A program made the position numbers and the translations under genes. DNA of 64,000 nt from Herbidospora cretacea (GTDB lineage Bacteria; Actinomycetota; Actinomycetes; Streptosporangiales; Streptosporangiaceae), in NCBI RefSeq assembly GCF_001570605.1, contig NZ_BBXG01000025.1:62001-126000 (forward strand), given 5' to 3'. The notes under the pieces were generated by a model, which did not search any database, was not told where the DNA came from, and was given only the letters and a program-made list of their open reading frames with translations. Below, piece after piece: positions 1-64,000 of this stretch; within the stretch, counting starts at the first letter, position 1, and each line of letters begins with the position of its first letter.

Positions 1-128
1 TCCACCGGCGGACGACTTTCTTCAACCCACTTGGTGTTAACCGCATCCAACGCCCGCTTATCGCCTCGTTGACCCATCAAGCCGGGTGAGTCATCTTGGG
101 CCAACCAGCACCGAACACAAGGTTCGGA

Positions 129-413
129 ATGCGGGAGAGGAAGGACGAATCGTTGGGGGAGGACGATTTCGGGCATCTGGAGCGCCTCGCTTCGGAGCTC
201 GACTCGCGGGGACTCCTCGCACGGGTCGTAACCACCCAAACGGGGCGGGCCTTCGTGCGAGTGATCAACCCGAAGGCGACGAGTCTCACCGAGAACGTCG
301 TCTGCAAGTCGGCCGACTACTGGTGGTCCTGGGGGGAACGGATGCATCGCGTCGATGATCCGGCCGGAGCCGCCACGAAAGTCGCCCGAGTTCTCGCCGC
401 GGTGGGCGAGTAG
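129..413 (+). CDS. Small conserved-looking hypothetical protein (94 aa)
   Basis: I do not recognise a family. The product is a small soluble protein with no signal peptide or membrane segment, acidic at the N-terminus, with an aromatic cluster YWWSW near residues 62-67. The ATG at 129 is preceded by AAGG at a suitable distance; a TTG at 96 would add 11 residues and cannot be excluded. It stands alone, followed by about 410 bp without a gene. Regular third-position G/C use supports real coding. No function is proposed. Confidence 0.6.
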   Translation: MRERKDESLGEDDFGHLERLASELDSRGLLARVVTTQTGRAFVRVINPKATSLTENVVCKSADYWWSWGERMHRVDDPAGAATKVARVLAAVGE

Positions 414-826
414 ATCGCAGACGGCGACGGGCCGGGTGAAGCGCAGTCACCCGGGGCCCGCCGCCACCGCCGCGGCCCCACGGAGCCGGCGGGCGGCCCG
501 GTGCGGAACGTTCCCTCGGGAACGTTGTGGCCGGCCCGCCGGCTCCGAATCTCCTCACGGTTTCCACGGTTTTCCCTGGTCTGCCGCCCGCTGACGCGGG
601 TGGCACTGGGGGGGATCCCCCTCTCGGAGAAAGGCACGAGACACGCTTCCGGGTGCGCGTCTCCGCCCCGCTGACCGCCACAGGAGCACCCGTCCCGCCG
701 CCCTCCGCGGCCCGGTGGGACGATGCTCACGTCCCCCGGCGTGAATGTGACGACAGCCGGTTCGATCGGCAATATGGGTGCAGGCCTGCCCGAAACCGAC
801 GAGCCGATCCGAGGGGGATCCACTCC
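414..826. other. Intergenic region before mscS
   Basis: No credible gene in either strand. It holds the large hairpin at 481-547 and a smaller hairpin-prone stretch around 640-662 (AGACACGC / GCGCGTCT). It could serve as terminator of the preceding gene and as leader of the channel gene. I looked for a known riboswitch fold and could not identify one by eye. Confidence 0.5.
481..547. repeat. Large two-storey inverted repeat / hairpin
   Basis: A 14-nt outer arm (481-494, CGGAGCCGGCGGGC) is perfectly complementary to 534-547. Inside sits a second perfect 9-bp stem, AACGTTCCC (507-515) with GGGAACGTT (518-526), separated by only 2 nt. The arms between (495-506 and 527-533) can pair further through GGCC. 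No U-tract follows, so a simple intrinsic terminator is not certain. The inner GGAACGTTCC palindrome could also be a protein-binding site. Confidence 0.75.
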
Positions 827-1831
827 GTGTTCCTGCTCTCCCCGAGCCCTTCCCCGTCCCCTACGCAAACGGGCCTTCTGCCCGACGCCGGGACCGCAGC
901 CAAGACCCTGTGCGAGACGGACGAACTCGGGATCTGCAATGTGGTCAGCAGCTGGATACCCAACGCCGACTGGGCCAAGATCATCGCCGGTCTGATCGGC
1001 GCGGGCATCGCGGTCATCCTGATTCTGCTGGTCGCCGTGCTGCTGCGCGCGATCGTGCACCGCCTGATCAAGCGCATCACCACCCGCGCCTCCTCCGTGT
1101 CGATGCCGGAGCGGCTGCGGTCCCGGTTCGGCGGTCCCCAGGAGGGCCTGGACGCGATCCTCGCCGAACGCCGCCGTCAGCGCTCCGAGACGCTGGGCTC
1201 CGTCCTGCGGCACGTCACGTCGATAGTGATCCTCGGCACCGCCCTGCTGATGATCATCTCCCGACTCGGACTCGACCTGGCGCCCCTGCTGACCAGCGTC
1301 GGAATCCTGGGCGTGGCCATAGGGTTCGGCGCCCAGGAGCTCGTCAAGGACTTCATCGCCGGCATGTTCATGCTGATGGAGGACCAGTACGGCGTCGGCG
1401 ACGTGGTCGACGTCGGCGTCACCACGGGCACCGTCGAGGCGGTCAGCCTGCGCATCACCCGGCTCCGCGACGTCGACGGCAAGGTCTGGTACGTCCGCAA
1501 CGGCACCATCACCCGGGTCGCCAACGAGTCGCAGGGCTGGTCGCGCGCCCTCGTGGACATCCCCGTGGCCTACGACTCCGACGTGGCCCAGACCAGGGAA
1601 CTGCTGGTCGGCGTGACCACGGAGATGTGGGAGGAGCAGGACTACCGCGACACCATCATCGTCGAGGAGCCCCAGGTCTTCGGCATGGAGCAGATCTCCG
1701 GGACGGCCATCGTCTTCCGCGTCGTCGCCAAGACCGCGCCGGGCAAGCAGCACGAGGTGGCGCGCGAGTTGCGGACCCGGATCAAGAGGGCCTTCGACGC
1801 GCGTGGCATGGCCATCGCCACGATCGCGTGA
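827..1831 (+). CDS. MscS-family small-conductance mechanosensitive channel
   Basis: Membrane channel that opens under membrane tension and releases solutes during hypo-osmotic shock. A GTG at 827 is chosen because GAGGGGG lies 9 bases upstream; the frame is open much further upstream but that part has no protein-like character. The 334-residue product has a first hydrophobic helix about residues 46-75 (WAKIIAGLIGAGIAVIL). A charged arm follows, then two helices ending in the pore-lining, glycine/alanine-rich TM3 (SVGILGVAIGFGAQELVKDFIAG). After that comes the conserved beta domain (YGVGDVVDVG, RDVDGKVWYVRNG) and an alpha-beta C-terminus. The layout matches the three-TM MscS/YkuT subgroup. It precedes glbO by 34 bp but there is no sign of functional coupling. 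Confidence 0.9.
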   Translation: MFLLSPSPSPSPTQTGLLPDAGTAAKTLCETDELGICNVVSSWIPNADWAKIIAGLIGAGIAVILILLVAVLLRAIVHRLIKRITTRASSVSMPERLRSRFGGPQEGLDAILAERRRQRSETLGSVLRHVTSIVILGTALLMIISRLGLDLAPLLTSVGILGVAIGFGAQELVKDFIAGMFMLMEDQYGVGDVVDVGVTTGTVEAVSLRITRLRDVDGKVWYVRNGTITRVANESQGWSRALVDIPVAYDSDVAQTRELLVGVTTEMWEEQDYRDTIIVEEPQVFGMEQISGTAIVFRVVAKTAPGKQHEVARELRTRIKRAFDARGMAIATIA

Positions 1832-1865
1832 CACCGGCACTCGGGAGCTGTTTTAACCTGAACGG

Positions 1866-2243
1866 GTGAGCAGCGAGCAGACGTTTTACGACCTCGTCGG
1901 CGGCGAAGAGACCTTCAACCGCCTGGTTCGGCGATTCTACGAAGGCGTCCGCGAAGACCCGCTGCTCAAACCCCTCTATCCCGACGACGACTTCGAGGGC
2001 GCCGAAGATCGTCTGCGGATGTTCCTGGTGCAATATTGGGGTGGCCCGAATACCTACAGCGTCGAGCGCGGCCACCCCCGGCTTCGCATGCGCCACGCCC
2101 CGTTCGTGATCGGCGAGGCCGAGCGCGACGCCTGGCTGAGGCACATGGGCGACGCCGTCAACGAGCTCCAGCTCCCCGCCGAGCAGGAGAGCAAGCTGTG
2201 GCAGTACCTGGTTTACGCCGCCCACAGCCTGGTAAACGCATGA
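1866..2243 (+). CDS. glbO: Group II truncated haemoglobin (trHbO)
   Basis: Small oxygen-binding globin of the mycobacterial GlbO class, thought to serve oxygen/peroxide chemistry near the membrane. The GTG at 1866 gives 125 residues, the normal length. Visible hallmarks are Tyr25 (B10), the [15 protein letters not shown] stretch, proximal His77 in [11 protein letters not shown], and Trp90 (G8) in RDAWL, the signature of group II. The stop codon lies 1 base before the ATG of the following glycosidase, so the two are probably co-transcribed and translationally coupled. That pairing is common in actinomycetes, though its meaning is unclear. Confidence 0.95.
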
Positions 2244-2244
2244 G

Positions 2245-3738
2245 ATGACCTCCCCCTGGTGGCGTGACGCCGTCGTCTACGAGATCTACGTCCGCAGCTT
2301 CGCCGACGCCTCGGGAGACGGCGTCGGCGACCTCCCCGGAGTGACGAGCCGTCTCCCCTATCTGGCCGAACTGGGCGTCGACGCCATCTGGCTGACGCCC
2401 TTCTACACCTCGCCGATGGCCGACGGCGGTTATGACGTGGCCGATTACCGCGACGTCGATCCCCGTTTCGGCACTTTGGCCGATTTCGACGCCCTGGTCG
2501 AGGCGGCCCACGGGCTGGGCCTGCGGGTGATGATCGACATCGTCCCGAACCACAGCTCGATCGACCACCCGTGGTTCCAGGAGGCGCTGCGCGGCGTCAA
2601 GCGCGACCGCTACATCTTCCGGCAGACCACCAACGACTGGCAGTCGGTCTTCGGCGGCCCGGCCTGGACCCGCGTCGCCGACGGCTCCTACTACCTGCAC
2701 CTGTTCGCCCCCGAGCAGCCCGATTTCAACTGGCGCAACCCCGAGGTGCACGCCGAGTTCCTCGACGTCCTGCGGTTCTGGCTCGACCGGGGCGTCGACG
2801 GCTTCCGGATCGACGTGGCCAACGGCCTCTACAAGGCCGAGGACCTGCCCGACACTTCGGCCGGGTTCGTCTCGGACAGCCCGATGTCGAGCCGCCCCGA
2901 GGTGCACGGCGTCTACCGGGAGTGGCGGGCCCTCATGGACACCTATCCCGGCGACCGGGCGTTCGTGGGCGAGGTGTGGACCGACACTCCGGAGGACCTC
3001 GCTCTCTACGTGCGTCCGGACGAACTCCACCAGAGCTTCAACTTCGCCTGGCTGAAGGCCCCGTGGTCGGCCGACGCGTTCCGGGCGGTGATCGACAAGA
3101 CGCTGACCGAGATCGCCGCCCCGACGTGGGTGCTGTCCAACCACGACGTCGTGCGCCATGTGACCCGCTACGGCGAGGGATCGCTGTCGCCGTCGGGCGG
3201 AGTGGATCGGGCGAAAGCCGCACTCCTGGCCATGTTGGCCCTCCCCGGGTCGGCATACCTCTACCAGGGGGAGGAACTCGGCCTCCCCGAGGTAGTGGAA
3301 ATTCCTCCGGACAGGCGGCAGGACCCCACCTTCTTCCAGACCGGCGGCGAGCTCCCCGGCCGCGACGGCTGCCGCGTCCCCCTGCCGTGGTCGGGCTCCG
3401 CGAGCCCCTACGGCTTCGGCACGGGAGAGCCGTGGCTTCCCCAGCCGTCGAGCTGGGCGCTGCTGACCGCCGAGCGCCAGTCGGCCGATCCGACCTCGAC
3501 GCTGTCCTTCTACAAGGCGGCGCTGGCCTGGCGGAAGCAGATCATGTCCGGCGACGGGATCGAGTGGCTCCCCGGCCCGGCCGACACGCTGTTCTTCCGC
3601 CGGGGCTCGGCGATCTGCGCGGTCAACTGCGGCGACGAGGCGGTGCCGCTGCCCGGCCACAAGGAGATCGTCCTGGCGACGACCCCGCTGACCGACGGCC
3701 TCCTCCCGCCGGACGGCGGAGCCTGGCTGCTGACCTGA
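2245..3738 (+). CDS. GH13 alpha-glucosidase / oligosaccharide hydrolase
   Basis: Cytoplasmic glycoside hydrolase family 13 enzyme acting on alpha-glucosidic linkages of short malto- or isomalto-oligosaccharides (alpha-glucosidase or oligo-1,6-glucosidase; also trehalose-related activity possible). The (beta/alpha)8 barrel begins with WWRDAVVYEIYVRSFADASGDGVGDL. Catalytic residues are readable: the nucleophile Asp at about residue 189 in GFRIDVANG, the acid/base Glu at about 243 in FVGEVWTD, and the transition-state Asp at about 302 in SNHDVVRH. At 497 residues it is slightly short because the C-terminal beta domain is compact. There is no signal peptide. It is coupled to glbO upstream (1-nt gap) and followed by a hairpin at 3744-3775. 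Confidence 0.9.
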   Translation: MTSPWWRDAVVYEIYVRSFADASGDGVGDLPGVTSRLPYLAELGVDAIWLTPFYTSPMADGGYDVADYRDVDPRFGTLADFDALVEAAHGLGLRVMIDIVPNHSSIDHPWFQEALRGVKRDRYIFRQTTNDWQSVFGGPAWTRVADGSYYLHLFAPEQPDFNWRNPEVHAEFLDVLRFWLDRGVDGFRIDVANGLYKAEDLPDTSAGFVSDSPMSSRPEVHGVYREWRALMDTYPGDRAFVGEVWTDTPEDLALYVRPDELHQSFNFAWLKAPWSADAFRAVIDKTLTEIAAPTWVLSNHDVVRHVTRYGEGSLSPSGGVDRAKAALLAMLALPGSAYLYQGEELGLPEVVEIPPDRRQDPTFFQTGGELPGRDGCRVPLPWSGSASPYGFGTGEPWLPQPSSWALLTAERQSADPTSTLSFYKAALAWRKQIMSGDGIEWLPGPADTLFFRRGSAICAVNCGDEAVPLPGHKEIVLATTPLTDGLLPPDGGAWLLT

Positions 3739-3743
3739 GACTT

Positions 3744-3775
3744 GTCCCGAGGAGGAAAAATTTCCACCTCGGGAC
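3744..3775. terminator. Bidirectional hairpin between convergent genes
   Basis: GTCCCGAGG (3744-3752) pairs perfectly with CCTCGGGAC (3767-3775), with an A/T-rich loop. A second short stem (GGGTGA/TCACCC) follows near 3799-3817. The hairpins lie between the converging ends of the GH13 gene and the HxlR regulator, the expected place for a shared terminator. Confidence 0.65.
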
Positions 3776-3821
3776 TTCTCCCGGGAACTTCCCTCCCGGG
3801 TGAGGTTTCTTCACCCCGGCG

Positions 3822-4307
3822 TCAGCGCGACGGACGGGAGAGCGCATCCGGAGCGGAGGCGGAGGCGGTGAACACCACCGATTCAACGGGGACCACCGCA
3901 TCGGTGTCGTCGACGAAGGTGACGCGGACCGGCCGGTCGCCGACCGCCGAGCGCCGCAGGACGGTGGGGCCCGAGCTCGGCGGCCGGTGCTCGTCGCCCC
4001 ACTGCTGGAGGGCGGCGAGGACGACGAGCAGCTTCTCCCCGGCCGGGGTCAGGTGGTAGCTGTAGCGGGTGCGCGCGCCCGGCTCCCGGTAGGGCTGCTT
4101 CTCCAGCACGCCCGCGTCCAGCAGGACGTTCAGGCGGTTGCTGAGGATGTCGGGCGCGATGCGCAGGCCGTCGCGGAAGTCGGCGAAGCGGGTGGTCTTC
4201 CGCAGGACCGCCTCGCGCAGGATCAGGATGGTCCACTTGTCGCCGACGACCTCGATCGTGCGGGCGATCGAGCAGAGCTCCTCGGACGCGCAACTGACAT
4301 CACTCAT
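3822..4307 (-). CDS. HxlR-family winged-helix transcriptional regulator
   Basis: DNA-binding regulator of the HxlR/DUF24 family (161 aa from the ATG at 4307), which usually sense electrophiles or redox state or control neighbouring oxidoreductases. The winged helix is seen in CSIARTIEVVGDKWTILILREAVLRKTTRFADF and SNRLNVLLDAGVLEKQPY. Three cysteines could be sensors: two in SCASEELC near the N-terminus are the most likely. An upstream in-frame ATG at 4337 lies inside the palindromic operator, so the 4307 start is preferred. A TAGGCT -10-like box sits just before it, which would give a very short leader. The same operator sequence occurs before the adjacent SDR gene, suggesting autoregulation plus SDR control. 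About 50 C-terminal residues beyond the domain are of unknown role. Confidence 0.85.
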   Translation of the reverse strand: MSDVSCASEELCSIARTIEVVGDKWTILILREAVLRKTTRFADFRDGLRIAPDILSNRLNVLLDAGVLEKQPYREPGARTRYSYHLTPAGEKLLVVLAALQQWGDEHRPPSSGPTVLRRSAVGDRPVRVTFVDDTDAVVPVESVVFTASASAPDALSRPSR

Positions 4308-4324
4308 GTCCACCAGCCTAGTTC

Positions 4325-4347
4325 CTGAGTAGCGCATCCCTACTCAG
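4325..4347. promoter_or_regulatory. Predicted HxlR operator 1
   Basis: Perfect 8-bp inverted repeat CTGAGTAG (4325-4332) / CTACTCAG (4340-4347) with a 7-bp spacer, i.e. CTGAGT-N11-ACTCAG. It lies 18 bp upstream of the preferred regulator start. The identical half-sites and identical N11 spacing recur at 5119-5141. Confidence 0.75.
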
Positions 4348-4355
4348 TGGGGGGA

Positions 4356-5069
4356 CTACCGGGCGACCGGCAGTCCCGGGTAGAGCAGGTCGAGCCCGCC
4401 GGACAGGGCCGACCTGACGTTGCGGCTCGTGTCGTCGGCGAGCACTTCGAGAGCGCGCTCCTGGACGCCGTCGAGGGCGAGGCCCGCGACCCACGCCGGG
4501 TCGACCTTGTCGGCGCTGTCGACGTGGCCGGCCATGTCGGTGTCCATGTAGCCGACGTGGAGCGCCGTGACGTCGATGCCGGCGGAGGCGAGCTCCTGGC
4601 GGATCACGTTGGTCATGCCCAGCTCGGCGGCCTTGGCGGCGCTGTAGCCGCCCACCGTGGGGAAATGGACCCAGGACAGGACGGACAGGACGTTGAGGAT
4701 CGCCCCTCCCCCGTTGGCCGTGAGGACCGGGGCGAAGGCCCGGGTGACGTTGAGGGTCCCGAAGTAGTGGGTCTCCATCTCCAGCCGGATGTCGGCGATG
4801 TCGCCGGTGACCAGACCCGCGTTGGTGCTGATGCCGGCGTTGTTGATCAGCAGGGTGACGTCGGGCGCGCTCTCCGCCGCCTTCGCCACCGAGTCGAGGT
4901 CGGTGATGTCCAGCTGGATCGGCACCACACCCGGCAGGTCGACCGACTCGGGCCGCCGCGCGCCCGCGTAGACCTTCGCGGCCCCGCGCTTGAGCAGTTC
5001 GGCGGCCAGGCTCCGGCCGAGCCCGCGGTTGGCGCCGGTCACCAGTGCGACGGAGTTCGTGATGTCCAT
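4356..5069 (-). CDS. Short-chain dehydrogenase/reductase (SDR)
   Basis: Classical NAD(P)-dependent SDR of 237 residues, substrate unknown. The N-terminal nucleotide-binding motif is VTGANRGLG (residues 8-16), followed by INNAGIS and the catalytic YSAAK with its upstream serine in NVLSVLSW. The ATG at 5069 follows GAGGGGGATTC, a strong ribosome-binding site; the open frame continues upstream only as antisense of the HAD remnant. The promoter region carries the HxlR operator at 5119-5141, with a TAGGTT -10-like box downstream of it. The gene ends 48 bp before the regulator's preferred start (4307), same strand. It is likely a regulator-controlled detoxifying or aldehyde/quinone reductase; that part is inference. 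Confidence 0.88.
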   Translation of the reverse strand: MDITNSVALVTGANRGLGRSLAAELLKRGAAKVYAGARRPESVDLPGVVPIQLDITDLDSVAKAAESAPDVTLLINNAGISTNAGLVTGDIADIRLEMETHYFGTLNVTRAFAPVLTANGGGAILNVLSVLSWVHFPTVGGYSAAKAAELGMTNVIRQELASAGIDVTALHVGYMDTDMAGHVDSADKVDPAWVAGLALDGVQERALEVLADDTSRNVRSALSGGLDLLYPGLPVAR

Positions 5070-5118
5070 AGTTGAATCCCCCTCTGAGTCCTGAATACGT
5101 ATCCAGAACCTAGCCCAT

Positions 5119-5141
5119 CTGAGTAGGCATCTACAACTCAG
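5119..5141. promoter_or_regulatory. Predicted HxlR operator 2 (SDR promoter)
   Basis: CTGAGT (5119-5124) and ACTCAG (5136-5141) separated by 11 bp, the same architecture as at 4325-4347, with an inner GTAG/CTAC pair. It overlaps a plausible promoter for the SDR gene (TTGTAG, 18 bp, TAGGTT on the minus strand). The stop codon of the truncated HAD gene lies inside this operator. Confidence 0.7.
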
Positions 5142-5518
5142 GGGGTCGCCTCGCCGAGGAACGCGGGGATCTCGCGCAGGCAGGCCATCGCGTCGGGGTA
5201 GAGCTTCACCTCGGCGTGCCGGGCGCGCATGTACACGCTGTGGACGTTGCCGATGAACGCGCCGGTGGCACCGGTCCGCCGGCCGCACTCGTCGAAGGCG
5301 ACCCGCCGGATGTCCTCCATGCGGGCGCGGGCGAAGGCGGGGCGTGCCGCCACGTCGTCGCGGACCTGGGTCAGCCACGCCGCCGTGACCGGCTCGCCGT
5401 CCAGGGTCAGGCCTTCGGCGGCGAACAGGTCCGCGGCCAGCGCCAGCGCCCGGCGCATCGCCCCCTGGAAGTCCCACAACGTCTCGTCACCGTCGAAGGT
5501 GACCACGGAGATGCTCAT
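5138..5518 (-). pseudogene. C-terminally truncated HAD-superfamily hydrolase
   Basis: The N-terminal half of a HAD phosphatase is intact: motif I is FDGDETLWDFQ, with both aspartates, followed by a helical cap. The chain stops at about 126 residues, just after KLYPDAMACLREI, which in full-length relatives (about 220 aa) immediately precedes motif II. Motifs II-IV (Ser/Thr, Lys, DD) are therefore missing and phosphatase activity is not expected. The stop codon falls inside the CTGAGT half-site of the SDR operator. No C-terminal remnant is visible downstream, which suggests that arrival of the SDR/HxlR segment, or a deletion, cut the gene. A novel short protein remains a less likely alternative. 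Confidence 0.7.
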
Positions 5519-5757
5519 GGCACCCATCGTGGCGTCGCGGTGCGGTGCGGGAGCGGTGGTCGGCGCCGGTCGCGGCGGGCGGCGGAGGCGGCGGGCGGGG
5601 CCAGGGTGGGCGGAGCCGTAACGGAAGGAAGGCTTGAAAGATTTTTTCTGACTTCTTCGAAGTTTCCGTTATCCGGTGGTGACCTGCGGGTCTCCTGTGT
5701 GGCGGCGCTCGTGAGCGCCCCCTCCACGTCTCCAACAGGACAAGGACTTCATCCACC

Positions 5758-7200
5758 ATGAGCACTACCGCCTCGCGCGGCGTAGGCCGGGCCCGCCGCC
5801 TGGCGCTGGCCGGTGTCCTTTCCGGTCTCCTCGGCACCTCTCTGGTGAGCGTCACCTCCCCGGCCGTCGCGGCCGAGGTGCCCCTGTCGCAGGGCCGCAC
5901 CGCCACCGCCTCGTCGGCGGAGCGCGGTGACCTGTCCCCCGCGGCCGCCTTCGACGGCAAGACCGCCACCCGCTGGTCCAGCAAGTTCAGCGACCCGCAG
6001 TGGCTCGCGGTCGACCTCGGCAAGTCCACCGCCATCAAGCAGATCGTGATCAACTGGGAGCGGGCCTACGCCACCGCCTTCCAGATCCAGACCGCCGCCA
6101 CCGCCGGCGGCCCCTGGACGACCGTGCACACCACCACCGCCGGCAAGGGCGGCGTCCAGACCATCAACGTCTCGGCCACCGGCCGTTTCGTGCGCCTGTA
6201 CGCCACCAAGCGCTCCAGCCAGTACGGCGTCTCCCTGTGGGAGTTCCAGGTCTTCGGCACCGGCGGCGGCACCACGCAGCCGACCCCGACCCCCACCCCC
6301 ACCAAGCCCACGCCCAGCACCGACCCGACCACCACGCCGCCCACCAGCTCGCCCGCCGGTTGGGTGCCTGTGGACCAGGCCGCGTGGAAGAAGGCGCTGG
6401 ACGCCTACAACAGCGTCCCCTTCGAGTCGGTCCCCGCCAACATCGTGCGGGTGCCCGAGTTCCACACCAACTGCACCGTCGCCAACGAGGCCAAGGACGA
6501 CCCGATCGTCCTGCCCGGCCTGGTCGGCGCCTCCCACCTGCACACCTTCTTCGGCCCGAAGGTCTCGGCCAACACCACGACCGCCGACCTGCTCAAGAGC
6601 GCCACGACCTGTGACGCCCCCGGGGACAAGAGCGCCTACTGGGCGCCCACCCTGCTGAAGAACGGCCAGCCGGTCGAGATGAAGAACTTCCGCGTCTACT
6701 ACGGCTCGCGCCTCAAGGACCCGTCGGAGGTCCGGCCGTTCCCGCCGGGCCTGCGCATCGTCCAGGGTGACGCCAAGCGTCAGGTCGCGACGCCGAAGGG
6801 CGCCTCCGGCCAGTTCTGGTGCGCCGGCAGCGCCGAGACCGGCCGTAGCTCCGACGGCAACTGGCCCGTCTGCGCCCCGGGCGGCAACCTGATCTACCAG
6901 CTCACCTTCCAGGACTGCTGGGACGGCAAGCACATCGACTCGCCCGACCACAAGTCGCACATGGGCCCGGCCAAGAACGGCACCTGCACCGGCGACTACC
7001 CCGTCGCGGTCCCGAACCTGTCGTTCATGCTCGGCTACGACTCCCTCGGCGGCAACGGCCTGGCCCTGTCGTCGGGCATGCCGTCGTCGATCCACGGCGA
7101 CTTCATGAACGCCTGGACGCCGGAAGCGCTCGGCGCCATGGTCAAGGTCTGCATCAACCAGGACGCCAAGTGCGGCGTCACTCCTGGCTGGAAGAAGTGA
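5758..7200 (+). CDS. Secreted F5/8C (discoidin) - DUF1996 protein
   Basis: Exported protein of 480 residues. An N-terminal twin-arginine-rich, hydrophobic signal peptide ends around AVAAEV (residues 35-41). Residues about 42-170 form an F5/8 type C/CBM32 carbohydrate-binding fold (ATASSAERGDLSPAAAFDGKTATRWSS). A Pro/Thr linker follows (TQPTPTPTPTKPTPST). The rest is a DUF1996 domain with its typical HLHTFFG and PDHKSHMGP signatures. DUF1996 domains occur in fungal and actinobacterial wall-associated proteins of unknown activity. The 5' leader has an A/T-rich promoter-like segment (5640-5685) and a GGCGCTC/GAGCGCC hairpin at 5704-5719. Binding to a cell-wall or plant polysaccharide is the likely role of the first domain. 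Confidence 0.88.
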   Translation: MSTTASRGVGRARRLALAGVLSGLLGTSLVSVTSPAVAAEVPLSQGRTATASSAERGDLSPAAAFDGKTATRWSSKFSDPQWLAVDLGKSTAIKQIVINWERAYATAFQIQTAATAGGPWTTVHTTTAGKGGVQTINVSATGRFVRLYATKRSSQYGVSLWEFQVFGTGGGTTQPTPTPTPTKPTPSTDPTTTPPTSSPAGWVPVDQAAWKKALDAYNSVPFESVPANIVRVPEFHTNCTVANEAKDDPIVLPGLVGASHLHTFFGPKVSANTTTADLLKSATTCDAPGDKSAYWAPTLLKNGQPVEMKNFRVYYGSRLKDPSEVRPFPPGLRIVQGDAKRQVATPKGASGQFWCAGSAETGRSSDGNWPVCAPGGNLIYQLTFQDCWDGKHIDSPDHKSHMGPAKNGTCTGDYPVAVPNLSFMLGYDSLGGNGLALSSGMPSSIHGDFMNAWTPEALGAMVKVCINQDAKCGVTPGWKK

Positions 7201-7205
7201 CCTAA

Positions 7206-7238
7206 CCGGTGATCCCGTCTTGCGGGCGGGATCACCGG
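7206..7238. terminator. Intrinsic hairpin after DUF1996 gene
   Basis: CCGGTGATCCCG (7206-7217) pairs perfectly with CGGGATCACCGG (7227-7238), loop of 9 nt, 5 bp after the stop codon. It is the first of two consecutive hairpins between converging genes. Confidence 0.8.
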
Positions 7239-7250
7239 CACCAGCTCAAC

Positions 7251-7287
7251 GAGAAGGCCACCCGCGACGATCGCGGGTGGCCTTCTC
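7251..7287. terminator. Strong bidirectional terminator hairpin
   Basis: A 17-bp perfect stem, 7251-7267 with 7271-7287 (GAGAAGGCCACCCGCGA and its complement) around a 3-nt loop. It lies between the DUF1996 gene and the 3' end of ettA, and should stop transcription from both sides. Confidence 0.85.
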
Positions 7288-7302
7288 CGTTGGATGTGAG
7301 CC

Positions 7303-8967
<1,665 letters not shown>

Positions 8968-8988
8968 GCAGTCAAGCTTAGTGGCAAC

Positions 8989-10281
8989 TCAGCACGCGGT
9001 TGCTGGCTTACCGCCGGGCGGCGGCATCTGCTGGGCCGGCAGGCAGACCCGATCCCGCCCCAGCTCCTTGGCCCGGTAGAGCGCCAGGTCAGCGGCGGCC
9101 AGCAGCTCGATGAGATCGTGCCCGTGGACGTTCATGATCGCGACCCCCAGTGAGATCGTGACCGTGATCATCGCGTCGTCGGCGGGCACCGCCATGCGGC
9201 CCACCCGGCTGCGCAGCCGCTCGGCCACCCGCCGCGCCTCGGCCAGATCGGCCCGGGGCAGCAGGACCACGAACTCCTCACCGCCGAACCGCCCGACCAC
9301 GTCGTAGTCGCGCAACTGGCTGCGCAGCGTGGCGGCCACCCCGATGAGGACCTGGTCGCCGACGAGATGGCCGTAGGTGTCGTTGACCCGCTTGAAGTGG
9401 TCGATGTCCACGATCAGCAGCGCGAGCATCTCACCCGTCCGGTGGGCCCGGACGATCTCCGTGTCGGCCTCCCGCTGCCAGGCGGCGGCGTTGAGCAGCC
9501 CGGTCTTCGGGTCGGTGCGGGCGGCGGCCTGGAGCTGGGCGTGCATCAGACTGCGCTGGAGCAGCATCACCGGCGGGAGCGCCAGCACCAGAAGCAGCAG
9601 GTTGAGCCCGCACATGATCGCGACGATCAGCCCGAGGCACAGCTCCACCGCGTCGAGCAGCAGGCTCTCCCGATCCCACAGCACGTCACGCCAGCGGACG
9701 TCGGGATCGGCGGTGTGGGCGGCCACCGCGATCAGGGCGGTGTTGAGGATGGTGAACAGCGCCGCGCAGCCGACGGCCAGCGCGATCGGCCACCCCACCC
9801 CCTCGTTGAGCCGGCCGGGGTCGTCGACCTGCGAGTGGAAGACCAGCGAGGCGGCCCCCGCCGCCAGCCCGATCGCCGCCGAGGTGACGACCCGCCGGTA
9901 GACGACCGTCGCCCGGACCCGCAGCTGAAGAAGGATCTGCAGCGGGATCGGCGCCAGCAGCGCGTAGACCGGCGGCAGCAGCAACGCCACCGGCAGCCAC
10001 CAGGCCGAGAGCAGGTCACGGGACACCCCGGCGGGCATCCCGAGCCGCCGGGTCGCCTCGATGCACACGGCTCCGCAGGCCATGAGCGAGCAGAACACCA
10101 ACAGATCGCCGACCGAAGGCGCCGTCCCCAGGGCGAGCCCGACGATCGCGGCCAGATCGATGGTGACGATCAGAAAGAGATAGCCGACCAGTGGGCGTCG
10201 CTGAGCCATCAAAGGCCAGCGGCCCGCCCGTGTCGCAGGCCCCCCGATTGGTTTGGCCGAGGTCTGACTGGGCGCTGTCAT
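8989..10281 (-). CDS. Membrane-bound GGDEF diguanylate cyclase
   Basis: Synthesises cyclic di-GMP from two GTP. The N-terminal two thirds carry about six to eight hydrophobic helices (for example LVGYLFLIVTIDLAAIVGLAL and WWLPVALLLPPVYALLAPI), a MASE-like membrane sensor region. The C-terminal GGDEF domain starts at DPKTGLLNAAAW and has the active signature FGGEEF at about residue 330. A product-inhibition I-site, RDYD, stands exactly five residues upstream, so feedback control is expected. There is no EAL domain. The ATG at 10281 follows GGGGGAC; an ATG-like start at 10338 adds 19 residues with a poor site. c-di-GMP governs development through BldD in sporulating actinomycetes, so a developmental role is plausible but not shown here. 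Confidence 0.9.
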   Translation of the reverse strand: MTAPSQTSAKPIGGPATRAGRWPLMAQRRPLVGYLFLIVTIDLAAIVGLALGTAPSVGDLLVFCSLMACGAVCIEATRRLGMPAGVSRDLLSAWWLPVALLLPPVYALLAPIPLQILLQLRVRATVVYRRVVTSAAIGLAAGAASLVFHSQVDDPGRLNEGVGWPIALAVGCAALFTILNTALIAVAAHTADPDVRWRDVLWDRESLLLDAVELCLGLIVAIMCGLNLLLLVLALPPVMLLQRSLMHAQLQAAARTDPKTGLLNAAAWQREADTEIVRAHRTGEMLALLIVDIDHFKRVNDTYGHLVGDQVLIGVAATLRSQLRDYDVVGRFGGEEFVVLLPRADLAEARRVAERLRSRVGRMAVPADDAMITVTISLGVAIMNVHGHDLIELLAAADLALYRAKELGRDRVCLPAQQMPPPGGKPATAC

Positions 10282-10338
10282 CCCGTCCCCCAAACGCCTT
10301 CTCATCCGCTGAACGCAGCGTCTCACGATGTGTAACAC

Positions 10339-11252
10339 AATAGTTGCGGAGTGTGCGGCGCGCGACGGGAACCGCTACCTTGGGCAAGGTGGTCATCACA
10401 TTCGGGTGGCCCGCACGGAGGTTAACCGCTCAACCGGAGCGGGTTGTGCGTGGAAAGGAGCAGCCATGGCTCGGGGCGTTGTCTGGACCTGACCTGTCTG
10501 GTGCTCTCGCAGCGACACGTGTAGTCGCCATCGGCCGTCCTTCCCACGCTGGTAAGACAGCGCCAGGGATACCGGCCGCGCACGGCCGATGCCCCCTCCA
10601 TCGCGCACCAGCGTCCATTTCTCAGAAGTTCGGCTAGCAGACGGCCGCTTCCGGCTCTCCCCGGCCGGGGCGGCGAACCGGGTCCTCCAACTTTTCCGGG
10701 GCCTGGAGATCACCGACCAGATCTGGCGAACGCCTGCCAGGTCTGGTTTTTGGTTTGCGTGGGGGTTTGGCGGTTTTGGGCGCGGCTGGCGGCTGGGAGT
10801 GGCCACAGGGCCTCAGTGATCTTCGGGCAGTGACCGAAGGCGGGACCATGGTTTGCCCTGGTGTCCTCGCATCCGCCTACCTGGCCTACCCGCGCCCTGG
10901 ATTCGGTCTCCCTCGACCCTGAACGCGGACCGCGCTTGTGACATTCGGACCCGCCTCGGACCCAGAGCCGAATCTGGAAACTGGCCCATGACCTGAGATT
11001 GCGGGATGCCGAGACCTGCCGCATCAGGCTCGTGGAGTGACCGATCTTGCGAGCGGCTTCTGATCAGGCGGGACTGACGACCTTCTGGGCTCGGAGACGG
11101 CGTTACCTCTCCCCAGATTCGCTTTCCACAGGTTTCGTGGCGCCGAGCGGTTATCCACAGAATCGGATTCTGTCCCTGTGGCCGTGGGGTGCGCGGGCCA
11201 ATGTTGTGCCCGAGCCCGGCGAGGGTCCGGGCACAACGGAGGACAGAGAGTA
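10339..11252. other. Gene-poor stretch between diguanylate cyclase and ssb
   Basis: About 900 bp with no convincing gene. Composition is less G/C-biased by codon position and frames are short. A minus-strand frame near 10440-10640 reads like a protein fragment (EKWTLVRDGG...LALSYQRGKDGRWRLHV), possibly a decayed gene, but its flanks degenerate. The ssb end holds DnaA-box-like sequences (TTATCCACA at 11151-11159, CTTTCCACA near 11121) and the palindrome at 11157-11173. Confidence 0.5.
11157..11173. promoter_or_regulatory. Perfect palindrome upstream of ssb
   Basis: ACAGAATCGGATTCTGT is an 8-bp perfect inverted repeat around one G, 80 bp before the ssb start. It overlaps a perfect DnaA-box consensus TTATCCACA (11151-11159). 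It may be an operator for the ssb gene. Confidence 0.5.
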
Positions 11253-11792
11253 ATGAGCGAGATCTACGTGACGCTGACCGGCAATGTCACCGACGACCCC
11301 AAGCAGTTCACGTTCGGCGACGGGTCCCGGGCCACCTCCATGCGGGTGGCCGTCGACCGCCGGGTCCTCGACCGTCAGTCGCAGACCTGGCGTGACGGCG
11401 AGACGACCTTCTACACCGTCAGGTCCTACCGGGGGCTGGCCGACCACGTCGCCCAGTCGGTCCGGCGGGGTCAGCCGGTCGTGGTGGTCGGCAAGCTGCG
11501 GGTCAAGCAGTTCGAGCGCGAGGGAGAGCAGCGCTTCTGGGTCGAGGTGGAGGCCACCTCCATCGGCCACGACCTGAAGTGGGGCATCTCCAGCTTCGAG
11601 CGCCCACCCCGCAACAACTCGCGCGGCCCCGCCACCGAAGACGACCTGCGGGCGATGGAAGACGACACCCGCGACTGGGAGCTCAACACTCCCGGCCTGC
11701 GCGTCCTGGAGGGCGGCGCGGGCGAGGACGAACCGTCGGAGGACGGCGACTCCGAGTCGTGGCCCAACGAGATGGTCCCCGTGGCCGCCTGA
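11253..11792 (+). CDS. ssb: Single-stranded DNA-binding protein, SsbB-like paralogue
   Basis: OB-fold ssDNA-binding protein of 179 residues. The OB domain spans residues 1-110 (MSEIYVTLTGNVTDDPKQF, VRSYRGLADHVAQSVRRGQPVVVVGKLRVKQFE). The tail is acidic but lacks the DDDIPF-type terminus through which housekeeping SSB recruits repair and replication partners; it ends in NEMVPVAA. This matches the second SSB of streptomycetes (SsbB), linked to chromosome segregation during sporulation, rather than the replicative SsbA. The ATG at 11253 follows GGAGGACAGAGAG. It is monocistronic with a hairpin 23 bp after the stop. Confidence 0.9.
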   Translation: MSEIYVTLTGNVTDDPKQFTFGDGSRATSMRVAVDRRVLDRQSQTWRDGETTFYTVRSYRGLADHVAQSVRRGQPVVVVGKLRVKQFEREGEQRFWVEVEATSIGHDLKWGISSFERPPRNNSRGPATEDDLRAMEDDTRDWELNTPGLRVLEGGAGEDEPSEDGDSESWPNEMVPVAA

Positions 11793-11815
11793 CAATTGAC
11801 GGCCCCACCGTCGAG

Positions 11816-11850
11816 GGCCGGCCTGCTTCTCTTCCCCCAGCAGGCCGGCC
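11816..11850 (+). terminator. Hairpin after ssb
   Basis: GGCCGGCCTGCT (11816-11827) pairs with AGCAGGCCGGCC (11839-11850) over an 11-nt pyrimidine-rich loop. There is no long T-run, as usual in high-GC actinobacteria. Confidence 0.75.
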
Positions 11851-12234
11851 TGTCAGGCATGCCACGGGACGTGCGGACTCATGATCGAAGCCTGCCACCT
11901 GCCGAGCACAAGCGACCTGGGGATCACATTCGGCGGTTTCATCCAGGAGATGAGCGAACGTCCGTGGTCTTCTCATGAACGCTCGAGGCGCTGCGCGAAG
12001 AAGCTCGGCAGACAGCCCCGCCTCCGCCATCCCGGCGGGTTCGCATTTCGTCGTCGGGACGAGCACGACCGGCCCCAACGACCGTGATGCCTGGAATCGT
12101 GCGGTCGGGCCTGATCTCTCGCTGATGAGCTAATACGGTGCTCGACCGGCCCGTTCAGGGTGACAGCCCGCCGGGATCGCTTCCCCATCTGGCCGGCGAG
12201 CTTGGGCGTCGTCTGGCAGGTGATCAAGCAGGAG
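11851..12234. other. Intergenic space between convergent ssb and GTPase operon
   Basis: About 380 bp. I see no gene, tRNA or clear repeat. Both neighbours end toward it. Confidence 0.4.
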
Positions 12235-13860
12235 TCAGCGCCGAGAGGTTTCCAGAGCTGCGAAGTAGTCGTTGTATCTGGTCAGTTCGCGTTCCACCGG
12301 CTCGATCACCAGGTCCTGGGCCACGCTCGCCACCCGGCGCCGCATCTCCCGTTCCAGGCGGTCGCGTTCCCGGCCCGCCGCCATCACCACGAAGTTGCGG
12401 CTGGCGATGGCGGACAGCAACCCCACGCCGAGCACGCTGACCATCATCAGCAGCACCCATGGCAGCGCCGCCACGTCCCCCAGCAGCTCGACGGGAGGTT
12501 CGCCTGCTTGGAACACCCCATAAGCCACGATCGCCCCGGTCAACCCCAGGCCCGCCACGAACAGCAGCACGAGGAGGTACTGCCACACCTTGGCGAGACG
12601 CCACCACGCCGGCACCCGGTCGAGAGGAGGGGCGATCTCGGCGAGTTCGTCGGTCAGGACCTTCGGGAGCTGACCCGAGCGGGAGCGGGCCGCGTCGCGG
12701 ACGGAGTCCTGCCACGGTTCGGGCATGCCCTGGGTCAGGCCGTCGGACAGGGCCTGGACGGCGTTGTCGACCTCGGCGGGCTGGGCTCTGACCGAGTCGG
12801 CCACCAGGCTGCGGATCTCCTCTTTGACGTCGCCCAGCTTCAGGTGCTTCAGCGGGTCACCGCGGAAGCGGGCGGCCCAGCGGCCCCACGGCCAGCCGAC
12901 GTAGTCGATCGACCTGGTCCCGTGGACGTTCTCCAGGGCCTCGCCGACCGCGGGGGAGCCGACCGCGTCGCACAGGGCGTCGGTCAGGCCGGCGCGGCGG
13001 GCGGGGTCGATGGTGGGTTCGACCTTGAGCATGGCCGGCATGTCCTTGGCCAGGCGCAGCATCAGGCGGTCGAGGTCGGCCTCCAGGCGCAGGTAGCCGG
13101 CCCGGCGGGCGCTGACCGACTCGGCCAGTTCGGCCTTCAGGTCGACGATGCCGCCGCCCGTGACGGCCGAGGTGGCGACCACGCGGGGGTGTTCGACGCC
13201 CTCGCGGGCGAGCAGGGCGCGGAGGTCGTCGAGGCACTCCTCGACCTCCTCCGGGGTCAGCTTGTCGGCCTGGTTCAGGGCGAAGACCGTCACGGCGTCG
13301 TGGCCGGCGAGTTCGGTCACGTAGCGGCGGTGGGTGGAGGCGTCGGCGTACTTCTGGGGGTCGAGGACCCAGACGATGAGGTCGGCGGCCGTGATCAGGC
13401 GGTCGGCCTCGGTGTCGGTCAGGGCGCGGATGGAGTCGTGGTCGGGGAGGTCCATGAGGATCAGGCCGTGGAGCTGGCCGTCGTCCTTGTCGAGGGCGCT
13501 CGACCGGGAGAAGCGGTGGCGCCACTGGATCTGGAGCCAGTCGAGCAGGGGGGCGGCGCCCTCCAGGCCCCAGACGCACGCGTGGGTGCGGGCGGTGGTC
13601 GGGCGGCGGACGCCGGTGGGCGACAGTTCCAGGCCCGAGATGGCGTTGAACAGGGAGGACTTGCCGCTGCCGGTGCCGCCGGCCAGGGCGACCACGGTGT
13701 GGTCGGGCGACAGTTTGAGGCGGTTGCCGGCCCGGATGATCAGCTGGGTCGCCTCGGTCAGCAGGTCGGGGTCCTCGCGGCCCTGGCCGAGATCGACCAC
13801 CCGGGTCAGGGCGGCCAGCCGCGCGCCGAGGCCGTGCCTGGGCTCGGCGGTTATCGTCAT
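12235..13860 (-). CDS. Membrane-anchored dynamin-like GTPase (DynB-like)
   Basis: A 541-residue P-loop GTPase with P-loop GGTGSGKSS (about residue 61), switch region TGVRRPTTARTH, DLPDHDS (G3) and a likely G4 NQAD. Two hydrophobic helices lie near residues 405-430 (LLVLLFVAGLGLTGAIVAYGVF) and 440-470 (LPWVLLMMVSVLGVGLLSAI), then a coiled-coil-like basic tail. The start overlaps the upstream GTPase stop by 4 bp. Tandem GTPases of this build, the second with two membrane spans, resemble the DynA/DynB dynamin-like pair that stabilises FtsZ rings in sporulating Streptomyces. That assignment is inference from architecture. An alternative is a YfjP-type Era-like GTPase of unknown role. Confidence 0.75.
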   Translation of the reverse strand: MTITAEPRHGLGARLAALTRVVDLGQGREDPDLLTEATQLIIRAGNRLKLSPDHTVVALAGGTGSGKSSLFNAISGLELSPTGVRRPTTARTHACVWGLEGAAPLLDWLQIQWRHRFSRSSALDKDDGQLHGLILMDLPDHDSIRALTDTEADRLITAADLIVWVLDPQKYADASTHRRYVTELAGHDAVTVFALNQADKLTPEEVEECLDDLRALLAREGVEHPRVVATSAVTGGGIVDLKAELAESVSARRAGYLRLEADLDRLMLRLAKDMPAMLKVEPTIDPARRAGLTDALCDAVGSPAVGEALENVHGTRSIDYVGWPWGRWAARFRGDPLKHLKLGDVKEEIRSLVADSVRAQPAEVDNAVQALSDGLTQGMPEPWQDSVRDAARSRSGQLPKVLTDELAEIAPPLDRVPAWWRLAKVWQYLLVLLFVAGLGLTGAIVAYGVFQAGEPPVELLGDVAALPWVLLMMVSVLGVGLLSAIASRNFVVMAAGRERDRLEREMRRRVASVAQDLVIEPVERELTRYNDYFAALETSRR

Positions 13861-15842
13861 CGGGCTACCTCAAGGTTGTACGTGGCCTGGTAGAGCCGGG
13901 TCGCCGCGGCCTCGTCGGGGATCCCGGCTCCGTCGAGCGCGTCGACGTAACGGAGCGTCTCGTCGTCGAACAGTAAACCGATGCGGGCTCGCAGGTCGGA
14001 GCGGGCCTTGCCGCTGATGCTGCGGAGCGACTCGGCGCCGAGCAGGCCGCGCAGGAGCCGCTGCGGGAGGGCTCCGTTGCCTCCAGGGGCGTCGCCGGTG
14101 CCGTAGCCGAGCAGGCCGACGGTGAAGATCAGCGCCAGCGACTCGACGTCGAAGGAGACCAGGCGGGCGACCGAGCGCTTCGTCACGCCCTCGGTGCGGA
14201 CCAGCTCGGTCACGTGGTCCTGCCACGAGGCGACCATGCGGGCGGTGCGGCGGTCGATGTCGTCTTCCGGGCGGCCGAGGCCGGGCAGGGCGGCCAGGCG
14301 GTCACCGGCTCCGGCGCGCTGGCGCCAGCGGGTGACGACCTCTTCGGAGGCGCGGTGGACGGCCGTGCTGATGACCGATTCGAGGCCGCTGCGCAGGGCG
14401 CCGCGCAGTGCGCCGATGCGTTCGGGGCCGTGGTTCTTGGCCTTGCGGATCTGGAGAGTTCGCATCAGGTCACCGGAGCCGGCGAAGTCCTGCCAGCGGG
14501 CCAGCACCTCACCGCGCAGCAACGAGCCGTCGCGGGTCGATTCCTCGATCTCGGCCAGGGCGCCGGAGAACGCGGCGTCGATGTCGGAGCGCAGGTCGGC
14601 CCGGAGCGCGACCTGGGTCTCCAGGTGGCGGGCCAGGGCGGGGACGCGGGCGCGGAAGCTGTTGAGCACGCCGTTCAGCGTCGCCTGGACGGCCAGCGCG
14701 CGGCGCTGCTCGTCGACGGAGAGCTCCGACAGCCACATGCGCAGGTCGGCCACCTCCTCGTCGGGCAGCCGTCCGTTGGTGACCGTGGTCTCGTTGATGA
14801 TGAAGCGCTCCACCTCGCCGAGCCCGTATTCGTCGAGCATGCGGGTGAAGTGCTTGGAGACGACCTCGCGGGAGCGCGCCGGGACCCGGGACAGCACGAT
14901 CACCAGGCGGGCGCCGCGCTCCTTGGCCAGCTTGAGCAGGCCCCACGAGGGGGCGTCGGCGTAGCGGGAGGCGCTGGTGACGAAGACCCACAGGTCGGCC
15001 GCGTCGAGCATGCGGTGGGCGATGTCGTGGTGCTCCTCGACGACCGAGTCGATGTCGGGGGTGTCGAGCAGGGCGACGCCGTGGGGCAGCCACTTGGTCG
15101 AGGCGACCACGATCGAGCCGGAGCCGGGGCCCTCCCCCGGTTCCTCGACCCGCTCCAGGCCGCTGAGCAGCGTGCCCTTCTTGAACCAGCCCTCGTCGGC
15201 GGGGTTGCAGACCAGGACGGGGGTGCCGGTGGTGGGGCGGCGGACGCCGGTGGCGCTGACGGTCTGCGCGGCGAGGGTGTTGACCAGGGTGGACTTCCCG
15301 GCCCCGGTCGATCCGGCGACGACGATCAGGGCGGGGGCGGTGCTCATGTGGACGCGGGGGATGACGTAGTCGTCGAGCTGGGCCAGCACGGCCGCCTGGG
15401 ACTTGCGGGCCTCGTCGGCGCCGGGCACGTCCAGGCCCAGGTGGAGGCCGGTGACGGCTTCACGGAGCTGGCTGAGGGCCTCGGTCAGCGCGCCGGACAC
15501 CTGCTCGGGGAGGTCGAACTCCTCCTCCGGCGCGTCGAAGGAGTCCAGGTCGTCGAAGGAGTCCAGGTCGTCGGCGGAGTCCAGGTCGTCGGCGGAGTCC
15601 GGCTCGTCAGCGGAGTCCAGTTCGTCGGAGGGGTCCAGCTCATCGGAGGGGTCCAGGTTGTCGGCGGAGGCCAGCTCGTCCGAGGGGTCTGGTTCGTCGG
15701 AGATGTCCGCGTCGGGAGGGGCTTCGTCTTCTTTGATCGCCCGGAAGCTGAGTGTCTGCTCGCCGGGCGACTCGGGTTCTTCCTCGGGCATGACGGCCTC
15801 GTCTGCGGGTTCGGACCGCGGTGTCTGGTTGGCAGCCTTCAT
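13857..15842 (-). CDS. Dynamin-like GTPase with acidic repeat leader (DynA-like)
   Basis: 661 residues. Residues about 48-101 are a six-residue acidic repeat (D-S/P-A/S-D-x-L) encoded by 18-bp DNA repeats, probably disordered. The GTPase domain follows: P-loop AGSTGAGKSTL (about residue 182), TGVRRPTTGTP, LLDTPDIDS (G3). A long helical C-terminal half has one weak hydrophobic patch (SLALIFTVGLLGYGTG). Start and stop overlap its neighbours by 4 bp on both sides (ATGA), so cobA, this gene and the next GTPase form one operon. It is likely the soluble partner of the membrane-anchored GTPase downstream in membrane remodelling or septation. Confidence 0.75.
   Translation of the reverse strand: MKAANQTPRSEPADEAVMPEEEPESPGEQTLSFRAIKEDEAPPDADISDEPDPSDELASADNLDPSDELDPSDELDSADEPDSADDLDSADDLDSFDDLDSFDAPEEEFDLPEQVSGALTEALSQLREAVTGLHLGLDVPGADEARKSQAAVLAQLDDYVIPRVHMSTAPALIVVAGSTGAGKSTLVNTLAAQTVSATGVRRPTTGTPVLVCNPADEGWFKKGTLLSGLERVEEPGEGPGSGSIVVASTKWLPHGVALLDTPDIDSVVEEHHDIAHRMLDAADLWVFVTSASRYADAPSWGLLKLAKERGARLVIVLSRVPARSREVVSKHFTRMLDEYGLGEVERFIINETTVTNGRLPDEEVADLRMWLSELSVDEQRRALAVQATLNGVLNSFRARVPALARHLETQVALRADLRSDIDAAFSGALAEIEESTRDGSLLRGEVLARWQDFAGSGDLMRTLQIRKAKNHGPERIGALRGALRSGLESVISTAVHRASEEVVTRWRQRAGAGDRLAALPGLGRPEDDIDRRTARMVASWQDHVTELVRTEGVTKRSVARLVSFDVESLALIFTVGLLGYGTGDAPGGNGALPQRLLRGLLGAESLRSISGKARSDLRARIGLLFDDETLRYVDALDGAGIPDEAAATRLYQATYNLEVAR
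15540..15701. repeat. 18-bp in-frame repeats, about nine units
   Basis: Nine imperfect copies of an 18-bp unit (GGAGTCCAGGTCGTCGGC as read on the plus strand) lie inside the first GTPase gene, writing an Asp/Ser hexapeptide repeat. Units nearest 15540 are almost identical, those toward 15701 more diverged, implying recent expansion at one end. Confidence 0.85.
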
Positions 15843-17071
15843 CGGGCTCGCTCCGCTCGCACCATCTCGATCTCCTGACCGACCTTGACGACGTCGCCGA
15901 CGATGACGATCGCCGGTGGCCGTACGCCCGCGGAGGTGACGCGCTCGGCCACGTCGTGCAAGGTGGCGCGCACCGCCCGTTGGGTGGGAAGAGTACCGTC
16001 CTGTACCACCATTACGGGTGTTTCCGGCGAACGTCCCTCACGGAGCAGAGCGTCGGCGATCTCCGCGATGCGTTCCACGGCCATCAGCAGTATCAGGGTT
16101 CCCTCTGATCTCGCCAAGAGCCTCCAGTCGACGGTCGACGCCGGATGTCCGGGCGCGACGTGCACGGAGACGACGTGGAAGTCCTGGCTGACGCCACGAT
16201 GGGTGACCGGCACGCCCGCCGCGGCGGGCACCGCGACCGCGCTGGTGATCCCCGGCACGACCGTCACGGGGACCCCCGCCTCGGCGCAGGCGATCATCTC
16301 CTCGCCGCCGCGGCCGAAGACGAACGGGTCGCCGCCCTTGAGCCGGACGACGAACTTCCCGGCGAGGGCCCGGTCGACGAGCAGCTCGTTGATCTTCTCC
16401 TGGGCCAGGAACCTTCCATAGGGGACCTTGGCGGCGTCGATCAGCTCGACGTCGGCGGAGAGTTCGTCCAGAAGGGAACGGGGGATGAGGCGGTCGGCGA
16501 TCACGACGTCGGCCTGGGCCAGGAGCTGGCGGCCCCGGACGGTGATCAGGCCCGGGTCGCCCGGTCCGCCGCCGACGAGGGCGACGCCGACGGGCTTGTC
16601 GCGGTGGCGGCGGGCGTCGATGGCGCCGTCGCGCAGCGCGTCGACCACCGCGTCGCGGATGCCGGCCGCGCGGCGCGGGTCTCCCCCGGCGGTGACGGCG
16701 ACGCCGATCTCGTCGACCCGGCCGCTCGCGGGCGTCCAGGCGGCGGAGGCGTCCTTGTCGTCGGCGCGGACGCACCAGATGCGCTTGGCCTCGGCCTCCT
16801 CGGCGATGGCGGCGTTGGCGGCCCGATCGCTCGTGCAGGCGTGGACCAGCCAGGCGTCGTCGACGTCACCCTCTTGGTAGCGGCGGCGTTCCCAGGTGAC
16901 GCGACCGTCGGCGATCAGGTCGTCGAGCGCCGGGGTCGCACTGGGTGAGACCAGCGTGACCGAGGCGCCGGCGTCGAGCAGAGCGGGAATGCGGCGCTGG
17001 GCGACCCGGCCGCCACCGACGACCAGCACCCGCCGCCCGTCGAGCCGCAGGCCGAGCAGATAGGGGGCCAT
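15839..17071 (-). CDS. cobA: Precorrin-2 dehydrogenase / uroporphyrinogen-III C-methyltransferase fusion
   Basis: Bifunctional tetrapyrrole enzyme of 410 residues that makes precorrin-2 from uroporphyrinogen III using SAM and can oxidise it to sirohydrochlorin with NAD. Residues 1-150 are the Rossmann dehydrogenase (VLVVGGGRVAQRRI). Residues about 160-400 are the SAM methyltransferase (VALVGGGPGDPGLITVRG, VRLKGGDPFVFGRGGEE, VVPGITSAVAVPAAAGVPVTHRG). The layout is CysG-like. The ATG at 17071 is preceded by GAGGGAGAA. Its stop overlaps the start of the dynamin-like GTPase by 4 bp, an unexplained partnership. It supplies siroheme and the corrin pathway whose late genes lie elsewhere in the window. 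Confidence 0.93.
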   Translation of the reverse strand: MAPYLLGLRLDGRRVLVVGGGRVAQRRIPALLDAGASVTLVSPSATPALDDLIADGRVTWERRRYQEGDVDDAWLVHACTSDRAANAAIAEEAEAKRIWCVRADDKDASAAWTPASGRVDEIGVAVTAGGDPRRAAGIRDAVVDALRDGAIDARRHRDKPVGVALVGGGPGDPGLITVRGRQLLAQADVVIADRLIPRSLLDELSADVELIDAAKVPYGRFLAQEKINELLVDRALAGKFVVRLKGGDPFVFGRGGEEMIACAEAGVPVTVVPGITSAVAVPAAAGVPVTHRGVSQDFHVVSVHVAPGHPASTVDWRLLARSEGTLILLMAVERIAEIADALLREGRSPETPVMVVQDGTLPTQRAVRATLHDVAERVTSAGVRPPAIVIVGDVVKVGQEIEMVRAERAR

Positions 17072-17284
17072 TTCTCCCTCGTTGTGGCACAGGTTTCGTT
17101 AGGCAGTAAACCTACCGGCTGGCCTGGGACGCGACTCAAGAGATCGCCGTTATCGGTCTTGTCACCCCTTGGGGGTGACGTCGGTCACAGGACCGCCGAA
17201 CGCGTATTTGACCACAGAACGGGGCTTTCCCGACTCCTAATGTCATCCGCAAGCACCCAGAACGACACACAGGAGTTGCCCGAA

Positions 17285-18247
17285 ATGCTGCGCAAGCTGA
17301 TCGTCCCCGGTCTCGCCCTCGCCGCCGCCGCCACCGCGGTCACCGCCTCCCCCGCCGCCGCCCACCCCGGCCACGGCGCGCCCTCCGGCCGGCAGGCGAC
17401 CACCGAATCCGTCCAGCTGCCCTCGACCCCGCAGGCGGGCGACACCTACTTCGCGGCGACGCTGCTGGGCAAGAACGAGGTCCCCGCGCCGGGCGTCAAG
17501 GTGGGCGACAAGAACGGCGTCGCGGTCGCGGTCTTCCGCATCCACGGCAACCAGATGGAGTACGCCGTTCGCTGGGCGGGCACCGCCGCCCCCAGCGCCT
17601 TCCACATCCACCAGGGCGTCAAGGGCAAGAACGGAGACGTGAAGATCCCGTTCTTCGGGGCCGCCCTCCCCTCCACCCTCAGCGCCGTCAAGGGCGTCGT
17701 GACGATCAAGGACTCGGCCTTGCTGAACCGGATCAAGCGGAACCCCGCCGGCTGGTACGCCAACCTGCACACCGGTGAGTTCCCCGGCGGCGCGGTGCGC
17801 GCCCAGCTCCACCGGATCCGGCCGGTCCACCTCGACTCGGTCCTGGCCAACGGCTCGCGCTCCACGCTCACCGCGATCGCCGACGGCCGCCAGGAGGTGC
17901 CCGCCCCCGGCACGAAGGTCGGCGACAAGAACGGCAAGGCCGTCTGGCTGGTCTGGGTGAAGGGCACCAAGGTCCACTTCGCGACCGTGTGGAAGAACAT
18001 CGCCCAGCCGACCCTCGCGCACATCCACAAGGCGCCCAAGGGCAAGAACGGCCCGGTCGTCGTCGACTTCCTGGCGGCCCCCTCGGGCCTCCCGGCCGGC
18101 GTCAACGGCATCGCCGGCACGGGCACGGCCTCGTCGTCGGTGGCCAAGGGCATCAAGAAGAACCCGAAGAACTGGTACACCAACCTGCACACCAGCGAGT
18201 TCCCCGGCGGCGCGGTGCGCGGTCAGCTGCACGGCGGCGGCTGGTAG
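17285..18247 (+). CDS. Secreted protein with two CHRD domains
   Basis: 320 residues. Signal peptide at residues 1-24 (MLRKLIVPGLALAAAATAVTASPAAA). Two CHRD domains follow, each containing the repeated EVPAPG...KVGDKNG, HIH.G..GKNG and ANLHT.EFPGGAVR.QL patterns (about residues 55-178 and 190-318). CHRD domains were defined in chordin and occur in many bacterial exported proteins of unknown ligand; several conserved histidines may bind metal. The ATG at 17285 follows CAGGAG. It converges on the agmatinase gene with only 7 bp between stops. Confidence 0.88.
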   Translation: MLRKLIVPGLALAAAATAVTASPAAAHPGHGAPSGRQATTESVQLPSTPQAGDTYFAATLLGKNEVPAPGVKVGDKNGVAVAVFRIHGNQMEYAVRWAGTAAPSAFHIHQGVKGKNGDVKIPFFGAALPSTLSAVKGVVTIKDSALLNRIKRNPAGWYANLHTGEFPGGAVRAQLHRIRPVHLDSVLANGSRSTLTAIADGRQEVPAPGTKVGDKNGKAVWLVWVKGTKVHFATVWKNIAQPTLAHIHKAPKGKNGPVVVDFLAAPSGLPAGVNGIAGTGTASSSVAKGIKKNPKNWYTNLHTSEFPGGAVRGQLHGGGW

Positions 18248-18254
18248 AGACCCC

Positions 18255-19252
18255 TCAGCGCCCGTCCAGCAGCGGCTGACCGGGGTCCCACGGCTCGCCC
18301 GACCGTCTGCGGGCGATCGCCGACAGGGCCTCCAGCACGACCCGGTTGCCCAGCAGGGCGGTGATGTCGGCGTGGTCGTAGGGCGGCGCGACCTCCACGA
18401 CCTCCAGGCCGACGACCGGGAGTTCATAACAGATCCGGCGGACGGAATCGAGGAGCTCCCGGGCCGACAGGCCCCCCGGTTCGGGGGTGCCGGTGCCGGG
18501 GGCGTGGCCCGGGTCGCAGACGTCGATGTCGACCGACAGGAAGATGCCGTCGCAGTCGTCGAGGGCGATCGCGAAGGCCTCGGTCAGGCAGGCGTTCAAT
18601 CCCCTGTGGACGATCTCCGTCATCTCGTACGAGCGCATGTTCTGCCTGGCCATCCAGGTCAGGACCTCGGGGCCGGGCCAGTAGCCGCGCAGGCCGATCT
18701 GGAGGAACCGGTCGCCCCGGATGGCGCCCGACTCGATCAGGCGGCGCATGGGCTGGCCGTGGCCGTAGAGGTGGCCGAACTCGATCTCGCCGGTGTCGGC
18801 GTGGGCGTCGAAGTGGATCATCGAGACCCGGCCGAAGCCGTGGTGGCGGGCCACGCCCCGGGCGTCGGGGAGCGCGATCGAGTGGTCGCCGCCGAGGATC
18901 ACGGGGATGGCGCCGGAGGCGGCGATCGTGTGCACGGCCGCCTCGATGTCGCGGATCGAGGTCTCCAGGTCGCCGGAGAAGCACTCGACGTCGCCCGCGT
19001 CCCGCACCCGCAGATCGCGCAGGCCGTCGACCCGCAGGGCGAGGCTCGGGCGGGAGCCGTCGTGGGCCAGGTAGCAGGCCTGGCGCATGGCCGAGGGGCC
19101 GAAGCGGGCCCCCGGGCGGTGGCTGGTGCCGCCGTCGAAGGGCGCGCCGAGGATGACCACGTCGGCGCCGTCCAGCGACGCGGGGTCGGTCAGGTCGCAG
19201 CGGTCGACGCCGAGGAAGGTGATGTCGGGGCCGTACATGGGACCGTAGCGGG

Positions 19253-19256
<4 letters not shown>
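18255..19256 (-). CDS. speB: Agmatinase / ureohydrolase-family enzyme
   Basis: Binuclear manganese ureohydrolase of 333 residues; agmatine to putrescine plus urea is the family's common reaction, but guanidinobutyrate or related guanidino substrates are possible. Metal ligands are visible: GGDHSI, FDAHADT and SVDIDVCDP, plus the conserved GAPFDGGTSHRPGARFGP near the N-terminus. The ATG at 19256 overlaps the cobT stop (ATGA), placing it last in a cbiX-cobC-cobT operon. Why a ureohydrolase should be coupled to lower-ligand activation of cobalamin is not obvious. Confidence 0.85.
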
Positions 19257-20261
<1,005 letters not shown>

Positions 20262-20278
<17 letters not shown>

Positions 20279-21389
20279 CGCGGGCCTCCTTCAGCGCCGC
20301 CAGGAAGGCGGCCGTCGTCCCATCGTCGCGCACGGCGACACGTAGCCATTCCGGGCCCAGGCCCGGGAAGGTGTCGGCCCTCCGGACCGCGAAGCCCCTC
20401 TCCCGCAGGAGAGCTCTGAGGTGGAGGGCGTGCGGGAGACGTACACAGACGAAGGAGCCCTGGGGATCGGGCACGACGTAGGCGCCGAGATCGGTCAGGC
20501 CGTCGACCAGGACCTGGCGCTGACCGGCCATCTCCTCGGCCCACTTGAACGCCTCCGCCTGCGCGCGCGGCGAGACGCACGCCTCGGCGGCGGCCAGCGC
20601 GGGCGTGGAGACCGCCCAGAGCGGCTGCGCCTCCCGCATGGCGGCGATCAGCTCGGGCGGCCCGATGCCGTAGCCGATCCGGAGGCCGGCCAGCCCCCAG
20701 GTCTTGGTCAGGCTGCGGATGACGACCAGACCGGGGAGCCTGGCCGAGGCCAGCGATTCTGGCTCACCCGGGACACAGTCGGCGAAGGCCTCGTCGACGA
20801 CGAGATACCTGCCCTCCCGGGCGAGCGTGGCGATCGTCGCGGCGGGGTGCAGGACCGACGTCGGGTTGGTCGGATTGCCGATCATCACCAGATCGGCGTC
20901 GTCGGGGACGAGCGCCGCGTCCAGGACGAACGGATCGGGCAGCAGCACCCGCCCCGGCTCGACCCCGACCGCCCGCAACGCCGCCTCGGGCTCGGTGAAC
21001 TGCGGGTGCACCACGACCGGCCTCGACACAGCGGGCCCGCCGGAGCGGCGCGGCATGGCGAGGACCCTCGCGAGGAGGGTGAAGGCTTCCGCCGCGCCCA
21101 CTGTCAGCAGGACCTCGTCAGGGGTTCGCCCGTGGTGTTCGGCGACGATCCGGGTGGCCCGGTCGGCGTTCGGGTATGCCGAAATTTCCGACATGGAGGC
21201 GGCGAGAATCTGCCGAAGCCATGCCGGGGGCATGCCCTGGCGGACGTTCACCGCCAAGTCCACCAAACCCGGCCCGACCTCCCTGTCCCCATGGTGGCGG
21301 AGATCATGATGATCAGGCCAACGATGGTCAGGCCCGTGGTGATCAGGCCCCCGCTCGTCGAGCTGAGGGCCGTCGGCCTTGGGGGGCAT
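20262..21389 (-). CDS. cobC: Threonine-phosphate decarboxylase-like PLP enzyme, His-rich N-terminus
   Basis: Class I aminotransferase-fold enzyme (375 aa) that in the cobalamin pathway provides aminopropanol phosphate. PLP site: SLTKTWGLAGLRIGYG carries the Schiff-base lysine; upstream are DLVMIGNPTNPTS and VVDEAFADC. The ATG at 21389 shares TGATG with the cbiX stop. Residues about 11-36 form an unusual His/Asp-rich leader with seven histidines in 17 residues (DHHGPDHRWPDHHDLRHHGD), before the normal fold begins at VDLAVNVRQG. Such a tail may bind cobalt or nickel, or may be incidental low complexity. A histidinol-phosphate aminotransferase-like function is the alternative. Confidence 0.88.
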
Positions 21390-22279
21390 CAGACGCGGGC
21401 CGGGACCGGGAAGATCTCCTGGAGTCTCTCGGTGGCCAGGGCCTGGGCGTAGCGCTGGCGGGCGGTCGTGGCGGCGGCGCCCGCGAGGGCCTCCTCGTAG
21501 CGGTCGATCACCACGTCGGCCAGGCCCTCGCAGTCGCCGATGACCTCGGCGCAGCGGATGTCCAGGCCCTCGTGGTTGGCGCCGTAGGCCAGGGCCGCGG
21601 CCCAGATGCGCTCCAGCACGCCGCCCGCGAACAGCACGTAGGGCAGCACGATGACCCGCTTGGCGCCCAGGCGACGGCAGCGCTCCAGGCCGCCGGGGAC
21701 CCCGGGACGCGCGTGGGACACGTAGGCCGTCTCGACGGTCAGGTAGTCGGCCGCGTGGGTCTCCCAGAACAGCCGGGACACCCGGTGGACCTCGGCGTTG
21801 GCCGCGGTGCTGGGCGAGCCGTGGCCGACCAGCACGACCGCCGTCTCGGCGGGCGTGATCGGCTCGGCGTCCTCGAAGAAGGCGCCGCGCACGAACGTGG
21901 GCATGTCGTCGGCCGCGTCGGCGAGGCGTTCGGCCAGGAGTTCCAGGATGCGGGGATCGGGGCCGAGCGGGCGGCCCAGGTCGTATCCGAGCGTCGGGTG
22001 GAGTTCCTGGGCCAGCGCGAGCGTGCCGGGGATGTCGCCCAGCGCGGCGCGGTCGCCGGTGAGGCTCAGCGGCTGGGCGACGAGGTGGTGGTGGCCGCGT
22101 GCGACGAGCGAGGCGACCGACTCCGCGAGCGGCGGGCGGGCTCCGGTGACGAAGCCGCCGGACACGTCGGCGACGTCCCGGTCGAGGCGGCAACGGAGCC
22201 GATGAACGAACCGGCCGAATTCGGCTACGCCGGTTTCGTCATGCGTGCCGTGCCCGATGAGCAGCAGCGGCGGTCTCAT
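21389..22279 (-). CDS. cbiX: CbiX/SirB-type sirohydrochlorin chelatase
   Basis: Class II chelatase that inserts cobalt (or iron) into sirohydrochlorin. The 296-residue length from the ATG at 22279 reflects two CbiX repeats. The first begins LLLIGHGTHDE with the catalytic histidine. The second begins VVLVGHGSPST and continues with VIVLPYVLFAGGV. The chosen start follows AGGGGAGATC; in-frame codons to 22345 lack family similarity. It heads the run cbiX-cobC-cobT-speB. I could not find a cobalamin riboswitch in the 86 bp before it. Confidence 0.9.
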   Translation of the reverse strand: MRPPLLLIGHGTHDETGVAEFGRFVHRLRCRLDRDVADVSGGFVTGARPPLAESVASLVARGHHHLVAQPLSLTGDRAALGDIPGTLALAQELHPTLGYDLGRPLGPDPRILELLAERLADAADDMPTFVRGAFFEDAEPITPAETAVVLVGHGSPSTAANAEVHRVSRLFWETHAADYLTVETAYVSHARPGVPGGLERCRRLGAKRVIVLPYVLFAGGVLERIWAAALAYGANHEGLDIRCAEVIGDCEGLADVVIDRYEEALAGAAATTARQRYAQALATERLQEIFPVPARV

Positions 22280-22365
22280 CTCAACGATCTCCCCTGGCTT
22301 GACCTGCTCCGCAAAGATAGCCGAGCTTGTCGTGCAATGGGGCATTCTTCTTGGGTTTGCCCAGC

Positions 22366-23442
22366 TCAGAGCTCACCGATCAAGAGGCCGTAAACCGCTG
22401 TGTCGGCCCTTCCACCGGGAATCGGGATGGCCCCGCGCAGGATGCCCTCCTCGGCGAAACCGGCTTTCTCGGCGACTTTCCGGCTCGCCAGGTTGCCCTC
22501 CGCGATCATCAGCTGGACCCGCGCGAAACCCTGCGCGAACAGGAAGGCGGTGAGGGTGCGGACGGCCTCGACGGCGTAACCCTGCCGCCGCGCCCACGGC
22601 GAAATCCAGTAGCCGATCTCGGCGTCGCCGCGCTCGCGGTCGGCCCGTACGACGGAGACCGCCCCGGCCAGCCGCCCGCCCTCGACCGGTTCGAGCGCGT
22701 AGGTGACGCTCTGCCGCCGGTCGCTGTGGGCCTGGTGGGTGCACCAGTCGAGCGCCTTCTCCAGGGTGTAGCCGACCGCCCACGGCATCCAGCGGGCGAT
22801 CTCGGTGTCGTCGCGCACCGCCGCGAGCACGTCGAACGCGTCGCGCTTGGCGAAGGGCCGCAGCTCCAGCCGGTCGGCCGCCAGCCGCGACGGGAACCCA
22901 GTCGGCCGGTCGCCGCGCAGCAGGCCGAAGACGACCACGTCGTGAGGTCCGTCGTCCTCGAAACCCGCGCCGCGCAGCAGGCCCTCACGGGTGAACCCGG
23001 CCTTCTCGGCGACCCTGATCGAGGCGGCGTTGCCCGCGATGGCGCGCAGCTCCACCCGCCGCAGCCGGGCCGGGCCGAGCGCCCAGCGGGCCAGCCCGCC
23101 GAGCGCCTCGGGCGCGTAGCCGTTGCCCCGGTGGGCGGGGTGGACGCCGTAGCCGACCTCGGTCGTCCCGGCGCCCCAGTGGGTCTTGAACAGGCTGATC
23201 GCCCCGACGATCCGCCCGTGACGCTCCATGGCCAGGTGGATGCCCTGGTTCGAGCGGCGCAGCTCGTGGACGCCGTTGACGAGCCACGAGACGATGCCGC
23301 CCGCGTAACCGGGGGCTCCCGGCGGCAGGGCGGTCGGGTGGGCGCCGTCCTGCACGATCGCCCGGACCTGCTCGTGGTCGGCCGGGCGGAAGTTACGCAG
23401 GACGAGCCGGTCGGTCGCGATGGACAGGCGCTCGTCGAACAC
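22366..23442 (-). CDS. Tandem GNAT (RimJ/RimL-type) acetyltransferase
   Basis: 358 residues made of two consecutive GNAT N-acetyltransferase domains. Domain 1 (residues about 8-175) has VGYGVHPAHRGNGYAPEAL; domain 2 (about 185-355) has IGYWISPWARRQGYAVEAV. Both are the acetyl-CoA pyrophosphate loop (R/Q-x-x-G-x-G/A). Each ends with the RimJ-like NxxSxxVAEKAGF motif. Such double-GNAT proteins are common in actinomycetes; substrates are unknown. It ends 86 bp before cbiX, same strand. Confidence 0.88.
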   Translation of the reverse strand: MFDERLSIATDRLVLRNFRPADHEQVRAIVQDGAHPTALPPGAPGYAGGIVSWLVNGVHELRRSNQGIHLAMERHGRIVGAISLFKTHWGAGTTEVGYGVHPAHRGNGYAPEALGGLARWALGPARLRRVELRAIAGNAASIRVAEKAGFTREGLLRGAGFEDDGPHDVVVFGLLRGDRPTGFPSRLAADRLELRPFAKRDAFDVLAAVRDDTEIARWMPWAVGYTLEKALDWCTHQAHSDRRQSVTYALEPVEGGRLAGAVSVVRADRERGDAEIGYWISPWARRQGYAVEAVRTLTAFLFAQGFARVQLMIAEGNLASRKVAEKAGFAEEGILRGAIPIPGGRADTAVYGLLIGEL

Positions 23443-23458
23443 GCCCCATACCGTACGA

Positions 23459-24025
23459 CTACCCGGTGGCGATGACGACCTCGAGCGTCCGCGGCCCGTG
23501 CACGCCCTCGACCCGGTTCAGCTCGATGTCGCTCGTGGCGGACGGGCCGCTGATCCAGGTGAGCGGGCGGGCGGCGTCCAGGCGGGCGATCGCGTCGGGG
23601 ACGTTCGGCACGATCTGGTCCTCCCGGACCACGCACAGGTGGTAGTCGGGGATGAGGGTCTGCGCGCGGGCGCCCTGGCCGGGCCCGGCGTCGAGCACGA
23701 TCGTGCCGGTCTCGGCGATGGCGACCGCGCAGGTGGAGATGACGCCGTCGGTCTCGCCCTCGGAGGGGGCGTACCAGTGCGAGGGGAACCCTTCGGGCAC
23801 GGCCAGCGCCCTGCCGCCGGTGATCTCCGCGATCGTCGCGGCCACCTCGGCGCGCGGGACGACGTGCACGACCGCTCTGTAGTCGCGGACCCGTTCGGCG
23901 AACAGCTCCACGTCGCCCGGTTCGCCGGTCGCGCCCCGGTAGCCGCGGACGATCTCCGCCTCGGGCGCGCCCTCGACGGCCGACCGGATGCGCCGCAGGA
24001 TGACCTCACGTGCCGCCGCGCTCAT
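23459..24025 (-). CDS. lutC: Lactate utilisation protein C (LUD domain)
   Basis: 188-residue LUD-domain subunit of the LutABC iron-sulfur system that oxidises L-lactate to pyruvate. Typical strings are AIAETGTIVLDAG and LIPDYHLCVVREDQIVPNVPDAI, ending with ISGPSATSDIELNRVEGVHGPRTLEVVI. The start overlaps the lutB stop by 4 bp (ATGA). It is the last gene of the lutABC operon. Confidence 0.93.
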   Translation of the reverse strand: MSAAAREVILRRIRSAVEGAPEAEIVRGYRGATGEPGDVELFAERVRDYRAVVHVVPRAEVAATIAEITGGRALAVPEGFPSHWYAPSEGETDGVISTCAVAIAETGTIVLDAGPGQGARAQTLIPDYHLCVVREDQIVPNVPDAIARLDAARPLTWISGPSATSDIELNRVEGVHGPRTLEVVIATG

Positions 24026-25470
24026 TTCTTCCTGCTTTCCTGAGGCAGATTCCCGACGGGAGGCACGGCCGGCCTCCGGCCGTCCGCGCCTCCCTCCCTG
24101 ACCCACCAGTCGCGGAACGACTCGGCGGGGATGTCCGGCAGGTCGCGGGTGTCGGTCCAGCCCGACAGCGGGCCGGGCAGGCGCTTGGGCACCAGCCTGC
24201 GCATCCGGCCGCCGAACCGCTGCGCCTTGGCCAGCCGCTTCGAGCGGTTGAACACCCATCCGGCGGCGGCCATGCCGGCCTTCTCCGTACGGGGATGCCG
24301 CGCCTTCCCGCGCAGGTCGACGAGCACCGACGGGATGTCGATCGCGACCGGGCAGACCTCGTAGCAGGCCCCGCACAGCGACGACGCGTAGGGCAGCGAC
24401 CGGTCGAGCGGCGTGTCCATGCCCCGCAGCTGCGGCGTCAGGATCGCGCCGATCGGCCCGGGGTAGACCGAACCGTAGGAGTGGCCGCCGGCGCGCTCGT
24501 AGACCGGGCAGACGTTGAGGCAGGCCGAGCAGCGGATGCAGCGCAGCGCCTGGCGTCCCACCTTGTCGGCCAGCACCGAGGTGCGCCCGTTGTCGAGCAG
24601 CACGAGATGGAACTCCTGGCCTTCGGTCGCGCCGGTCCACATCGAGGTGTACGGGTTCATCCGCTCCCCCGTGGAGCTGCGCGGCAGCAGCTGGAGGAAC
24701 ACCTCCAGGTCCTGCCAGGCGGGCAGCAGCTTCTCGATGCCGACCACGCTGATCAGCGTCTTCGGCAGCGTGAGGCACATCCGCCCGTTGCCCTCTGACT
24801 CCAGGACCACCAGCGTGCCGGTCTCGGCGATCATGAAGTTGGCGCCCGAGATGGCGACCTTGGCCTCCAGGAACCGTTGACGCAGGTAGAGCCGCGCGGC
24901 CTCGGCCAGGGCACGCGGCTCGTCGGTCAGGTCCTTCGGCGCTCCGGCCATCTTCTTCAGGAAGAGCTCGCGGATCTCGGCCCGGTTGCGGTGGATCGCG
25001 GGGACCAGGATGTGCGAGGGGAAGTCGTCGCCGAGCTGCACGATCAACTCGGCCAGGTCGGTCTCGAACGCCTCGATGCCCTCTTCGGCGAGCGCCTCGT
25101 TGAGGCCGATCTCCATGGTGGCCATCGACTTGACCTTGACGACCTCGGTCTCGCCGGTCTCCTTGACCAGCCGGGCGACGATCCGGTTGGCCTCGGCGGC
25201 GTCCCTCGCCCAGTGGACGGTGCCGCCCGCCTCGGTGACCTTCTCCTCCATCTGGAGCAGGTACCGGTCGAGGTTCCGCAGCGTGTGGTCCTTGATCGCC
25301 TTGCCCGCCTCGCGCAGCTCGGCCCAGTCGTCGAGCTCTCCGACGACGGCGGCCCGCTTGCCCCGGATCGTGTGGGTGGCCTTGCGCAGGTTGAACCTGA
25401 GCTGACTGTTCTGGACGGCCTTGGCGGCGTTCTTCGGGAACGCCGGCATGCCGACGAAGGTGCCGCTCAT
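24022..25470 (-). CDS. lutB: Lactate utilisation iron-sulfur protein LutB
   Basis: 482 residues. An N-terminal LUD-like region (about 60-290) precedes two ferredoxin-type clusters: CIRCSACLNVCPVY (about residue 308) and CGACYEVCPVAID (about 363), each binding a 4Fe-4S centre. It passes electrons within the LutABC lactate dehydrogenase complex at the membrane. The ATG at 25470 overlaps the lutA stop by 4 bp; the open frame extends upstream only as antisense of lutA. Confidence 0.94.
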   Translation of the reverse strand: MSGTFVGMPAFPKNAAKAVQNSQLRFNLRKATHTIRGKRAAVVGELDDWAELREAGKAIKDHTLRNLDRYLLQMEEKVTEAGGTVHWARDAAEANRIVARLVKETGETEVVKVKSMATMEIGLNEALAEEGIEAFETDLAELIVQLGDDFPSHILVPAIHRNRAEIRELFLKKMAGAPKDLTDEPRALAEAARLYLRQRFLEAKVAISGANFMIAETGTLVVLESEGNGRMCLTLPKTLISVVGIEKLLPAWQDLEVFLQLLPRSSTGERMNPYTSMWTGATEGQEFHLVLLDNGRTSVLADKVGRQALRCIRCSACLNVCPVYERAGGHSYGSVYPGPIGAILTPQLRGMDTPLDRSLPYASSLCGACYEVCPVAIDIPSVLVDLRGKARHPRTEKAGMAAAGWVFNRSKRLAKAQRFGGRMRRLVPKRLPGPLSGWTDTRDLPDIPAESFRDWWVREGGADGRRPAVPPVGNLPQESRKK

Positions 25471-26171
25471 TCGGCGCTCTCTTCGGTCGAGGCGAGGATC
25501 TCGGCGAGGTGCAGGACGCGTACACCCGATTTCTGGCGTCTGAGGGTGCCGCCGATGTGCAGCAGGCACGAGTTGTCGGCGGCGCAGAGCACCTCGGCCC
25601 CGGTCTTCATGACGTTGCCGATCTTGTCAGCGCACATCGCGGCGCTCACGTCGCGGTTCTTGACCGCGAAGGTGCCGCCGAAGCCGCAGCACTCCTCGGC
25701 GCCCGGGAGCGGGACCAGCTCCAGCCCTCTGACCATCTTGAGCAGGTCGGTCGGTCTGTCGCCGACCTTCAGGCCGCGCAGCGAGTGGCAGGTCGGGTGG
25801 TAGGTCACCTTGTGCGGGAAGTAGGCCCCCACGTCGGTGACCTTGAGGACGTCGACCAGGAACTCCGACAGGTCGTACACCTTCGGGATGTCCTCGATGT
25901 CGAGGTGGGGATACTGCTCGCGGACCATCGCGGCGCACGAGCCCGACGGGGCGACGACGGCGTCGTAGCCGGCGAAGGTCTCGGTGAACCGGTTGGCCAG
26001 TTTGACCGCTTCGTCGCGGTAGCCGGTGTTCAGGTGCATCTGCCCGCAGCACGTCTGGGCGAGGGGGAACTCGACGTCGACCCCGAGTCTTCGGAGCAGC
26101 CCGACGGCGGCCTTCCCCGTGCCGGGGAAGAGCGTGTCGTTGACACAGGTGATGAAGAGCGCGACCCGCAC
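25467..26171 (-). CDS. lutA: Lactate utilisation protein LutA (CCG domains)
   Basis: Heterodisulfide-reductase-like subunit with two cysteine-rich CCG motifs, CCGQMH (about residue 42) and ECCGFGG, characteristic of LutA/GlpC/HdrD proteins that bind iron-sulfur clusters. The GTG at 26171 after GGGAG is chosen: it starts VRVALFITCVNDTLFPG, the usual N-terminus. Codons upstream to 26219 lie in the operator region and are unlikely to be translated. First gene of lutABC, divergent from the GntR regulator. Confidence 0.92.
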   Translation of the reverse strand: MRVALFITCVNDTLFPGTGKAAVGLLRRLGVDVEFPLAQTCCGQMHLNTGYRDEAVKLANRFTETFAGYDAVVAPSGSCAAMVREQYPHLDIEDIPKVYDLSEFLVDVLKVTDVGAYFPHKVTYHPTCHSLRGLKVGDRPTDLLKMVRGLELVPLPGAEECCGFGGTFAVKNRDVSAAMCADKIGNVMKTGAEVLCAADNSCLLHIGGTLRRQKSGVRVLHLAEILASTEESAE

Positions 26172-26188
26172 CGGGACTCCCGCAGGTA

Positions 26189-26214
26189 TGGTCAGACCAA
26201 ATATGGTCAGACCA
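26189..26214. promoter_or_regulatory. Tandem FadR/LldR-type operators
   Basis: Two identical palindromes TGGTCAGACCA (26189-26199 and 26204-26214), 15 bp centre to centre, between the divergent lutA and regulator genes. They match the TGGTnnnACCA pattern bound by FadR-family GntR regulators, including lactate regulators. Confidence 0.88.
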
Positions 26215-26240
26215 TACACCTACCGGGCGGAAGGATCACG

Positions 26241-26897
26241 GTGCGGACCTTCGAAACGGTTCTTGCCCAAATCGAGCAGCGCATCGCCGCCGACGGCCTG
26301 ACGGTCGGCGACCGCCTCCCCGGAGAGCGGCAGCTCGCCGAACAGCTCCAGGTGAGCCGGTCGTCGGTACGTGAGGCCCTGCGCGTGCTGGAGACCCTGG
26401 GCGTGGTCTCGTCGCAGGTGGGACGGGGTCCGGACGCCGGCGCGGTGCTGACCTCACGCCCCGACGGGACGCTGGCCGACCTCCTGCGGCTCAACCTCGG
26501 CCTGACGACCATGTCGGCCCGCGAGGTCCTCGACACCCGCCTGATGATCGAACGCTGGTCGGCGGCCCGGGTGACCTCGGCCCCGGCGGAGATGACCGAG
26601 GCCCTCGCCGCGATGGACGCGGCGGCCTCCCCGGAGGAGTTCGTGACCCACGACATCGCCTTCCACGTGGCGCTCACCGACGCGGCGGGCAACCGGCTGC
26701 TTTCGGCCGTCATGCGGGCCCTGCGCGACGCCCTGGTGTCGAACGCGGTCGAGGCGGTGCGCCGCCTGGGCCACACGGACGACCTCCAGGCCGACCACCG
26801 GCGAATCCACGCGGCCATCGAGTCGGGCGACGGGGCCGAGGCGGTCGAAGCGGTGACCGCCCACCTGGCCAGAGCCTACGAGAACGTCTTCCACTGA
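26241..26897 (+). CDS. lutR: FadR-family GntR regulator, probable LutR/LldR
   Basis: 218-residue regulator. Residues 1-70 form the winged helix (RLPGERQLAEQLQVSRSSVREALRVLETLGVVSSQVGRGPDAGAVL). The remainder is the all-helical FCD ligand domain with its metal-binding pattern (LDTRLMIERWSAARV, DIAFHVALTDAAGNRLL, DHRRIHAAIESGD). The GTG at 26241 follows GGAAGGATC. It lies 26 bp from tandem TGGTCAGACCA operators and diverges from lutABC, so it most likely represses lactate utilisation and itself until lactate is present. Confidence 0.9.
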   Translation: MRTFETVLAQIEQRIAADGLTVGDRLPGERQLAEQLQVSRSSVREALRVLETLGVVSSQVGRGPDAGAVLTSRPDGTLADLLRLNLGLTTMSAREVLDTRLMIERWSAARVTSAPAEMTEALAAMDAAASPEEFVTHDIAFHVALTDAAGNRLLSAVMRALRDALVSNAVEAVRRLGHTDDLQADHRRIHAAIESGDGAEAVEAVTAHLARAYENVFH

Positions 26898-26921
26898 CGG
26901 ACCGCGCGGCCTTCCAGCACG

Positions 26922-27019
26922 GCTCATCTGGCCCGCCCTTACGAGAGAGTCAGGCTGTCCACCGGCGCGGTCATCCGGCCTGAGGGCGACGGTCTTTCAC
27001 TAGCGCTCATCTGGCCCGC
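26922..27019. repeat. Short direct repeat in intergenic region
   Basis: GCTCATCTGGCCCGC occurs at 26922-26936 and again at 27005-27019, 83 bp apart, within the 265-bp gap between lutR and the LLM oxidoreductase. Nothing else is recognisable there apart from the KstR-like box further on. Confidence 0.7.
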
Positions 27020-27139
27020 GCCTAGCTGACGTGGCCAAGCGGTCATCCACAGGCGTGATCGTTCAGCGCGAGGATGTCGGTCGCCCGGGGGACGATGATC
27101 CGGCCCCGGGTGGGTGGGCCATGGGCTGTCTCTTCGGGT

Positions 27140-27153
27140 CAGAACGTGTTCTA
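27140..27153. promoter_or_regulatory. KstR-like palindromic operator
   Basis: CAGAACGTGTTCTA, with the perfect core AGAAC-GT-GTTCT, lies 9 bp before the ATG of the LLM oxidoreductase. It fits the TNNAACNNGTTNNA box of KstR, the TetR repressor of sterol catabolism, except for the first base. Confidence 0.65.
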
Positions 27154-27162
27154 GTTTTCGGT

Positions 27163-28158
27163 ATGAAGCTGGGTCTGAACCTCGGTTACTGGCAGCGCAC
27201 CCCCTCTGACGCGACCGCTCTGGTCCAGGCCGCCGAGCGGCTCGGTTACGACTCGGTGTGGACGGCCGAGGCCTACGGCAGCGACGCCTTCACGCCGCTG
27301 GCCTGGTACGGAGCCCGGACCTCGCGGATCAAGCTGGGCACCTCGGTGGTGCAGCTCAGCGCCCGGACCCCGGCGGCGACCGCGATGACCGCGATGACGC
27401 TCGACCACCTCACCGGCGGCCGGCTGCTGCTCGGCCTCGGGGCCTCGGGACCGCAGGTGGTCGAAGGGTGGTACGGCGTCCCGTTCGCCCGCCCGCTGGC
27501 GCGGACCCGCGAATACGTCGAGATCATGCGGAAGATCTGGCGGCGGGAGGAACCCGTCACCAACGACGGCCCCCACTACCCGCTGCCCTTGCCGCTGGGC
27601 AAACCGCTCAAGCTGATCACCCACCCGCTGCGCGCCGACATCCCCGTCTACCTGGGCGCCGAAGGGCCGAAGAACGTCGCCCTGGCCGCCGAGATCGGCC
27701 AGGGCTGGCTCCCGCTGTTCGCCATCCCTTCCAAGATCGAGTCCATGTACGGGGAGGCGCTCGCCACCCGTACCGACGACTTCGACATCGCCGCGATGGT
27801 CATGGTGCTGATCACCGACGACGTCCGGGCCGGGCTCGACGTGGTGAAGATGATGCTGAGCCTCTACATCGGCGGGATGGGGTCGTCCAAGAGGAACTTC
27901 CACGCCGACATCATCGGCCGCATGGGCTTCGCCGAGGAGGCCGCCCACATCCAGGCCCTCTTCCTCGACGGCCGCCGGGACGAGGCCTTCGCCGCCATCC
28001 CCGACGAACTGGCCGACGGGATCTCCTTGGTCGGCCCGCCGGGACGAATCAAGGAACGACTGGCACCATGGCGGGACAGCCCGGTGACGAGCCTGCTCGT
28101 CATGGGCCCCAGGGACGAGGACGAACTGAGGACGATCAGGGACCTGGTCGTCGAATAG
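27163..28158 (+). CDS. LLM-class (probably F420-dependent) oxidoreductase
   Basis: 331-residue luciferase-like TIM-barrel oxidoreductase; relatives use coenzyme F420 (or FMN). The start MKLGLNLGYWQ, the AERLGYDSVWTAEAYGSDAFTPLAW stretch and GRLLLGLGASGPQVVEGWYG are typical. The ATG at 27163 is chosen because homologous sequence begins there and the codons upstream overlap the promoter. A KstR-like operator ends 9 bp before the start, leaving almost no leader, so transcription may be leaderless. Members of this subgroup have been annotated in acyl-CoA or steroid side-chain metabolism; with the operator this is a plausible but unproven role. Confidence 0.88.
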   Translation: MKLGLNLGYWQRTPSDATALVQAAERLGYDSVWTAEAYGSDAFTPLAWYGARTSRIKLGTSVVQLSARTPAATAMTAMTLDHLTGGRLLLGLGASGPQVVEGWYGVPFARPLARTREYVEIMRKIWRREEPVTNDGPHYPLPLPLGKPLKLITHPLRADIPVYLGAEGPKNVALAAEIGQGWLPLFAIPSKIESMYGEALATRTDDFDIAAMVMVLITDDVRAGLDVVKMMLSLYIGGMGSSKRNFHADIIGRMGFAEEAAHIQALFLDGRRDEAFAAIPDELADGISLVGPPGRIKERLAPWRDSPVTSLLVMGPRDEDELRTIRDLVVE

Positions 28159-28175
28159 GGGGGTTATCCAGGCGG

Positions 28176-29111
28176 GTGGCGGTCGGGGTGCTGGTTCTGG
28201 CACTGGCGGGATGCGGCGAGGAGCTCCCGCCCCGTACGGAACTGGTGGTCGCCACCGCCGACCCGCCCTCGTCGCTCGGCCCCTCCCCCGTGATGATCAG
28301 TCTCCCGCCGGGACATCCCAGCGCCTCACCGCCATCGGACGCGCTGCCGGAGCCCGAGTTGCCCGCGATCGGCCGGGGCGCCGACCCCGTCGACCTGCCG
28401 CTCTCGCCCTACAAGCTGCCCATGTCGGCCATGGCCGAGCTGGCCCTCGCCGTCGAGCAGGCTGAGTTCGACTGCATGCGCGAGCAGGGCCACACCGGCT
28501 GGGAGAAGGGCATGAGCCGGAGCTGGGACCCGCAGTCGTTCGTCGAGCACGAGTTCTACGAGCATCTCGACCCGGCCCGCGCCGCCGAGACGGGCTATCC
28601 CCGCCCGGCCCTCGACCCCGGCCTGGTGAAGAAGGCGGCGGCCCGGCCGTCCCGAGGGCCCACCCGCGAGGAGAGCATCGCCTATCCGGAGTGCGAGAAG
28701 GCCGCGCGGGCCCGGATCTACGTCCCGGCCGACCTGCTCATGGGCCCCAGGGACCTGGTCACCAACGCGAAGCTCGCCACCCAGCGCGACAGCAGGATGA
28801 GGGCGGCGGTCGACGCGTGGCGGGTCTGCATGGGACGCCAGGGCTTCGCCTACCAGTCGCCGATCATGCCGCCGCTCGACCCCCGCTGGGAGTCGCGCCC
28901 CGCTGATCGTCCGGCGGGCGAGGAGGAGCGCCGGACCGCACGGGTCGACGCCGAGTGCCGGGAGAAGGTCAACCTGGTCGGGGTGTACAAGACACTGCGG
29001 GTGGCCTACGAGGCCGAACTGCTCCGCCGAAACCGCGACGCGATCGTGGCCGCCCAGAAGGTGACGGCCGGCTGGCTCGACCGGGCCCGCGCGATCCTCG
29101 CGGAATCATGA
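28176..29111 (+). CDS. Putative lipoprotein of unknown function
   Basis: About 311 residues with a lipobox LALAGC at residues 8-13. The GTG at 28176 gives an unusually short signal peptide without the usual basic N-terminus; two arginines are encoded just before it, but no standard start codon precedes them after the previous stop. The mature part is hydrophilic, with a Pro/Ser-rich spacer (residues 20-65) and a helical domain carrying well-spaced cysteines (FDCMREQGH, YPECEKAAR, WRVCMGRQGF, DAECREKVN). These probably form two disulfides outside the membrane. No known domain recognised. It follows the LLM gene by 17 bp. Confidence 0.7.
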   Translation: MAVGVLVLALAGCGEELPPRTELVVATADPPSSLGPSPVMISLPPGHPSASPPSDALPEPELPAIGRGADPVDLPLSPYKLPMSAMAELALAVEQAEFDCMREQGHTGWEKGMSRSWDPQSFVEHEFYEHLDPARAAETGYPRPALDPGLVKKAAARPSRGPTREESIAYPECEKAARARIYVPADLLMGPRDLVTNAKLATQRDSRMRAAVDAWRVCMGRQGFAYQSPIMPPLDPRWESRPADRPAGEEERRTARVDAECREKVNLVGVYKTLRVAYEAELLRRNRDAIVAAQKVTAGWLDRARAILAES

Positions 29112-29208
29112 CCCGAAACATCTCACCGCCCGGCGGCGGTAGCGACGCAGCTGCGGCCAGATGCGTGAGCACCCCCGGTGTGCCGACAGGACGTTCACGA
29201 CCTGCGGC

Positions 29209-29356
29209 CAGGCCGCCTGCGGATGCGACGGCGCGCAGCCCAAGGCGGCCCTGAAGATCATGCGAGGGCGACATCCGCAGCCCAGGCCACCTGCGGATGC
29301 GACAGCGCGCAGCCCGAGACAGTTCTGAAGACCATGCGAGGGCGACGCCCGCGTGG
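29209..29356. repeat. Two tandem 74-bp direct repeats
   Basis: Units 29209-29282 and 29283-29356 are near copies (both contain CTGCGGATGCGAC, GCGCGCAGCCC and CATGCGAGGGCGAC) in the short gap between two converging genes. The length is not a multiple of three and no gene covers them. Confidence 0.8.
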
Positions 29357-29364
29357 CCCCCGGT

Positions 29365-30333
29365 CTAGCCGGGCAGGGAGGTCCAGCCCGAGTCGAGATA
29401 GGCGTAGGCGGTGCCCTGCTGGGCCGGGAACGCCCTTGTGCCCGGTGGGGTGTCGACGGGCTTCTCGTCCTCGCCGTTGTAGACGTAGGCGAGCAGCTTC
29501 GCGGTGGACGGGTCTACCGCGAGCGTGTGGTCGCCCGTCGCGTCGGTGATCGACAGGGCCGGCCTGCCGGTCGGGTCCTTCGTGTTCTCGTCGAGGCGGA
29601 GGCCCTGCTGGTCGGCGAGGATGCGCAGGAGGGCGGCCCGGGTCCCGGTGGAGGCGGGCGAGGTCAGGATGTGGCGGGCGGCGCCGAAGGTGAACGACCC
29701 CGCGTCCTCCCCGGCGGGCCTCGCCTCGTCGAGCCACTTCTGGAGGGCGGGCCGGTCGGCCGGCAGCTTCTTCAGGTCGTCCTGCCTGACGTCCTTGGTG
29801 CCGATCCGCCAGGACAGGGCGATGCCGTTGAAGGCCTGTTCCTTTTTCTCCTCCGGGAGTCCGGGCCGGCCCCGGGCGCGCCAGGCCTTCGCGGCCTTCT
29901 CGTCGGCGAAGGTGGTCTCCACGTCCCGGGTCGCGCCGATCTTCCCGTTCCGGCCGTCGTACCAGGTCTCGCCGGTCGACGCCACGACCACGCCGTCCAT
30001 GGGCGAGGTGAAGGTCCGTACCTTCTCGTGCCAGTACGTCCCGGTCTCCGCCGGCGTCCTCTCCAGCGTCTCGGCCCCGGCCAGCAGCACGCTCCGCGCG
30101 GTCAGCCGGTGAGTCACCTCGACGGCCGCCGGCGGCCGGGTGGACGACGACGGCGGGACCACCAGGAACGCGACGACCGCCGCCGCGACCAGGCCGGAGG
30201 CGGCCAGCAGCGGAGTCCTCCGCCCGGCGGGCTTGGCGGCCAGCGCCCTGCGCAGGTCGTCGGCACGCCTGGCCTGGTAGGACGCCTCGGTCACGTCGTC
30301 GGGGCGCAGGGTCTTCACAAGGTCGTCGATCAT
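29365..30333 (-). CDS. CU044_5270-type membrane protein
   Basis: 322 residues. A short cytoplasmic segment with an IDDLVKTLRPDD start is followed by one membrane helix (about residues 44-62, LLAASGLVAAAVVAFLVV) and an extracytoplasmic domain of about 250 residues. This is the build of CU044_5270-family proteins, which in actinomycetes pair with a sigma-70-like factor. The start overlaps the sigma stop by 4 bp (ATGA). Position suggests it works as a membrane partner, perhaps an anti-sigma-like sensor, but no anti-sigma motif is visible. Confidence 0.78.
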   Translation of the reverse strand: MIDDLVKTLRPDDVTEASYQARRADDLRRALAAKPAGRRTPLLAASGLVAAAVVAFLVVPPSSSTRPPAAVEVTHRLTARSVLLAGAETLERTPAETGTYWHEKVRTFTSPMDGVVVASTGETWYDGRNGKIGATRDVETTFADEKAAKAWRARGRPGLPEEKKEQAFNGIALSWRIGTKDVRQDDLKKLPADRPALQKWLDEARPAGEDAGSFTFGAARHILTSPASTGTRAALLRILADQQGLRLDENTKDPTGRPALSITDATGDHTLAVDPSTAKLLAYVYNGEDEKPVDTPPGTRAFPAQQGTAYAYLDSGWTSLPG

Positions 30334-30824
30334 GACTGCTCCTGGAGGGTCCGGGGGCGCAGGGCCTCGGTGAGGCGGCGGCGCGCGCGGTGGAGTCGGA
30401 CGGTGAACGCGCCCTGGGCGCAGCCCGCGATCTTCGCGGCCTCGCGGGGAGCCAGGCCGTACCAGCTGGTGAGGATCAGCGCCTCGGCGTCGGCCTCGGC
30501 CATCGCGGCGAGCGCGCGCAGCGCCGTCTCCCGCTCGGCGACCTGGTCGGCGACGTCGGGGCTGTCCCCCGTCGGCAGGTGGGCGAGCAGCCGGTCGGCC
30601 CGGATACCCGAGTCGCGCTGTTTGCGGAGCAGGTTCCTGGCCACGCCGAGCAGCCACGGCAGCGGCTCCGGCGGCAGGTCGGCGAAGCGCCGCCAGGCGA
30701 TCAGGAAGGTCTCCCCCGCCACGTCCTCGGCGGCGGACCGGTCGGCCCGCAGCAGCGCGTATCCGAGCACGGCCCGGTAGTGCGCGTCGTACAGGTCGGT
30801 GAATCGTGTCTCTGGATCGTCCAC
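30330..30824 (-). CDS. ECF-type RNA polymerase sigma factor
   Basis: 164 residues from the GTG at 30824 (GGCGGGACTACTGG upstream); in-frame ATGs at 30866 and 30869 are alternatives. Region 2 is FTDLYDAHYRAVLGYALLRADRSAAEDVAGETFLIAWRRF. Region 4 has the helix-turn-helix SWYGLAPREAAKIAGCAQGAFTVRLHRARRRL. It is followed by the overlapping membrane protein gene and is divergent from a NarL-type response regulator, 51 bp apart. Target promoters are unknown. Confidence 0.88.
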   Translation of the reverse strand: MDDPETRFTDLYDAHYRAVLGYALLRADRSAAEDVAGETFLIAWRRFADLPPEPLPWLLGVARNLLRKQRDSGIRADRLLAHLPTGDSPDVADQVAERETALRALAAMAEADAEALILTSWYGLAPREAAKIAGCAQGAFTVRLHRARRRLTEALRPRTLQEQS

Positions 30825-30875
30825 ACCCAGTAGTCCCGCCAGTGGAGCCCCGATTACACATGACATCATTCCGGG

Positions 30876-31514
30876 GTGAAGGTGCTGATAGCCGACGATC
30901 AGGAACTGGTCCGCACGGGCTTTCGGATGATCCTCGACGCGCAGCCCGACATCGAGGTCGTCGCGACCGTGGCCGACGGGGCGGAGGCGGTCGCCGAGGC
31001 CCGGCGGCTCCGCCCCGACGTGTGCCTGCTCGACATCCGCATGCCGAAGCTCGACGGCATCGAGGTCACCCGCCTGCTGGCCGGTCCGGGCGTCCCCGAC
31101 CCCATGCGGGTCGTCATCGTCACCACGTTCGACCTCGACGACTACGTCTACGGCGCGCTGCGGGCAGGAGCCTGCGGCTTCCTGCTCAAGGACAGCGGCC
31201 CCGCCCTGCTCATCGAGGCGGTCCGCGCCGCCGCCGCGGGCGACGCGCTGGTCTCCCCTTCCGTGACGGTACGTCTCCTCGCCCACCTCGCCCGTCCCCG
31301 CCAACCGGCCAGTCCCCCCGAATCGCTGACCGACCGCGAGCTCGACGTGGTCCGCCTGGTCGCCAGGGGCCGGACCAACCAGGAGGTCGCCGCCGAACTG
31401 TTCGTCTCGCTGTCGACGGTCAAGACGCACCTCGCGAGCGTCCAGTCGAAACTGGGCCTGCGGAACCGCGTGGAGGTCGCCGCGTGGGCCTGGGAGTCCG
31501 GTGTCGTGAGTTGA
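30876..31514 (+). CDS. NarL/LuxR-family response regulator (no kinase nearby)
   Basis: 212 residues. The receiver domain has acidic residues Asp7/Asp8 and phospho-acceptor Asp53 in VCLLDIRMPKLDG. A C-terminal LuxR helix-turn-helix follows (LTDRELDVVRLVARGRTNQEVAAELFVSLSTVKTHLASVQSKLG). The GTG start at 30876 has a weak CCGGGG site and may be leaderless. No histidine kinase is adjacent, unusual for the NarL family, so the cognate kinase lies outside or is absent. Confidence 0.9.
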   Translation: MKVLIADDQELVRTGFRMILDAQPDIEVVATVADGAEAVAEARRLRPDVCLLDIRMPKLDGIEVTRLLAGPGVPDPMRVVIVTTFDLDDYVYGALRAGACGFLLKDSGPALLIEAVRAAAAGDALVSPSVTVRLLAHLARPRQPASPPESLTDRELDVVRLVARGRTNQEVAAELFVSLSTVKTHLASVQSKLGLRNRVEVAAWAWESGVVS

Positions 31515-31576
31515 CCGGATTAGCGGAGGTTCTCCCTGGAAACGATCGGGTCAGGTAACACCGGGGGGAGAGTTCC

Positions 31577-32176
31577 GTGCGCACGCCACAGAGATCCGCG
31601 TTCGGGGTCTATGCCGCCCTGACCAGCCAGATCACCTCCCTGGCGGCCCTGGTGGCCTTCGAGGAACTCCGCGGCCACGACCTGGCCCGGCAGATAGCCG
31701 TCTTCGGCGGCGACCCCAAGGCCCCGGGCGCCGAGGCGGTCGTCGGCGACGTGACGATCTTCGCCGTCCTGGTGATGGCCGTGGTCGTGACGACCCTGAT
31801 GGCGGCGGCGGCCTATGTGAGCTGGCTGTCCGGAACGGCCCGGGTCGGGAAACCGACGGCGGTCGCGGCGTGGCTGATCCCCGGCGTGAACCTGGTCGCG
31901 CCCATGGTGCTGGCCGACCAGGCGTGGCGCGAACGGGGCAAGGAGTCGCGCCTGCGCTGGCTCCTGCTGCTGGGCGGCTGGTGGGCCGCCGGCCTCACCA
32001 CGGCCTGGCTGATCGCCGAGGGCCACGCCACCCATACCAATCTGACGGGCCTGGGCCTCGGAGAGCTCACGGCGGCGACGGTGACGGCCGTGCTGTGCGC
32101 GGCGACGGTGTGGGAGGTCTCGTCCCCGCGCACAATCCGGCTGTCGAGCCGTCAGGCCATCGTCGTCTCGAAATAG
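31577..32176 (+). CDS. DUF4328-like integral membrane protein
   Basis: 199 residues with four probable membrane helices. The central string YVSWLSGTARVGKPTAVAAWLIPGVNLVAPMVLADQAWR matches the DUF4328 pattern (W.WFvPi.n...P...). The GTG at 31577 follows GGGGGGAGAG. It lies 62 bp after the response regulator and converges on dnaE2. Function unknown. Confidence 0.75.
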   Translation: MRTPQRSAFGVYAALTSQITSLAALVAFEELRGHDLARQIAVFGGDPKAPGAEAVVGDVTIFAVLVMAVVVTTLMAAAAYVSWLSGTARVGKPTAVAAWLIPGVNLVAPMVLADQAWRERGKESRLRWLLLLGGWWAAGLTTAWLIAEGHATHTNLTGLGLGELTAATVTAVLCAATVWEVSSPRTIRLSSRQAIVVSK

Positions 32177-32178
32177 CG

Positions 32179-35100
32179 TCAGGCGACCTTGCCTGAGCTG
32201 CCCATGCTGGCGTGCCACAGCACCCGTTGCGGTTCCTTCACGCCCAGGTCCGCGTACGGCGACAGCTCGAAGCCGTTCTCGTAGGTGATCTTCTTGCCGC
32301 CGATCGTGCCACGCTGTTCCTCCGGGCGGGCGGCGAGGAGGGTGCGGACCGCGTCGATGCCCTGGGTGCGCCACACGCCGTCCAGGTCGGTCAGGTTCCA
32401 GGCGTGGACGGCGCGCATGGAGATCCCGCGGCGGCCCGTGCGCCGGATCACCCCCCGTGCCATTATCAGCCACGACCCGAAGACCGTCGCCGCCGTGTGG
32501 GCCTGGACCGACTCGAAGAACGTCAGGTCGATCGGGCCCGTGGAGTCGTCGAGGGTGGTGAAGATGACGCGCTGGCCCGAGCGGACGGCCGGGGTCTGGG
32601 TGGCCACCTTCACGCCCGCGACCAGGATCTCCGCGCCGTTGCGCTGGCGGAGGAGGTCGCGGGCGCGGACCACGCCGATGGCGTCGAGGAAGTCGTCGTG
32701 GAAGGCGATCACGTGGCGGGTGACGTCGAGGCCCAGGACGCTCAGTTCCGCTTCGACCGCCTCCGCCTCGCTCATCTCGGGCAGTTCGCCCGGGACCACG
32801 TGGTCGGCGAAGTTCATCGGGAGCTGGCCCGAGCCCTGGCCGCCCGCCCGGTCGAGGGCGCCGACCTGGGCCATCAGGTCGCGGCGGGTCAGGCGGCCGG
32901 GGCGCCAGCGGGGTTCTCCGGGGCGCAGGCCGTGGACGGCGTCGAGGCCGCCGACCTCGATGACGTGTTCGGCCACCGGCCTGGAGGGGCGGGCGCGCTC
33001 CCAGAAGTCGGCCATCGACACGTACGGCTGGCCGGCGATCATGCGGTCGACCTCGGCGGTGCTGATGCCCTTGATGGCGGAGAAGGGGACGCGGAGGCCG
33101 TACCCGCGGCCGAAATACGGCGGGTCGCCGGAGACGGTCCCGAGTTTCTCCACGCGCCAGTCGCGGGCGGAGCGGTTGACGTCCAGCGGGAGGACCTCCA
33201 CCCCGCACTGGCGGGCTTCGTCGAGGATGACGCGGTTGGGGTACATGCCCGGTTCGTGGGTGAGGACGCCGGCGAAGAAGGCGGCCGTGTGGTGGCGTTT
33301 CAGCCACGCCGACTGGTAGGTGGGCAGGCCGAACGCCGCCGCGTGGGCCTTGCAGAAGCCGAAGGCGCCGAACGCGTCGAGCACCCGCCAGGTCTCCTCG
33401 ACCGTGGCCGCGTCGAACTCGGGGCGGACGTTCATCTCCCACCAGGTCCTGACCCGGGAGCGGCCGTCGGGCGAGGACAGCGAGCGGCGGATCTTCTCGG
33501 CCTGGGACAGGCCGCAGCCGGTCATGGCGTCGACGATCTTCAGGACCTGCTCGTGGAAGACCACGACGCCGTTGGTCTCGGCCAGCGCCGCGCGCAGCGC
33601 CGGATGCGGGTAGACGGACGGGCGGAAGCCGTGCCGGGACTCCAGGTAAGGGGTGATCATGTCGGAGTTGACCGGGCCGGGGCGGAACAGCGAGATGTCC
33701 ACGATCAGGTCGTGCATGGTGCGGGGTTCCAGCTTGGCGACGAGTTCGCGCTGGCCGGGCGACTCGATCTGGAAGCAGCCGATGGTCCGGCTCTCGCGGA
33801 CCATGTCGTAGGTCGCCGTGTCGTCGTGGGGGACCGCGTCGAGGTCCACCGAGACGTCGTCGACGCGGCGGATCTCGTCGAGCGCGTAGGCCATCGCCGA
33901 CTGCATCCGCACGCCGAGCACGTCGAGCTTCAGCAGCCCCGCGTCCTCGACGTCGTCCTTGTCGAACTGCGACATCGGGAACTCCAGCAGGCTGCGCTCG
34001 ACCGGGGTGCGGCCCCGCAGGCCCATGTTCCCGACCAGCACGCCGCAGGGGTGCAGCGCGATGTGCCGGGGCAGGCCGTCGAGGCGTTCGGCCAGCCGGA
34101 AGACCGTCTCCAAAGCCCGGCCGCCCAGCCCGCTGTCGCGCAGTTCGGGCAGGTCGTCGAGGGCCGCCCGGATCTGCTTGGCCCTGACGTGGGGGAACGC
34201 CTTGGCGATGGCGTCGACCTCGTGGGGCGGCAGGCCCATCGCGGCCCCCACGTCGCGGATGGCGCTCCTCGCCCGGTAGGTCTCCATCATCGAGACGCAG
34301 GCGACGCGCGACTCCCCGTACCGGTCGAGGATGGCCCGGTAGCAGTCGAGGCGGCGGGCCGACTCGACGTCCATGTCGATGTCGGGCAGCCCGACGCGGC
34401 CCTCGGACAGGAAGCGCTCCATCAGGAGGCCGTGTTCCAGGGGGTTCACCTCGCCGATCTTGATCAGGTAGTTCACCAGACTGCCCGCGCCGGAGCCCCG
34501 GATCGCGCAGCGGACGCCCATGCCGCGGATCATGTCGGTGATCCCGGCGACGGCGACGAAGTAGCCCGACAGCCGTTTCCTCTCGATGATCGCCAGCTCG
34601 GCGGCCAGCCGGTCGCGCGCCTCCCGGGAGGAGCCCAGGCCCCGGTCGAGCAGGCCGTCCTCACAGCGGTGCCGCAGCAGCGGGACGGGGTCGCTGCCGA
34701 CCTCCGGCAGGTGCAGCCGGGGGTCGGTCTCGTCGATGAGCGGGACGATCTCGACCGGGTCGAGCACGCACGCCTCGGCCGCCCGCCGGGTCACGCCGAG
34801 CAGCCGGGTCGCCCGCGCCCGGTCGCCGCCGCACACCCGCAGGGCGACGCGCTCCATCTCCTCGCCGCTCTTCAGGTAGGCGTGCGACGACGACTCGATG
34901 TGCCGTCCGTGCAGCGGGACGAGTTTGCGCGCCGCGTCCAGCACGTTGCCCACCTGGTAGTCGGCCGGGTCGAGGTGCCTGACGGCGTTGGTGAGGATCG
35001 CGGGCAGGCCGAGCGAGTCGGCCAGGGCGAGCAGGTGGGTGGCGGTGTTGACGTCGCGGTAGCCGTACAGGTCGACGATCTCCACGGCCGCGCCCGGCAC

Positions 35101-35559
35101 CGCGGCGCGCCAGCGCTGGAGCAGCTCGCGGGCCTGCTGGTCGCGGCGGGCGGCGACCGCGCGGCCGACCTCCGAGCGCGGGCCGAGCAGCACGATCAGC
35201 CGGCCGTCGGCGGCGTGCCGCCCGACCAGGTCCATGGTGACCCGGGGTTCGCCGCGCTCGCCCGCGTAGTGGGCCGCGGTGACCAGACGGCACAGATCGG
35301 ACCAGCCGTCGCGCTTGGCCAGGACGACGACGCGGTCCTCCTCGCCGGACATGGCCAGGTCGACGCCGGCGATCGCGCCGATGCCCGCCTCGTGGCAGGC
35401 CCGGACGTGTTTGATCGCGCCGTAGAGGCCGTCGCGGTCGGTCAGCGCGAGGGCGTCCATGCCGTGTTCGGCCGCCCGCGCGACCAGCGCCGGGGGGAAG
35501 GCCGAGCCGTAGCGCAGCGAATAGGCGGAGGCGACGTGGAGGTGCGGGAAGGAGGCCAT
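32179..35559 (-). CDS. dnaE2: Error-prone DNA polymerase III alpha subunit
   Basis: C-family polymerase of 1126 residues, of the DnaE2 (ImuC) class that performs translesion synthesis after DNA damage. A PHP domain opens the chain (HLHVASAYSLRYGS, ALTDRDGLYG). The polymerase active-site aspartates are in LPDIDMDVE (about residue 391) and KLDVLGV (about 543). Helix-hairpin-helix and OB regions follow, ending near ARGVIRRTGRRG. It lacks the long beta-clamp/tau tail of DnaE1. The ATG at 35559 shares TGATG with the DUF6504 gene, and two LexA-type boxes lie upstream of the pair, marking it as an SOS gene. No imuA/imuB partner is in the window. Confidence 0.92.
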   Translation of the reverse strand: MASFPHLHVASAYSLRYGSAFPPALVARAAEHGMDALALTDRDGLYGAIKHVRACHEAGIGAIAGVDLAMSGEEDRVVVLAKRDGWSDLCRLVTAAHYAGERGEPRVTMDLVGRHAADGRLIVLLGPRSEVGRAVAARRDQQARELLQRWRAAVPGAAVEIVDLYGYRDVNTATHLLALADSLGLPAILTNAVRHLDPADYQVGNVLDAARKLVPLHGRHIESSSHAYLKSGEEMERVALRVCGGDRARATRLLGVTRRAAEACVLDPVEIVPLIDETDPRLHLPEVGSDPVPLLRHRCEDGLLDRGLGSSREARDRLAAELAIIERKRLSGYFVAVAGITDMIRGMGVRCAIRGSGAGSLVNYLIKIGEVNPLEHGLLMERFLSEGRVGLPDIDMDVESARRLDCYRAILDRYGESRVACVSMMETYRARSAIRDVGAAMGLPPHEVDAIAKAFPHVRAKQIRAALDDLPELRDSGLGGRALETVFRLAERLDGLPRHIALHPCGVLVGNMGLRGRTPVERSLLEFPMSQFDKDDVEDAGLLKLDVLGVRMQSAMAYALDEIRRVDDVSVDLDAVPHDDTATYDMVRESRTIGCFQIESPGQRELVAKLEPRTMHDLIVDISLFRPGPVNSDMITPYLESRHGFRPSVYPHPALRAALAETNGVVVFHEQVLKIVDAMTGCGLSQAEKIRRSLSSPDGRSRVRTWWEMNVRPEFDAATVEETWRVLDAFGAFGFCKAHAAAFGLPTYQSAWLKRHHTAAFFAGVLTHEPGMYPNRVILDEARQCGVEVLPLDVNRSARDWRVEKLGTVSGDPPYFGRGYGLRVPFSAIKGISTAEVDRMIAGQPYVSMADFWERARPSRPVAEHVIEVGGLDAVHGLRPGEPRWRPGRLTRRDLMAQVGALDRAGGQGSGQLPMNFADHVVPGELPEMSEAEAVEAELSVLGLDVTRHVIAFHDDFLDAIGVVRARDLLRQRNGAEILVAGVKVATQTPAVRSGQRVIFTTLDDSTGPIDLTFFESVQAHTAATVFGSWLIMARGVIRRTGRRGISMRAVHAWNLTDLDGVWRTQGIDAVRTLLAARPEEQRGTIGGKKITYENGFELSPYADLGVKEPQRVLWHASMGSSGKVA

Positions 35560-35813
35560 CAGTCCCACGCCCGCAGCAGCAGCCACGCCTCGGTGGCGGT
35601 GTCGAACCGCAGTTCGTAGGTGCCCGACTGGGCCTCCACCCGCCAGAAGCGGCGTTCGCCCGGGTCGGTCTCGGACGTCTTCCACCATTCCCTGGCGACC
35701 ACCCAGTGGTCGAGGGTCTGCCGGACCACATAAAGCCGGTCACGCCAGACGAACCGAACAGGCTGGCCGTCTCTGACCCAGACCTCGATCGGATCGCCAT
35801 AGAGTCTGCTCAC
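35559..35813 (-). CDS. DUF6504 small protein, dnaE2 partner
   Basis: 84 residues starting GTG at 35813 after GAGAAGG. The sequence is a compact beta-rich fold with many aromatic residues (VWVRDGQPVRFVWRDRLYVVRQTLDHWVV, FWRVEAQSGTYELRFD). It matches the DUF6504 type found beside error-prone polymerases in actinobacteria. It is translationally coupled to dnaE2 (shared TGATG) and lies directly under the LexA boxes, so it is probably an accessory of damage-tolerant synthesis. Its mechanism is unknown. Confidence 0.82.
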   Translation of the reverse strand: MSRLYGDPIEVWVRDGQPVRFVWRDRLYVVRQTLDHWVVAREWWKTSETDPGERRFWRVEAQSGTYELRFDTATEAWLLLRAWD

Positions 35814-35881
35814 GGACCTTCTCCCGATGGCTCCCAGTTACCTGTGATCGCCACCCGGGGGAAGGGCGGGCGGTGCTGTAT

Positions 35882-35895
35882 CGAACATATGTTCT
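35882..35895. promoter_or_regulatory. LexA (SOS) box 1
   Basis: CGAACATATGTTCT matches the actinobacterial/Gram-positive LexA site CGAAC-N4-GTTCG in 13 of the expected positions, with the palindromic core GAACATATGTTC. It lies 69 bp upstream of the DUF6504-dnaE2 start. Confidence 0.88.
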
Positions 35896-35903
35896 CAGCA
35901 CCC

Positions 35904-35917
35904 TGAACGCAAGTTCG
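35904..35917. promoter_or_regulatory. LexA (SOS) box 2
   Basis: TGAACGCAAGTTCG keeps the GAAC-N4-GTTC core, centred 22 bp from box 1. It is weaker in the spacer. It lies between the divergent dnaE2 pair and the Ser/Thr kinase and could affect both. Confidence 0.65.
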
Positions 35918-35971
35918 AACGTCGGACTATGACGTAGTTCATTTCCCCCGGTATCTGTACGGTTGGTCGTC

Positions 35972-37579
35972 GTGGCGAACGAACCTCAGCAGATAGGGCC
36001 CTATCGCATCACCGGCCGCCTCGGCCGGGGCGGGATGGGCACCGTCTACCTCGGCCAGGACGAGGCCGCCCGCAAGGTCGCCATCAAGGTGATCAACGCG
36101 GAGTACAGCCAGAACGAGAACTTCCGGGTGAGGTTCCGGCGTGAGGCCGAGTCGGCCCAGCGGGTCCGCCGCTTCTGCACCGCCGCCGTGCTCGCCGCCG
36201 ACCTCGACGGCGAGCAGCTCTACGTCGTCACCGAATACGTCGACGGCCCCAACCTCGAACAGGCCGTGGAGAGGTCGGGGCCGCTCACCGGGTCGAGCCT
36301 GGAGGCCCTGGCGGTCGGGGTGGCCACCGCGCTCACCGCGATCCACGCCGCCGGGATCGTCCACCGCGACCTCAAGCCGTCCAACGTGCTGCTCTCCCCG
36401 GTCGGCCCCCGGGTGATCGACTTCGGCATCGCCCGCGCGCTCGACACCTTCGGCGGGGTCACCCACACCGGCGAGCTCGTCGGCACCCCCCGCTACATGG
36501 CGCCCGAGGTGCTGCGCGGCGAGGCGATCTCCCCCGCCTGCGACGTGTTCTCGTGGGGCTGCCTGGTGGCGTTCGCGGCCAGCGGCCGGGCCCCGTTCAA
36601 CGGCGAGGCGCTGCCCGCGGTGATCTTCCAGGTGCTCAACGCCGAGCCGGTGCTCGACAACCTGGAGCCGCAGATGCGCCAGCTGGTGCTGGCCGCGCTC
36701 GACAAGGACCCGCGCAACCGCCCGAGCGCCCAGCAGCTCCTCGACAGCATGGTCGGCCGGGTCACCCCGGAGATCGCCCAGCACACCGTGGCGCAGACCT
36801 GGCAGCAGAGCGCGCCGACCCTGCGCCGGCGCACGCCGAACCGCAGCCGCCTGATCGCCGGGGTCGCCGTCGCGGCGGCGGTCGCGATCACGGCGGGCGT
36901 CATCGGCGTGCGCGCCCTGGCCGGGCCGGACGGCCCGCCGGAGAACCTGGCGCGCCTCTATCTGGAGGACTTCACCAGCAACGGCGACTGGCCCGGCACC
37001 TACGACCCGGGGAACGGCTCGCTCTACGGCTACACCCCGCAGGGCGCCTACGCGCTGGACCTCAACACCGACAACCCCGAGGGCGTCGTCCCGGCGCCGA
37101 TCCCGTTCGTCGCGGTGCAGAAGGAGAGCCCCGGCCCGTCGCCGACGCCGGTCACCCCGCTCAACCTGTTCGTCAGCGTCTTCGCCGAGGCCGCCGACCC
37201 GGTCGGCAACGGCGAGTACGGCCTGTTCTGCCGCGGCAGCGAGAGCAACTACAAGCCCAGCCGCTACGAGTTCCTGCTGACCACCTCCGGCGAGGCCCGC
37301 ATCCGCCGGGTCTCCGGAGGCGCCGGGGGCATCGTCGGCAGGGGCGACGTGGAACTCGCGTCCGGCAAGAACAGCCTGGCCGTCTCCTGCGAGCCGGGCG
37401 ACGGCAAGACCGTCACGCTGACCATGTGGGTGAACGGGACCCAGGTCGCCACAGCAGTGGACAACAACGGCCTGCCCACCGGCGACGTCGGGATCATCGG
37501 CCGGGTCCAGGCGGACGGGGAGTCGTCGATCAAACTGGCCTTCGACGACTTCGAGCTCAGAGGCCAGCTCGACGGGTAG
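35972..37579 (+). CDS. Membrane Ser/Thr protein kinase with extracytoplasmic domain
   Basis: About 535 residues. The Hanks-type kinase domain (residues about 10-265) is complete: glycine loop GRLGRGGMGTVYLG, catalytic Lys in VAIKVI, HRDLKPSN, IDFGIAR and GTPRYMAPE. After a basic juxtamembrane stretch comes one membrane helix (about 288-312, LIAGVAVAAAVAITAGVIGV). A 210-residue outer domain with a concanavalin/laminin-G-like beta pattern follows (LEDFTSNGDWPG, ...IKLAFDDFELRG). Such an outer domain suggests sensing of a sugar or wall component. The GTG at 35972 is preferred; a TTG at 35963 is possible. It is 10 bp upstream of the quinone oxidoreductase gene, heading a same-strand run of four genes. 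Confidence 0.9.
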   Translation: MANEPQQIGPYRITGRLGRGGMGTVYLGQDEAARKVAIKVINAEYSQNENFRVRFRREAESAQRVRRFCTAAVLAADLDGEQLYVVTEYVDGPNLEQAVERSGPLTGSSLEALAVGVATALTAIHAAGIVHRDLKPSNVLLSPVGPRVIDFGIARALDTFGGVTHTGELVGTPRYMAPEVLRGEAISPACDVFSWGCLVAFAASGRAPFNGEALPAVIFQVLNAEPVLDNLEPQMRQLVLAALDKDPRNRPSAQQLLDSMVGRVTPEIAQHTVAQTWQQSAPTLRRRTPNRSRLIAGVAVAAAVAITAGVIGVRALAGPDGPPENLARLYLEDFTSNGDWPGTYDPGNGSLYGYTPQGAYALDLNTDNPEGVVPAPIPFVAVQKESPGPSPTPVTPLNLFVSVFAEAADPVGNGEYGLFCRGSESNYKPSRYEFLLTTSGEARIRRVSGGAGGIVGRGDVELASGKNSLAVSCEPGDGKTVTLTMWVNGTQVATAVDNNGLPTGDVGIIGRVQADGESSIKLAFDDFELRGQLDG

Positions 37580-37589
37580 GACAGGCGCT

Positions 37590-38537
37590 ATGCGAGCGAT
37601 CATCGTCAACACACCAGGCGGCTCATCGGCTCTCGACCACACGGAGGTGCCCGACCCCGTTCCCGGGGACGGCGAGGTCCTGGTCGAGGTCGCCGCGAGC
37701 GGCGTCAACTTCATCGACGTCTACCAGCGCGAGGGCCGCTATCCCCTCCCCACCCCGTTCGTCGCGGGTTCCGAGGGCGCCGGCACGATCTCCGCCACCG
37801 GCCCCGGCGTCACCGAGTTCGCCGTGGGCGACCGGGTGGCCTGGGCCAACGTGCTGGGCAGCTACGCCGAGAAGCAGGCCGTGCCGGTGGAGAAGCTGGT
37901 GCCCGTCCCCGGCGGGCTCGACCTCGACCTGGCCGCGGCGGTGCTGCTCCAGGGCATGACGGCCCACTACCTGACCCACTCGACCTACGCCGTCCAGCCG
38001 GGCGACGAGGTCCTGATCCACGCCGCCGCCGGCGGCATGGGCCTGCTGCTCACCCAGCTGGCCAAGAAGCGCGGCGCCCACGTGACCGCCACCGTCTCCT
38101 CCGACGCCAAGGAGAAGCTGGCCCGCGCGGCCGGCGCCGACGTGGTGCTCCGCTACGCCGACGTGGCCGCCAACGTGCGGAAGAGCTGTCAGGTCGTGTA
38201 CGACGGCGTCGGCGCCGCCACCTTCGAGGACTCCCTCGCGGCCCTGCGCCCGCGCGGGGTGCTGGCCCTCTACGGCGCGGCCAGCGGCCCGGTCCCGCCG
38301 TTCGACCTCCAGCGCCTCAACCCGGCCGGGTCGCTGTTCGTCACCCGCCCGACCCTGGGTCACTACGTGGCCACCCGCGCCGAGTTGCTGGAGCGGGCGA
38401 ACGACGTGCTGGGCTGGGTGGCCGACGGCTCGCTCGACGTGGCGGTCTACCACCGCTATCCGCTGGCCGAGGCCCGGCAGGCCCACGACGACCTCGAAGG
38501 TCGCAAGACGACCGGCAAACTCCTGCTCATCCCTTGA
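37590..38537 (+). CDS. qor: Zinc-independent quinone oxidoreductase (MDR family)
   Basis: 315-residue NADPH:quinone reductase-like member of the medium-chain dehydrogenase family. Groes-like N-terminal half (EVAASGVNFIDVYQREGRYPLP.PFVAGSEGAG) and Rossmann half (VLIHAAAGGMGLLLTQLAKKRGAHV). Zinc ligands are absent, as expected for Qor. It lies 10 bp after the kinase and 15 bp before the patatin gene. Confidence 0.92.
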   Translation: MRAIIVNTPGGSSALDHTEVPDPVPGDGEVLVEVAASGVNFIDVYQREGRYPLPTPFVAGSEGAGTISATGPGVTEFAVGDRVAWANVLGSYAEKQAVPVEKLVPVPGGLDLDLAAAVLLQGMTAHYLTHSTYAVQPGDEVLIHAAAGGMGLLLTQLAKKRGAHVTATVSSDAKEKLARAAGADVVLRYADVAANVRKSCQVVYDGVGAATFEDSLAALRPRGVLALYGAASGPVPPFDLQRLNPAGSLFVTRPTLGHYVATRAELLERANDVLGWVADGSLDVAVYHRYPLAEARQAHDDLEGRKTTGKLLLIP

Positions 38538-38552
38538 TTTAGGTTGGGAAAC

Positions 38553-39365
38553 GTGAACCAGACGGCGTTCGTGCTCGGTGGCGGCGGAGTCCTCGGCGCC
38601 CATGAGGTCGGCATGCTGCGCGCGCTCTCGGAGGCCGGGATCAAGCCCGACCTCATCGTCGGCACCTCGGTCGGGGCGCTGAACGGGGTCGTGCTGGCCG
38701 CCAACCCGGCGGACGCCGTCGACCGGCTCAGCGAGCTCTGGAGCTCCCACATCGTCCGGACGGCGTTCGCCGGTTCGTGGATGACCCGCCTGTCCACCCT
38801 GGCCAGGACCGGCACCCACCTCCACCCGATCGACCCGCTGCGCCGCCTGCTGGGCGGCCACCTGCCGGACACGTTCGAGGAGCTGGAGATCCCGTTCCAG
38901 TGCGTCGCCGCGTCGATCCAGAAGGCCCGCGCCCACTGGTTCACCGAGGGCCCGCTGGCCGACGCGGTGCTCGCGTCGTGTGCGGTGCCGGGCCTGCTGC
39001 CGCCCGTCCGCATCGACGGCGAGCACTTCCTCGACGGCGGCCTGGTGCACAGCATCCCGGTCGGCCGGGCGGTCGCCCTGGGGGCCACCCGCATCTTCGT
39101 CCTGCACGTCGGCCGCATCGAGAGGCCGCTCGAACCGCCCGCGAAACCGTGGGAGGTCGGCCTGGTCGCCTTCGAGATCGCCCGCCGCCACCGCTTCGCC
39201 GAGGAGATGGCCGCCCTGTCCGACGACGTCGAGGTCCACGTGATGCCGGCGGCCTTCGGCGGCCGTCCCGGCCTCTCCGACCTGCGCTACCGGGACGCCT
39301 CCCGGATCGCCCGGCACGCCGGGCGCGCCTACGAGGCCTCCGCCGCCTACCTGGCAGAGCTATGA
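38553..39365 (+). CDS. Patatin-like phospholipase / acylhydrolase
   Basis: 270-residue RssA-like patatin. Oxyanion loop VLGGGGVLGAHEVGM, nucleophile elbow GTSVGA (catalytic Ser at about residue 39) and catalytic Asp in LDGGLVHSIPVG. It is expected to hydrolyse acyl esters of lipids in the cytoplasm. The GTG at 38553 is preferred; a TTG at 38544 is the alternative. Same-strand neighbours are 15 bp away on each side, including an acyltransferase. Confidence 0.9.
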   Translation: MNQTAFVLGGGGVLGAHEVGMLRALSEAGIKPDLIVGTSVGALNGVVLAANPADAVDRLSELWSSHIVRTAFAGSWMTRLSTLARTGTHLHPIDPLRRLLGGHLPDTFEELEIPFQCVAASIQKARAHWFTEGPLADAVLASCAVPGLLPPVRIDGEHFLDGGLVHSIPVGRAVALGATRIFVLHVGRIERPLEPPAKPWEVGLVAFEIARRHRFAEEMAALSDDVEVHVMPAAFGGRPGLSDLRYRDASRIARHAGRAYEASAAYLAEL

Positions 39366-39380
39366 ACTAAGGAGACGGTC

Positions 39381-40460
39381 ATGCTCCCTCCCCGGATCGT
39401 CCGGCGGCTGATCTTCGCGCCGCTGGTGATCGTGCTGACCGTCGCCGTCGTCGTCACCCTGCCGGTCTGGCTCGTCTTCGGCCTCATCGTCAGCCTCCGG
39501 CTGCCGCCGCCGCGCCGCCGGGGCCTGCGGCTCGTGGTGTTCGCGGTGGTGTGGCTCGCGCTGGAGTCGGCGGCCCTGATCGCCAGCCTGGAACTGTGGG
39601 TCGCGTCGGGGTTCGGGGGGCGCCTGCGCGAGGCCAGCCACCAGGAACGCCACTACGCCCTGATCCGCTGGCTGCTGACCAACGTCTACGGCGCGGCCGT
39701 GGCCATCTTCCGGCTGTCGGTCACGATCGAGGAGCCCGCGCTGACCGCGGCGGAGATCGAACGCCGGCTGACCCGCCCGATCATCGTGCTGTCCCGCCAC
39801 GCCGGGCCGGGCGACTCGTTCCTGCTCGTCTACCACCTGCTGGCCCGCTACCAGCGGCGGCCCCGGATCGTCATGAAGGCGGCGCTCCAGTTCGACCCGT
39901 CGCTCGACGTCGTGATCAACCGGCTGCCCAACGCGTTCGTGCCGAGGAAGACCGCCGAGAGCGGGGTTACGGCGGAGATCTCCCGGCTGGCCGCCGACAT
40001 GGACGCCGACGACGCGCTCGTGATCTTCCCCGAGGGGGGCAACTTCACCCCGGCCCGCCGCTTCAGGGCGATCAGGCGGCTGCGCGAACGGGGCCTGCGC
40101 AAGGAGGCGGCCCGCGCCGAACGCCTCGACCACCTGCTGCCGCCCCGCCCCAACGGGGCCATCGCGGCGATGACCGCCTGCCCGGAGGCCGACGTCATCT
40201 TCGTGGCCCACACCGGCCTCGACGACCTGATCACCCTCGGCGACGTCTGGAACCACCTGCCGGAGGAGGCCCGCATCACCGCGAAGTGGTGGCGCTGGGC
40301 GGCCGAGGACGTGCCCCGGGAGCGCGAGGCCCAGATCGCCTGGCTGTTCGACCAGTGGACGGCCATCGACAACTGGATCACCGCCCAGAAGGACTTAGCC
40401 GCCAGGAGCCGCGCGACGCCACCGGAACACCTTGAACCGGAGCAGGACAGGCTTGGCTGA
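39381..40460 (+). CDS. Membrane-bound PlsC-type acyltransferase
   Basis: 359 residues. Two N-terminal hydrophobic helices (LIFAPLVIVLTVAVVVTLPVWLVFGLIVSL and LVVFAVVWLALESAALIASLEL) anchor a glycerol-phosphate acyltransferase domain. This has the catalytic HxxxxD motif RHAGPGD (about residue 138), and PEGGNF replaces the usual PEGT. The ATG at 39381 follows AAGGAGACGG. Together with the patatin gene just upstream it suggests phospholipid remodelling; the substrate is unknown. Confidence 0.85.
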   Translation: MLPPRIVRRLIFAPLVIVLTVAVVVTLPVWLVFGLIVSLRLPPPRRRGLRLVVFAVVWLALESAALIASLELWVASGFGGRLREASHQERHYALIRWLLTNVYGAAVAIFRLSVTIEEPALTAAEIERRLTRPIIVLSRHAGPGDSFLLVYHLLARYQRRPRIVMKAALQFDPSLDVVINRLPNAFVPRKTAESGVTAEISRLAADMDADDALVIFPEGGNFTPARRFRAIRRLRERGLRKEAARAERLDHLLPPRPNGAIAAMTACPEADVIFVAHTGLDDLITLGDVWNHLPEEARITAKWWRWAAEDVPREREAQIAWLFDQWTAIDNWITAQKDLAARSRATPPEHLEPEQDRLG

Positions 40461-40492
40461 CCCCGGCACCGACCGGCAGCCGTGATCGGCGG

Positions 40493-40600
40493 TCACCACT
40501 TGCGCGGGCGGCGCCGGTGGTGCCGGACTGTCGCGAGCAGGGCGATCCCGACCAGCAACCCCATGACGGCGACGACGGCCGCCGCCGCGATCAGGCCCAT
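40493..40600 (-). CDS. Tiny single-pass membrane protein (35 aa)
   Basis: [19 protein letters not shown] is a clear transmembrane helix followed by a basic tail ([10 protein letters not shown]). The ATG at 40600 follows GGGAGGCCCTCG, a good ribosome-binding site. The gene overlaps the 3' end of cobQ by 10 bp in another frame, so it would be the last cistron of cbiB-cobQ. It resembles a small accessory subunit, but no family is recognised. The overlap and length leave some doubt that it is translated. Confidence 0.5.
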
Positions 40601-42051
40601 CGAGGGCCTCCCGGCGGGATGACCGCCTTCGCCGACCCCGCTCCCCTGTCGATCAGCTCGCTGAGCGCGGCGGTGTCCAGGTGGTGTTCGATCAGGTCGC
40701 CGATGGCGTCGAGGCGGTCTTCGCGGAGCCGGGCGAAGTCGACCGTGCTCTCGACCGGGAGGCCGGCCTCGGCCAGGAACGCGCGGCGGAAGCCGTCGTT
40801 CTCCAGCGCGCCGTGCCAGGTGGTGCCCCAGACGTCGCCCCGGCGGCACCCGTCGAGGAACGGTTCCGCGCCGGGGGCGGGGGTGACGATTCCGTGGTGG
40901 ATCTCGTACGCGGCCACGCGGTGACCGTATGCCGCTCCGGTGGGCCTGGCCAGCACTTTTTCCTGGACGAACCGGACTGTGGCCGGGAGGAGGCCAAGCC
41001 CTGACACTTGTCCCACCTGCGACTCGACGTCGTCGTGGATGGTCTCGGCGAGCATCTGGTAGCCGCCGCAGATGCCGAGGATCGGGCCCGTCCGGCGGGC
41101 GAGGGCGGCGGCGATGCCGCGCTCCCTGAGCCAGGCCAGGTCGCTCACGGTGGCCCGGGAGCCGGGCAGCACGACCAGGTCGGCGCGGGCGATGTCGCGA
41201 GGGGAGGTGACGAAGCGGACGTTCACCCCGGGTTCGGCCGCGAGGGCGTCGATGTCGGTGAAGTTGGAGATGCGCGGATATCTCACCACCACGACGTCGA
41301 TGTGACCGTCGCCCGTCTGCGGGCGGGCGTCCAGCGCGAGGGAGTCCTCGACGTCCATCCAGAGCCCGTCGAGCCAGGGCAGCACGCCGTAGACCTCGCG
41401 GTGGGTGAGGCCGCGCAGCATGTCGAGACCGGGTTCCAGCAGCTCCAGCGCGCCCCGGAACTTGTTGATCACGAAGCCGGAGATGAGCGCCTGGTCCTCG
41501 GGTTCCAGCAGGGCCAGGGTGCCGTAGAGGTGGGCGAACACGCCGCCCCGGTCGATGTCGCCGACGACGACGACCGGCAGGTCGGCCGCCCGTGCGAGGC
41601 CCATGTTGGCGATGTCGTTGGCCCGCAGGTTGATCTCCGCCGGGCTGCCGGCGCCCTCGCAGACGACGACGTCGTACTCGGCGCGGAGGCGGGCCAGCGA
41701 CTCCAGCGCGACCGTCTTGAGGTGCTTCTTCAGGTTCGGGTACGTGAGCGCGTCGACGTCCGCCAGCGGCCTGCCCTTCACCACGACCTGGCTGCGGCGG
41801 TCGCTGCCCGGCTTGAGCAGGACGGGGTTCATGTCGGCGGTCGGCTCGATGCCGCAGGCGGCGGCCTGGGTGGCCTGCGCCCGGCCGATCTCGGCGCCGT
41901 CGGCGGTGACGTAGGAGTTGAGCGACATGTTCTGCGCCTTGAACGGCGCGACCTTCACGCCCCGGCGGGCCAGCCAGCGGCAGATCCCGGTGGTGACGAC
42001 GCTCTTCCCGGCGTCGGAGGTGGTCCCGGCGACCAGCAGCGCGCCCTTCAC
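40591..42051 (-). CDS. cobQ: Cobyric acid synthase
   Basis: Glutamine-dependent amidotransferase (486 aa) that amidates adenosylcobyrinic diamide at four carboxylates. N-terminal ATPase domain: [63 protein letters not shown]-terminal type I glutaminase: [11 protein letters not shown] carries the nucleophilic Cys, with the His/Glu pair near the end. GTG start at 42051 overlaps the cbiB stop by 4 bp (GTGA). Confidence 0.95.
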
Positions 42052-42944
42052 TTCCGCCTCGCCGCGACCGCCGCGACCGCCAGGGCCGCCGCCGCCCAGG
42101 CCACCCGCCGGGTCAGCGTCACGGCCCGGGAGATGTCCCCCGTCGTCGGCCGGGGGCCGTCGCCCAGCTCGGGGCGGTGCTCCACCCGGCCGCCGTAGTC
42201 GTTGACGCCGCCCAGAGTCACGTTCAGGGCTCCGGCGAAAGCGGCCTCGCACTGACCGGAATTGGGACTGGGATGGCGGGAGCCGTACAGAGAGATCGCT
42301 CTGAGGGTGGGCCGGAAGCGACCGGAGCAGAGCGCGGTGAGCAACCCCGTCAGACGGGCGGGAACGTAGTTGGCCGCGTCGTCGAGGCGGGCCGCCGCCC
42401 AGCCGAACCGCTCGTAGCGGGGCGAGCGGTGGCCGACCATCGCGTCGAGGGTGTTGATCGCCCGGTAGGCCAGCAGGCCGGGCACGCCCGCGACCGCGCC
42501 CCAGAAGAGCGGGGCGACCACGGCGTCGGAGGTGTTCTCGGCGAGCGACTCGACGGTGGCGCGGGCCAGTTCGTCTTCACCCAGGCTGCCGGGGTCGCGG
42601 CCGCACAGGTGCGGGAGCCGGTTCCTGGCGGCCTCGATGTCGTCGCCGGCCAGGTGGCGGGCCATGGTCGCGCCCTCGCGGGCCAGCGTGGTGCCGCCGA
42701 GGACCGCCCAGGTTGCCAGAGCCGTCACGGCGGTCCGCTTCGGGAGCAGCGCCCCCAGAGCGGTCACCGAGCCGACGCAGAGCGCGGTGAAGAGCAGTCC
42801 TCGGGTCCGCGAGTCGCGGTAGACCCGCCGTTCCAGCCGTGTCGCGGCGGTCCCGAACAGCGCCACCGGATGCCCCCGACGGGGATCCCCTATTAACGCG
42901 TCCAGAGCCACCCCGAGCGCGATCCCCCGCGCCTGTTCCCCCAT
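42048..42944 (-). CDS. cbiB: Adenosylcobinamide-phosphate synthase
   Basis: Integral membrane enzyme (CbiB/CobD) that attaches aminopropanol (phosphate) to cobyric acid. Typical features are [19 protein letters not shown] at the N-terminus, [40 protein letters not shown] in the middle and [18 protein letters not shown]. 298 residues, several hydrophobic helices. ATG at 42944 after AGGGGAC; GTG at 42947 equally possible. Overlaps cobQ by 4 bp; 17 bp after the phosphotransferase gene. Confidence 0.93.
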
Positions 42945-42961
42945 CACGCACGCATTGTCCC

Positions 42962-43738
42962 CTATTGGAGAAAACGGTGCAGATCATCCTCATTCGCATC
43001 AAGCCACGCGGCAGCCCGCCGGATGCGCTGCCCCGCCCCCGACTCCCACATGACCGCCCAGCCGCCGCCCTCGGTCTCGGCCTTGTGCTTCATGGCCGTG
43101 TACGAGCGGTCGAACCGCAGCCGCGCGGTGGGCAGCAGCCGCAGCCTCTCGGCGGCGCTCAGCCCGTAGGCGTCGGCGAAGATCCGGATGCGCCGCCCGG
43201 TGTCGAGATCGGGATGGTCGCGGTCGACCGGGTCGGCGATCGGCGCCCAGTGACGCAGCGTGGTGACGACGTCGAACAGCCGCGACACCGGCCGGGCCAT
43301 GTCGAAGTCGATCAGCGCCACCGGCAGCCCGTCGCGGAACACGACGTTCTCCGGCGTGATGTCGCAGTGGCCCACCACCTCGGGCTCGGCGTCGTCGGCC
43401 GACCCGCTCTCCCAGCGGGCGTCGGGCATGAACCCGCGCACCGCGTCGTGGTAGCGCCGCTGCAACCGGGCCAGCTCGGCGAGCACGTCGTCGCCGGGCG
43501 GAAAAGGGCTGTACACCTCCCCCGGCACGAAGCTCAGCACCTCGCGCCCCAGCTCGTCGATGCCGAGCACGCGCGGCGCGGCGTCGAACCCGGCGGCCTC
43601 CAGATGACGGAGCAGGGCGTGGACGGCGGACGAGGTGGCCTTCAAGGGGCGGCGGACCGTGTCGCCGACCCGGACCACGCCCGCGGTGACATCGCCGCCG
43701 GACAGCGGGACTTCATCGGCCCGCGACACAACGAACAT
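42962..43738 (-). CDS. APH-fold phosphotransferase
   Basis: 258-residue small-molecule kinase of the aminoglycoside phosphotransferase/choline kinase fold. Brenner-type catalytic loop VVGHCDITPENVVF and metal site LIDFDMARP; the N-terminal ATP-binding part is short. A TAGCCT -10-like box 11 bp before the ATG suggests a near-leaderless transcript. It is 17 bp upstream of cbiB but nothing links it to cobalamin. Substrate unknown; it should not be read as a resistance gene without evidence. Confidence 0.82.
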   Translation of the reverse strand: MFVVSRADEVPLSGGDVTAGVVRVGDTVRRPLKATSSAVHALLRHLEAAGFDAAPRVLGIDELGREVLSFVPGEVYSPFPPGDDVLAELARLQRRYHDAVRGFMPDARWESGSADDAEPEVVGHCDITPENVVFRDGLPVALIDFDMARPVSRLFDVVTTLRHWAPIADPVDRDHPDLDTGRRIRIFADAYGLSAAERLRLLPTARLRFDRSYTAMKHKAETEGGGWAVMWESGAGQRIRRAAAWLDANEDDLHRFLQ

Positions 43739-44016
43739 ACGAATTGAGGCTAGCGGAAGCGGGCTGCGGACGGCCGGAGGTCGGCCGCAGCCCGCGCCAT
43801 GAATCTGCCCGGATGACAGGGTTCGGACGGCACTGGAAAAACGCGCGACGACCTGCTACGGAGCGTGACTACCGTCGGGTAGGCTCGCGGCAAGCAAGGG
43901 CTTGATCGTTTGAGTCACTGCGCTGCGAAGGGACCAGGACACGAAATGTCTCTCCCGTGAACGCCAGGTGGGTGGTGCCCACATCGAGCGCGGCAGCCGC
44001 CGCGGGGTCATTCGCG

Positions 44017-44217
44017 ATGGCCCCGGAGGATTCCACCGGACTGTTCCTCGCGGTCGCGCTCGGAGTCGCGGCCGTGCTCGCCATATTGCTGGTCGTCGAG
44101 GCGTCGGCGGCGACCTTCTCGGAGAAGCACAGCGCCAGGGCCCTGAAGGTGCTGGCCCTGCTGTTCGGCCGGGACGAACCGGCCGACGAGCCGCAGCCCG
44201 AGGAACCTCGTGAATAA
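44017..44217 (+). CDS. Small membrane protein (66 aa)
   Basis: One strong hydrophobic helix (GLFLAVALGVAAVLAILLVVEAS) followed by a basic amphipathic segment and an acidic tail (DEPADEPQPEEPRE). The ATG at 44017 is chosen; a GTG at 43957 would add 20 alanine-rich residues. No family recognised. It lies between the phosphotransferase promoter and tRNA-Arg. Confidence 0.55.
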   Translation: MAPEDSTGLFLAVALGVAAVLAILLVVEASAATFSEKHSARALKVLALLFGRDEPADEPQPEEPRE

Positions 44218-44225
44218 GAGGAGGT

Positions 44226-44302
44226 TGGCGCGCCCTGAGGGATTCGAACCCCCGACCGGTGGATTAGAAGTCCACTGCTCTATCCGACTGAGCTAAGGGC
44301 GC
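44226..44302 (-). tRNA. tRNA-Arg (anticodon TCT)
   Basis: Complete cloverleaf on the minus strand: acceptor GCGCCCT/AGGGCGC, D-arm GCTC...GAGC, anticodon stem GTGGA/TCCAC with loop CTTCTAA (TCT), T-arm GGGGG-TTCGAAT-CCCTC, discriminator G, and an encoded CCA at 44228-44226. It decodes AGA/AGG, rare codons in such a genome. I see no adjacent integrase or attachment-site duplication. Confidence 0.95.
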
Positions 44303-44429
44303 CCAGTGCCTTATTCTGCATGATCCCCGCAGTGGTTTCACACCGCAATTGCGGGGCGCCGGCGCGGACGCCGGATTCGCACCGGCGTTCGACCCGGAAA
44401 ATGTCGGCGCGGGTCGCTAGCGTAGAGAG

Positions 44430-47400
44430 ATGGACTCTCAGCTCATCGGGCGGGCTCACCCCGCGGGGCTGCTGCGTGCGGAGATCGGCCGGGCCCTCGA
44501 CAGCCACGGCGGTCTCGTGCTGGTGACCGGCGAGGCCGGGATCGGCAAGACCACTCTGGTCACCGGCGGGGTCGAAGACGCCAAACGGGCCGGGGCCCTC
44601 GTGCTCGGGGGGTCGTGCTGGCAGTCCGACGGCGCGCCCGGCTACTGGCCGTGGGTCCAGGTGATCCGGGGGCTGCGCCGGGCCGCCGAGTGGTCGTCGG
44701 TGGGGGCCGAGACCGCCGACGTGCTGGCCATCCTGCTGGGCGAGCGGTCCGGCGCGGGCAAGGAGCCGTTCGAGGGCTTCCGGCTCTACGACGCGGTGAC
44801 GACGGCGCTGGTGGCGGTGGCGCAGCGCCGTCCGGTCGTGGTGGTGATCGACGATCTCCACTGGGCCGACACGGCGTCGCTGAAGCTGCTGGAGTTCGCC
44901 GCGCAGCACACCTGGTTCGAGCGGCTGCTGCTGGTCGGCACCTACCGCGACGTCGAGGCCGAGGCGCCCGGCCATCCGCTGGCGCCGCTGATCATGCCGC
45001 TGGTGGCGAAGGCGACGTGCATCTCGCTGACCGGCCTGGGCCGCGACGAGGTGGGCTCGCTGATGGCCCGCACCGCCGGGCGGACGCCCGAGCCCGCGCT
45101 GGTCGACGAGGTCCACCGGCGCACCGGCGGCAATCCGTTCTTCGTCGAGCAGACCGCCCGGCTCTGGCAGGGCGGCGGCTCGGTGACCGCGATCGCGCCA
45201 GGCGTCCGCGATGCGCTGCAGAAACGCATCTCGCTGCTGTCGCCGCAGGTGGCGACGTTACTGACCGACGCGTCGGTGCTGGGGAGCGAGTTCCATCGCG
45301 ACGTGCTGGCCGCGCTGGCGGGGCTGCCGGCCGCCCGCGTCGACGGGCTCCTCGGCCAGGCGACGGCCGCGCGGCTGGTCGTCGAGCTGACAGAGGGGCG
45401 GCTGGGCTTCGCCCATGACCTCGTCCGCGAGACGCTCTACGAATCCCTCGGCGAGGGCGCGGCCGGTCGTCACGCCCGGGTGATCACGGCGCTCGACGCC
45501 GACCCGGCCCTGCGCGCCCACGTCCTCCCGGCCGACCAGGCCCGCCACGCCTACCAGGCGGGCCGCGAGCTGCCGCCGGCGGTCACGGTCGAACGGCTGC
45601 TGTCGGCGGCCGACGAGGCCCACCGGCGCATGGCCGTCGAGGAGTCGATCGGCCATCTGCGCAAGGCCGCCGTCCGGGGCGAGGCGCTGGAGCCGCGCCG
45701 CCGGGCGATGATCGCGATGGAGCTGAGCGCCTGCCTGTTCCACGTCGACGACATGGGCGAGACCCGGGCCACGCTCGAATCCGCCTGGCTGTTCGCCACC
45801 CAGACCGGCGACGCCGACGTGCTGGCCCGGGTGGCGGTCAGCTACTACCGGATCGACGGCCCCGGCATGCTCGGCGGCCCGAGCGGCGGGCGCAGCGCCG
45901 AGGTGGTCCGGATGGCCCACCGCGCCCTGATCGGCGACGGCCCGGCCGCCTCACCCGACGCGATGGCCCACGAGCTGACGCTCCACATCGCGGCGACCGC
46001 CCGCGCGGGCGACGACGACGAGGCGCTGGCCTTCGGCCTGGCCGCCCGCCACGACGTGCTGTTCGGGCTCGGCACGGCCGCCGAGCGCATCGAGCTGACC
46101 AGCGAGATGGAGACGGTCGCCCGGCGCAGCGCCGACACCGACACCGAACACTTCGCCGCCTCGCTGCGCTGGGTGGCGCTGCTGGAGGCGGGCGACCCCG
46201 TCTATCTCGACCAGTTCGCCGAGTCGACCGCCTTCGCGCTGCGCGTCGGCGGCGAACGCATGATCTTCTCCGCCCGCGTCGACCAGTCGATCATCATGAC
46301 CCTGGCCGGCCGGTTCGCCGAGGCCGAGGAGTTCCTGCGCGGCGCGATCGAGGTGATCGCCCACGACAGCCGCCACACGCTCGCCTTCATGGTCGACCAC
46401 GTGCTGTGGGCGGTGCTGCTCCACCAGGGCCGGTTCACCGAGATCCCGGCGGTGCTGGCCCGGCTGGAGACCTCCGGCCACTCGCAGGCCGACCTGCTGA
46501 GGGGCATCACCGCCCTCCAGGCGGGCGACCTCGACGCCGCCCTGCGGGCGCTGCCCGACGACGGTCTCGACTCCTACCCCCGCGCGTTCGCCCCGCTGGC
46601 GCTGCGCTTCCTCGCCCATGCGGCGGCCGAGTCGGCCGACGCGACGCTGACCGCCTGGGCGGCCGAGACGCTGGCACCCCACTCGGGCAACTGGCTGGTC
46701 AGCATCGGCGGCTGCGACATCGCCGGGCCGGTCGACCACTGGCTCGGCGTGCTGGCCGCCGCGCGTGGCCGGTGGGACGAGGCGACCGCCCTGCTGACCA
46801 GGGCCCGTGAGTCGGCGGTGGCCATGGAGGCCCGGCCGTGGGTGGTGGAGGCCGGGGTGCGACTCGGGCGCGCCCTGCTGGCGGTCGGCGACCGCGAGCG
46901 GGCCGGGGCGCTGCTCGACGAGTCGGCGGCCGAGGCGGCCGAGATGGGCATGCGGCACATCGGGGCGAAGATCGCCCAGATCCGGCGGGAAACGGCGGGC
47001 CCGGCGGCTGGTCGGCCGGTGACGGCAGAGCCGTCTCCGGGGCGCGCCTTCGCGGAGGCCGGGCGGCCGCATCACCTCGCTCCCGCTTTCCGGCGTGACG
47101 GCGACGTCTGGGAGCTGGCCTACGACGGCGTCGTGGTCCGGATGCCCGACGCCAAGGGCCTGCGCGACCTCCACACCCTGCTGGGAGCTCCCGGCACCGA
47201 CATCCCGGCGGTCCGGCTGCTCACCCCCGAGGGCGGAAGGGAGGCGGTGGCGGCGCGGAGCTTCGGCGGCGATCCCGTGCTCGACGACGAGGCCAAGGCG
47301 CGCTACCGGCGTCACCTGGCCCGGCTCGACGAGGAGATCGACCGGGCCGCCTCCCTCGGCGACGACGTCCGGGCGGCGACCCTCGACCGGGAGCGCGAGG

Positions 47401-47624
47401 CGCTGCTCGCCGAGCTGCGCGCCGCCGCCGGGCTGGCCGGCCGCGACCGGAGGCTGGGCGACGAGGCGGAGCGGGCCCGCAAGACGGTGACCGCCCGCAT
47501 CCGCGACACCCTGCGCAAACTCGGCGAACGCCATCCCTCTCTCGCCTCCCATCTGCGTGAGTCGATCACCACCGGTTCGTCGTGCCGCTACCGGCCCGAG
47601 TCGCCGGTCGGATGGCGGCTCTGA
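44430..47624 (+). CDS. Large AAA/STAND ATPase, LAL-like without LuxR domain
   Basis: 1064 residues. The N-terminal AAA ATPase of LuxR-type large regulators has Walker A VTGEAGIGKTTL (about residue 33) and Walker B VVVVIDDLHWAD (about 145), followed by RTGGNPFFVEQ. Long alpha-helical TPR-like repeats occupy residues about 380-850. The C-terminus (about 890-1060) has the conserved WELAYDGVVVRMPDAKGLRDLHTLL segment and a helical end (KTVTARIRDTLRKLGERHPSLASHL). No recognisable LuxR helix-turn-helix is present, so it may act by protein contact or bind DNA through that end. It stands alone with its own promoter and a terminator. Confidence 0.85.
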   Translation: MDSQLIGRAHPAGLLRAEIGRALDSHGGLVLVTGEAGIGKTTLVTGGVEDAKRAGALVLGGSCWQSDGAPGYWPWVQVIRGLRRAAEWSSVGAETADVLAILLGERSGAGKEPFEGFRLYDAVTTALVAVAQRRPVVVVIDDLHWADTASLKLLEFAAQHTWFERLLLVGTYRDVEAEAPGHPLAPLIMPLVAKATCISLTGLGRDEVGSLMARTAGRTPEPALVDEVHRRTGGNPFFVEQTARLWQGGGSVTAIAPGVRDALQKRISLLSPQVATLLTDASVLGSEFHRDVLAALAGLPAARVDGLLGQATAARLVVELTEGRLGFAHDLVRETLYESLGEGAAGRHARVITALDADPALRAHVLPADQARHAYQAGRELPPAVTVERLLSAADEAHRRMAVEESIGHLRKAAVRGEALEPRRRAMIAMELSACLFHVDDMGETRATLESAWLFATQTGDADVLARVAVSYYRIDGPGMLGGPSGGRSAEVVRMAHRALIGDGPAASPDAMAHELTLHIAATARAGDDDEALAFGLAARHDVLFGLGTAAERIELTSEMETVARRSADTDTEHFAASLRWVALLEAGDPVYLDQFAESTAFALRVGGERMIFSARVDQSIIMTLAGRFAEAEEFLRGAIEVIAHDSRHTLAFMVDHVLWAVLLHQGRFTEIPAVLARLETSGHSQADLLRGITALQAGDLDAALRALPDDGLDSYPRAFAPLALRFLAHAAAESADATLTAWAAETLAPHSGNWLVSIGGCDIAGPVDHWLGVLAAARGRWDEATALLTRARESAVAMEARPWVVEAGVRLGRALLAVGDRERAGALLDESAAEAAEMGMRHIGAKIAQIRRETAGPAAGRPVTAEPSPGRAFAEAGRPHHLAPAFRRDGDVWELAYDGVVVRMPDAKGLRDLHTLLGAPGTDIPAVRLLTPEGGREAVAARSFGGDPVLDDEAKARYRRHLARLDEEIDRAASLGDDVRAATLDREREALLAELRAAAGLAGRDRRLGDEAERARKTVTARIRDTLRKLGERHPSLASHLRESITTGSSCRYRPESPVGWRL

Positions 47625-47630
47625 GATGGC

Positions 47631-47675
47631 GGCTCTGAGACCGCCGCGCCCCCGTCCGGCGGCGGCCTCAGAGCC
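47631..47675. terminator. Bidirectional hairpin between AAA gene and drrB
   Basis: GGCTCTGAG (47631-47639) pairs with CTCAGAGCC (47667-47675), with an inner CCGCCG/CGGCGG stem. A partial duplication of the GGCGGCTCTGAGAT segment sits just before it and contains the stop codon of the AAA gene. Confidence 0.75.
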
Positions 47676-48520
47676 CTACTTCCGGTTGTAGGCCCGCATC
47701 GTCAGCGGCCCGAAGACGGCCAGCAGCGCCGCCGTGGCGACGAACACCCAGGTCAGTTCGCCCATGTCCGGGGTGCCGTTCATCAGCGACCGGACCGCCG
47801 CGACGAGCCGGGTGATCGGGTTGACCTCGACGAAGGCCTGCAGCCAGCCGGGCATCGTCGACGGGTCGACGAAGATGTTGCTCAGGAAGGTCAACGGGAA
47901 CAGCACGAGCATGCTGACCCCCATCACCGACTTCTCGCTGCGCAGGTAGAGGCCGCACATCGTCCAGATCCACGAGAACGCGAACGAGAACACGACCAGC
48001 AGCCCGATCCCCGCCGCCACGCCCGCCACGCCGCCGGCCGGCCGGAACCCCAGGATCAGCCCGACCACAGTGATCACCAGCGAGGCCAGCACATAGCGCA
48101 GCACGTCACCCAGCAGGTTCCCGACCAGGGCGGCGGGCCGCCAGATCGGCAGCGACTTGAACCGGTCGAACACGCCCTTGGCGATGTCGATGTTCACCGC
48201 CAGCCCGCTGTACATGGTCGTCATGACGACGCTCTGCACCATGATCCCGGGCAGCAGGAACTGCAGGTACTCCCCCGTCGACCCGGCCAGCGCACCGCCG
48301 AACAGGTAGGTGAACATGAGCGTCATCATGATCGGGAACGCCGTCACGTCGAACAGCTGCTCCGGCACGTGCTTGATCTTCAGGACGGCGCGCCACCCGA
48401 ACGTCAGCGACGCCGACAGCGCGCTCGGCCGGGCCGGCCGCTCCCGGGGGTCGAGGACCGCGCCGATGGTCTCGGCGGCGGGGACGTAGACCTGCTCGGC
48501 GGTCTCGGTCGTGGTGGCGG

Positions 48521-48524
<4 letters not shown>
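47676..48524 (-). CDS. drrB: DrrB-type ABC-2 transporter permease
   Basis: 282-residue membrane subunit of an ABC-2 exporter of the daunorubicin-resistance type. About six helices; family strings are [55 protein letters not shown] and [33 protein letters not shown]. The ATG at 48524 overlaps the ATPase stop by 4 bp. It probably exports a hydrophobic compound or lipid; no biosynthetic cluster is adjacent. Confidence 0.92.
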
Positions 48525-49513
<989 letters not shown>

Positions 49514-49537
49514 GCCCTTGAGGCGCGAGACCGCGTG

Positions 49538-49552
49538 CTAGATCGGATCTAG
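49538..49552. promoter_or_regulatory. Perfect 15-bp palindrome between drrA and the oxidoreductase
   Basis: CTAGATCGGATCTAG, 7-bp arms around one G, 25 bp upstream of drrA and 45 bp upstream of the divergent oxidoreductase. Shape and place fit a regulator binding site; the regulator is not encoded next to it. Confidence 0.6.
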
Positions 49553-49597
49553 CGGCCCGCGAGATACGGTCGGATCGGAGATCAACGGGAGGAAGAG

Positions 49598-50980
49598 ATG
49601 GCAGACGTCTTCGACGTGATCGTTATGGGCGCGGGGCCGGTCGGGGAGAACGTGGTCGACCGGGCCGTGCGCGGCGGCCTGTCGGTCGCCGTGATCGAGG
49701 CGGAGCTCGCCGGTGGCGAGTGCTCCTATTGGGCGTGCGTGCCGAGCAAGGCGCTGCTGCGCCCCGTCGACCTGGCCGGAGAGGTGGAGCGGGCGCCGGG
49801 GCTGACGGCGGGGCCGATCGACGTCCAGGCGGTGCTGGCGCGGCGTGACTGGGCGGTGAACGACTACAGCGACAACGGCCAGGCCCGCTGGCTGGAGTCG
49901 CTGCCGTCCACGTACATCAGGGGCCGGGCGCGGATCGCCGGGGAGAAGAAGGTCGACGTCGGCGGCCGGGTGCTGACCGCGCGGCACGCCGTGGTGGTGG
50001 CGACGGGCAGCCTGGCGGCCATCCCCGACATCCCGGGGCTGGCCGAGGCGAACCCGTGGACCAACCGCGAGGCCACCGGCGTGAAGAAGGTGCCGGGACG
50101 GCTGATCGTGCTGGGCGGCGGTGTGGTGGCGTGCGAGATGTCCCAGGCGCTGCACGCGCTCGGCGCGACCGAGACGACCATGGTCGTGCGCGGCCACGGC
50201 CTGCTCGACCGGTGTGAGAGCTTCGCCGCCACGATGGTCGCCGACGCGCTCGCGGCCCGCGGCGTCGACATCCGGTTCGGCACCCGGATCGAGCGGGTCG
50301 AGCGGATCGGCAGCGAGGTCACGGCGCACCTGTCCGACGGCACGACGCTGACCGCCGACGAGATCCTGGTCGCGGCCGGCCGCCGCATCGGCGTGGACAT
50401 CGGCCTCGACACCGTCGGCCTGCCCGACGGCCGCCCGATCGAGGTCGACGACAGCATGCGCTCGACCAGCCACGACTGGCTCTACGCGGTCGGCGACGCC
50501 AACGGCCGGGCGCTCCTCACCCACATGGGCAAATACCAGGCCCGGCTGTGCGGCGACGTGATCGCGGCCCGCGCCAACCGCCGCGCCGACGACCTGCCGT
50601 CGATGCGCGACCAGGGCGACCACTACGGCCCGCCCCAGGTGATCTTCACCGACCCGCAGGTCGCCGCGGTCGGCATCACCGAGAAGGAGGCGCGGCGCCG
50701 GGGTCTCAACGTCCGTTCCGTCGAGTACGACATGAGCGGCATCACCGGCGCCTACCTGTCGGCGGAGAACTACATCGGGCGCGCGAAGGCCGTGGTCGAC
50801 GAGGACCGCAAGGTGCTCGTCGGGGTCACCTTCGCGGGCCCGGCGGTGGCGGACATGCTCCACTCCGCGACCATCGCGATCACCGCCGAGGTGCCGATCG
50901 ACAAGCTCTGGCACGCGGTGCCGTCGTTCCCGACGGTCAGCGAGGTGTGGCTGCGCCTGCTGGAGACCTATGGCCTCTAG
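49598..50980 (+). CDS. FAD-dependent pyridine nucleotide-disulfide oxidoreductase
   Basis: 460-residue member of the dihydrolipoamide dehydrogenase/mercuric reductase family. FAD motif [13 protein letters not shown], redox disulfide Cys42-Cys47 in [21 protein letters not shown] motif [17 protein letters not shown], and [14 protein letters not shown]. The C-terminal His region reads [14 protein letters not shown], looser than the usual HAHPT, so the physiological disulfide or acceptor is uncertain. The start follows GGGAGGAAGAG. It ends tail to tail with the DUF1445 gene: both stops use the same CTAG. Confidence 0.88.
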
Positions 50981-51738
50981 ACCTGATAGGCCGAGTCCCG
51001 GACGTCGGTGATCGCCATGTGCCCCGGCGCGTGGCCGATCGCGAACGGGATCCCGGCCGCCATCACCGCGGCCTGCGGAGTGACTCCGCAGGCCCAGAAC
51101 ACCGGCACCTCCCCCGGCCGGACCTCCACCGGATCGCCGAAGTCGGGCGCGCCGAGGTCGTCGATCCCCAGCCCCGCCGGATCGCCGATGTGCACCGGCG
51201 CGCCGTGGACCTGCGGGTAACGCGCGGAGACGCGCACCGCGTCGGCCACCTGCGCCGCCGGGATCGGCCGCATCGACACCACCAGCGGCCCCGACAGCCG
51301 CCCGGCCGGACGGCACGGCACCGACGTGCGGTACATGGGCACGTTCAGGCCCATCTCCAGATGCCTGACCGGAATGTCATCTCTGATCAGGGCGTCTTCG
51401 AAGGTGAAACTGCACCCGATCAGGAACGGTACGAGATCGTCCCGCCAGAACCGGGAGACATCGGTCACCTCGGCGACGGGCGCGCCGTTCTCGTACACGA
51501 CATAGCCCGGCAGATCGGTCCGGAGGTCACCCGCGAAGATCGGCATACTGGTGGCCCCAGGATCTCCGACGTCCAGCACCGGACAGGGCTTGGGATTGCG
51601 CTGCGCGAAGAGCAGCATGTCGTATGCGAGGTCGGCGGGCACCGCGAGCAGGTTGGCCTGGGCGTAACCCGGACACCACCCTGCGGTGGGCGTCTTCAGC
51701 CCGGCCCGGAAGCGGCTCCGGGCCTCGTGAGGGGTCAT
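50977..51738 (-). CDS. Putative hydro-lyase (DUF1445 / D-glutamate cyclase-like)
   Basis: 253-residue DUF1445 protein with the expected [15 protein letters not shown] start, [22 protein letters not shown], and [32 protein letters not shown] end. Family members are annotated as putative hydro-lyases; mammalian relatives hydrolyse D-5-oxoproline. The substrate here is unknown. Divergent from pirin; a MarR-like palindrome lies between them. Confidence 0.88.
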
Positions 51739-51759
51739 TCGGGGACGTCCTCCGGAATA

Positions 51760-51773
51760 GTTGAATTCTCAAC
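51760..51773. promoter_or_regulatory. MarR-like palindrome in the pirin promoter
   Basis: GTTGAATTCTCAAC, a perfect 5-4-5 inverted repeat (TTGA-N4-TCAA type), 43 bp before pirin and 21 bp before the divergent DUF1445 gene. It may control both. Confidence 0.6.
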
Positions 51774-51816
51774 CAAGTTGGGGGTGCATAGCTGACACAC
51801 AGGAAGGAGCCCCAAG

Positions 51817-52788
51817 ATGCCCGCCGTAACCGTGGACAACCCGCTCACCCTCCCCCGGCTGCCCGAGCCCCTCGCGGCCGTGCACGAGCGCAAGGTCCTG
51901 ACCGTCGCCACCGCGCCCACGGGCTTCGAGGGCGAGGGATTCCCGGTCAGAAGAGCACTGGCCACGATCAAGCCAAAGTATCTCGATCCGTTCATCATGA
52001 TGGACCAGATGGGCGAGGTGGACTACGCGCCGGGCGAGCCCAAGGGCACGCCGTGGCACCCCCACCGGGGCTTCGAGACGGTGACGTACATCATCGACGG
52101 CGTCTTCGACCACACCGACTCCCACGGCGGCGGCGGAACCATCACCAACGGGGACACCCAGTGGATGACGGCCGGCTCCGGCCTCCTCCACAAGGAGGCC
52201 CCGCCGGAGTGGCTCGTCCAGAAGGGCGGCCTGTTCCACGGCATCCAGCTCTGGGTGAACCTGCCCTCCAAGTCGAAGATGCTCGCGCCGAAATACCAGG
52301 ACATCGGGCGGTCCAACGTGGTCCTGCTGAGCAGCCACGACGGCGGCGCGCTGGTCAGGGTCATCGCCGGCGACGTGGCCGGTCACCTCGGCCCCGGCGC
52401 CACCCACACGCCGATCACGCTCATCCACGCGAGCATCACCCCCGGAGCCCGGCTGACGATCCCGTGGCGGTCCGACTTCAACGCGCTCGCCTACGTGCTC
52501 TCGGGCCGGGGAACCGCCGGGACCGACGGCCAGCCGATCGAGATGGGACAGCTCGCGGTGTACGAGGGCTTCGGGGCCACCCAGGCCGAGACGATCACCC
52601 TGTCGGCGTCGAAGGCGCAGGACTCCCGGTCGCCGAACATGGAAGTGATCATCCTCGGCGGCAAGCCGATCGGTGAGCCGGTGGAGCACTACGGGCCGTT
52701 CGTGATGAACACGAAGGCGGAACTGGCCCAGGCCTTCGCCGACTTCCAGGCGGGACGGCTGGGGACGATCCCGGCGGGCCACCACTGA
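51817..52788 (+). CDS. Pirin family protein
   Basis: 323-residue bicupin. The N-terminal cupin holds the metal ligands in WHPHRGFETVTYIIDG and the following HTDSHGGGGTI, with LLHKEAPPEW and GLFHGIQLWVNLP typical of pirins. Bacterial pirins are quercetin-dioxygenase-like or modulate central metabolism by protein contact; the exact role is unknown. The start follows AAGGAG. A terminator follows 8 bp after the stop. Confidence 0.92.
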   Translation: MPAVTVDNPLTLPRLPEPLAAVHERKVLTVATAPTGFEGEGFPVRRALATIKPKYLDPFIMMDQMGEVDYAPGEPKGTPWHPHRGFETVTYIIDGVFDHTDSHGGGGTITNGDTQWMTAGSGLLHKEAPPEWLVQKGGLFHGIQLWVNLPSKSKMLAPKYQDIGRSNVVLLSSHDGGALVRVIAGDVAGHLGPGATHTPITLIHASITPGARLTIPWRSDFNALAYVLSGRGTAGTDGQPIEMGQLAVYEGFGATQAETITLSASKAQDSRSPNMEVIILGGKPIGEPVEHYGPFVMNTKAELAQAFADFQAGRLGTIPAGHH

Positions 52789-52796
52789 ATTGCCCT

Positions 52797-52827
52797 GAAG
52801 CGGCCAGGCAACCAGCCTGGCCGCTTC
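52797..52827 (+). terminator. Hairpin after pirin
   Basis: GAAGCGGCCAGGC (52797-52809) pairs perfectly with GCCTGGCCGCTTC (52815-52827) over a 5-nt loop. Confidence 0.85.
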
Positions 52828-52857
52828 GGCATCTCGTGGACCTGGGTCTTGCGGCTC

Positions 52858-53375
52858 CACGTCCTTCTCCGGCCGCTTCGGCGTTCCAGACTTGAGCGGG
52901 ACGTGGGCACGACTCCGGCCGGGGGCAGGCGACCGGCATACGGTCACGTCCTTCAAGAAGTCCGGAGCCTGGCCATTCCGGCGTCCCAGACGTGAACGAG
53001 ACCTAGGCACGACTCCGACCTGAGGCAGGCGACCGACATACGGTCACGTCCTTCAAGAAGTCCGGAGCCTGGCCATTCCGGCGTCCCAGACGTGAACGAG
53101 ACCTAGGCACGACTCCGACCTGAGGCAGGCGACCGACATACGGTCACGTCCTTCAAGAAGTCCGGAGCCTGGCCATTCCGGCGTCCCAGACGTGAACGAG
53201 ACCTAGGCACGACTCCGACCTGAGGCAGGCGACCGACATACGGCCACGTCCTTCAAGAAGTCCAAAGCCTGGCCATTTCGGCGTCCCAGACTTGGGCGAG
53301 ACCTGGGCACGAGCCTGCCCGACGACTGACCGGCCCCGGCCTGGGACAGGCGACCGGCTAGCGGCCACGTCCGTT
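52858..53375. repeat. Tandem 100-bp satellite array
   Basis: Units beginning at 52941, 53041, 53141 and 53241 repeat with an exact 100-bp period; the middle three are nearly identical. Degenerate copies flank them (from about 52858, and to about 53375). Each unit carries GACGTGA and TCACGTC, able to pair across about 60 nt. The period is not a multiple of three, so a continuous frame would shift at each unit; I do not call a protein. Confidence 0.9.
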
Positions 53376-54094
53376 GGGAAGCCGGACCGACGACCAACCG
53401 GATCCTGGACCCGCGGCAGGTCTGACCAATGGCCTCTTGGGCCTGCGCATGAGTGCGATCACCACATCGGAAAGGCCCCACCCGCTGGCCAACGGGACTC
53501 GAACACGACTCAGGTCGGAAGGGTCAACCGGCCTGACCACAGCCGTCAGGGATGCTGGGGCAGACAGCTCAATCGCGCGGCCGACCTGGTTGATGGCCGT
53601 CCGGGATGCTGACCTGCCGTGGTCGTGGCCGCGCCACCTCACGGGAGATGTTCTCCGCCGAAAACGGGTGGATCTCGGCGAGCTGTGCGCCAAACTCGCC
53701 GAGATCCGCGACGATCCCGTCCACCCGCCGGTGGCGGGACGGTATACCTGTTCCCGTTTGGTTCCCGTGCCCTCGGCGCGGGAACTGCTCGTGGGACCGA
53801 CCAGTTCCCGAGCGTCAGACGATCAATCCCGGACCCGCCAACTTCCTCTCACCCGATGGTCGGCGGAGGGGCGGCGGAACTCGCCGGTGCGGTCGAACTC
53901 GCCGTCGCGGCGCGAGCCCTCGATGGCCTCGTTCCAGCGAACGGCAAGTCGAGTGGTACGCATCTCAATATCCCCCGATAACGTGGTGCTTTTCGTGACT
54001 TAGTTGTATTTGGCATCACTTGCAGATCGCTTGCCATCAGATTTCATCTCCTATCTATTGAAAGCGGACGCAGGGTTCGCTTCGGTGGGGTCCC
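53376..54094. other. Gene-poor stretch after the satellite
   Basis: Overlapping short frames on both strands without convincing protein character. From about 53985 the sequence becomes clearly A/T-richer (TTAGTTGTATTTGGCATC, ATTTCATCTCCTATCTATTG), a likely promoter region for the sialidase-like gene. A small minus-strand frame at 53823-53963 is listed separately. Confidence 0.4.
53823..53963 (-). CDS. Possible 46-residue peptide
   Basis: ATG at 53963 preceded by GGGGGATATTGAG; encodes MRTTRLAVRWNEAIEGSRRD and a further 26 charged residues. Third positions are G/C rich. No family recognised and no supporting neighbour, so this is a weak call. Confidence 0.25.
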   Translation of the reverse strand: MRTTRLAVRWNEAIEGSRRDGEFDRTGEFRRPSADHRVRGSWRVRD

Positions 54095-55762
54095 ATGAGC
54101 GAAATGGTGGGCGCCGGCGTGAGCCGCCCCGTCGTCGTCGACGCGACCGTGGTCCGCGACGCGGCCGGTGAGCTGGCCCGCGAGGGCAACCGGGTGCCGG
54201 ACATCGTGGCGCTCGACGCGCGCCGCTGGATCGTCTGCTGGCGTTCCGGCGTACCCGACGCTCTCGACCGCACCCCCACCGACCAGGGCGCCATCAACTA
54301 CGCCGTCACCCACGACGGCGGCGTCACCTGGAAGAAGGGCACCCTCGCGGCGGCCACCGCCACGCACCGCTACCACTACGGAATGCTCTTCACCGAGAGC
54401 GGTTCCGTGTACGCCCTCCTCGGCCGCATCACCATCACCGAAGACCGCGACGAATCCGACGTCGATGGATTTCCGGTCCAACTGACCCTGAAGCGCTCCA
54501 CCGACAACGGAGCGACCTGGACGGACCAGCCCATCTCGGTGGACGTCCCCCCGAACACCCGAGGCGTCGTGATCGCCGGCAAACCGGTCAAGGTCGGCGA
54601 CGTCTGGACGGTCCCGTTCTGGCGTCAGGGCACCGGCGCGTCCCAGGCGGCCGTACTCCGCTCGACCGACCTGAGGACCTGGCGGTCAGGCGCACCGGCC
54701 ACCAACCCACCCGGCATCGGCGTCGAGGAGCCCCAGATAGCCCTGCGCCCCGACGGCACGCTCGTCATGGTGACCCGAGCGCTCGTCCGCCGCGACAAGC
54801 CCGAGGACCGCGACCCCTACTACCGCGTCTCGGCCGCCCACTGCGCGACCACCACCAGCACCGACGGCGGCCTGACCTGGGCGCCGATGCGTCTCCACCC
54901 CGACCTGCCGAACTTCTACGTGAAGACCTTCTTCATGATCGACTCAGTCGGCCGGGAGATCGCCGTCTACAACACCTTCGGCGGCCCCATCAGGGAACCC
55001 CGCCCCGACCGCTTCCGCGAGGTCCTCCACTACAAGGTGGCCAACCCCCGCGAACCCTGGCAGCCAGGACGTCTGTTCGCCGACGGCCCCCGCCTGACCA
55101 GGACGACCGCCCGAGGCTGGGACGTCTACCCCAGCGCCGCCGAGATCTCCCCCGGCGTCCTCGCCGTCGTCTGGGAACACAACCAGATCGAGATCAAGGT
55201 CGCCCGGCTGACCCTGGACACGCCGCTGCCCAAGGACTTGGCCCCCGGCCGCTGGACCCTCGACGTCGGCGCGGCCACCGGCCCCGACGGCGGCCTGCGC
55301 CTGCGCTCCACGACCGCCAGAGCGGTCGGCGCCCGCAAGACGATCATGGAGATGTGCGACTTCACGGTGGAGTTCAAGGGCGAGATCGTGGACGACAGCG
55401 CCCTCGACCCCGCAACCGGCCAGGGCGTCTGCCTGGGAACGAAGGTGTGCAACGGCGCGCACCGCCTCATGCTGACGGTCCAGAAGGGCGGCGTCTGGAC
55501 GATGCGCAAAGGCTCGACCAGATGGGAACGCATCCTCGCCACCCCGTCGGCACCGGCGGTGTGGAAGGTCGTGACCGACAGCGCGGGCGTTGCCCGGCTG
55601 TTCCGCGACGGCGCCGACACCGGGGTGACCTGGGTCATCCAGGACAGCGGCGAAACACCCCAGCTCAGCCACTGGGTGATGGGCACCCGCGGCGGAAACG
55701 CGGCGGAGGCCAGAATCGCCTGGACCCGCTTGACCCCGACAACCGACGACAACCCGGCCTGA
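54095..55762 (+). CDS. Sialidase-like BNR/Asp-box protein without signal peptide
   Basis: 555 residues. A six-bladed propeller of the exo-alpha-sialidase type is indicated by an RVPDIVAL segment near the start (RIP-like) and Asp boxes THDGGVTW (about residue 72), STDNGATW (about 135) and STDGGLTW (about 256). The C-terminal 150 residues form a second beta-rich region. There is no signal peptide although most bacterial sialidases are exported, so either it acts inside the cell, is exported otherwise, or the true start lies elsewhere. The catalytic Arg triad cannot be verified by eye. It stands alone between repeat-rich gene-poor regions, hinting at acquired DNA. Confidence 0.75.
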   Translation: MSEMVGAGVSRPVVVDATVVRDAAGELAREGNRVPDIVALDARRWIVCWRSGVPDALDRTPTDQGAINYAVTHDGGVTWKKGTLAAATATHRYHYGMLFTESGSVYALLGRITITEDRDESDVDGFPVQLTLKRSTDNGATWTDQPISVDVPPNTRGVVIAGKPVKVGDVWTVPFWRQGTGASQAAVLRSTDLRTWRSGAPATNPPGIGVEEPQIALRPDGTLVMVTRALVRRDKPEDRDPYYRVSAAHCATTTSTDGGLTWAPMRLHPDLPNFYVKTFFMIDSVGREIAVYNTFGGPIREPRPDRFREVLHYKVANPREPWQPGRLFADGPRLTRTTARGWDVYPSAAEISPGVLAVVWEHNQIEIKVARLTLDTPLPKDLAPGRWTLDVGAATGPDGGLRLRSTTARAVGARKTIMEMCDFTVEFKGEIVDDSALDPATGQGVCLGTKVCNGAHRLMLTVQKGGVWTMRKGSTRWERILATPSAPAVWKVVTDSAGVARLFRDGADTGVTWVIQDSGETPQLSHWVMGTRGGNAAEARIAWTRLTPTTDDNPA

Positions 55763-55798
55763 CGCCCGACACGCCGCACTCCTCGCTCTCACCTGCGC

Positions 55799-55840
55799 GA
55801 GCCCATGTGGCCGAGCCCATGTGGCCGAGCCCATGTGGGC
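55799..55840. repeat. Three tandem 14-bp repeats
   Basis: GAGCCCATGTGGCC repeated at 55799, 55813 and 55827 (last copy ends GGGC), directly after the sialidase-like gene. Confidence 0.85.
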
Positions 55841-56037
55841 GAAGTCATCTGCGCGAGGTCACCCACCCCGGCACGGCGAGCAGCCCCGGGCGTGTTCGGC
55901 TGGATCGCGATCTCGCCGGACGCGCAGTATCTCGGCTGGGACCTGGTCGTCGTCACCCCGGGCACGAACCCGGCGTCCACCCTCTAGCCCAACAACAGGG
56001 CAACCCTGCTGCCCCAACGACAGGGCAAAGGCCTGGC

Positions 56038-56223
56038 ATGCCCGCCGACTACTCCGATGACCACCACGACGAGCCCGGCCTCGGCACCTTGATCAGGCCC
56101 GAGGACAGAACGCCGGCACCGAACAGCTTGCCCGCATCCCACACGACGCTTGAACCCAGCACCTCCAAGAGAGCTCGCCGAAGAACTTCCGAATACAGCG
56201 CGTATGCGAAATTCCGCGCTTGA
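56038..56223 (+). CDS. Possible 61-residue protein
   Basis: ATG at 56038 after AGGGCAAAGG; encodes a hydrophilic chain starting MPADYSDDHHDEPGLGTLIRP and ending basic (SKRARRRTSEYSAYAKFRA). No family recognised; codon bias is weaker than in neighbours. A weak call. Confidence 0.25.
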   Translation: MPADYSDDHHDEPGLGTLIRPEDRTPAPNSLPASHTTLEPSTSKRARRRTSEYSAYAKFRA

Positions 56224-56453
56224 CGCTATGGCGTATGCATTCCGCGAATCACTACCGCCTTCGGCCCGGCGGCCATTTATCGGCACAGCGCCCATCTAAA
56301 GGGCACAGGTGCAATCCCACCCGAGCTACCGCCCAGCGCGGCGTCGCCCGAGGGAGCACCTGTACTACGACGTCGGCACCGTCTGAAGCGGACCCCTACG
56401 GTCGTCTACACGGCACCATTTCCAGAGGGCACCCCCGCCGCAATCCCACCCCT

Positions 56454-57404
56454 TCAGCGGGGCACCGCCCGCGACAGGACCAGTGCGAAGTCGCCGTCCG
56501 GGTCCGTATACCAGCGCTCCACCTCGAACCCCGCCATCGCCAGTTCCCGGGTCAGCCCCGCCCGGCGGAACTTGGCGCTGATCTCGGTGCGCATCTCCTC
56601 GCCCTCGGCGAAGGTCACCGTCAGGTTCAGGGCCTTGACGTGGACGGACATGTCCTTCGTCGCCCGCAGGCGCATCTCGATCCAGTCGTGGTCGGTGTCG
56701 TAGATCGCCACGTGGGCGAAGTCGGCCGGGACGAAGTCGGCGTCGAGGCGGCGGTTGATCACCCGCAGGACGTTCCGGTTGAAGGCCGCCGTCACGCCAG
56801 CCGAGTCGTCGTAGGCGGCGATCAGCCGGGACGTGTCCTTGACCAGGTCGGCTCCGAGCAGGAACGTCTCCCCGTCGGTCAGGGTCGCGCGGAGCTCCTT
56901 GAAGAAGACCTCGCGGGCCGGAGGCTCCAGGTTGCCGATGGTCCCGCCGAGGAAGGCGACCATGCGGTCCTGCCGCTGCGGCAGCTGGGACAGGTGGTTC
57001 TCGAAGTCGGCGCACACGCCGACCACCTCGAACCGCTCCGACAGCCGGTCGGCGGCGGTCTTGAGCGTCACGGCGTCGACGTCGACCGGCATGTAGGTGC
57101 GCAGGGTCCCGGCCGAGGCCAGGGCGTCGAGCAGCAGCTCGGTCTTCTCCGAGGTGCCGGAGCCGAGTTCGACGAGGGTCGCCGCGCCGCTCACCGCGGC
57201 GATCTCCCGTGCGTGGGCCTTCAGAATGGCCAGCTCACGGCGGGTCGGATAATACTCGGGCAGGCGAGTGATCTTGGTGAAGAGCTCGCTGCCGCAGGCG
57301 TCGTAGAACCACTTGGGCGGCAGCCATTTCGGCGCCGCCGCGAGGCCCGCTCGGACGTCGTGCTCCAGCGCCTGACGCATGTAGTCAGCGTCGATCAGGT
57401 TCAC
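56454..57404 (-). CDS. egtD: L-histidine N-alpha-methyltransferase
   Basis: SAM-dependent enzyme that trimethylates histidine to hercynine, the first step of ergothioneine synthesis. 316 residues; LPPKWFYDACGSELFTKITRLPEYYPTRRE, SAM site LVELGSGTSEKTELLL and GGTIGNLEP are diagnostic. GTG start at 57404 overlaps the egtC stop by 4 bp. Last gene of egtABCD. Confidence 0.96.
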   Translation of the reverse strand: MNLIDADYMRQALEHDVRAGLAAAPKWLPPKWFYDACGSELFTKITRLPEYYPTRRELAILKAHAREIAAVSGAATLVELGSGTSEKTELLLDALASAGTLRTYMPVDVDAVTLKTAADRLSERFEVVGVCADFENHLSQLPQRQDRMVAFLGGTIGNLEPPAREVFFKELRATLTDGETFLLGADLVKDTSRLIAAYDDSAGVTAAFNRNVLRVINRRLDADFVPADFAHVAIYDTDHDWIEMRLRATKDMSVHVKALNLTVTFAEGEEMRTEISAKFRRAGLTRELAMAGFEVERWYTDPDGDFALVLSRAVPR

Positions 57405-58108
57405 AGGTCCCTCCAGTCGATTCCTTCGGGCGTGACGATCACCAGGGTCCGGTCGGGCACGCTCACCCATCCGTCGTCGCGGTCGTCGAGCGGCTCGCTG
57501 GCCACCAGCACCCCTTCGGGGAGCGACCGCACGAATAGCGTGTCGCCCCAGGTCGTGGCCGCGATCGTCTGTCCATCGGTGGCGAGGAGGTTCACTCTCG
57601 CCTCGGCGTCGGCGCCGCCGGCCGCCGTGGTGACCTCGGCGATGGCGTCGCCGAGGCCCCATCCCAGCCGCCCGAGCGCGAAGACCCCGGCGGCGAGCTT
57701 CGCGGAGTCGCAGGTGCTCTCCGCCTCATGGGCCTTCAGGCCGGTCAGCGCCTCGGCGGGCACCCGGCCGTTGTGGCTGAGCAGCCACTTCCCCTCCATG
57801 AAGGGCGCTGTGGCGGTCTCCTCTATCGGCATGCCGACCGTCGCCGAGCGGACCGCCGCGATCAGGCACGTGGAGATCGCCGAGGCGGCCAGGCCGTCGA
57901 GGTTGGCGTCGGCCCACATCGGGATGGACCGGCGATAGCGGACGACGCGGTCATCGGCGTACCAGCCCATGCCGAAACCATCGGCGTTAACGGTGCCCCA
58001 GCGCTGCCGCCTGGGCACGTAGGACTGTTTCAGCAGGCCGTGGTCGGGCTGCTGGATCAGCGACGACAGCGGGCGGGGTTCGCCGAGCCATGCGGCGTGA
58101 CGGCACAT
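57401..58108 (-). CDS. egtC: Gamma-glutamyl hercynylcysteine sulfoxide amidohydrolase
   Basis: Class II glutamine-amidotransferase-fold enzyme that removes the gamma-glutamyl group. 235 residues; after removal of Met the N-terminal nucleophile is Cys2 (MCRHAAWLG). NADGFGMGWY and LLSHNGRV are the family motifs. Its start shares TGATG with the egtB stop. Confidence 0.95.
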   Translation of the reverse strand: MCRHAAWLGEPRPLSSLIQQPDHGLLKQSYVPRRQRWGTVNADGFGMGWYADDRVVRYRRSIPMWADANLDGLAASAISTCLIAAVRSATVGMPIEETATAPFMEGKWLLSHNGRVPAEALTGLKAHEAESTCDSAKLAAGVFALGRLGWGLGDAIAEVTTAAGGADAEARVNLLATDGQTIAATTWGDTLFVRSLPEGVLVASEPLDDRDDGWVSVPDRTLVIVTPEGIDWRDL

Positions 58109-59394
58109 CAGCGGGCCCCCTCCGCCTCGCCGGCGTCTCGGGCGCAGCGGAAGCCGGAGAAGATCTGGCGGCGCTGCGGATAGTCCCAGTTGCGGAAGGT
58201 GGCCCGGACCGCCGCCGGGTCGGCCGCCCAGGAGCCGCCGCGCAGCACGCGGTAGTCGGGCCCGAAGAAGACCTCGCTGTACTCGCGGTACGGGAACGCG
58301 CGGAAGCCCGGATAGGCCTGGAACGTGGAGGACGTCCACTCCCAGACGTCGCCGATCATCTGCTCGACGCCGTAGGGGCTCGTCCCGGCCGGGTAGGCGC
58401 CCACGGGGGCCGGACGGGCGGCCCGATGGCCGAGGTTGGCCAGCTCGGGGGTGGGCGGCTCGTCGCCCCACGGGTAGCGCCGCGAGCGTCCCTCCTCGGG
58501 GCTCCAGGCGCAGGCCTTCTCCCACTCGGGCTCGGTGGGCAGCCGCTTGCCCGCCCAGCGGGCGTAGGCGTCGGCCTCGTACCAGCTCACGTGCTGCACC
58601 GGCTCGTTGGGCGGGATCTGCTCGGCCCGGCCGAAGCGGGTGCGCCACCAGGTGCCGCCGTCGTCACGGGTCCAGAACAGCGGCGCCTGGAGGCCCAGCC
58701 GGAAGCCCTCGGGATGCCACCAGCGCGGGTCGCGGTAGCCGCCGTCTTCGACGAAGGCCAGGAAGTCGCCGTTGCTGACGGGCACCCGATCGATCCAGAA
58801 CGCCGGGACGTCGACCGTGTGGGCAGGGCGCTCGTTGTCGTAGGCCCACGGGTTGACGTCGGTGCCCATGGTGAACGGCCCACCGGGGACGAACACCTCG
58901 CCCGACACCGGCCGCCCGGCGGGCAGGTCGCCGTCGCCGACCAGGCCAGGCTCGCGGGAGAGCTGGAGGGTGGCGAGCATGGTCTCGTCGTGCTGGTGTT
59001 CGTGCTGGATGATCAGCCCGAACACGAAGCCGCCCGACTTGAGCGGATTCGGATCGTCGAAGTCGACCTTGTCGAGAACGTCGAGCACCCGCCCGCGCAC
59101 ACCCTCGATGTAGGCGCGCGCCTCGGCCGGCCCCAGCATCGGCAGCGTCGGACGGTCGCGGCGCGGCGTCTTGAACGCGTCGTAGATGTCGTCGATCTCG
59201 GGTCGCAGCGGCGTGATCCCGCCGACCTCGCGCAGCACCCACAGCTCCTCGTAGTTTCCGACGTGGGCGAGGTCCCAGACCAGCGGCGACATCAACGGGG
59301 AGTGCTGGCGGACGAGCAGGTGGTCGTCGGCGTCGGTGTAGCTCAGGGAGCGGTCGCGCACAGCCTGGAGCTGGGCGGCGATCTGTTCCTTCAT
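58108..59394 (-). CDS. egtB: Ergothioneine sulfoxide synthase (iron-dependent)
   Basis: Non-haem iron oxygenase joining hercynine and gamma-glutamylcysteine. 428 residues: N-terminal DinB-like helical domain with the iron ligands (His in DLAHVGNYEE, IIQHEHQHDE at about residue 133) and C-terminal FGE-sulfatase domain (RLPTEPEWEKACAW, GDVWEWTSS, RVLRGGSWA). The ATG at 59394 overlaps the egtA stop by 4 bp. Confidence 0.96.
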   Translation of the reverse strand: MKEQIAAQLQAVRDRSLSYTDADDHLLVRQHSPLMSPLVWDLAHVGNYEELWVLREVGGITPLRPEIDDIYDAFKTPRRDRPTLPMLGPAEARAYIEGVRGRVLDVLDKVDFDDPNPLKSGGFVFGLIIQHEHQHDETMLATLQLSREPGLVGDGDLPAGRPVSGEVFVPGGPFTMGTDVNPWAYDNERPAHTVDVPAFWIDRVPVSNGDFLAFVEDGGYRDPRWWHPEGFRLGLQAPLFWTRDDGGTWWRTRFGRAEQIPPNEPVQHVSWYEADAYARWAGKRLPTEPEWEKACAWSPEEGRSRRYPWGDEPPTPELANLGHRAARPAPVGAYPAGTSPYGVEQMIGDVWEWTSSTFQAYPGFRAFPYREYSEVFFGPDYRVLRGGSWAADPAAVRATFRNWDYPQRRQIFSGFRCARDAGEAEGAR

Positions 59395-61217
59395 CGGCTC
59401 TCCAAGAGGAGGTCGGCGGCCGGGGACCGGCCGGGTTCGACGAACCGCACGGCATAGTCGGTGACCTGGTCGATCAGACTCTGTGGCGCGCCGTGGCGGG
59501 GCAACGCCCTGACGGCGGCCCGGAAGGCCGCGACGGCGGCGCGGCGGATGGGCGGCGGAGCGAGCCCGCACCTGGCCGCCTCGGCCCACTGCCCCGCGAC
59601 GGCCATCGCGTCACCGGCCGCGGCGGCGGCCGCCTCGTCGTCGACGATCAGGGCGTAGGAGACGGCGACCGCGACCGGCCAAGCGACCGGGCCGAGGGCG
59701 TCGAGGTAGCGGATCTCCATGAACCCGCGCGGCCGGACGGGCGGAAAGAGAGTGGTGGCGTGATAGGCCAGGTCATCGAGGGTGGGCGGACGCCCGGTGG
59801 CGAGCTGGAAGTCACGGAACCTCTGCGCCCCCGCCATCTGCCGGCAGGACCCGTCGGACTCGTTGACCAGCATCAGCCGCGCGGCCTCAAGGTAGGCGGC
59901 CCAGTCAGCGGCCGGATGCCCCCGCCGAGGCAGCCCCAAGGCCCGTCGGCCCACAGAGACGGTCTCCGCCGAACGGAGCCGGTTCACCTGGCCGCTGTAA
60001 GCGCCACCCTCCGCCTCCACAAATGGGACACATGAACATCCGAGACGAGAACCAGTGGAAACCGCCGGAGACTCCCCGGAGCCATCGCATATGGCGCATG
60101 ACCGGCCGGCATCCGCCCCTGCGGACGCCTGCCCGAACGGCCCCATGCCCGAATCCACGCGCTGCCCATGAGAACCGCCGCAGACCACGCACGAACGACC
60201 CGAACGCAGTAGCGCCTCGCTCGATCCGCTGCGTGTGGTCCCCGAATGAACAGGATTCGATGCCGCGGACGCCTGTCCTCGGACACTCACCGACCGTTCA
60301 CCCGAACCACCGCAGGCAACGCACAACCGACCGGGCTCCTGCGCCTCCGACCGTTCACCCGGCCCGCCACAGGCGACGCATGATCGACCGAATTCCTGCG
60401 CCTCCGACCCTGCACCCGGCCCGCCACAGGCGACGCATGATCGACCCACGTCCTGCGCCTCCGACCCTGCACCCGAACCGCCACAGGCAACGCACAATCG
60501 ACCGAACTCCTGCGCCTGCGACCGCTCGCCCGACCCGCCGCAAGCCGCACACGCATAACCATCCGGTGTACCCCCGGCCAGGTCTGCCTCGGCCGGAAGA
60601 TGCCCCGGCCCCACCGGAGCCGTGCGCGTCGGGTCGAGTGCCAGCCAGATCGCCTGCCTCCCCGACAGCCACGGTTCGAATCCCGGCACCGGCCCCGGCG
60701 AGTTGGCGAACGCCGCCACCAGCACCGGCCCGAACAGATGAGCCCGTCGCCACCGGACGAAGGGATCAGGCCCGAAGTCGAGGTTGACCTGGATCGACGC
60801 GGTCGAGCACATCATCAGCGGCCCATAGGGCTCCCCCAGGCAGGCGGCCATGGCGTCATAGCGCGGGGTGTGGAGCTGGCGCAGCGGGCGCCGGTGACCG
60901 TCGACCCCCGACCGCCCGAGCGCGAGGCCGGCCGCGCCCAGAGCAGACCGTACGAGATCGACGTCGTGTTGGAGCGCGGCCACAGCAGACGGCAGCGAAC
61001 CCGGTGGCGCCGACAGTTCGATCTGGCCTCCGGGCTCGAAGGTGATCACGCTCCCGCCGGGAAGGGTCAGCCCGCCGAGAGCGCCGGTGACCCGCGCGAT
61101 GGGCACGGTCAGCGATGGGTCGGTCACGTCGTGGACGAGGAACTCCAGCTCCACGCCGACCTGATCGCCGGGGCTCCCCGTGAAACAGCCTTCCGCGTAC
61201 GCCAGCACATCGGCCAT
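59391..61217 (-). CDS. egtA: EgtA glutamate-cysteine ligase with a CxxC-repeat insertion
   Basis: Makes gamma-glutamylcysteine for ergothioneine. 608 residues, about 200 longer than usual. The normal ligase is present in two parts: residues about 1-203 (VGVELEFLVHD, SVITFEPGGQIELSAPP, MMCSTASIQVNLDFG, WLALDPTRTAPVG) and about 435-608 (DWAAYLEAARLMLV, LAYHATTLFPPVRPRGFMEIRYLDA). Between them sits an insertion with CxxCGGxG motifs at cysteines 223/226, 242/245, 261/264, 280/283, 299/302, 343/346 and 374/377, the first five spaced exactly 19 residues apart. The sixth has His in place of the last Gly. CxxCxGxG is the DnaJ zinc-binding pattern. The insertion DNA consists of 57-bp repeats with lower G/C at third positions than the flanks. 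The start is ATG 61217 (GTG 61223 possible). The reading frame is intact, so function may persist. Confidence 0.9.
   Translation of the reverse strand: MADVLAYAEGCFTGSPGDQVGVELEFLVHDVTDPSLTVPIARVTGALGGLTLPGGSVITFEPGGQIELSAPPGSLPSAVAALQHDVDLVRSALGAAGLALGRSGVDGHRRPLRQLHTPRYDAMAACLGEPYGPLMMCSTASIQVNLDFGPDPFVRWRRAHLFGPVLVAAFANSPGPVPGFEPWLSGRQAIWLALDPTRTAPVGPGHLPAEADLAGGTPDGYACAACGGSGERSQAQEFGRLCVACGGSGAGSEAQDVGRSCVACGGPGAGSEAQEFGRSCVACGGPGERSEAQEPGRLCVACGGSGERSVSVRGQASAASNPVHSGTTRSGSSEALLRSGRSCVVCGGSHGQRVDSGMGPFGQASAGADAGRSCAICDGSGESPAVSTGSRLGCSCVPFVEAEGGAYSGQVNRLRSAETVSVGRRALGLPRRGHPAADWAAYLEAARLMLVNESDGSCRQMAGAQRFRDFQLATGRPPTLDDLAYHATTLFPPVRPRGFMEIRYLDALGPVAWPVAVAVSYALIVDDEAAAAAAGDAMAVAGQWAEAARCGLAPPPIRRAAVAAFRAAVRALPRHGAPQSLIDQVTDYAVRFVEPGRSPAADLLLESR
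60308..60592. repeat. 57-bp in-frame repeats inside egtA
   Basis: Five units starting at 60308, 60365, 60422, 60479 and 60536, each encoding one 19-residue CxxCGGxG unit; adjacent units are close copies. More diverged units continue down to about 60000. One of them, at 60007-60030, would read CPICGGGG but now lies in another frame. Confidence 0.92.
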
Positions 61218-61254
61218 GACCACTCAGATCCATGACCGCCCCTGGCGTTACACC

Positions 61255-61494
61255 TCATTCCGAGTTTTCTGCGCTCGTTTCCCGGAAGGCCGTCAGCAGG
61301 CGGGATCGCGTCTGCGGGGAGAGGCCGGGGGCGGGGAGCTCACCGAGGGCGGTGATGGTGGCGGTGAACCGGCCGTAGTAACCGGCGCAGCCGCCGCACA
61401 CGGCCATGTGGTCGAGGAAGAGGGGGCGGGAGGAGGAGTCGAGGGCGTCGTCGAGGAAGGCGGTCACGAGTTCGGCGAACTCGTCGCAGTTCAT
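61255..61494 (-). CDS. RsrA-like zinc anti-sigma factor
   Basis: 79 residues with the ZAS signature: Cys3, then His29-x3-Cys33-x2-Cys36 (HMAVCGGC). The spacing of 26 residues between first Cys and His equals that of the thiol-disulfide switch RsrA. It should hold the adjacent ECF sigma factor until oxidised. ATG at 61494 overlaps the sigma stop (ATGA). It is followed after 37 bp by egtA on the same strand. Confidence 0.85.
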   Translation of the reverse strand: MNCDEFAELVTAFLDDALDSSSRPLFLDHMAVCGGCAGYYGRFTATITALGELPAPGLSPQTRSRLLTAFRETSAENSE

Positions 61495-62102
61495 GGCCCT
61501 CCTTTCCCGTCGTAGTAGGCCGCCAGGTGGTCGCGGACGGCCGCCCTGGCCCGGTGGAGCAGCACCCGCTGGTTGGCCGGGGAGATCGACAGGATCTCGC
61601 AGACCTCGTCGGAGCCGTAGCCCTCCATGTCGCGCAGCGTGATCACGGCGCGCTGCCGGGACGGGAGGGTGCCCACCGCCTGCTCGATCAGCTCTCTGAC
61701 CTCGCCGGCCAGCGCCGCCCCTTCGGGACCGCCCTCGGCCCGCTCGGGCCGGTCGCCGTCGGGACGCTCGCCGCCGACGCTGCTCACCGGGATAGTACGG
61801 CTCTCTCGCTCTCCGCGTCTGCGCGCGGTGTTGACCAGAATGCGGTAAACCCATGTGCGCAGGGACGACCGGCCCTCGAAGGCGCCGACGGCCCGGATGA
61901 CCGCGAGCCAGGTGTCCTGGACGACTTCCTCCGCCGACGCCGCCGTCGACACGTATGACCTGGCAAGGCGCAGCATCCCGCGTGACCATTCGTCGAGAAG
62001 CAGCGCGAAGACCGCCTCGTCGCCGCTGCGCAGCCCGGCCACGATCACCGGATCGGGCGGAAAATCGGTCACCTCACCGAGCCTAACGACGCCCTCCGAC
62101 AT
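61491..62102 (-). CDS. ECF RNA polymerase sigma factor
   Basis: 203 residues from the ATG at 62102 (GGAGGGTCGCGGGA upstream); a GTG at 62072 is an alternative. Region 2 is FALLLDEWSRGMLRLARSYVSTAASAEEVVQDTWLAVIRAVGAFEGRSSLRTWVYRILVN; region 4 is LPSRQRAVITLRDMEGYGSDEVCEILSISPANQRVLLHRARAAVRDHL. It is coupled to the RsrA-like anti-sigma and lies upstream of egtABCD, all on the minus strand, so oxidative control of ergothioneine synthesis is an attractive inference. Confidence 0.92.
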   Translation of the reverse strand: MSEGVVRLGEVTDFPPDPVIVAGLRSGDEAVFALLLDEWSRGMLRLARSYVSTAASAEEVVQDTWLAVIRAVGAFEGRSSLRTWVYRILVNTARRRGERESRTIPVSSVGGERPDGDRPERAEGGPEGAALAGEVRELIEQAVGTLPSRQRAVITLRDMEGYGSDEVCEILSISPANQRVLLHRARAAVRDHLAAYYDGKGGP

Positions 62103-62426
62103 TCCCGCGACCCTCCAGTGAACGCCCGATGCCCGCAATGTCTCCCCTGCCCGGCATCTCCCCCTATCCACCTAATCACCCTCTGTGAGCGATTCGGTCG
62201 GCAGGGTGTCGAAGCACGGTAACCGACGCATGCGAACTCCCGTTGACGTCGTGTGAATCCCGATGGCGGCGCGCCACCGGCGGCGATCACCCAACGTGAC
62301 CACAGGGATGAACGGACGACGAACGCGACGTGACTACCTGTGGATATCTCCTCGCGGGATGCGGTTTTCCACAGGCCGGGTTCCCGCGTCGTCCGGGCGG
62401 GATCGGGGACGGTAGGTTCTTGAACC
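62103..62426. other. Divergent promoter region, sigma factor / dapD
   Basis: About 320 bp without a gene. It contains two DnaA-box-like sequences, TGTGGATAT near 62340 and TTTTCCACA near 62364, each one base from consensus. A TAGGTT -10-like box at 62413-62418, 8 bp before the dapD start, suggests a leaderless dapD transcript. I could not identify a convincing SigR-type GGAAT-N18-GTT promoter for the sigma gene. Confidence 0.5.
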
Positions 62427-63383
62427 GTGACTTTCATCGAATCCGGTGCTCACGGTGTGGGAATCGCGACCGTCACCCCCGAAGGGACGGTCCTTGACGT
62501 CTGGTTCCCCAACCCCGCCCTAGGTGACCCCGGCGAGCCGGGAGTCCGGCGGCTGGCCGCGATCGAGGTCGGTGATCTGGCGAGCCTCGTCAGGGAAGAC
62601 GCCGACCGCAACGTCGAGGTCGTGGCCGTCCAGGTCGGGATCGGCAAGCTGACCGACCCGCCCGCCGACACCTATGACGTCTACCTGCGCCTCCACCTGC
62701 TGTCCCACCGTCTGATCCAGCCTCACCAGGCCAACCTCGACGGCATCTTCGGCCTGCTGGCCAACGTCGTGTGGACCAATCACGGCCCCTGCCAGGTCGA
62801 GGGCTTCGAGAACGTCCGCGCCCGCCTGCGCGCCCGCGGCCCGGTGACCGTTTATTCGGTCGACAAGTTCCCCCGGATGGTCGACTACGTCCTGCCGAGC
62901 GGGGTGCGCATCGGCGACGCCGACCGGGTCAGGCTCGGCGCCCACCTGGCGTCCGGCACGACCGTCATGCACGAGGGCTTCGTCAACTTCAACGCCGGCA
63001 CCCTGGGCACCTCGATGGTCGAGGGCCGCGTCTCGGCCGGCGTCGTCGTGGGCGACGGCTCCGACGTCGGCGGCGGCGCGTCCATCATGGGCACCCTGTC
63101 GGGCGGCGGCAAGGAGACCATCCAGGTCGGCCGCCGCTGCCTGATCGGCGCCCAGGCCGGCATCGGCATCTCCCTCGGCGACGACTGCGTGGTCGAGGCG
63201 GGCCTCTACGTCACCGGCGGCACCAAGGTGACCCTCCCCGACGGCGCCGTCGTCAAGGCCAAGGAACTCTCCGGCCAGAACGGCCTGCTGTTCCTCCGCG
63301 ACTCGGTGACCGGCGCCGTCGTGGCCAAGCAGCGCACCGGCGGCAAGATCGAACTCAACGCCGCCCTCCACGCCAACGACTGA
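62427..63383 (+). CDS. dapD: Tetrahydrodipicolinate N-succinyltransferase
   Basis: Succinyl-CoA-dependent step of the lysine/diaminopimelate pathway, feeding peptidoglycan. 318 residues of the actinobacterial DapD type: N-terminal domain ([19 protein letters not shown]), [26 protein letters not shown], then a left-handed beta-helix of hexapeptide repeats ([61 protein letters not shown]). The GTG at 62427 lacks a Shine-Dalgarno site and sits 8 bp after TAGGTT, consistent with leaderless translation. Confidence 0.95.
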
Positions 63384-63628
63384 CCCGGCCGGGCGAGGTC
63401 CCAATCTTGCCCTTCGCCGATCGACGCAGAACCGGCCGAGGGCGGCGCCGACATCGACGCCGCCCTCGGACTGCGGTCGCCGCCGAACCCGGATCGGTCC
63501 GAGCAGCCACGCATCCTTCGACTTTCCAACAGCTCACGGCTCGTAAGCGATCTTCGAGGCCCCCGGTCGCGGCTCCGCCTACAGGGCATTCCGGGCCTTT
63601 CGGCTTCGGACCGCCCTCGCCCGGCCCT

Positions 63629-64000
63629 CTATGCCAGGGGTTCCTGGATCTCCGTCACCCAGGTCTCCGGGTCGCCCATCCCGTATTCCAGGTAGACCTC
63701 GCGGCTGAACCCCACGCTCCGCTCGCCGTGGTCCTCGATCCAGCGGTGCAGGTCCTGGATGGTCGCGTCCACGCCGTCCATCAGCCCGTGGTGGATGATC
63801 GTCGCGACCCGGTCGATGCCCGGCAGGTCGACGACGTCGAAGTCGTAGGACGGGTCCGGCCCGACGTTCACGGGGAAGCTCGCGTGGATCCTCACACCGC
63901 CGTCGGCGACCTCCTCGTAGTAGGCGATCCCGGGCCCCGCGATCTCCACGCCGGCCTTGTTCAGCCGGGCGTGCAGTTCCGGATAGAGCGGCTGGATGAC
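63629..64000 (-). CDS. GyrI-like effector-binding domain protein (partial, 5' end outside window)
   Basis: The frame runs off the window. The visible 123 residues show a GyrI/AraC effector-binding (SOUL-like) fold: GIAYYEEVADGGVRIHASFPVN, VDLPGIDRVATIIHHGLMDGVDATIQDLHRWIEDHG and REVYLEYGMGDPETWVTEIQEPL. Such domains bind small hydrophobic ligands either alone or behind a MerR/AraC DNA-binding domain. The missing N-terminus decides which. It converges on dapD with about 245 bp between, in which I see no gene. Confidence 0.8.
   Translation of the reverse strand, partial: VIQPLYPELHARLNKAGVEIAGPGIAYYEEVADGGVRIHASFPVNVGPDPSYDFDVVDLPGIDRVATIIHHGLMDGVDATIQDLHRWIEDHGERSVGFSREVYLEYGMGDPETWVTEIQEPLA

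Follow-up and report, generated by a model that had tools for sequence, protein, structure and literature searches.

Why the ergothioneine ligase EgtA of Herbidospora cretacea carries a long, cysteine-rich block in the middle of its chain is the question raised by this locus, because the block may be a working part of an enzyme whose substrate is cysteine or a repeat tolerated by one of its loops. A first-pass annotation of the window (the whole 64,000-nucleotide stretch of DNA analyzed here) had left both readings open. We compared the gene with those of its relatives, searched for the repeat elsewhere, and examined the codon positions at which the repeat units differ.

The egtA gene and its insert

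The genes of the operon and the parts of the insert are as follows.

61223..59391, minus strand: egtA, 610 aa including the insert, glutamate-cysteine ligase of ergothioneine synthesis (open reading frame and Pfam/TIGR profiles)
59922..60611, minus strand: insert, EgtA residues 205–434, 230 aa, in frame, 16 Cys, predicted disordered
60279..60563, minus strand: five tandem 57-bp/19-residue units, CxxCGG[SP]G (TRF and sequence)
60150..60203, minus strand: sixth unit, diverged, CVVCGGSH (sequence)
60057..60110, minus strand: seventh unit, diverged, CAICDGSG (sequence)
60027..60044, minus strand: degenerate unit LGCSCV, residues 394–399, common to H. mongoliensis
58108..59394, minus strand: egtB (TIGR03440, 424.7 bits, cut-off 360)
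57401..58090 (start approximate), minus strand: egtC-like class II glutamine amidotransferase gene (PF13230, 28.6 bits, cut-off 23)
56454..57419 (start approximate), minus strand: histidine-specific methyltransferase gene, presumably egtD (PF10017, 375 bits)

The start of egtA was taken as the GTG at 61223, with an alternative ATG at 61217, and the ORF translation was open throughout its 610 residues. The protein matched the GCS2 profile at 124.7 bits (cut-off 21), and the earlier description of an EgtA with an in-frame insert and an intact frame was borne out. Against TIGR03444, it scored 325.2 bits, below the cut-off of 370.8, and the match was split into two stretches; the insert is probably the cause of this low score. 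In an alignment of 30 EgtA proteins, which includes one incomplete sequence (L018), 58 columns were invariant in 30/30, H. cretacea EgtA included. Both egtB and egtD were present as neighbors of egtA. The names of the two distal genes are our assumption: we take the amidotransferase gene to be egtC from the gene order, and the methyltransferase gene to be egtD. Overall, H. cretacea EgtA resembles the TIGR03444 family in its flanks, its invariant columns, and its neighboring egtB, amidotransferase, and methyltransferase genes, and differs from it by the Cys-rich insert and the sub-cut-off score.

The ATG of egtB overlaps the TGA of egtA (ATGA, read from the DNA), so that a frameshift within the array would disturb this junction too and would, we infer, affect the coupling of the two genes. 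The genes for an ECF sigma factor and for a small anti-sigma factor of the zf-HC2 type, with HxxxCxxC, immediately precede egtA on the minus strand (61258–62171). A motif scan found this pair upstream of egtA in 6/6 Herbidospora congeners and in 5/23 other relatives (L016, L017, and L019 to L021), for which no more than about 1.5 kb of upstream sequence was covered, so that misses carry little weight. The sigma/anti-sigma pair suggests that the ergothioneine operon is under stress control.

The EgtA sequence breaks off after ...DPTRTAPV at residue 204 and resumes with GHPAADW from residue 435. The insert therefore lies where it had been placed, with a start about 20 bases further out, at 60611 instead of 60592. 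It contains 16 Cys in its 230 residues, compared with 5 in the other 380 residues of EgtA. The seven CxxC motifs stand at residues 225, 244, 263, 282, 301, 345, and 376; six have the full form CxxCxGxG, and the one at residue 345 is CVVCGGSH, exactly as first counted. The first five are precisely 19 residues (57 bp) apart, and TRF reported a 57-bp unit with 4.4 copies and a score of 318 at 60290–60539, in agreement with the period given in the first-pass annotation. The repeat unit is thus a multiple of three bases inside an open frame, as in an in-frame minisatellite. The five tandem units all differ from one another, and the seventh unit contains CDGS, as do the four units of the congeners, whereas the other six H. 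cretacea units have CGG. The LGCSCV remnant has an identical peptide in H. cretacea and H. mongoliensis, with two synonymous differences. Codon bias is weak within the insert (GC3 153/230, compared with 333/380 in the rest of EgtA, p = 9e−10), as expected of a young or loosely constrained sequence.

Distribution of the unit among Herbidospora species and other genera

The congeners compared were H. yilanensis, H. sakaeratensis, H. galbida, H. daliensis, H. solisilvae, and H. mongoliensis (genomes G001 to G006, respectively). Across the seven Herbidospora species, the number of CxxC units in this loop was 7 plus a remnant, 2 plus a remnant, 1, 1, 0, 0, and 0: H. mongoliensis has two units and the LGCSCV remnant, H. 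sakaeratensis and H. daliensis have a single unit each, and no CxxC was found in the EgtA loop of H. yilanensis, H. galbida, or H. solisilvae. The loop, measured between the positions aligned with residues 201 and 441, spans 239 residues in H. cretacea and 115, 40, 44, 35, 22, and 33 residues in the other six. The comparison with related genera that had been proposed at the outset was carried out with 23 EgtA proteins, in which the corresponding loop has 11–27 residues without Cys; CxxC occurred within EgtA in 0/23, two frames having one upstream of the likely start. Absence from all close relatives, which the first-pass annotation had named as telling against its reading, is not what was found, since CxxC units were present at this loop in 3/6 congeners.

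In a tree of the flanks, H. cretacea and H. mongoliensis were grouped (100/100, with the bootstrap not settled), and the branching of the other five species was not resolved. By eye, a lost unit seems to have left remnants in the loops of H. galbida (AAWNGSGS) and H. solisilvae. Judged from these sequences, the insert is a feature of the genus that was expanded in H. cretacea by in-frame duplication. Because the unit is absent in three of the seven species, the CxxC of the loop is dispensable, which argues against an essential role.

Searches for the array outside EgtA

A dispersed mobile element was considered and rejected: a DNA search of the H. cretacea genome with two units matched the array itself, with the next best match at E = 0.0097 over about 36 bp. 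No second array of this kind was seen in this genome. The 52-aa repeat had matches in 7 other genomes among 200 of the family (E 0.0006 to 0.009). Among these seven family loci and three weak matches in the H. cretacea genome itself, only L062 had at least two in-frame CxxCxG: its 101-residue frame contains two, separated by about 36 residues.

A profile of the unit (A4) gave 11 matches with E < 0.01 in the seven genomes of the genus, all in EgtA, and 11 others with E ≥ 0.2. In 297 family genomes (290 outside the seven Herbidospora), 47 had a match with E ≤ 0.05, four of these being Herbidospora; outside Herbidospora EgtA, every match had E ≥ 0.0036, and no contig carried two. Eleven of the family loci were inspected. 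Nine had the motif, none of them in a frame bearing the EgtA signature, and two had no motif by regular expression. One of the eleven, L097, carries two CxxCGGSG about 21 residues apart in a frame of 105 residues that also has a hydrophobic stretch, and is a natural comparison for paired units.

Among at most seven scored candidates per genome in 394 genomes of the class, the insert matched itself and had two weak matches (E 1.6e−4 and 3.3e−4). No relative of the insert was found in viral contigs, and no match was found in plasmids. A PDB search with the insert gave a repeat-rich adhesin as its sole match (E 0.006), and one with the unit profile gave zero matches. An EgtA with such an insert was not found described in the titles and opening lines of abstracts in the literature.

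Codon-position evidence for possible selection on the unit

The placing of units inside the insert by MAFFT was unreliable, and the units used for the tests were aligned on CxxC without gaps. Eleven units were used: seven from H. cretacea, two from H. mongoliensis, and one each from H. sakaeratensis and H. daliensis. Because the units were picked by their CxxC, conservation of the Cys is itself no evidence, and Cys codons were excluded. In the ten non-Cys columns from −3 to +9, a range selected after inspection of the per-column table, differences at codon positions 1/2/3 numbered 97/184/330 (p = 0.0001, exact label permutation). Narrower column ranges gave p = 0.0027 and 0.025, and the third-position excess over all 16 non-Cys columns had p = 0.0225, whereas the spacer columns 10–14 of the 11 units had no excess (p = 0.98). 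The same pattern was obtained with seven diverse units (core p = 0.00007, spacer 0.76), with the four units of the other three Herbidospora species (core 0.0009, spacer 0.58), and with the five tandem copies only (core 0.0076, spacer 1.0). In the four columns after CxxC, the nonsynonymous and synonymous proportions were 0.17 and 0.67, compared with 0.50 and 0.49 in the ten flanking columns.

Three control minisatellites, two from EgtA of other genera (G034 and G031) and a third from a P-loop protein encoded in the window, had no third-position excess (p = 0.71, 0.33, and 0.26), in arrays that are short and give limited power. For the G034 control (p = 0.71), three units were placed in register after removal of one codon, and the fourth was omitted. 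The G034 gene (L018), from another genus, has a 42-bp in-frame repeat at 914–1091 in a different loop of EgtA and a 15-bp repeat at 11–161 in the C-terminal tail, and the G031 gene (L033) has a 24-bp repeat at 877–1053 in yet another loop. The P-loop protein (661 aa) has an 18-bp in-frame repeat of 9.4 copies in an acidic linker near its start (15533–15702, minus strand). The two EgtA repeats are like the Herbidospora array in being in frame and in EgtA loops of the same family, and unlike it in their loops, their few or absent Cys, and their lack of a third-position excess.

From these codon patterns, the core GxSCxxC[DG]G[SP]GE appears to be under selection, possibly because it serves as a dithiol or binds metal, and the insert is probably more than junk. 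The account that we tentatively prefer, with nearly an even chance of being right, is that a selected core capable of acting as a dithiol or metal ligand would sit in a tolerant loop, would have been multiplied by in-frame duplication, and would couple EgtA to the thiol or metal state of the cell.

A close rival of this selected-core account is a selfish or neutral in-frame minisatellite without function, tolerated in a disordered loop, whose CxxC would be an accident of the founding sequence. We consider this quite possible, if on balance doubtful. The copy number of 0–7, the lack of the unit in 3/6 congeners, and the low GC3 of the insert are what it would lead one to expect, and so are the unrelated in-frame repeats in other loops of two EgtA of the family and in the P-loop protein of the window. 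It accounts poorly for a third-position excess confined to the core and absent from spacers and control arrays, and for the cross-species 8-residue core (Cys included), in which the peptides are similar and the synonymous difference is high (pS 0.77, pN 0.16). The term "selfish minisatellite" in the first-pass annotation consequently fits the tandem duplicates, but given the evidence of selection on the core, it may be half the story.

Predicted structure and comparison with DnaJ

In the AlphaFold2 model, EgtA residues 206–433 had pLDDT < 50 (25–37 per ten-residue block from 211 to 430), between bordering helices at 198–201 and 437–447. Residues 171–210, just before the insert, were weak too (50–65), and most other blocks exceeded 80. 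The insert is thus predicted to be disordered, in a model for which few sequences cover the insert and from which zinc is absent. The core fold matched the plant glutamate-cysteine ligase 2gwc (Z 30.7, rmsd 3.6, 372 residues), which, with the 58 invariant columns, agrees with the earlier statement that the flanks are those of a normal EgtA. The structure prediction that had been proposed as a check on a surface loop therefore returned a disordered loop in an otherwise normal ligase. The model of H. daliensis EgtA had a mean pLDDT of 84.8, with low confidence in the single-unit loop at 212–219 and 226–231.

In DnaJ, pairs of CxxCxGxG bind zinc between units. The insert shares with the DnaJ central domain (PF00684) its serial CxxCxGxG motifs, and differs in that its CxxC units are odd in number (seven) and lie within an enzyme. 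PF00684 gave 17.3 bits for the insert and 11.4 for the whole EgtA (cut-off 32.7), and a Pfam scan of the whole protein had no J-domain match. By the Pfam cut-off, the insert is not a DnaJ domain; the likeness to DnaJ proposed earlier holds for the pattern and not for a profile relationship. An improbable further reading is that the CxxCxGxG units would pair across the array and hold Zn(II), forming a folded platform missed by the prediction. Six such motifs in series and the weak profile match point that way, whereas the sub-cut-off score, the odd unit count, the existence of single-unit species, the lack of a PDB match to the unit profile, and the lack of a fold in AlphaFold2, albeit with few sequences covering the insert, speak against it. 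An assembly or sequencing artefact is very improbable, even in a draft genome of 36 contigs and with tandem repeats described as prone to assembly errors in the part of the literature consulted (PMC6868369), because no two of the five tandem units are identical, the reading frame stays open, and the motif recurs at this position in congeners; real doubt seems to attach to the exact copy number only.

Possible origin and role of the insert

Under the selected-core account, a loop that is short in other genera would have gained a unit, probably in or before the Herbidospora ancestor, with the putative founding core G[HR]SC[VA]xC[DG]G[SP]GE. In this tolerant loop, predicted to be disordered, slippage or unequal exchange would have multiplied the 57-bp unit through tandem duplications in frame, to the greatest extent in H. 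cretacea. Because 57 bp is 19 codons, each event would leave the reading frame, and hence the ATGA junction to egtB, undisturbed. Selection would retain the 12-residue peptide core while the spacers drift. With Gly and Ser after it, a CxxC pair is suited to act as a dithiol or a metal ligand, and the core may act as a dithiol whose CxxC pairs form reversible disulfides; zinc may also be bound between units, as in DnaJ, where at least two are present. Two species retain just one unit, which has too few Cys for a four-Cys zinc site within one chain; a dithiol is therefore the likelier original role. By either route, the loop would couple EgtA, whose substrate is cysteine, to the thiol or metal state.

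The redox switch of plant glutamate-cysteine ligase (GCL) is reportedly unique to plants, to go by the title of a 2008 paper by Gromes. The plant enzyme (2gwc) and EgtA share a fold, and the former sets an example of an enzyme of this class under thiol control; its switch is a single disulfide linking cysteines that lie far apart (186 and 406), whereas H. cretacea EgtA has CxxC repeats. In the plant enzyme, reduction of the Cys186–Cys406 disulfide lowers activity, and some related proteobacterial enzymes do not respond, according to the portion of one study that we drew on (PMC9426629). By analogy with plant GCL, thiol control of this ligase class is credible, which proves nothing for EgtA.

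A more specific version, which we regard as rather unlikely, is that the loop is a genus-specific thiol or metal module of variable copy number that tunes the entry flux into ergothioneine synthesis to zinc or redox state; in-frame duplication of a selected 12-residue core would then be giving rise to a regulatory domain. Should the loop indeed respond to thiols or metal, ergothioneine synthesis would be controlled in a novel way. The close relatives with 0, 1, 2, and 7 units form a natural series of an enzyme gaining a cysteine-rich module, and this series allows a direct test of whether a repeat born by duplication gains a function.

Tandem repeats also occur elsewhere in the window: a 100-bp repeat at 52879–53312 (4.3 copies, 94% matches), spanned by no listed ORF of at least 100 aa, and a 74-bp repeat at 29208–29346 (1.9 copies).
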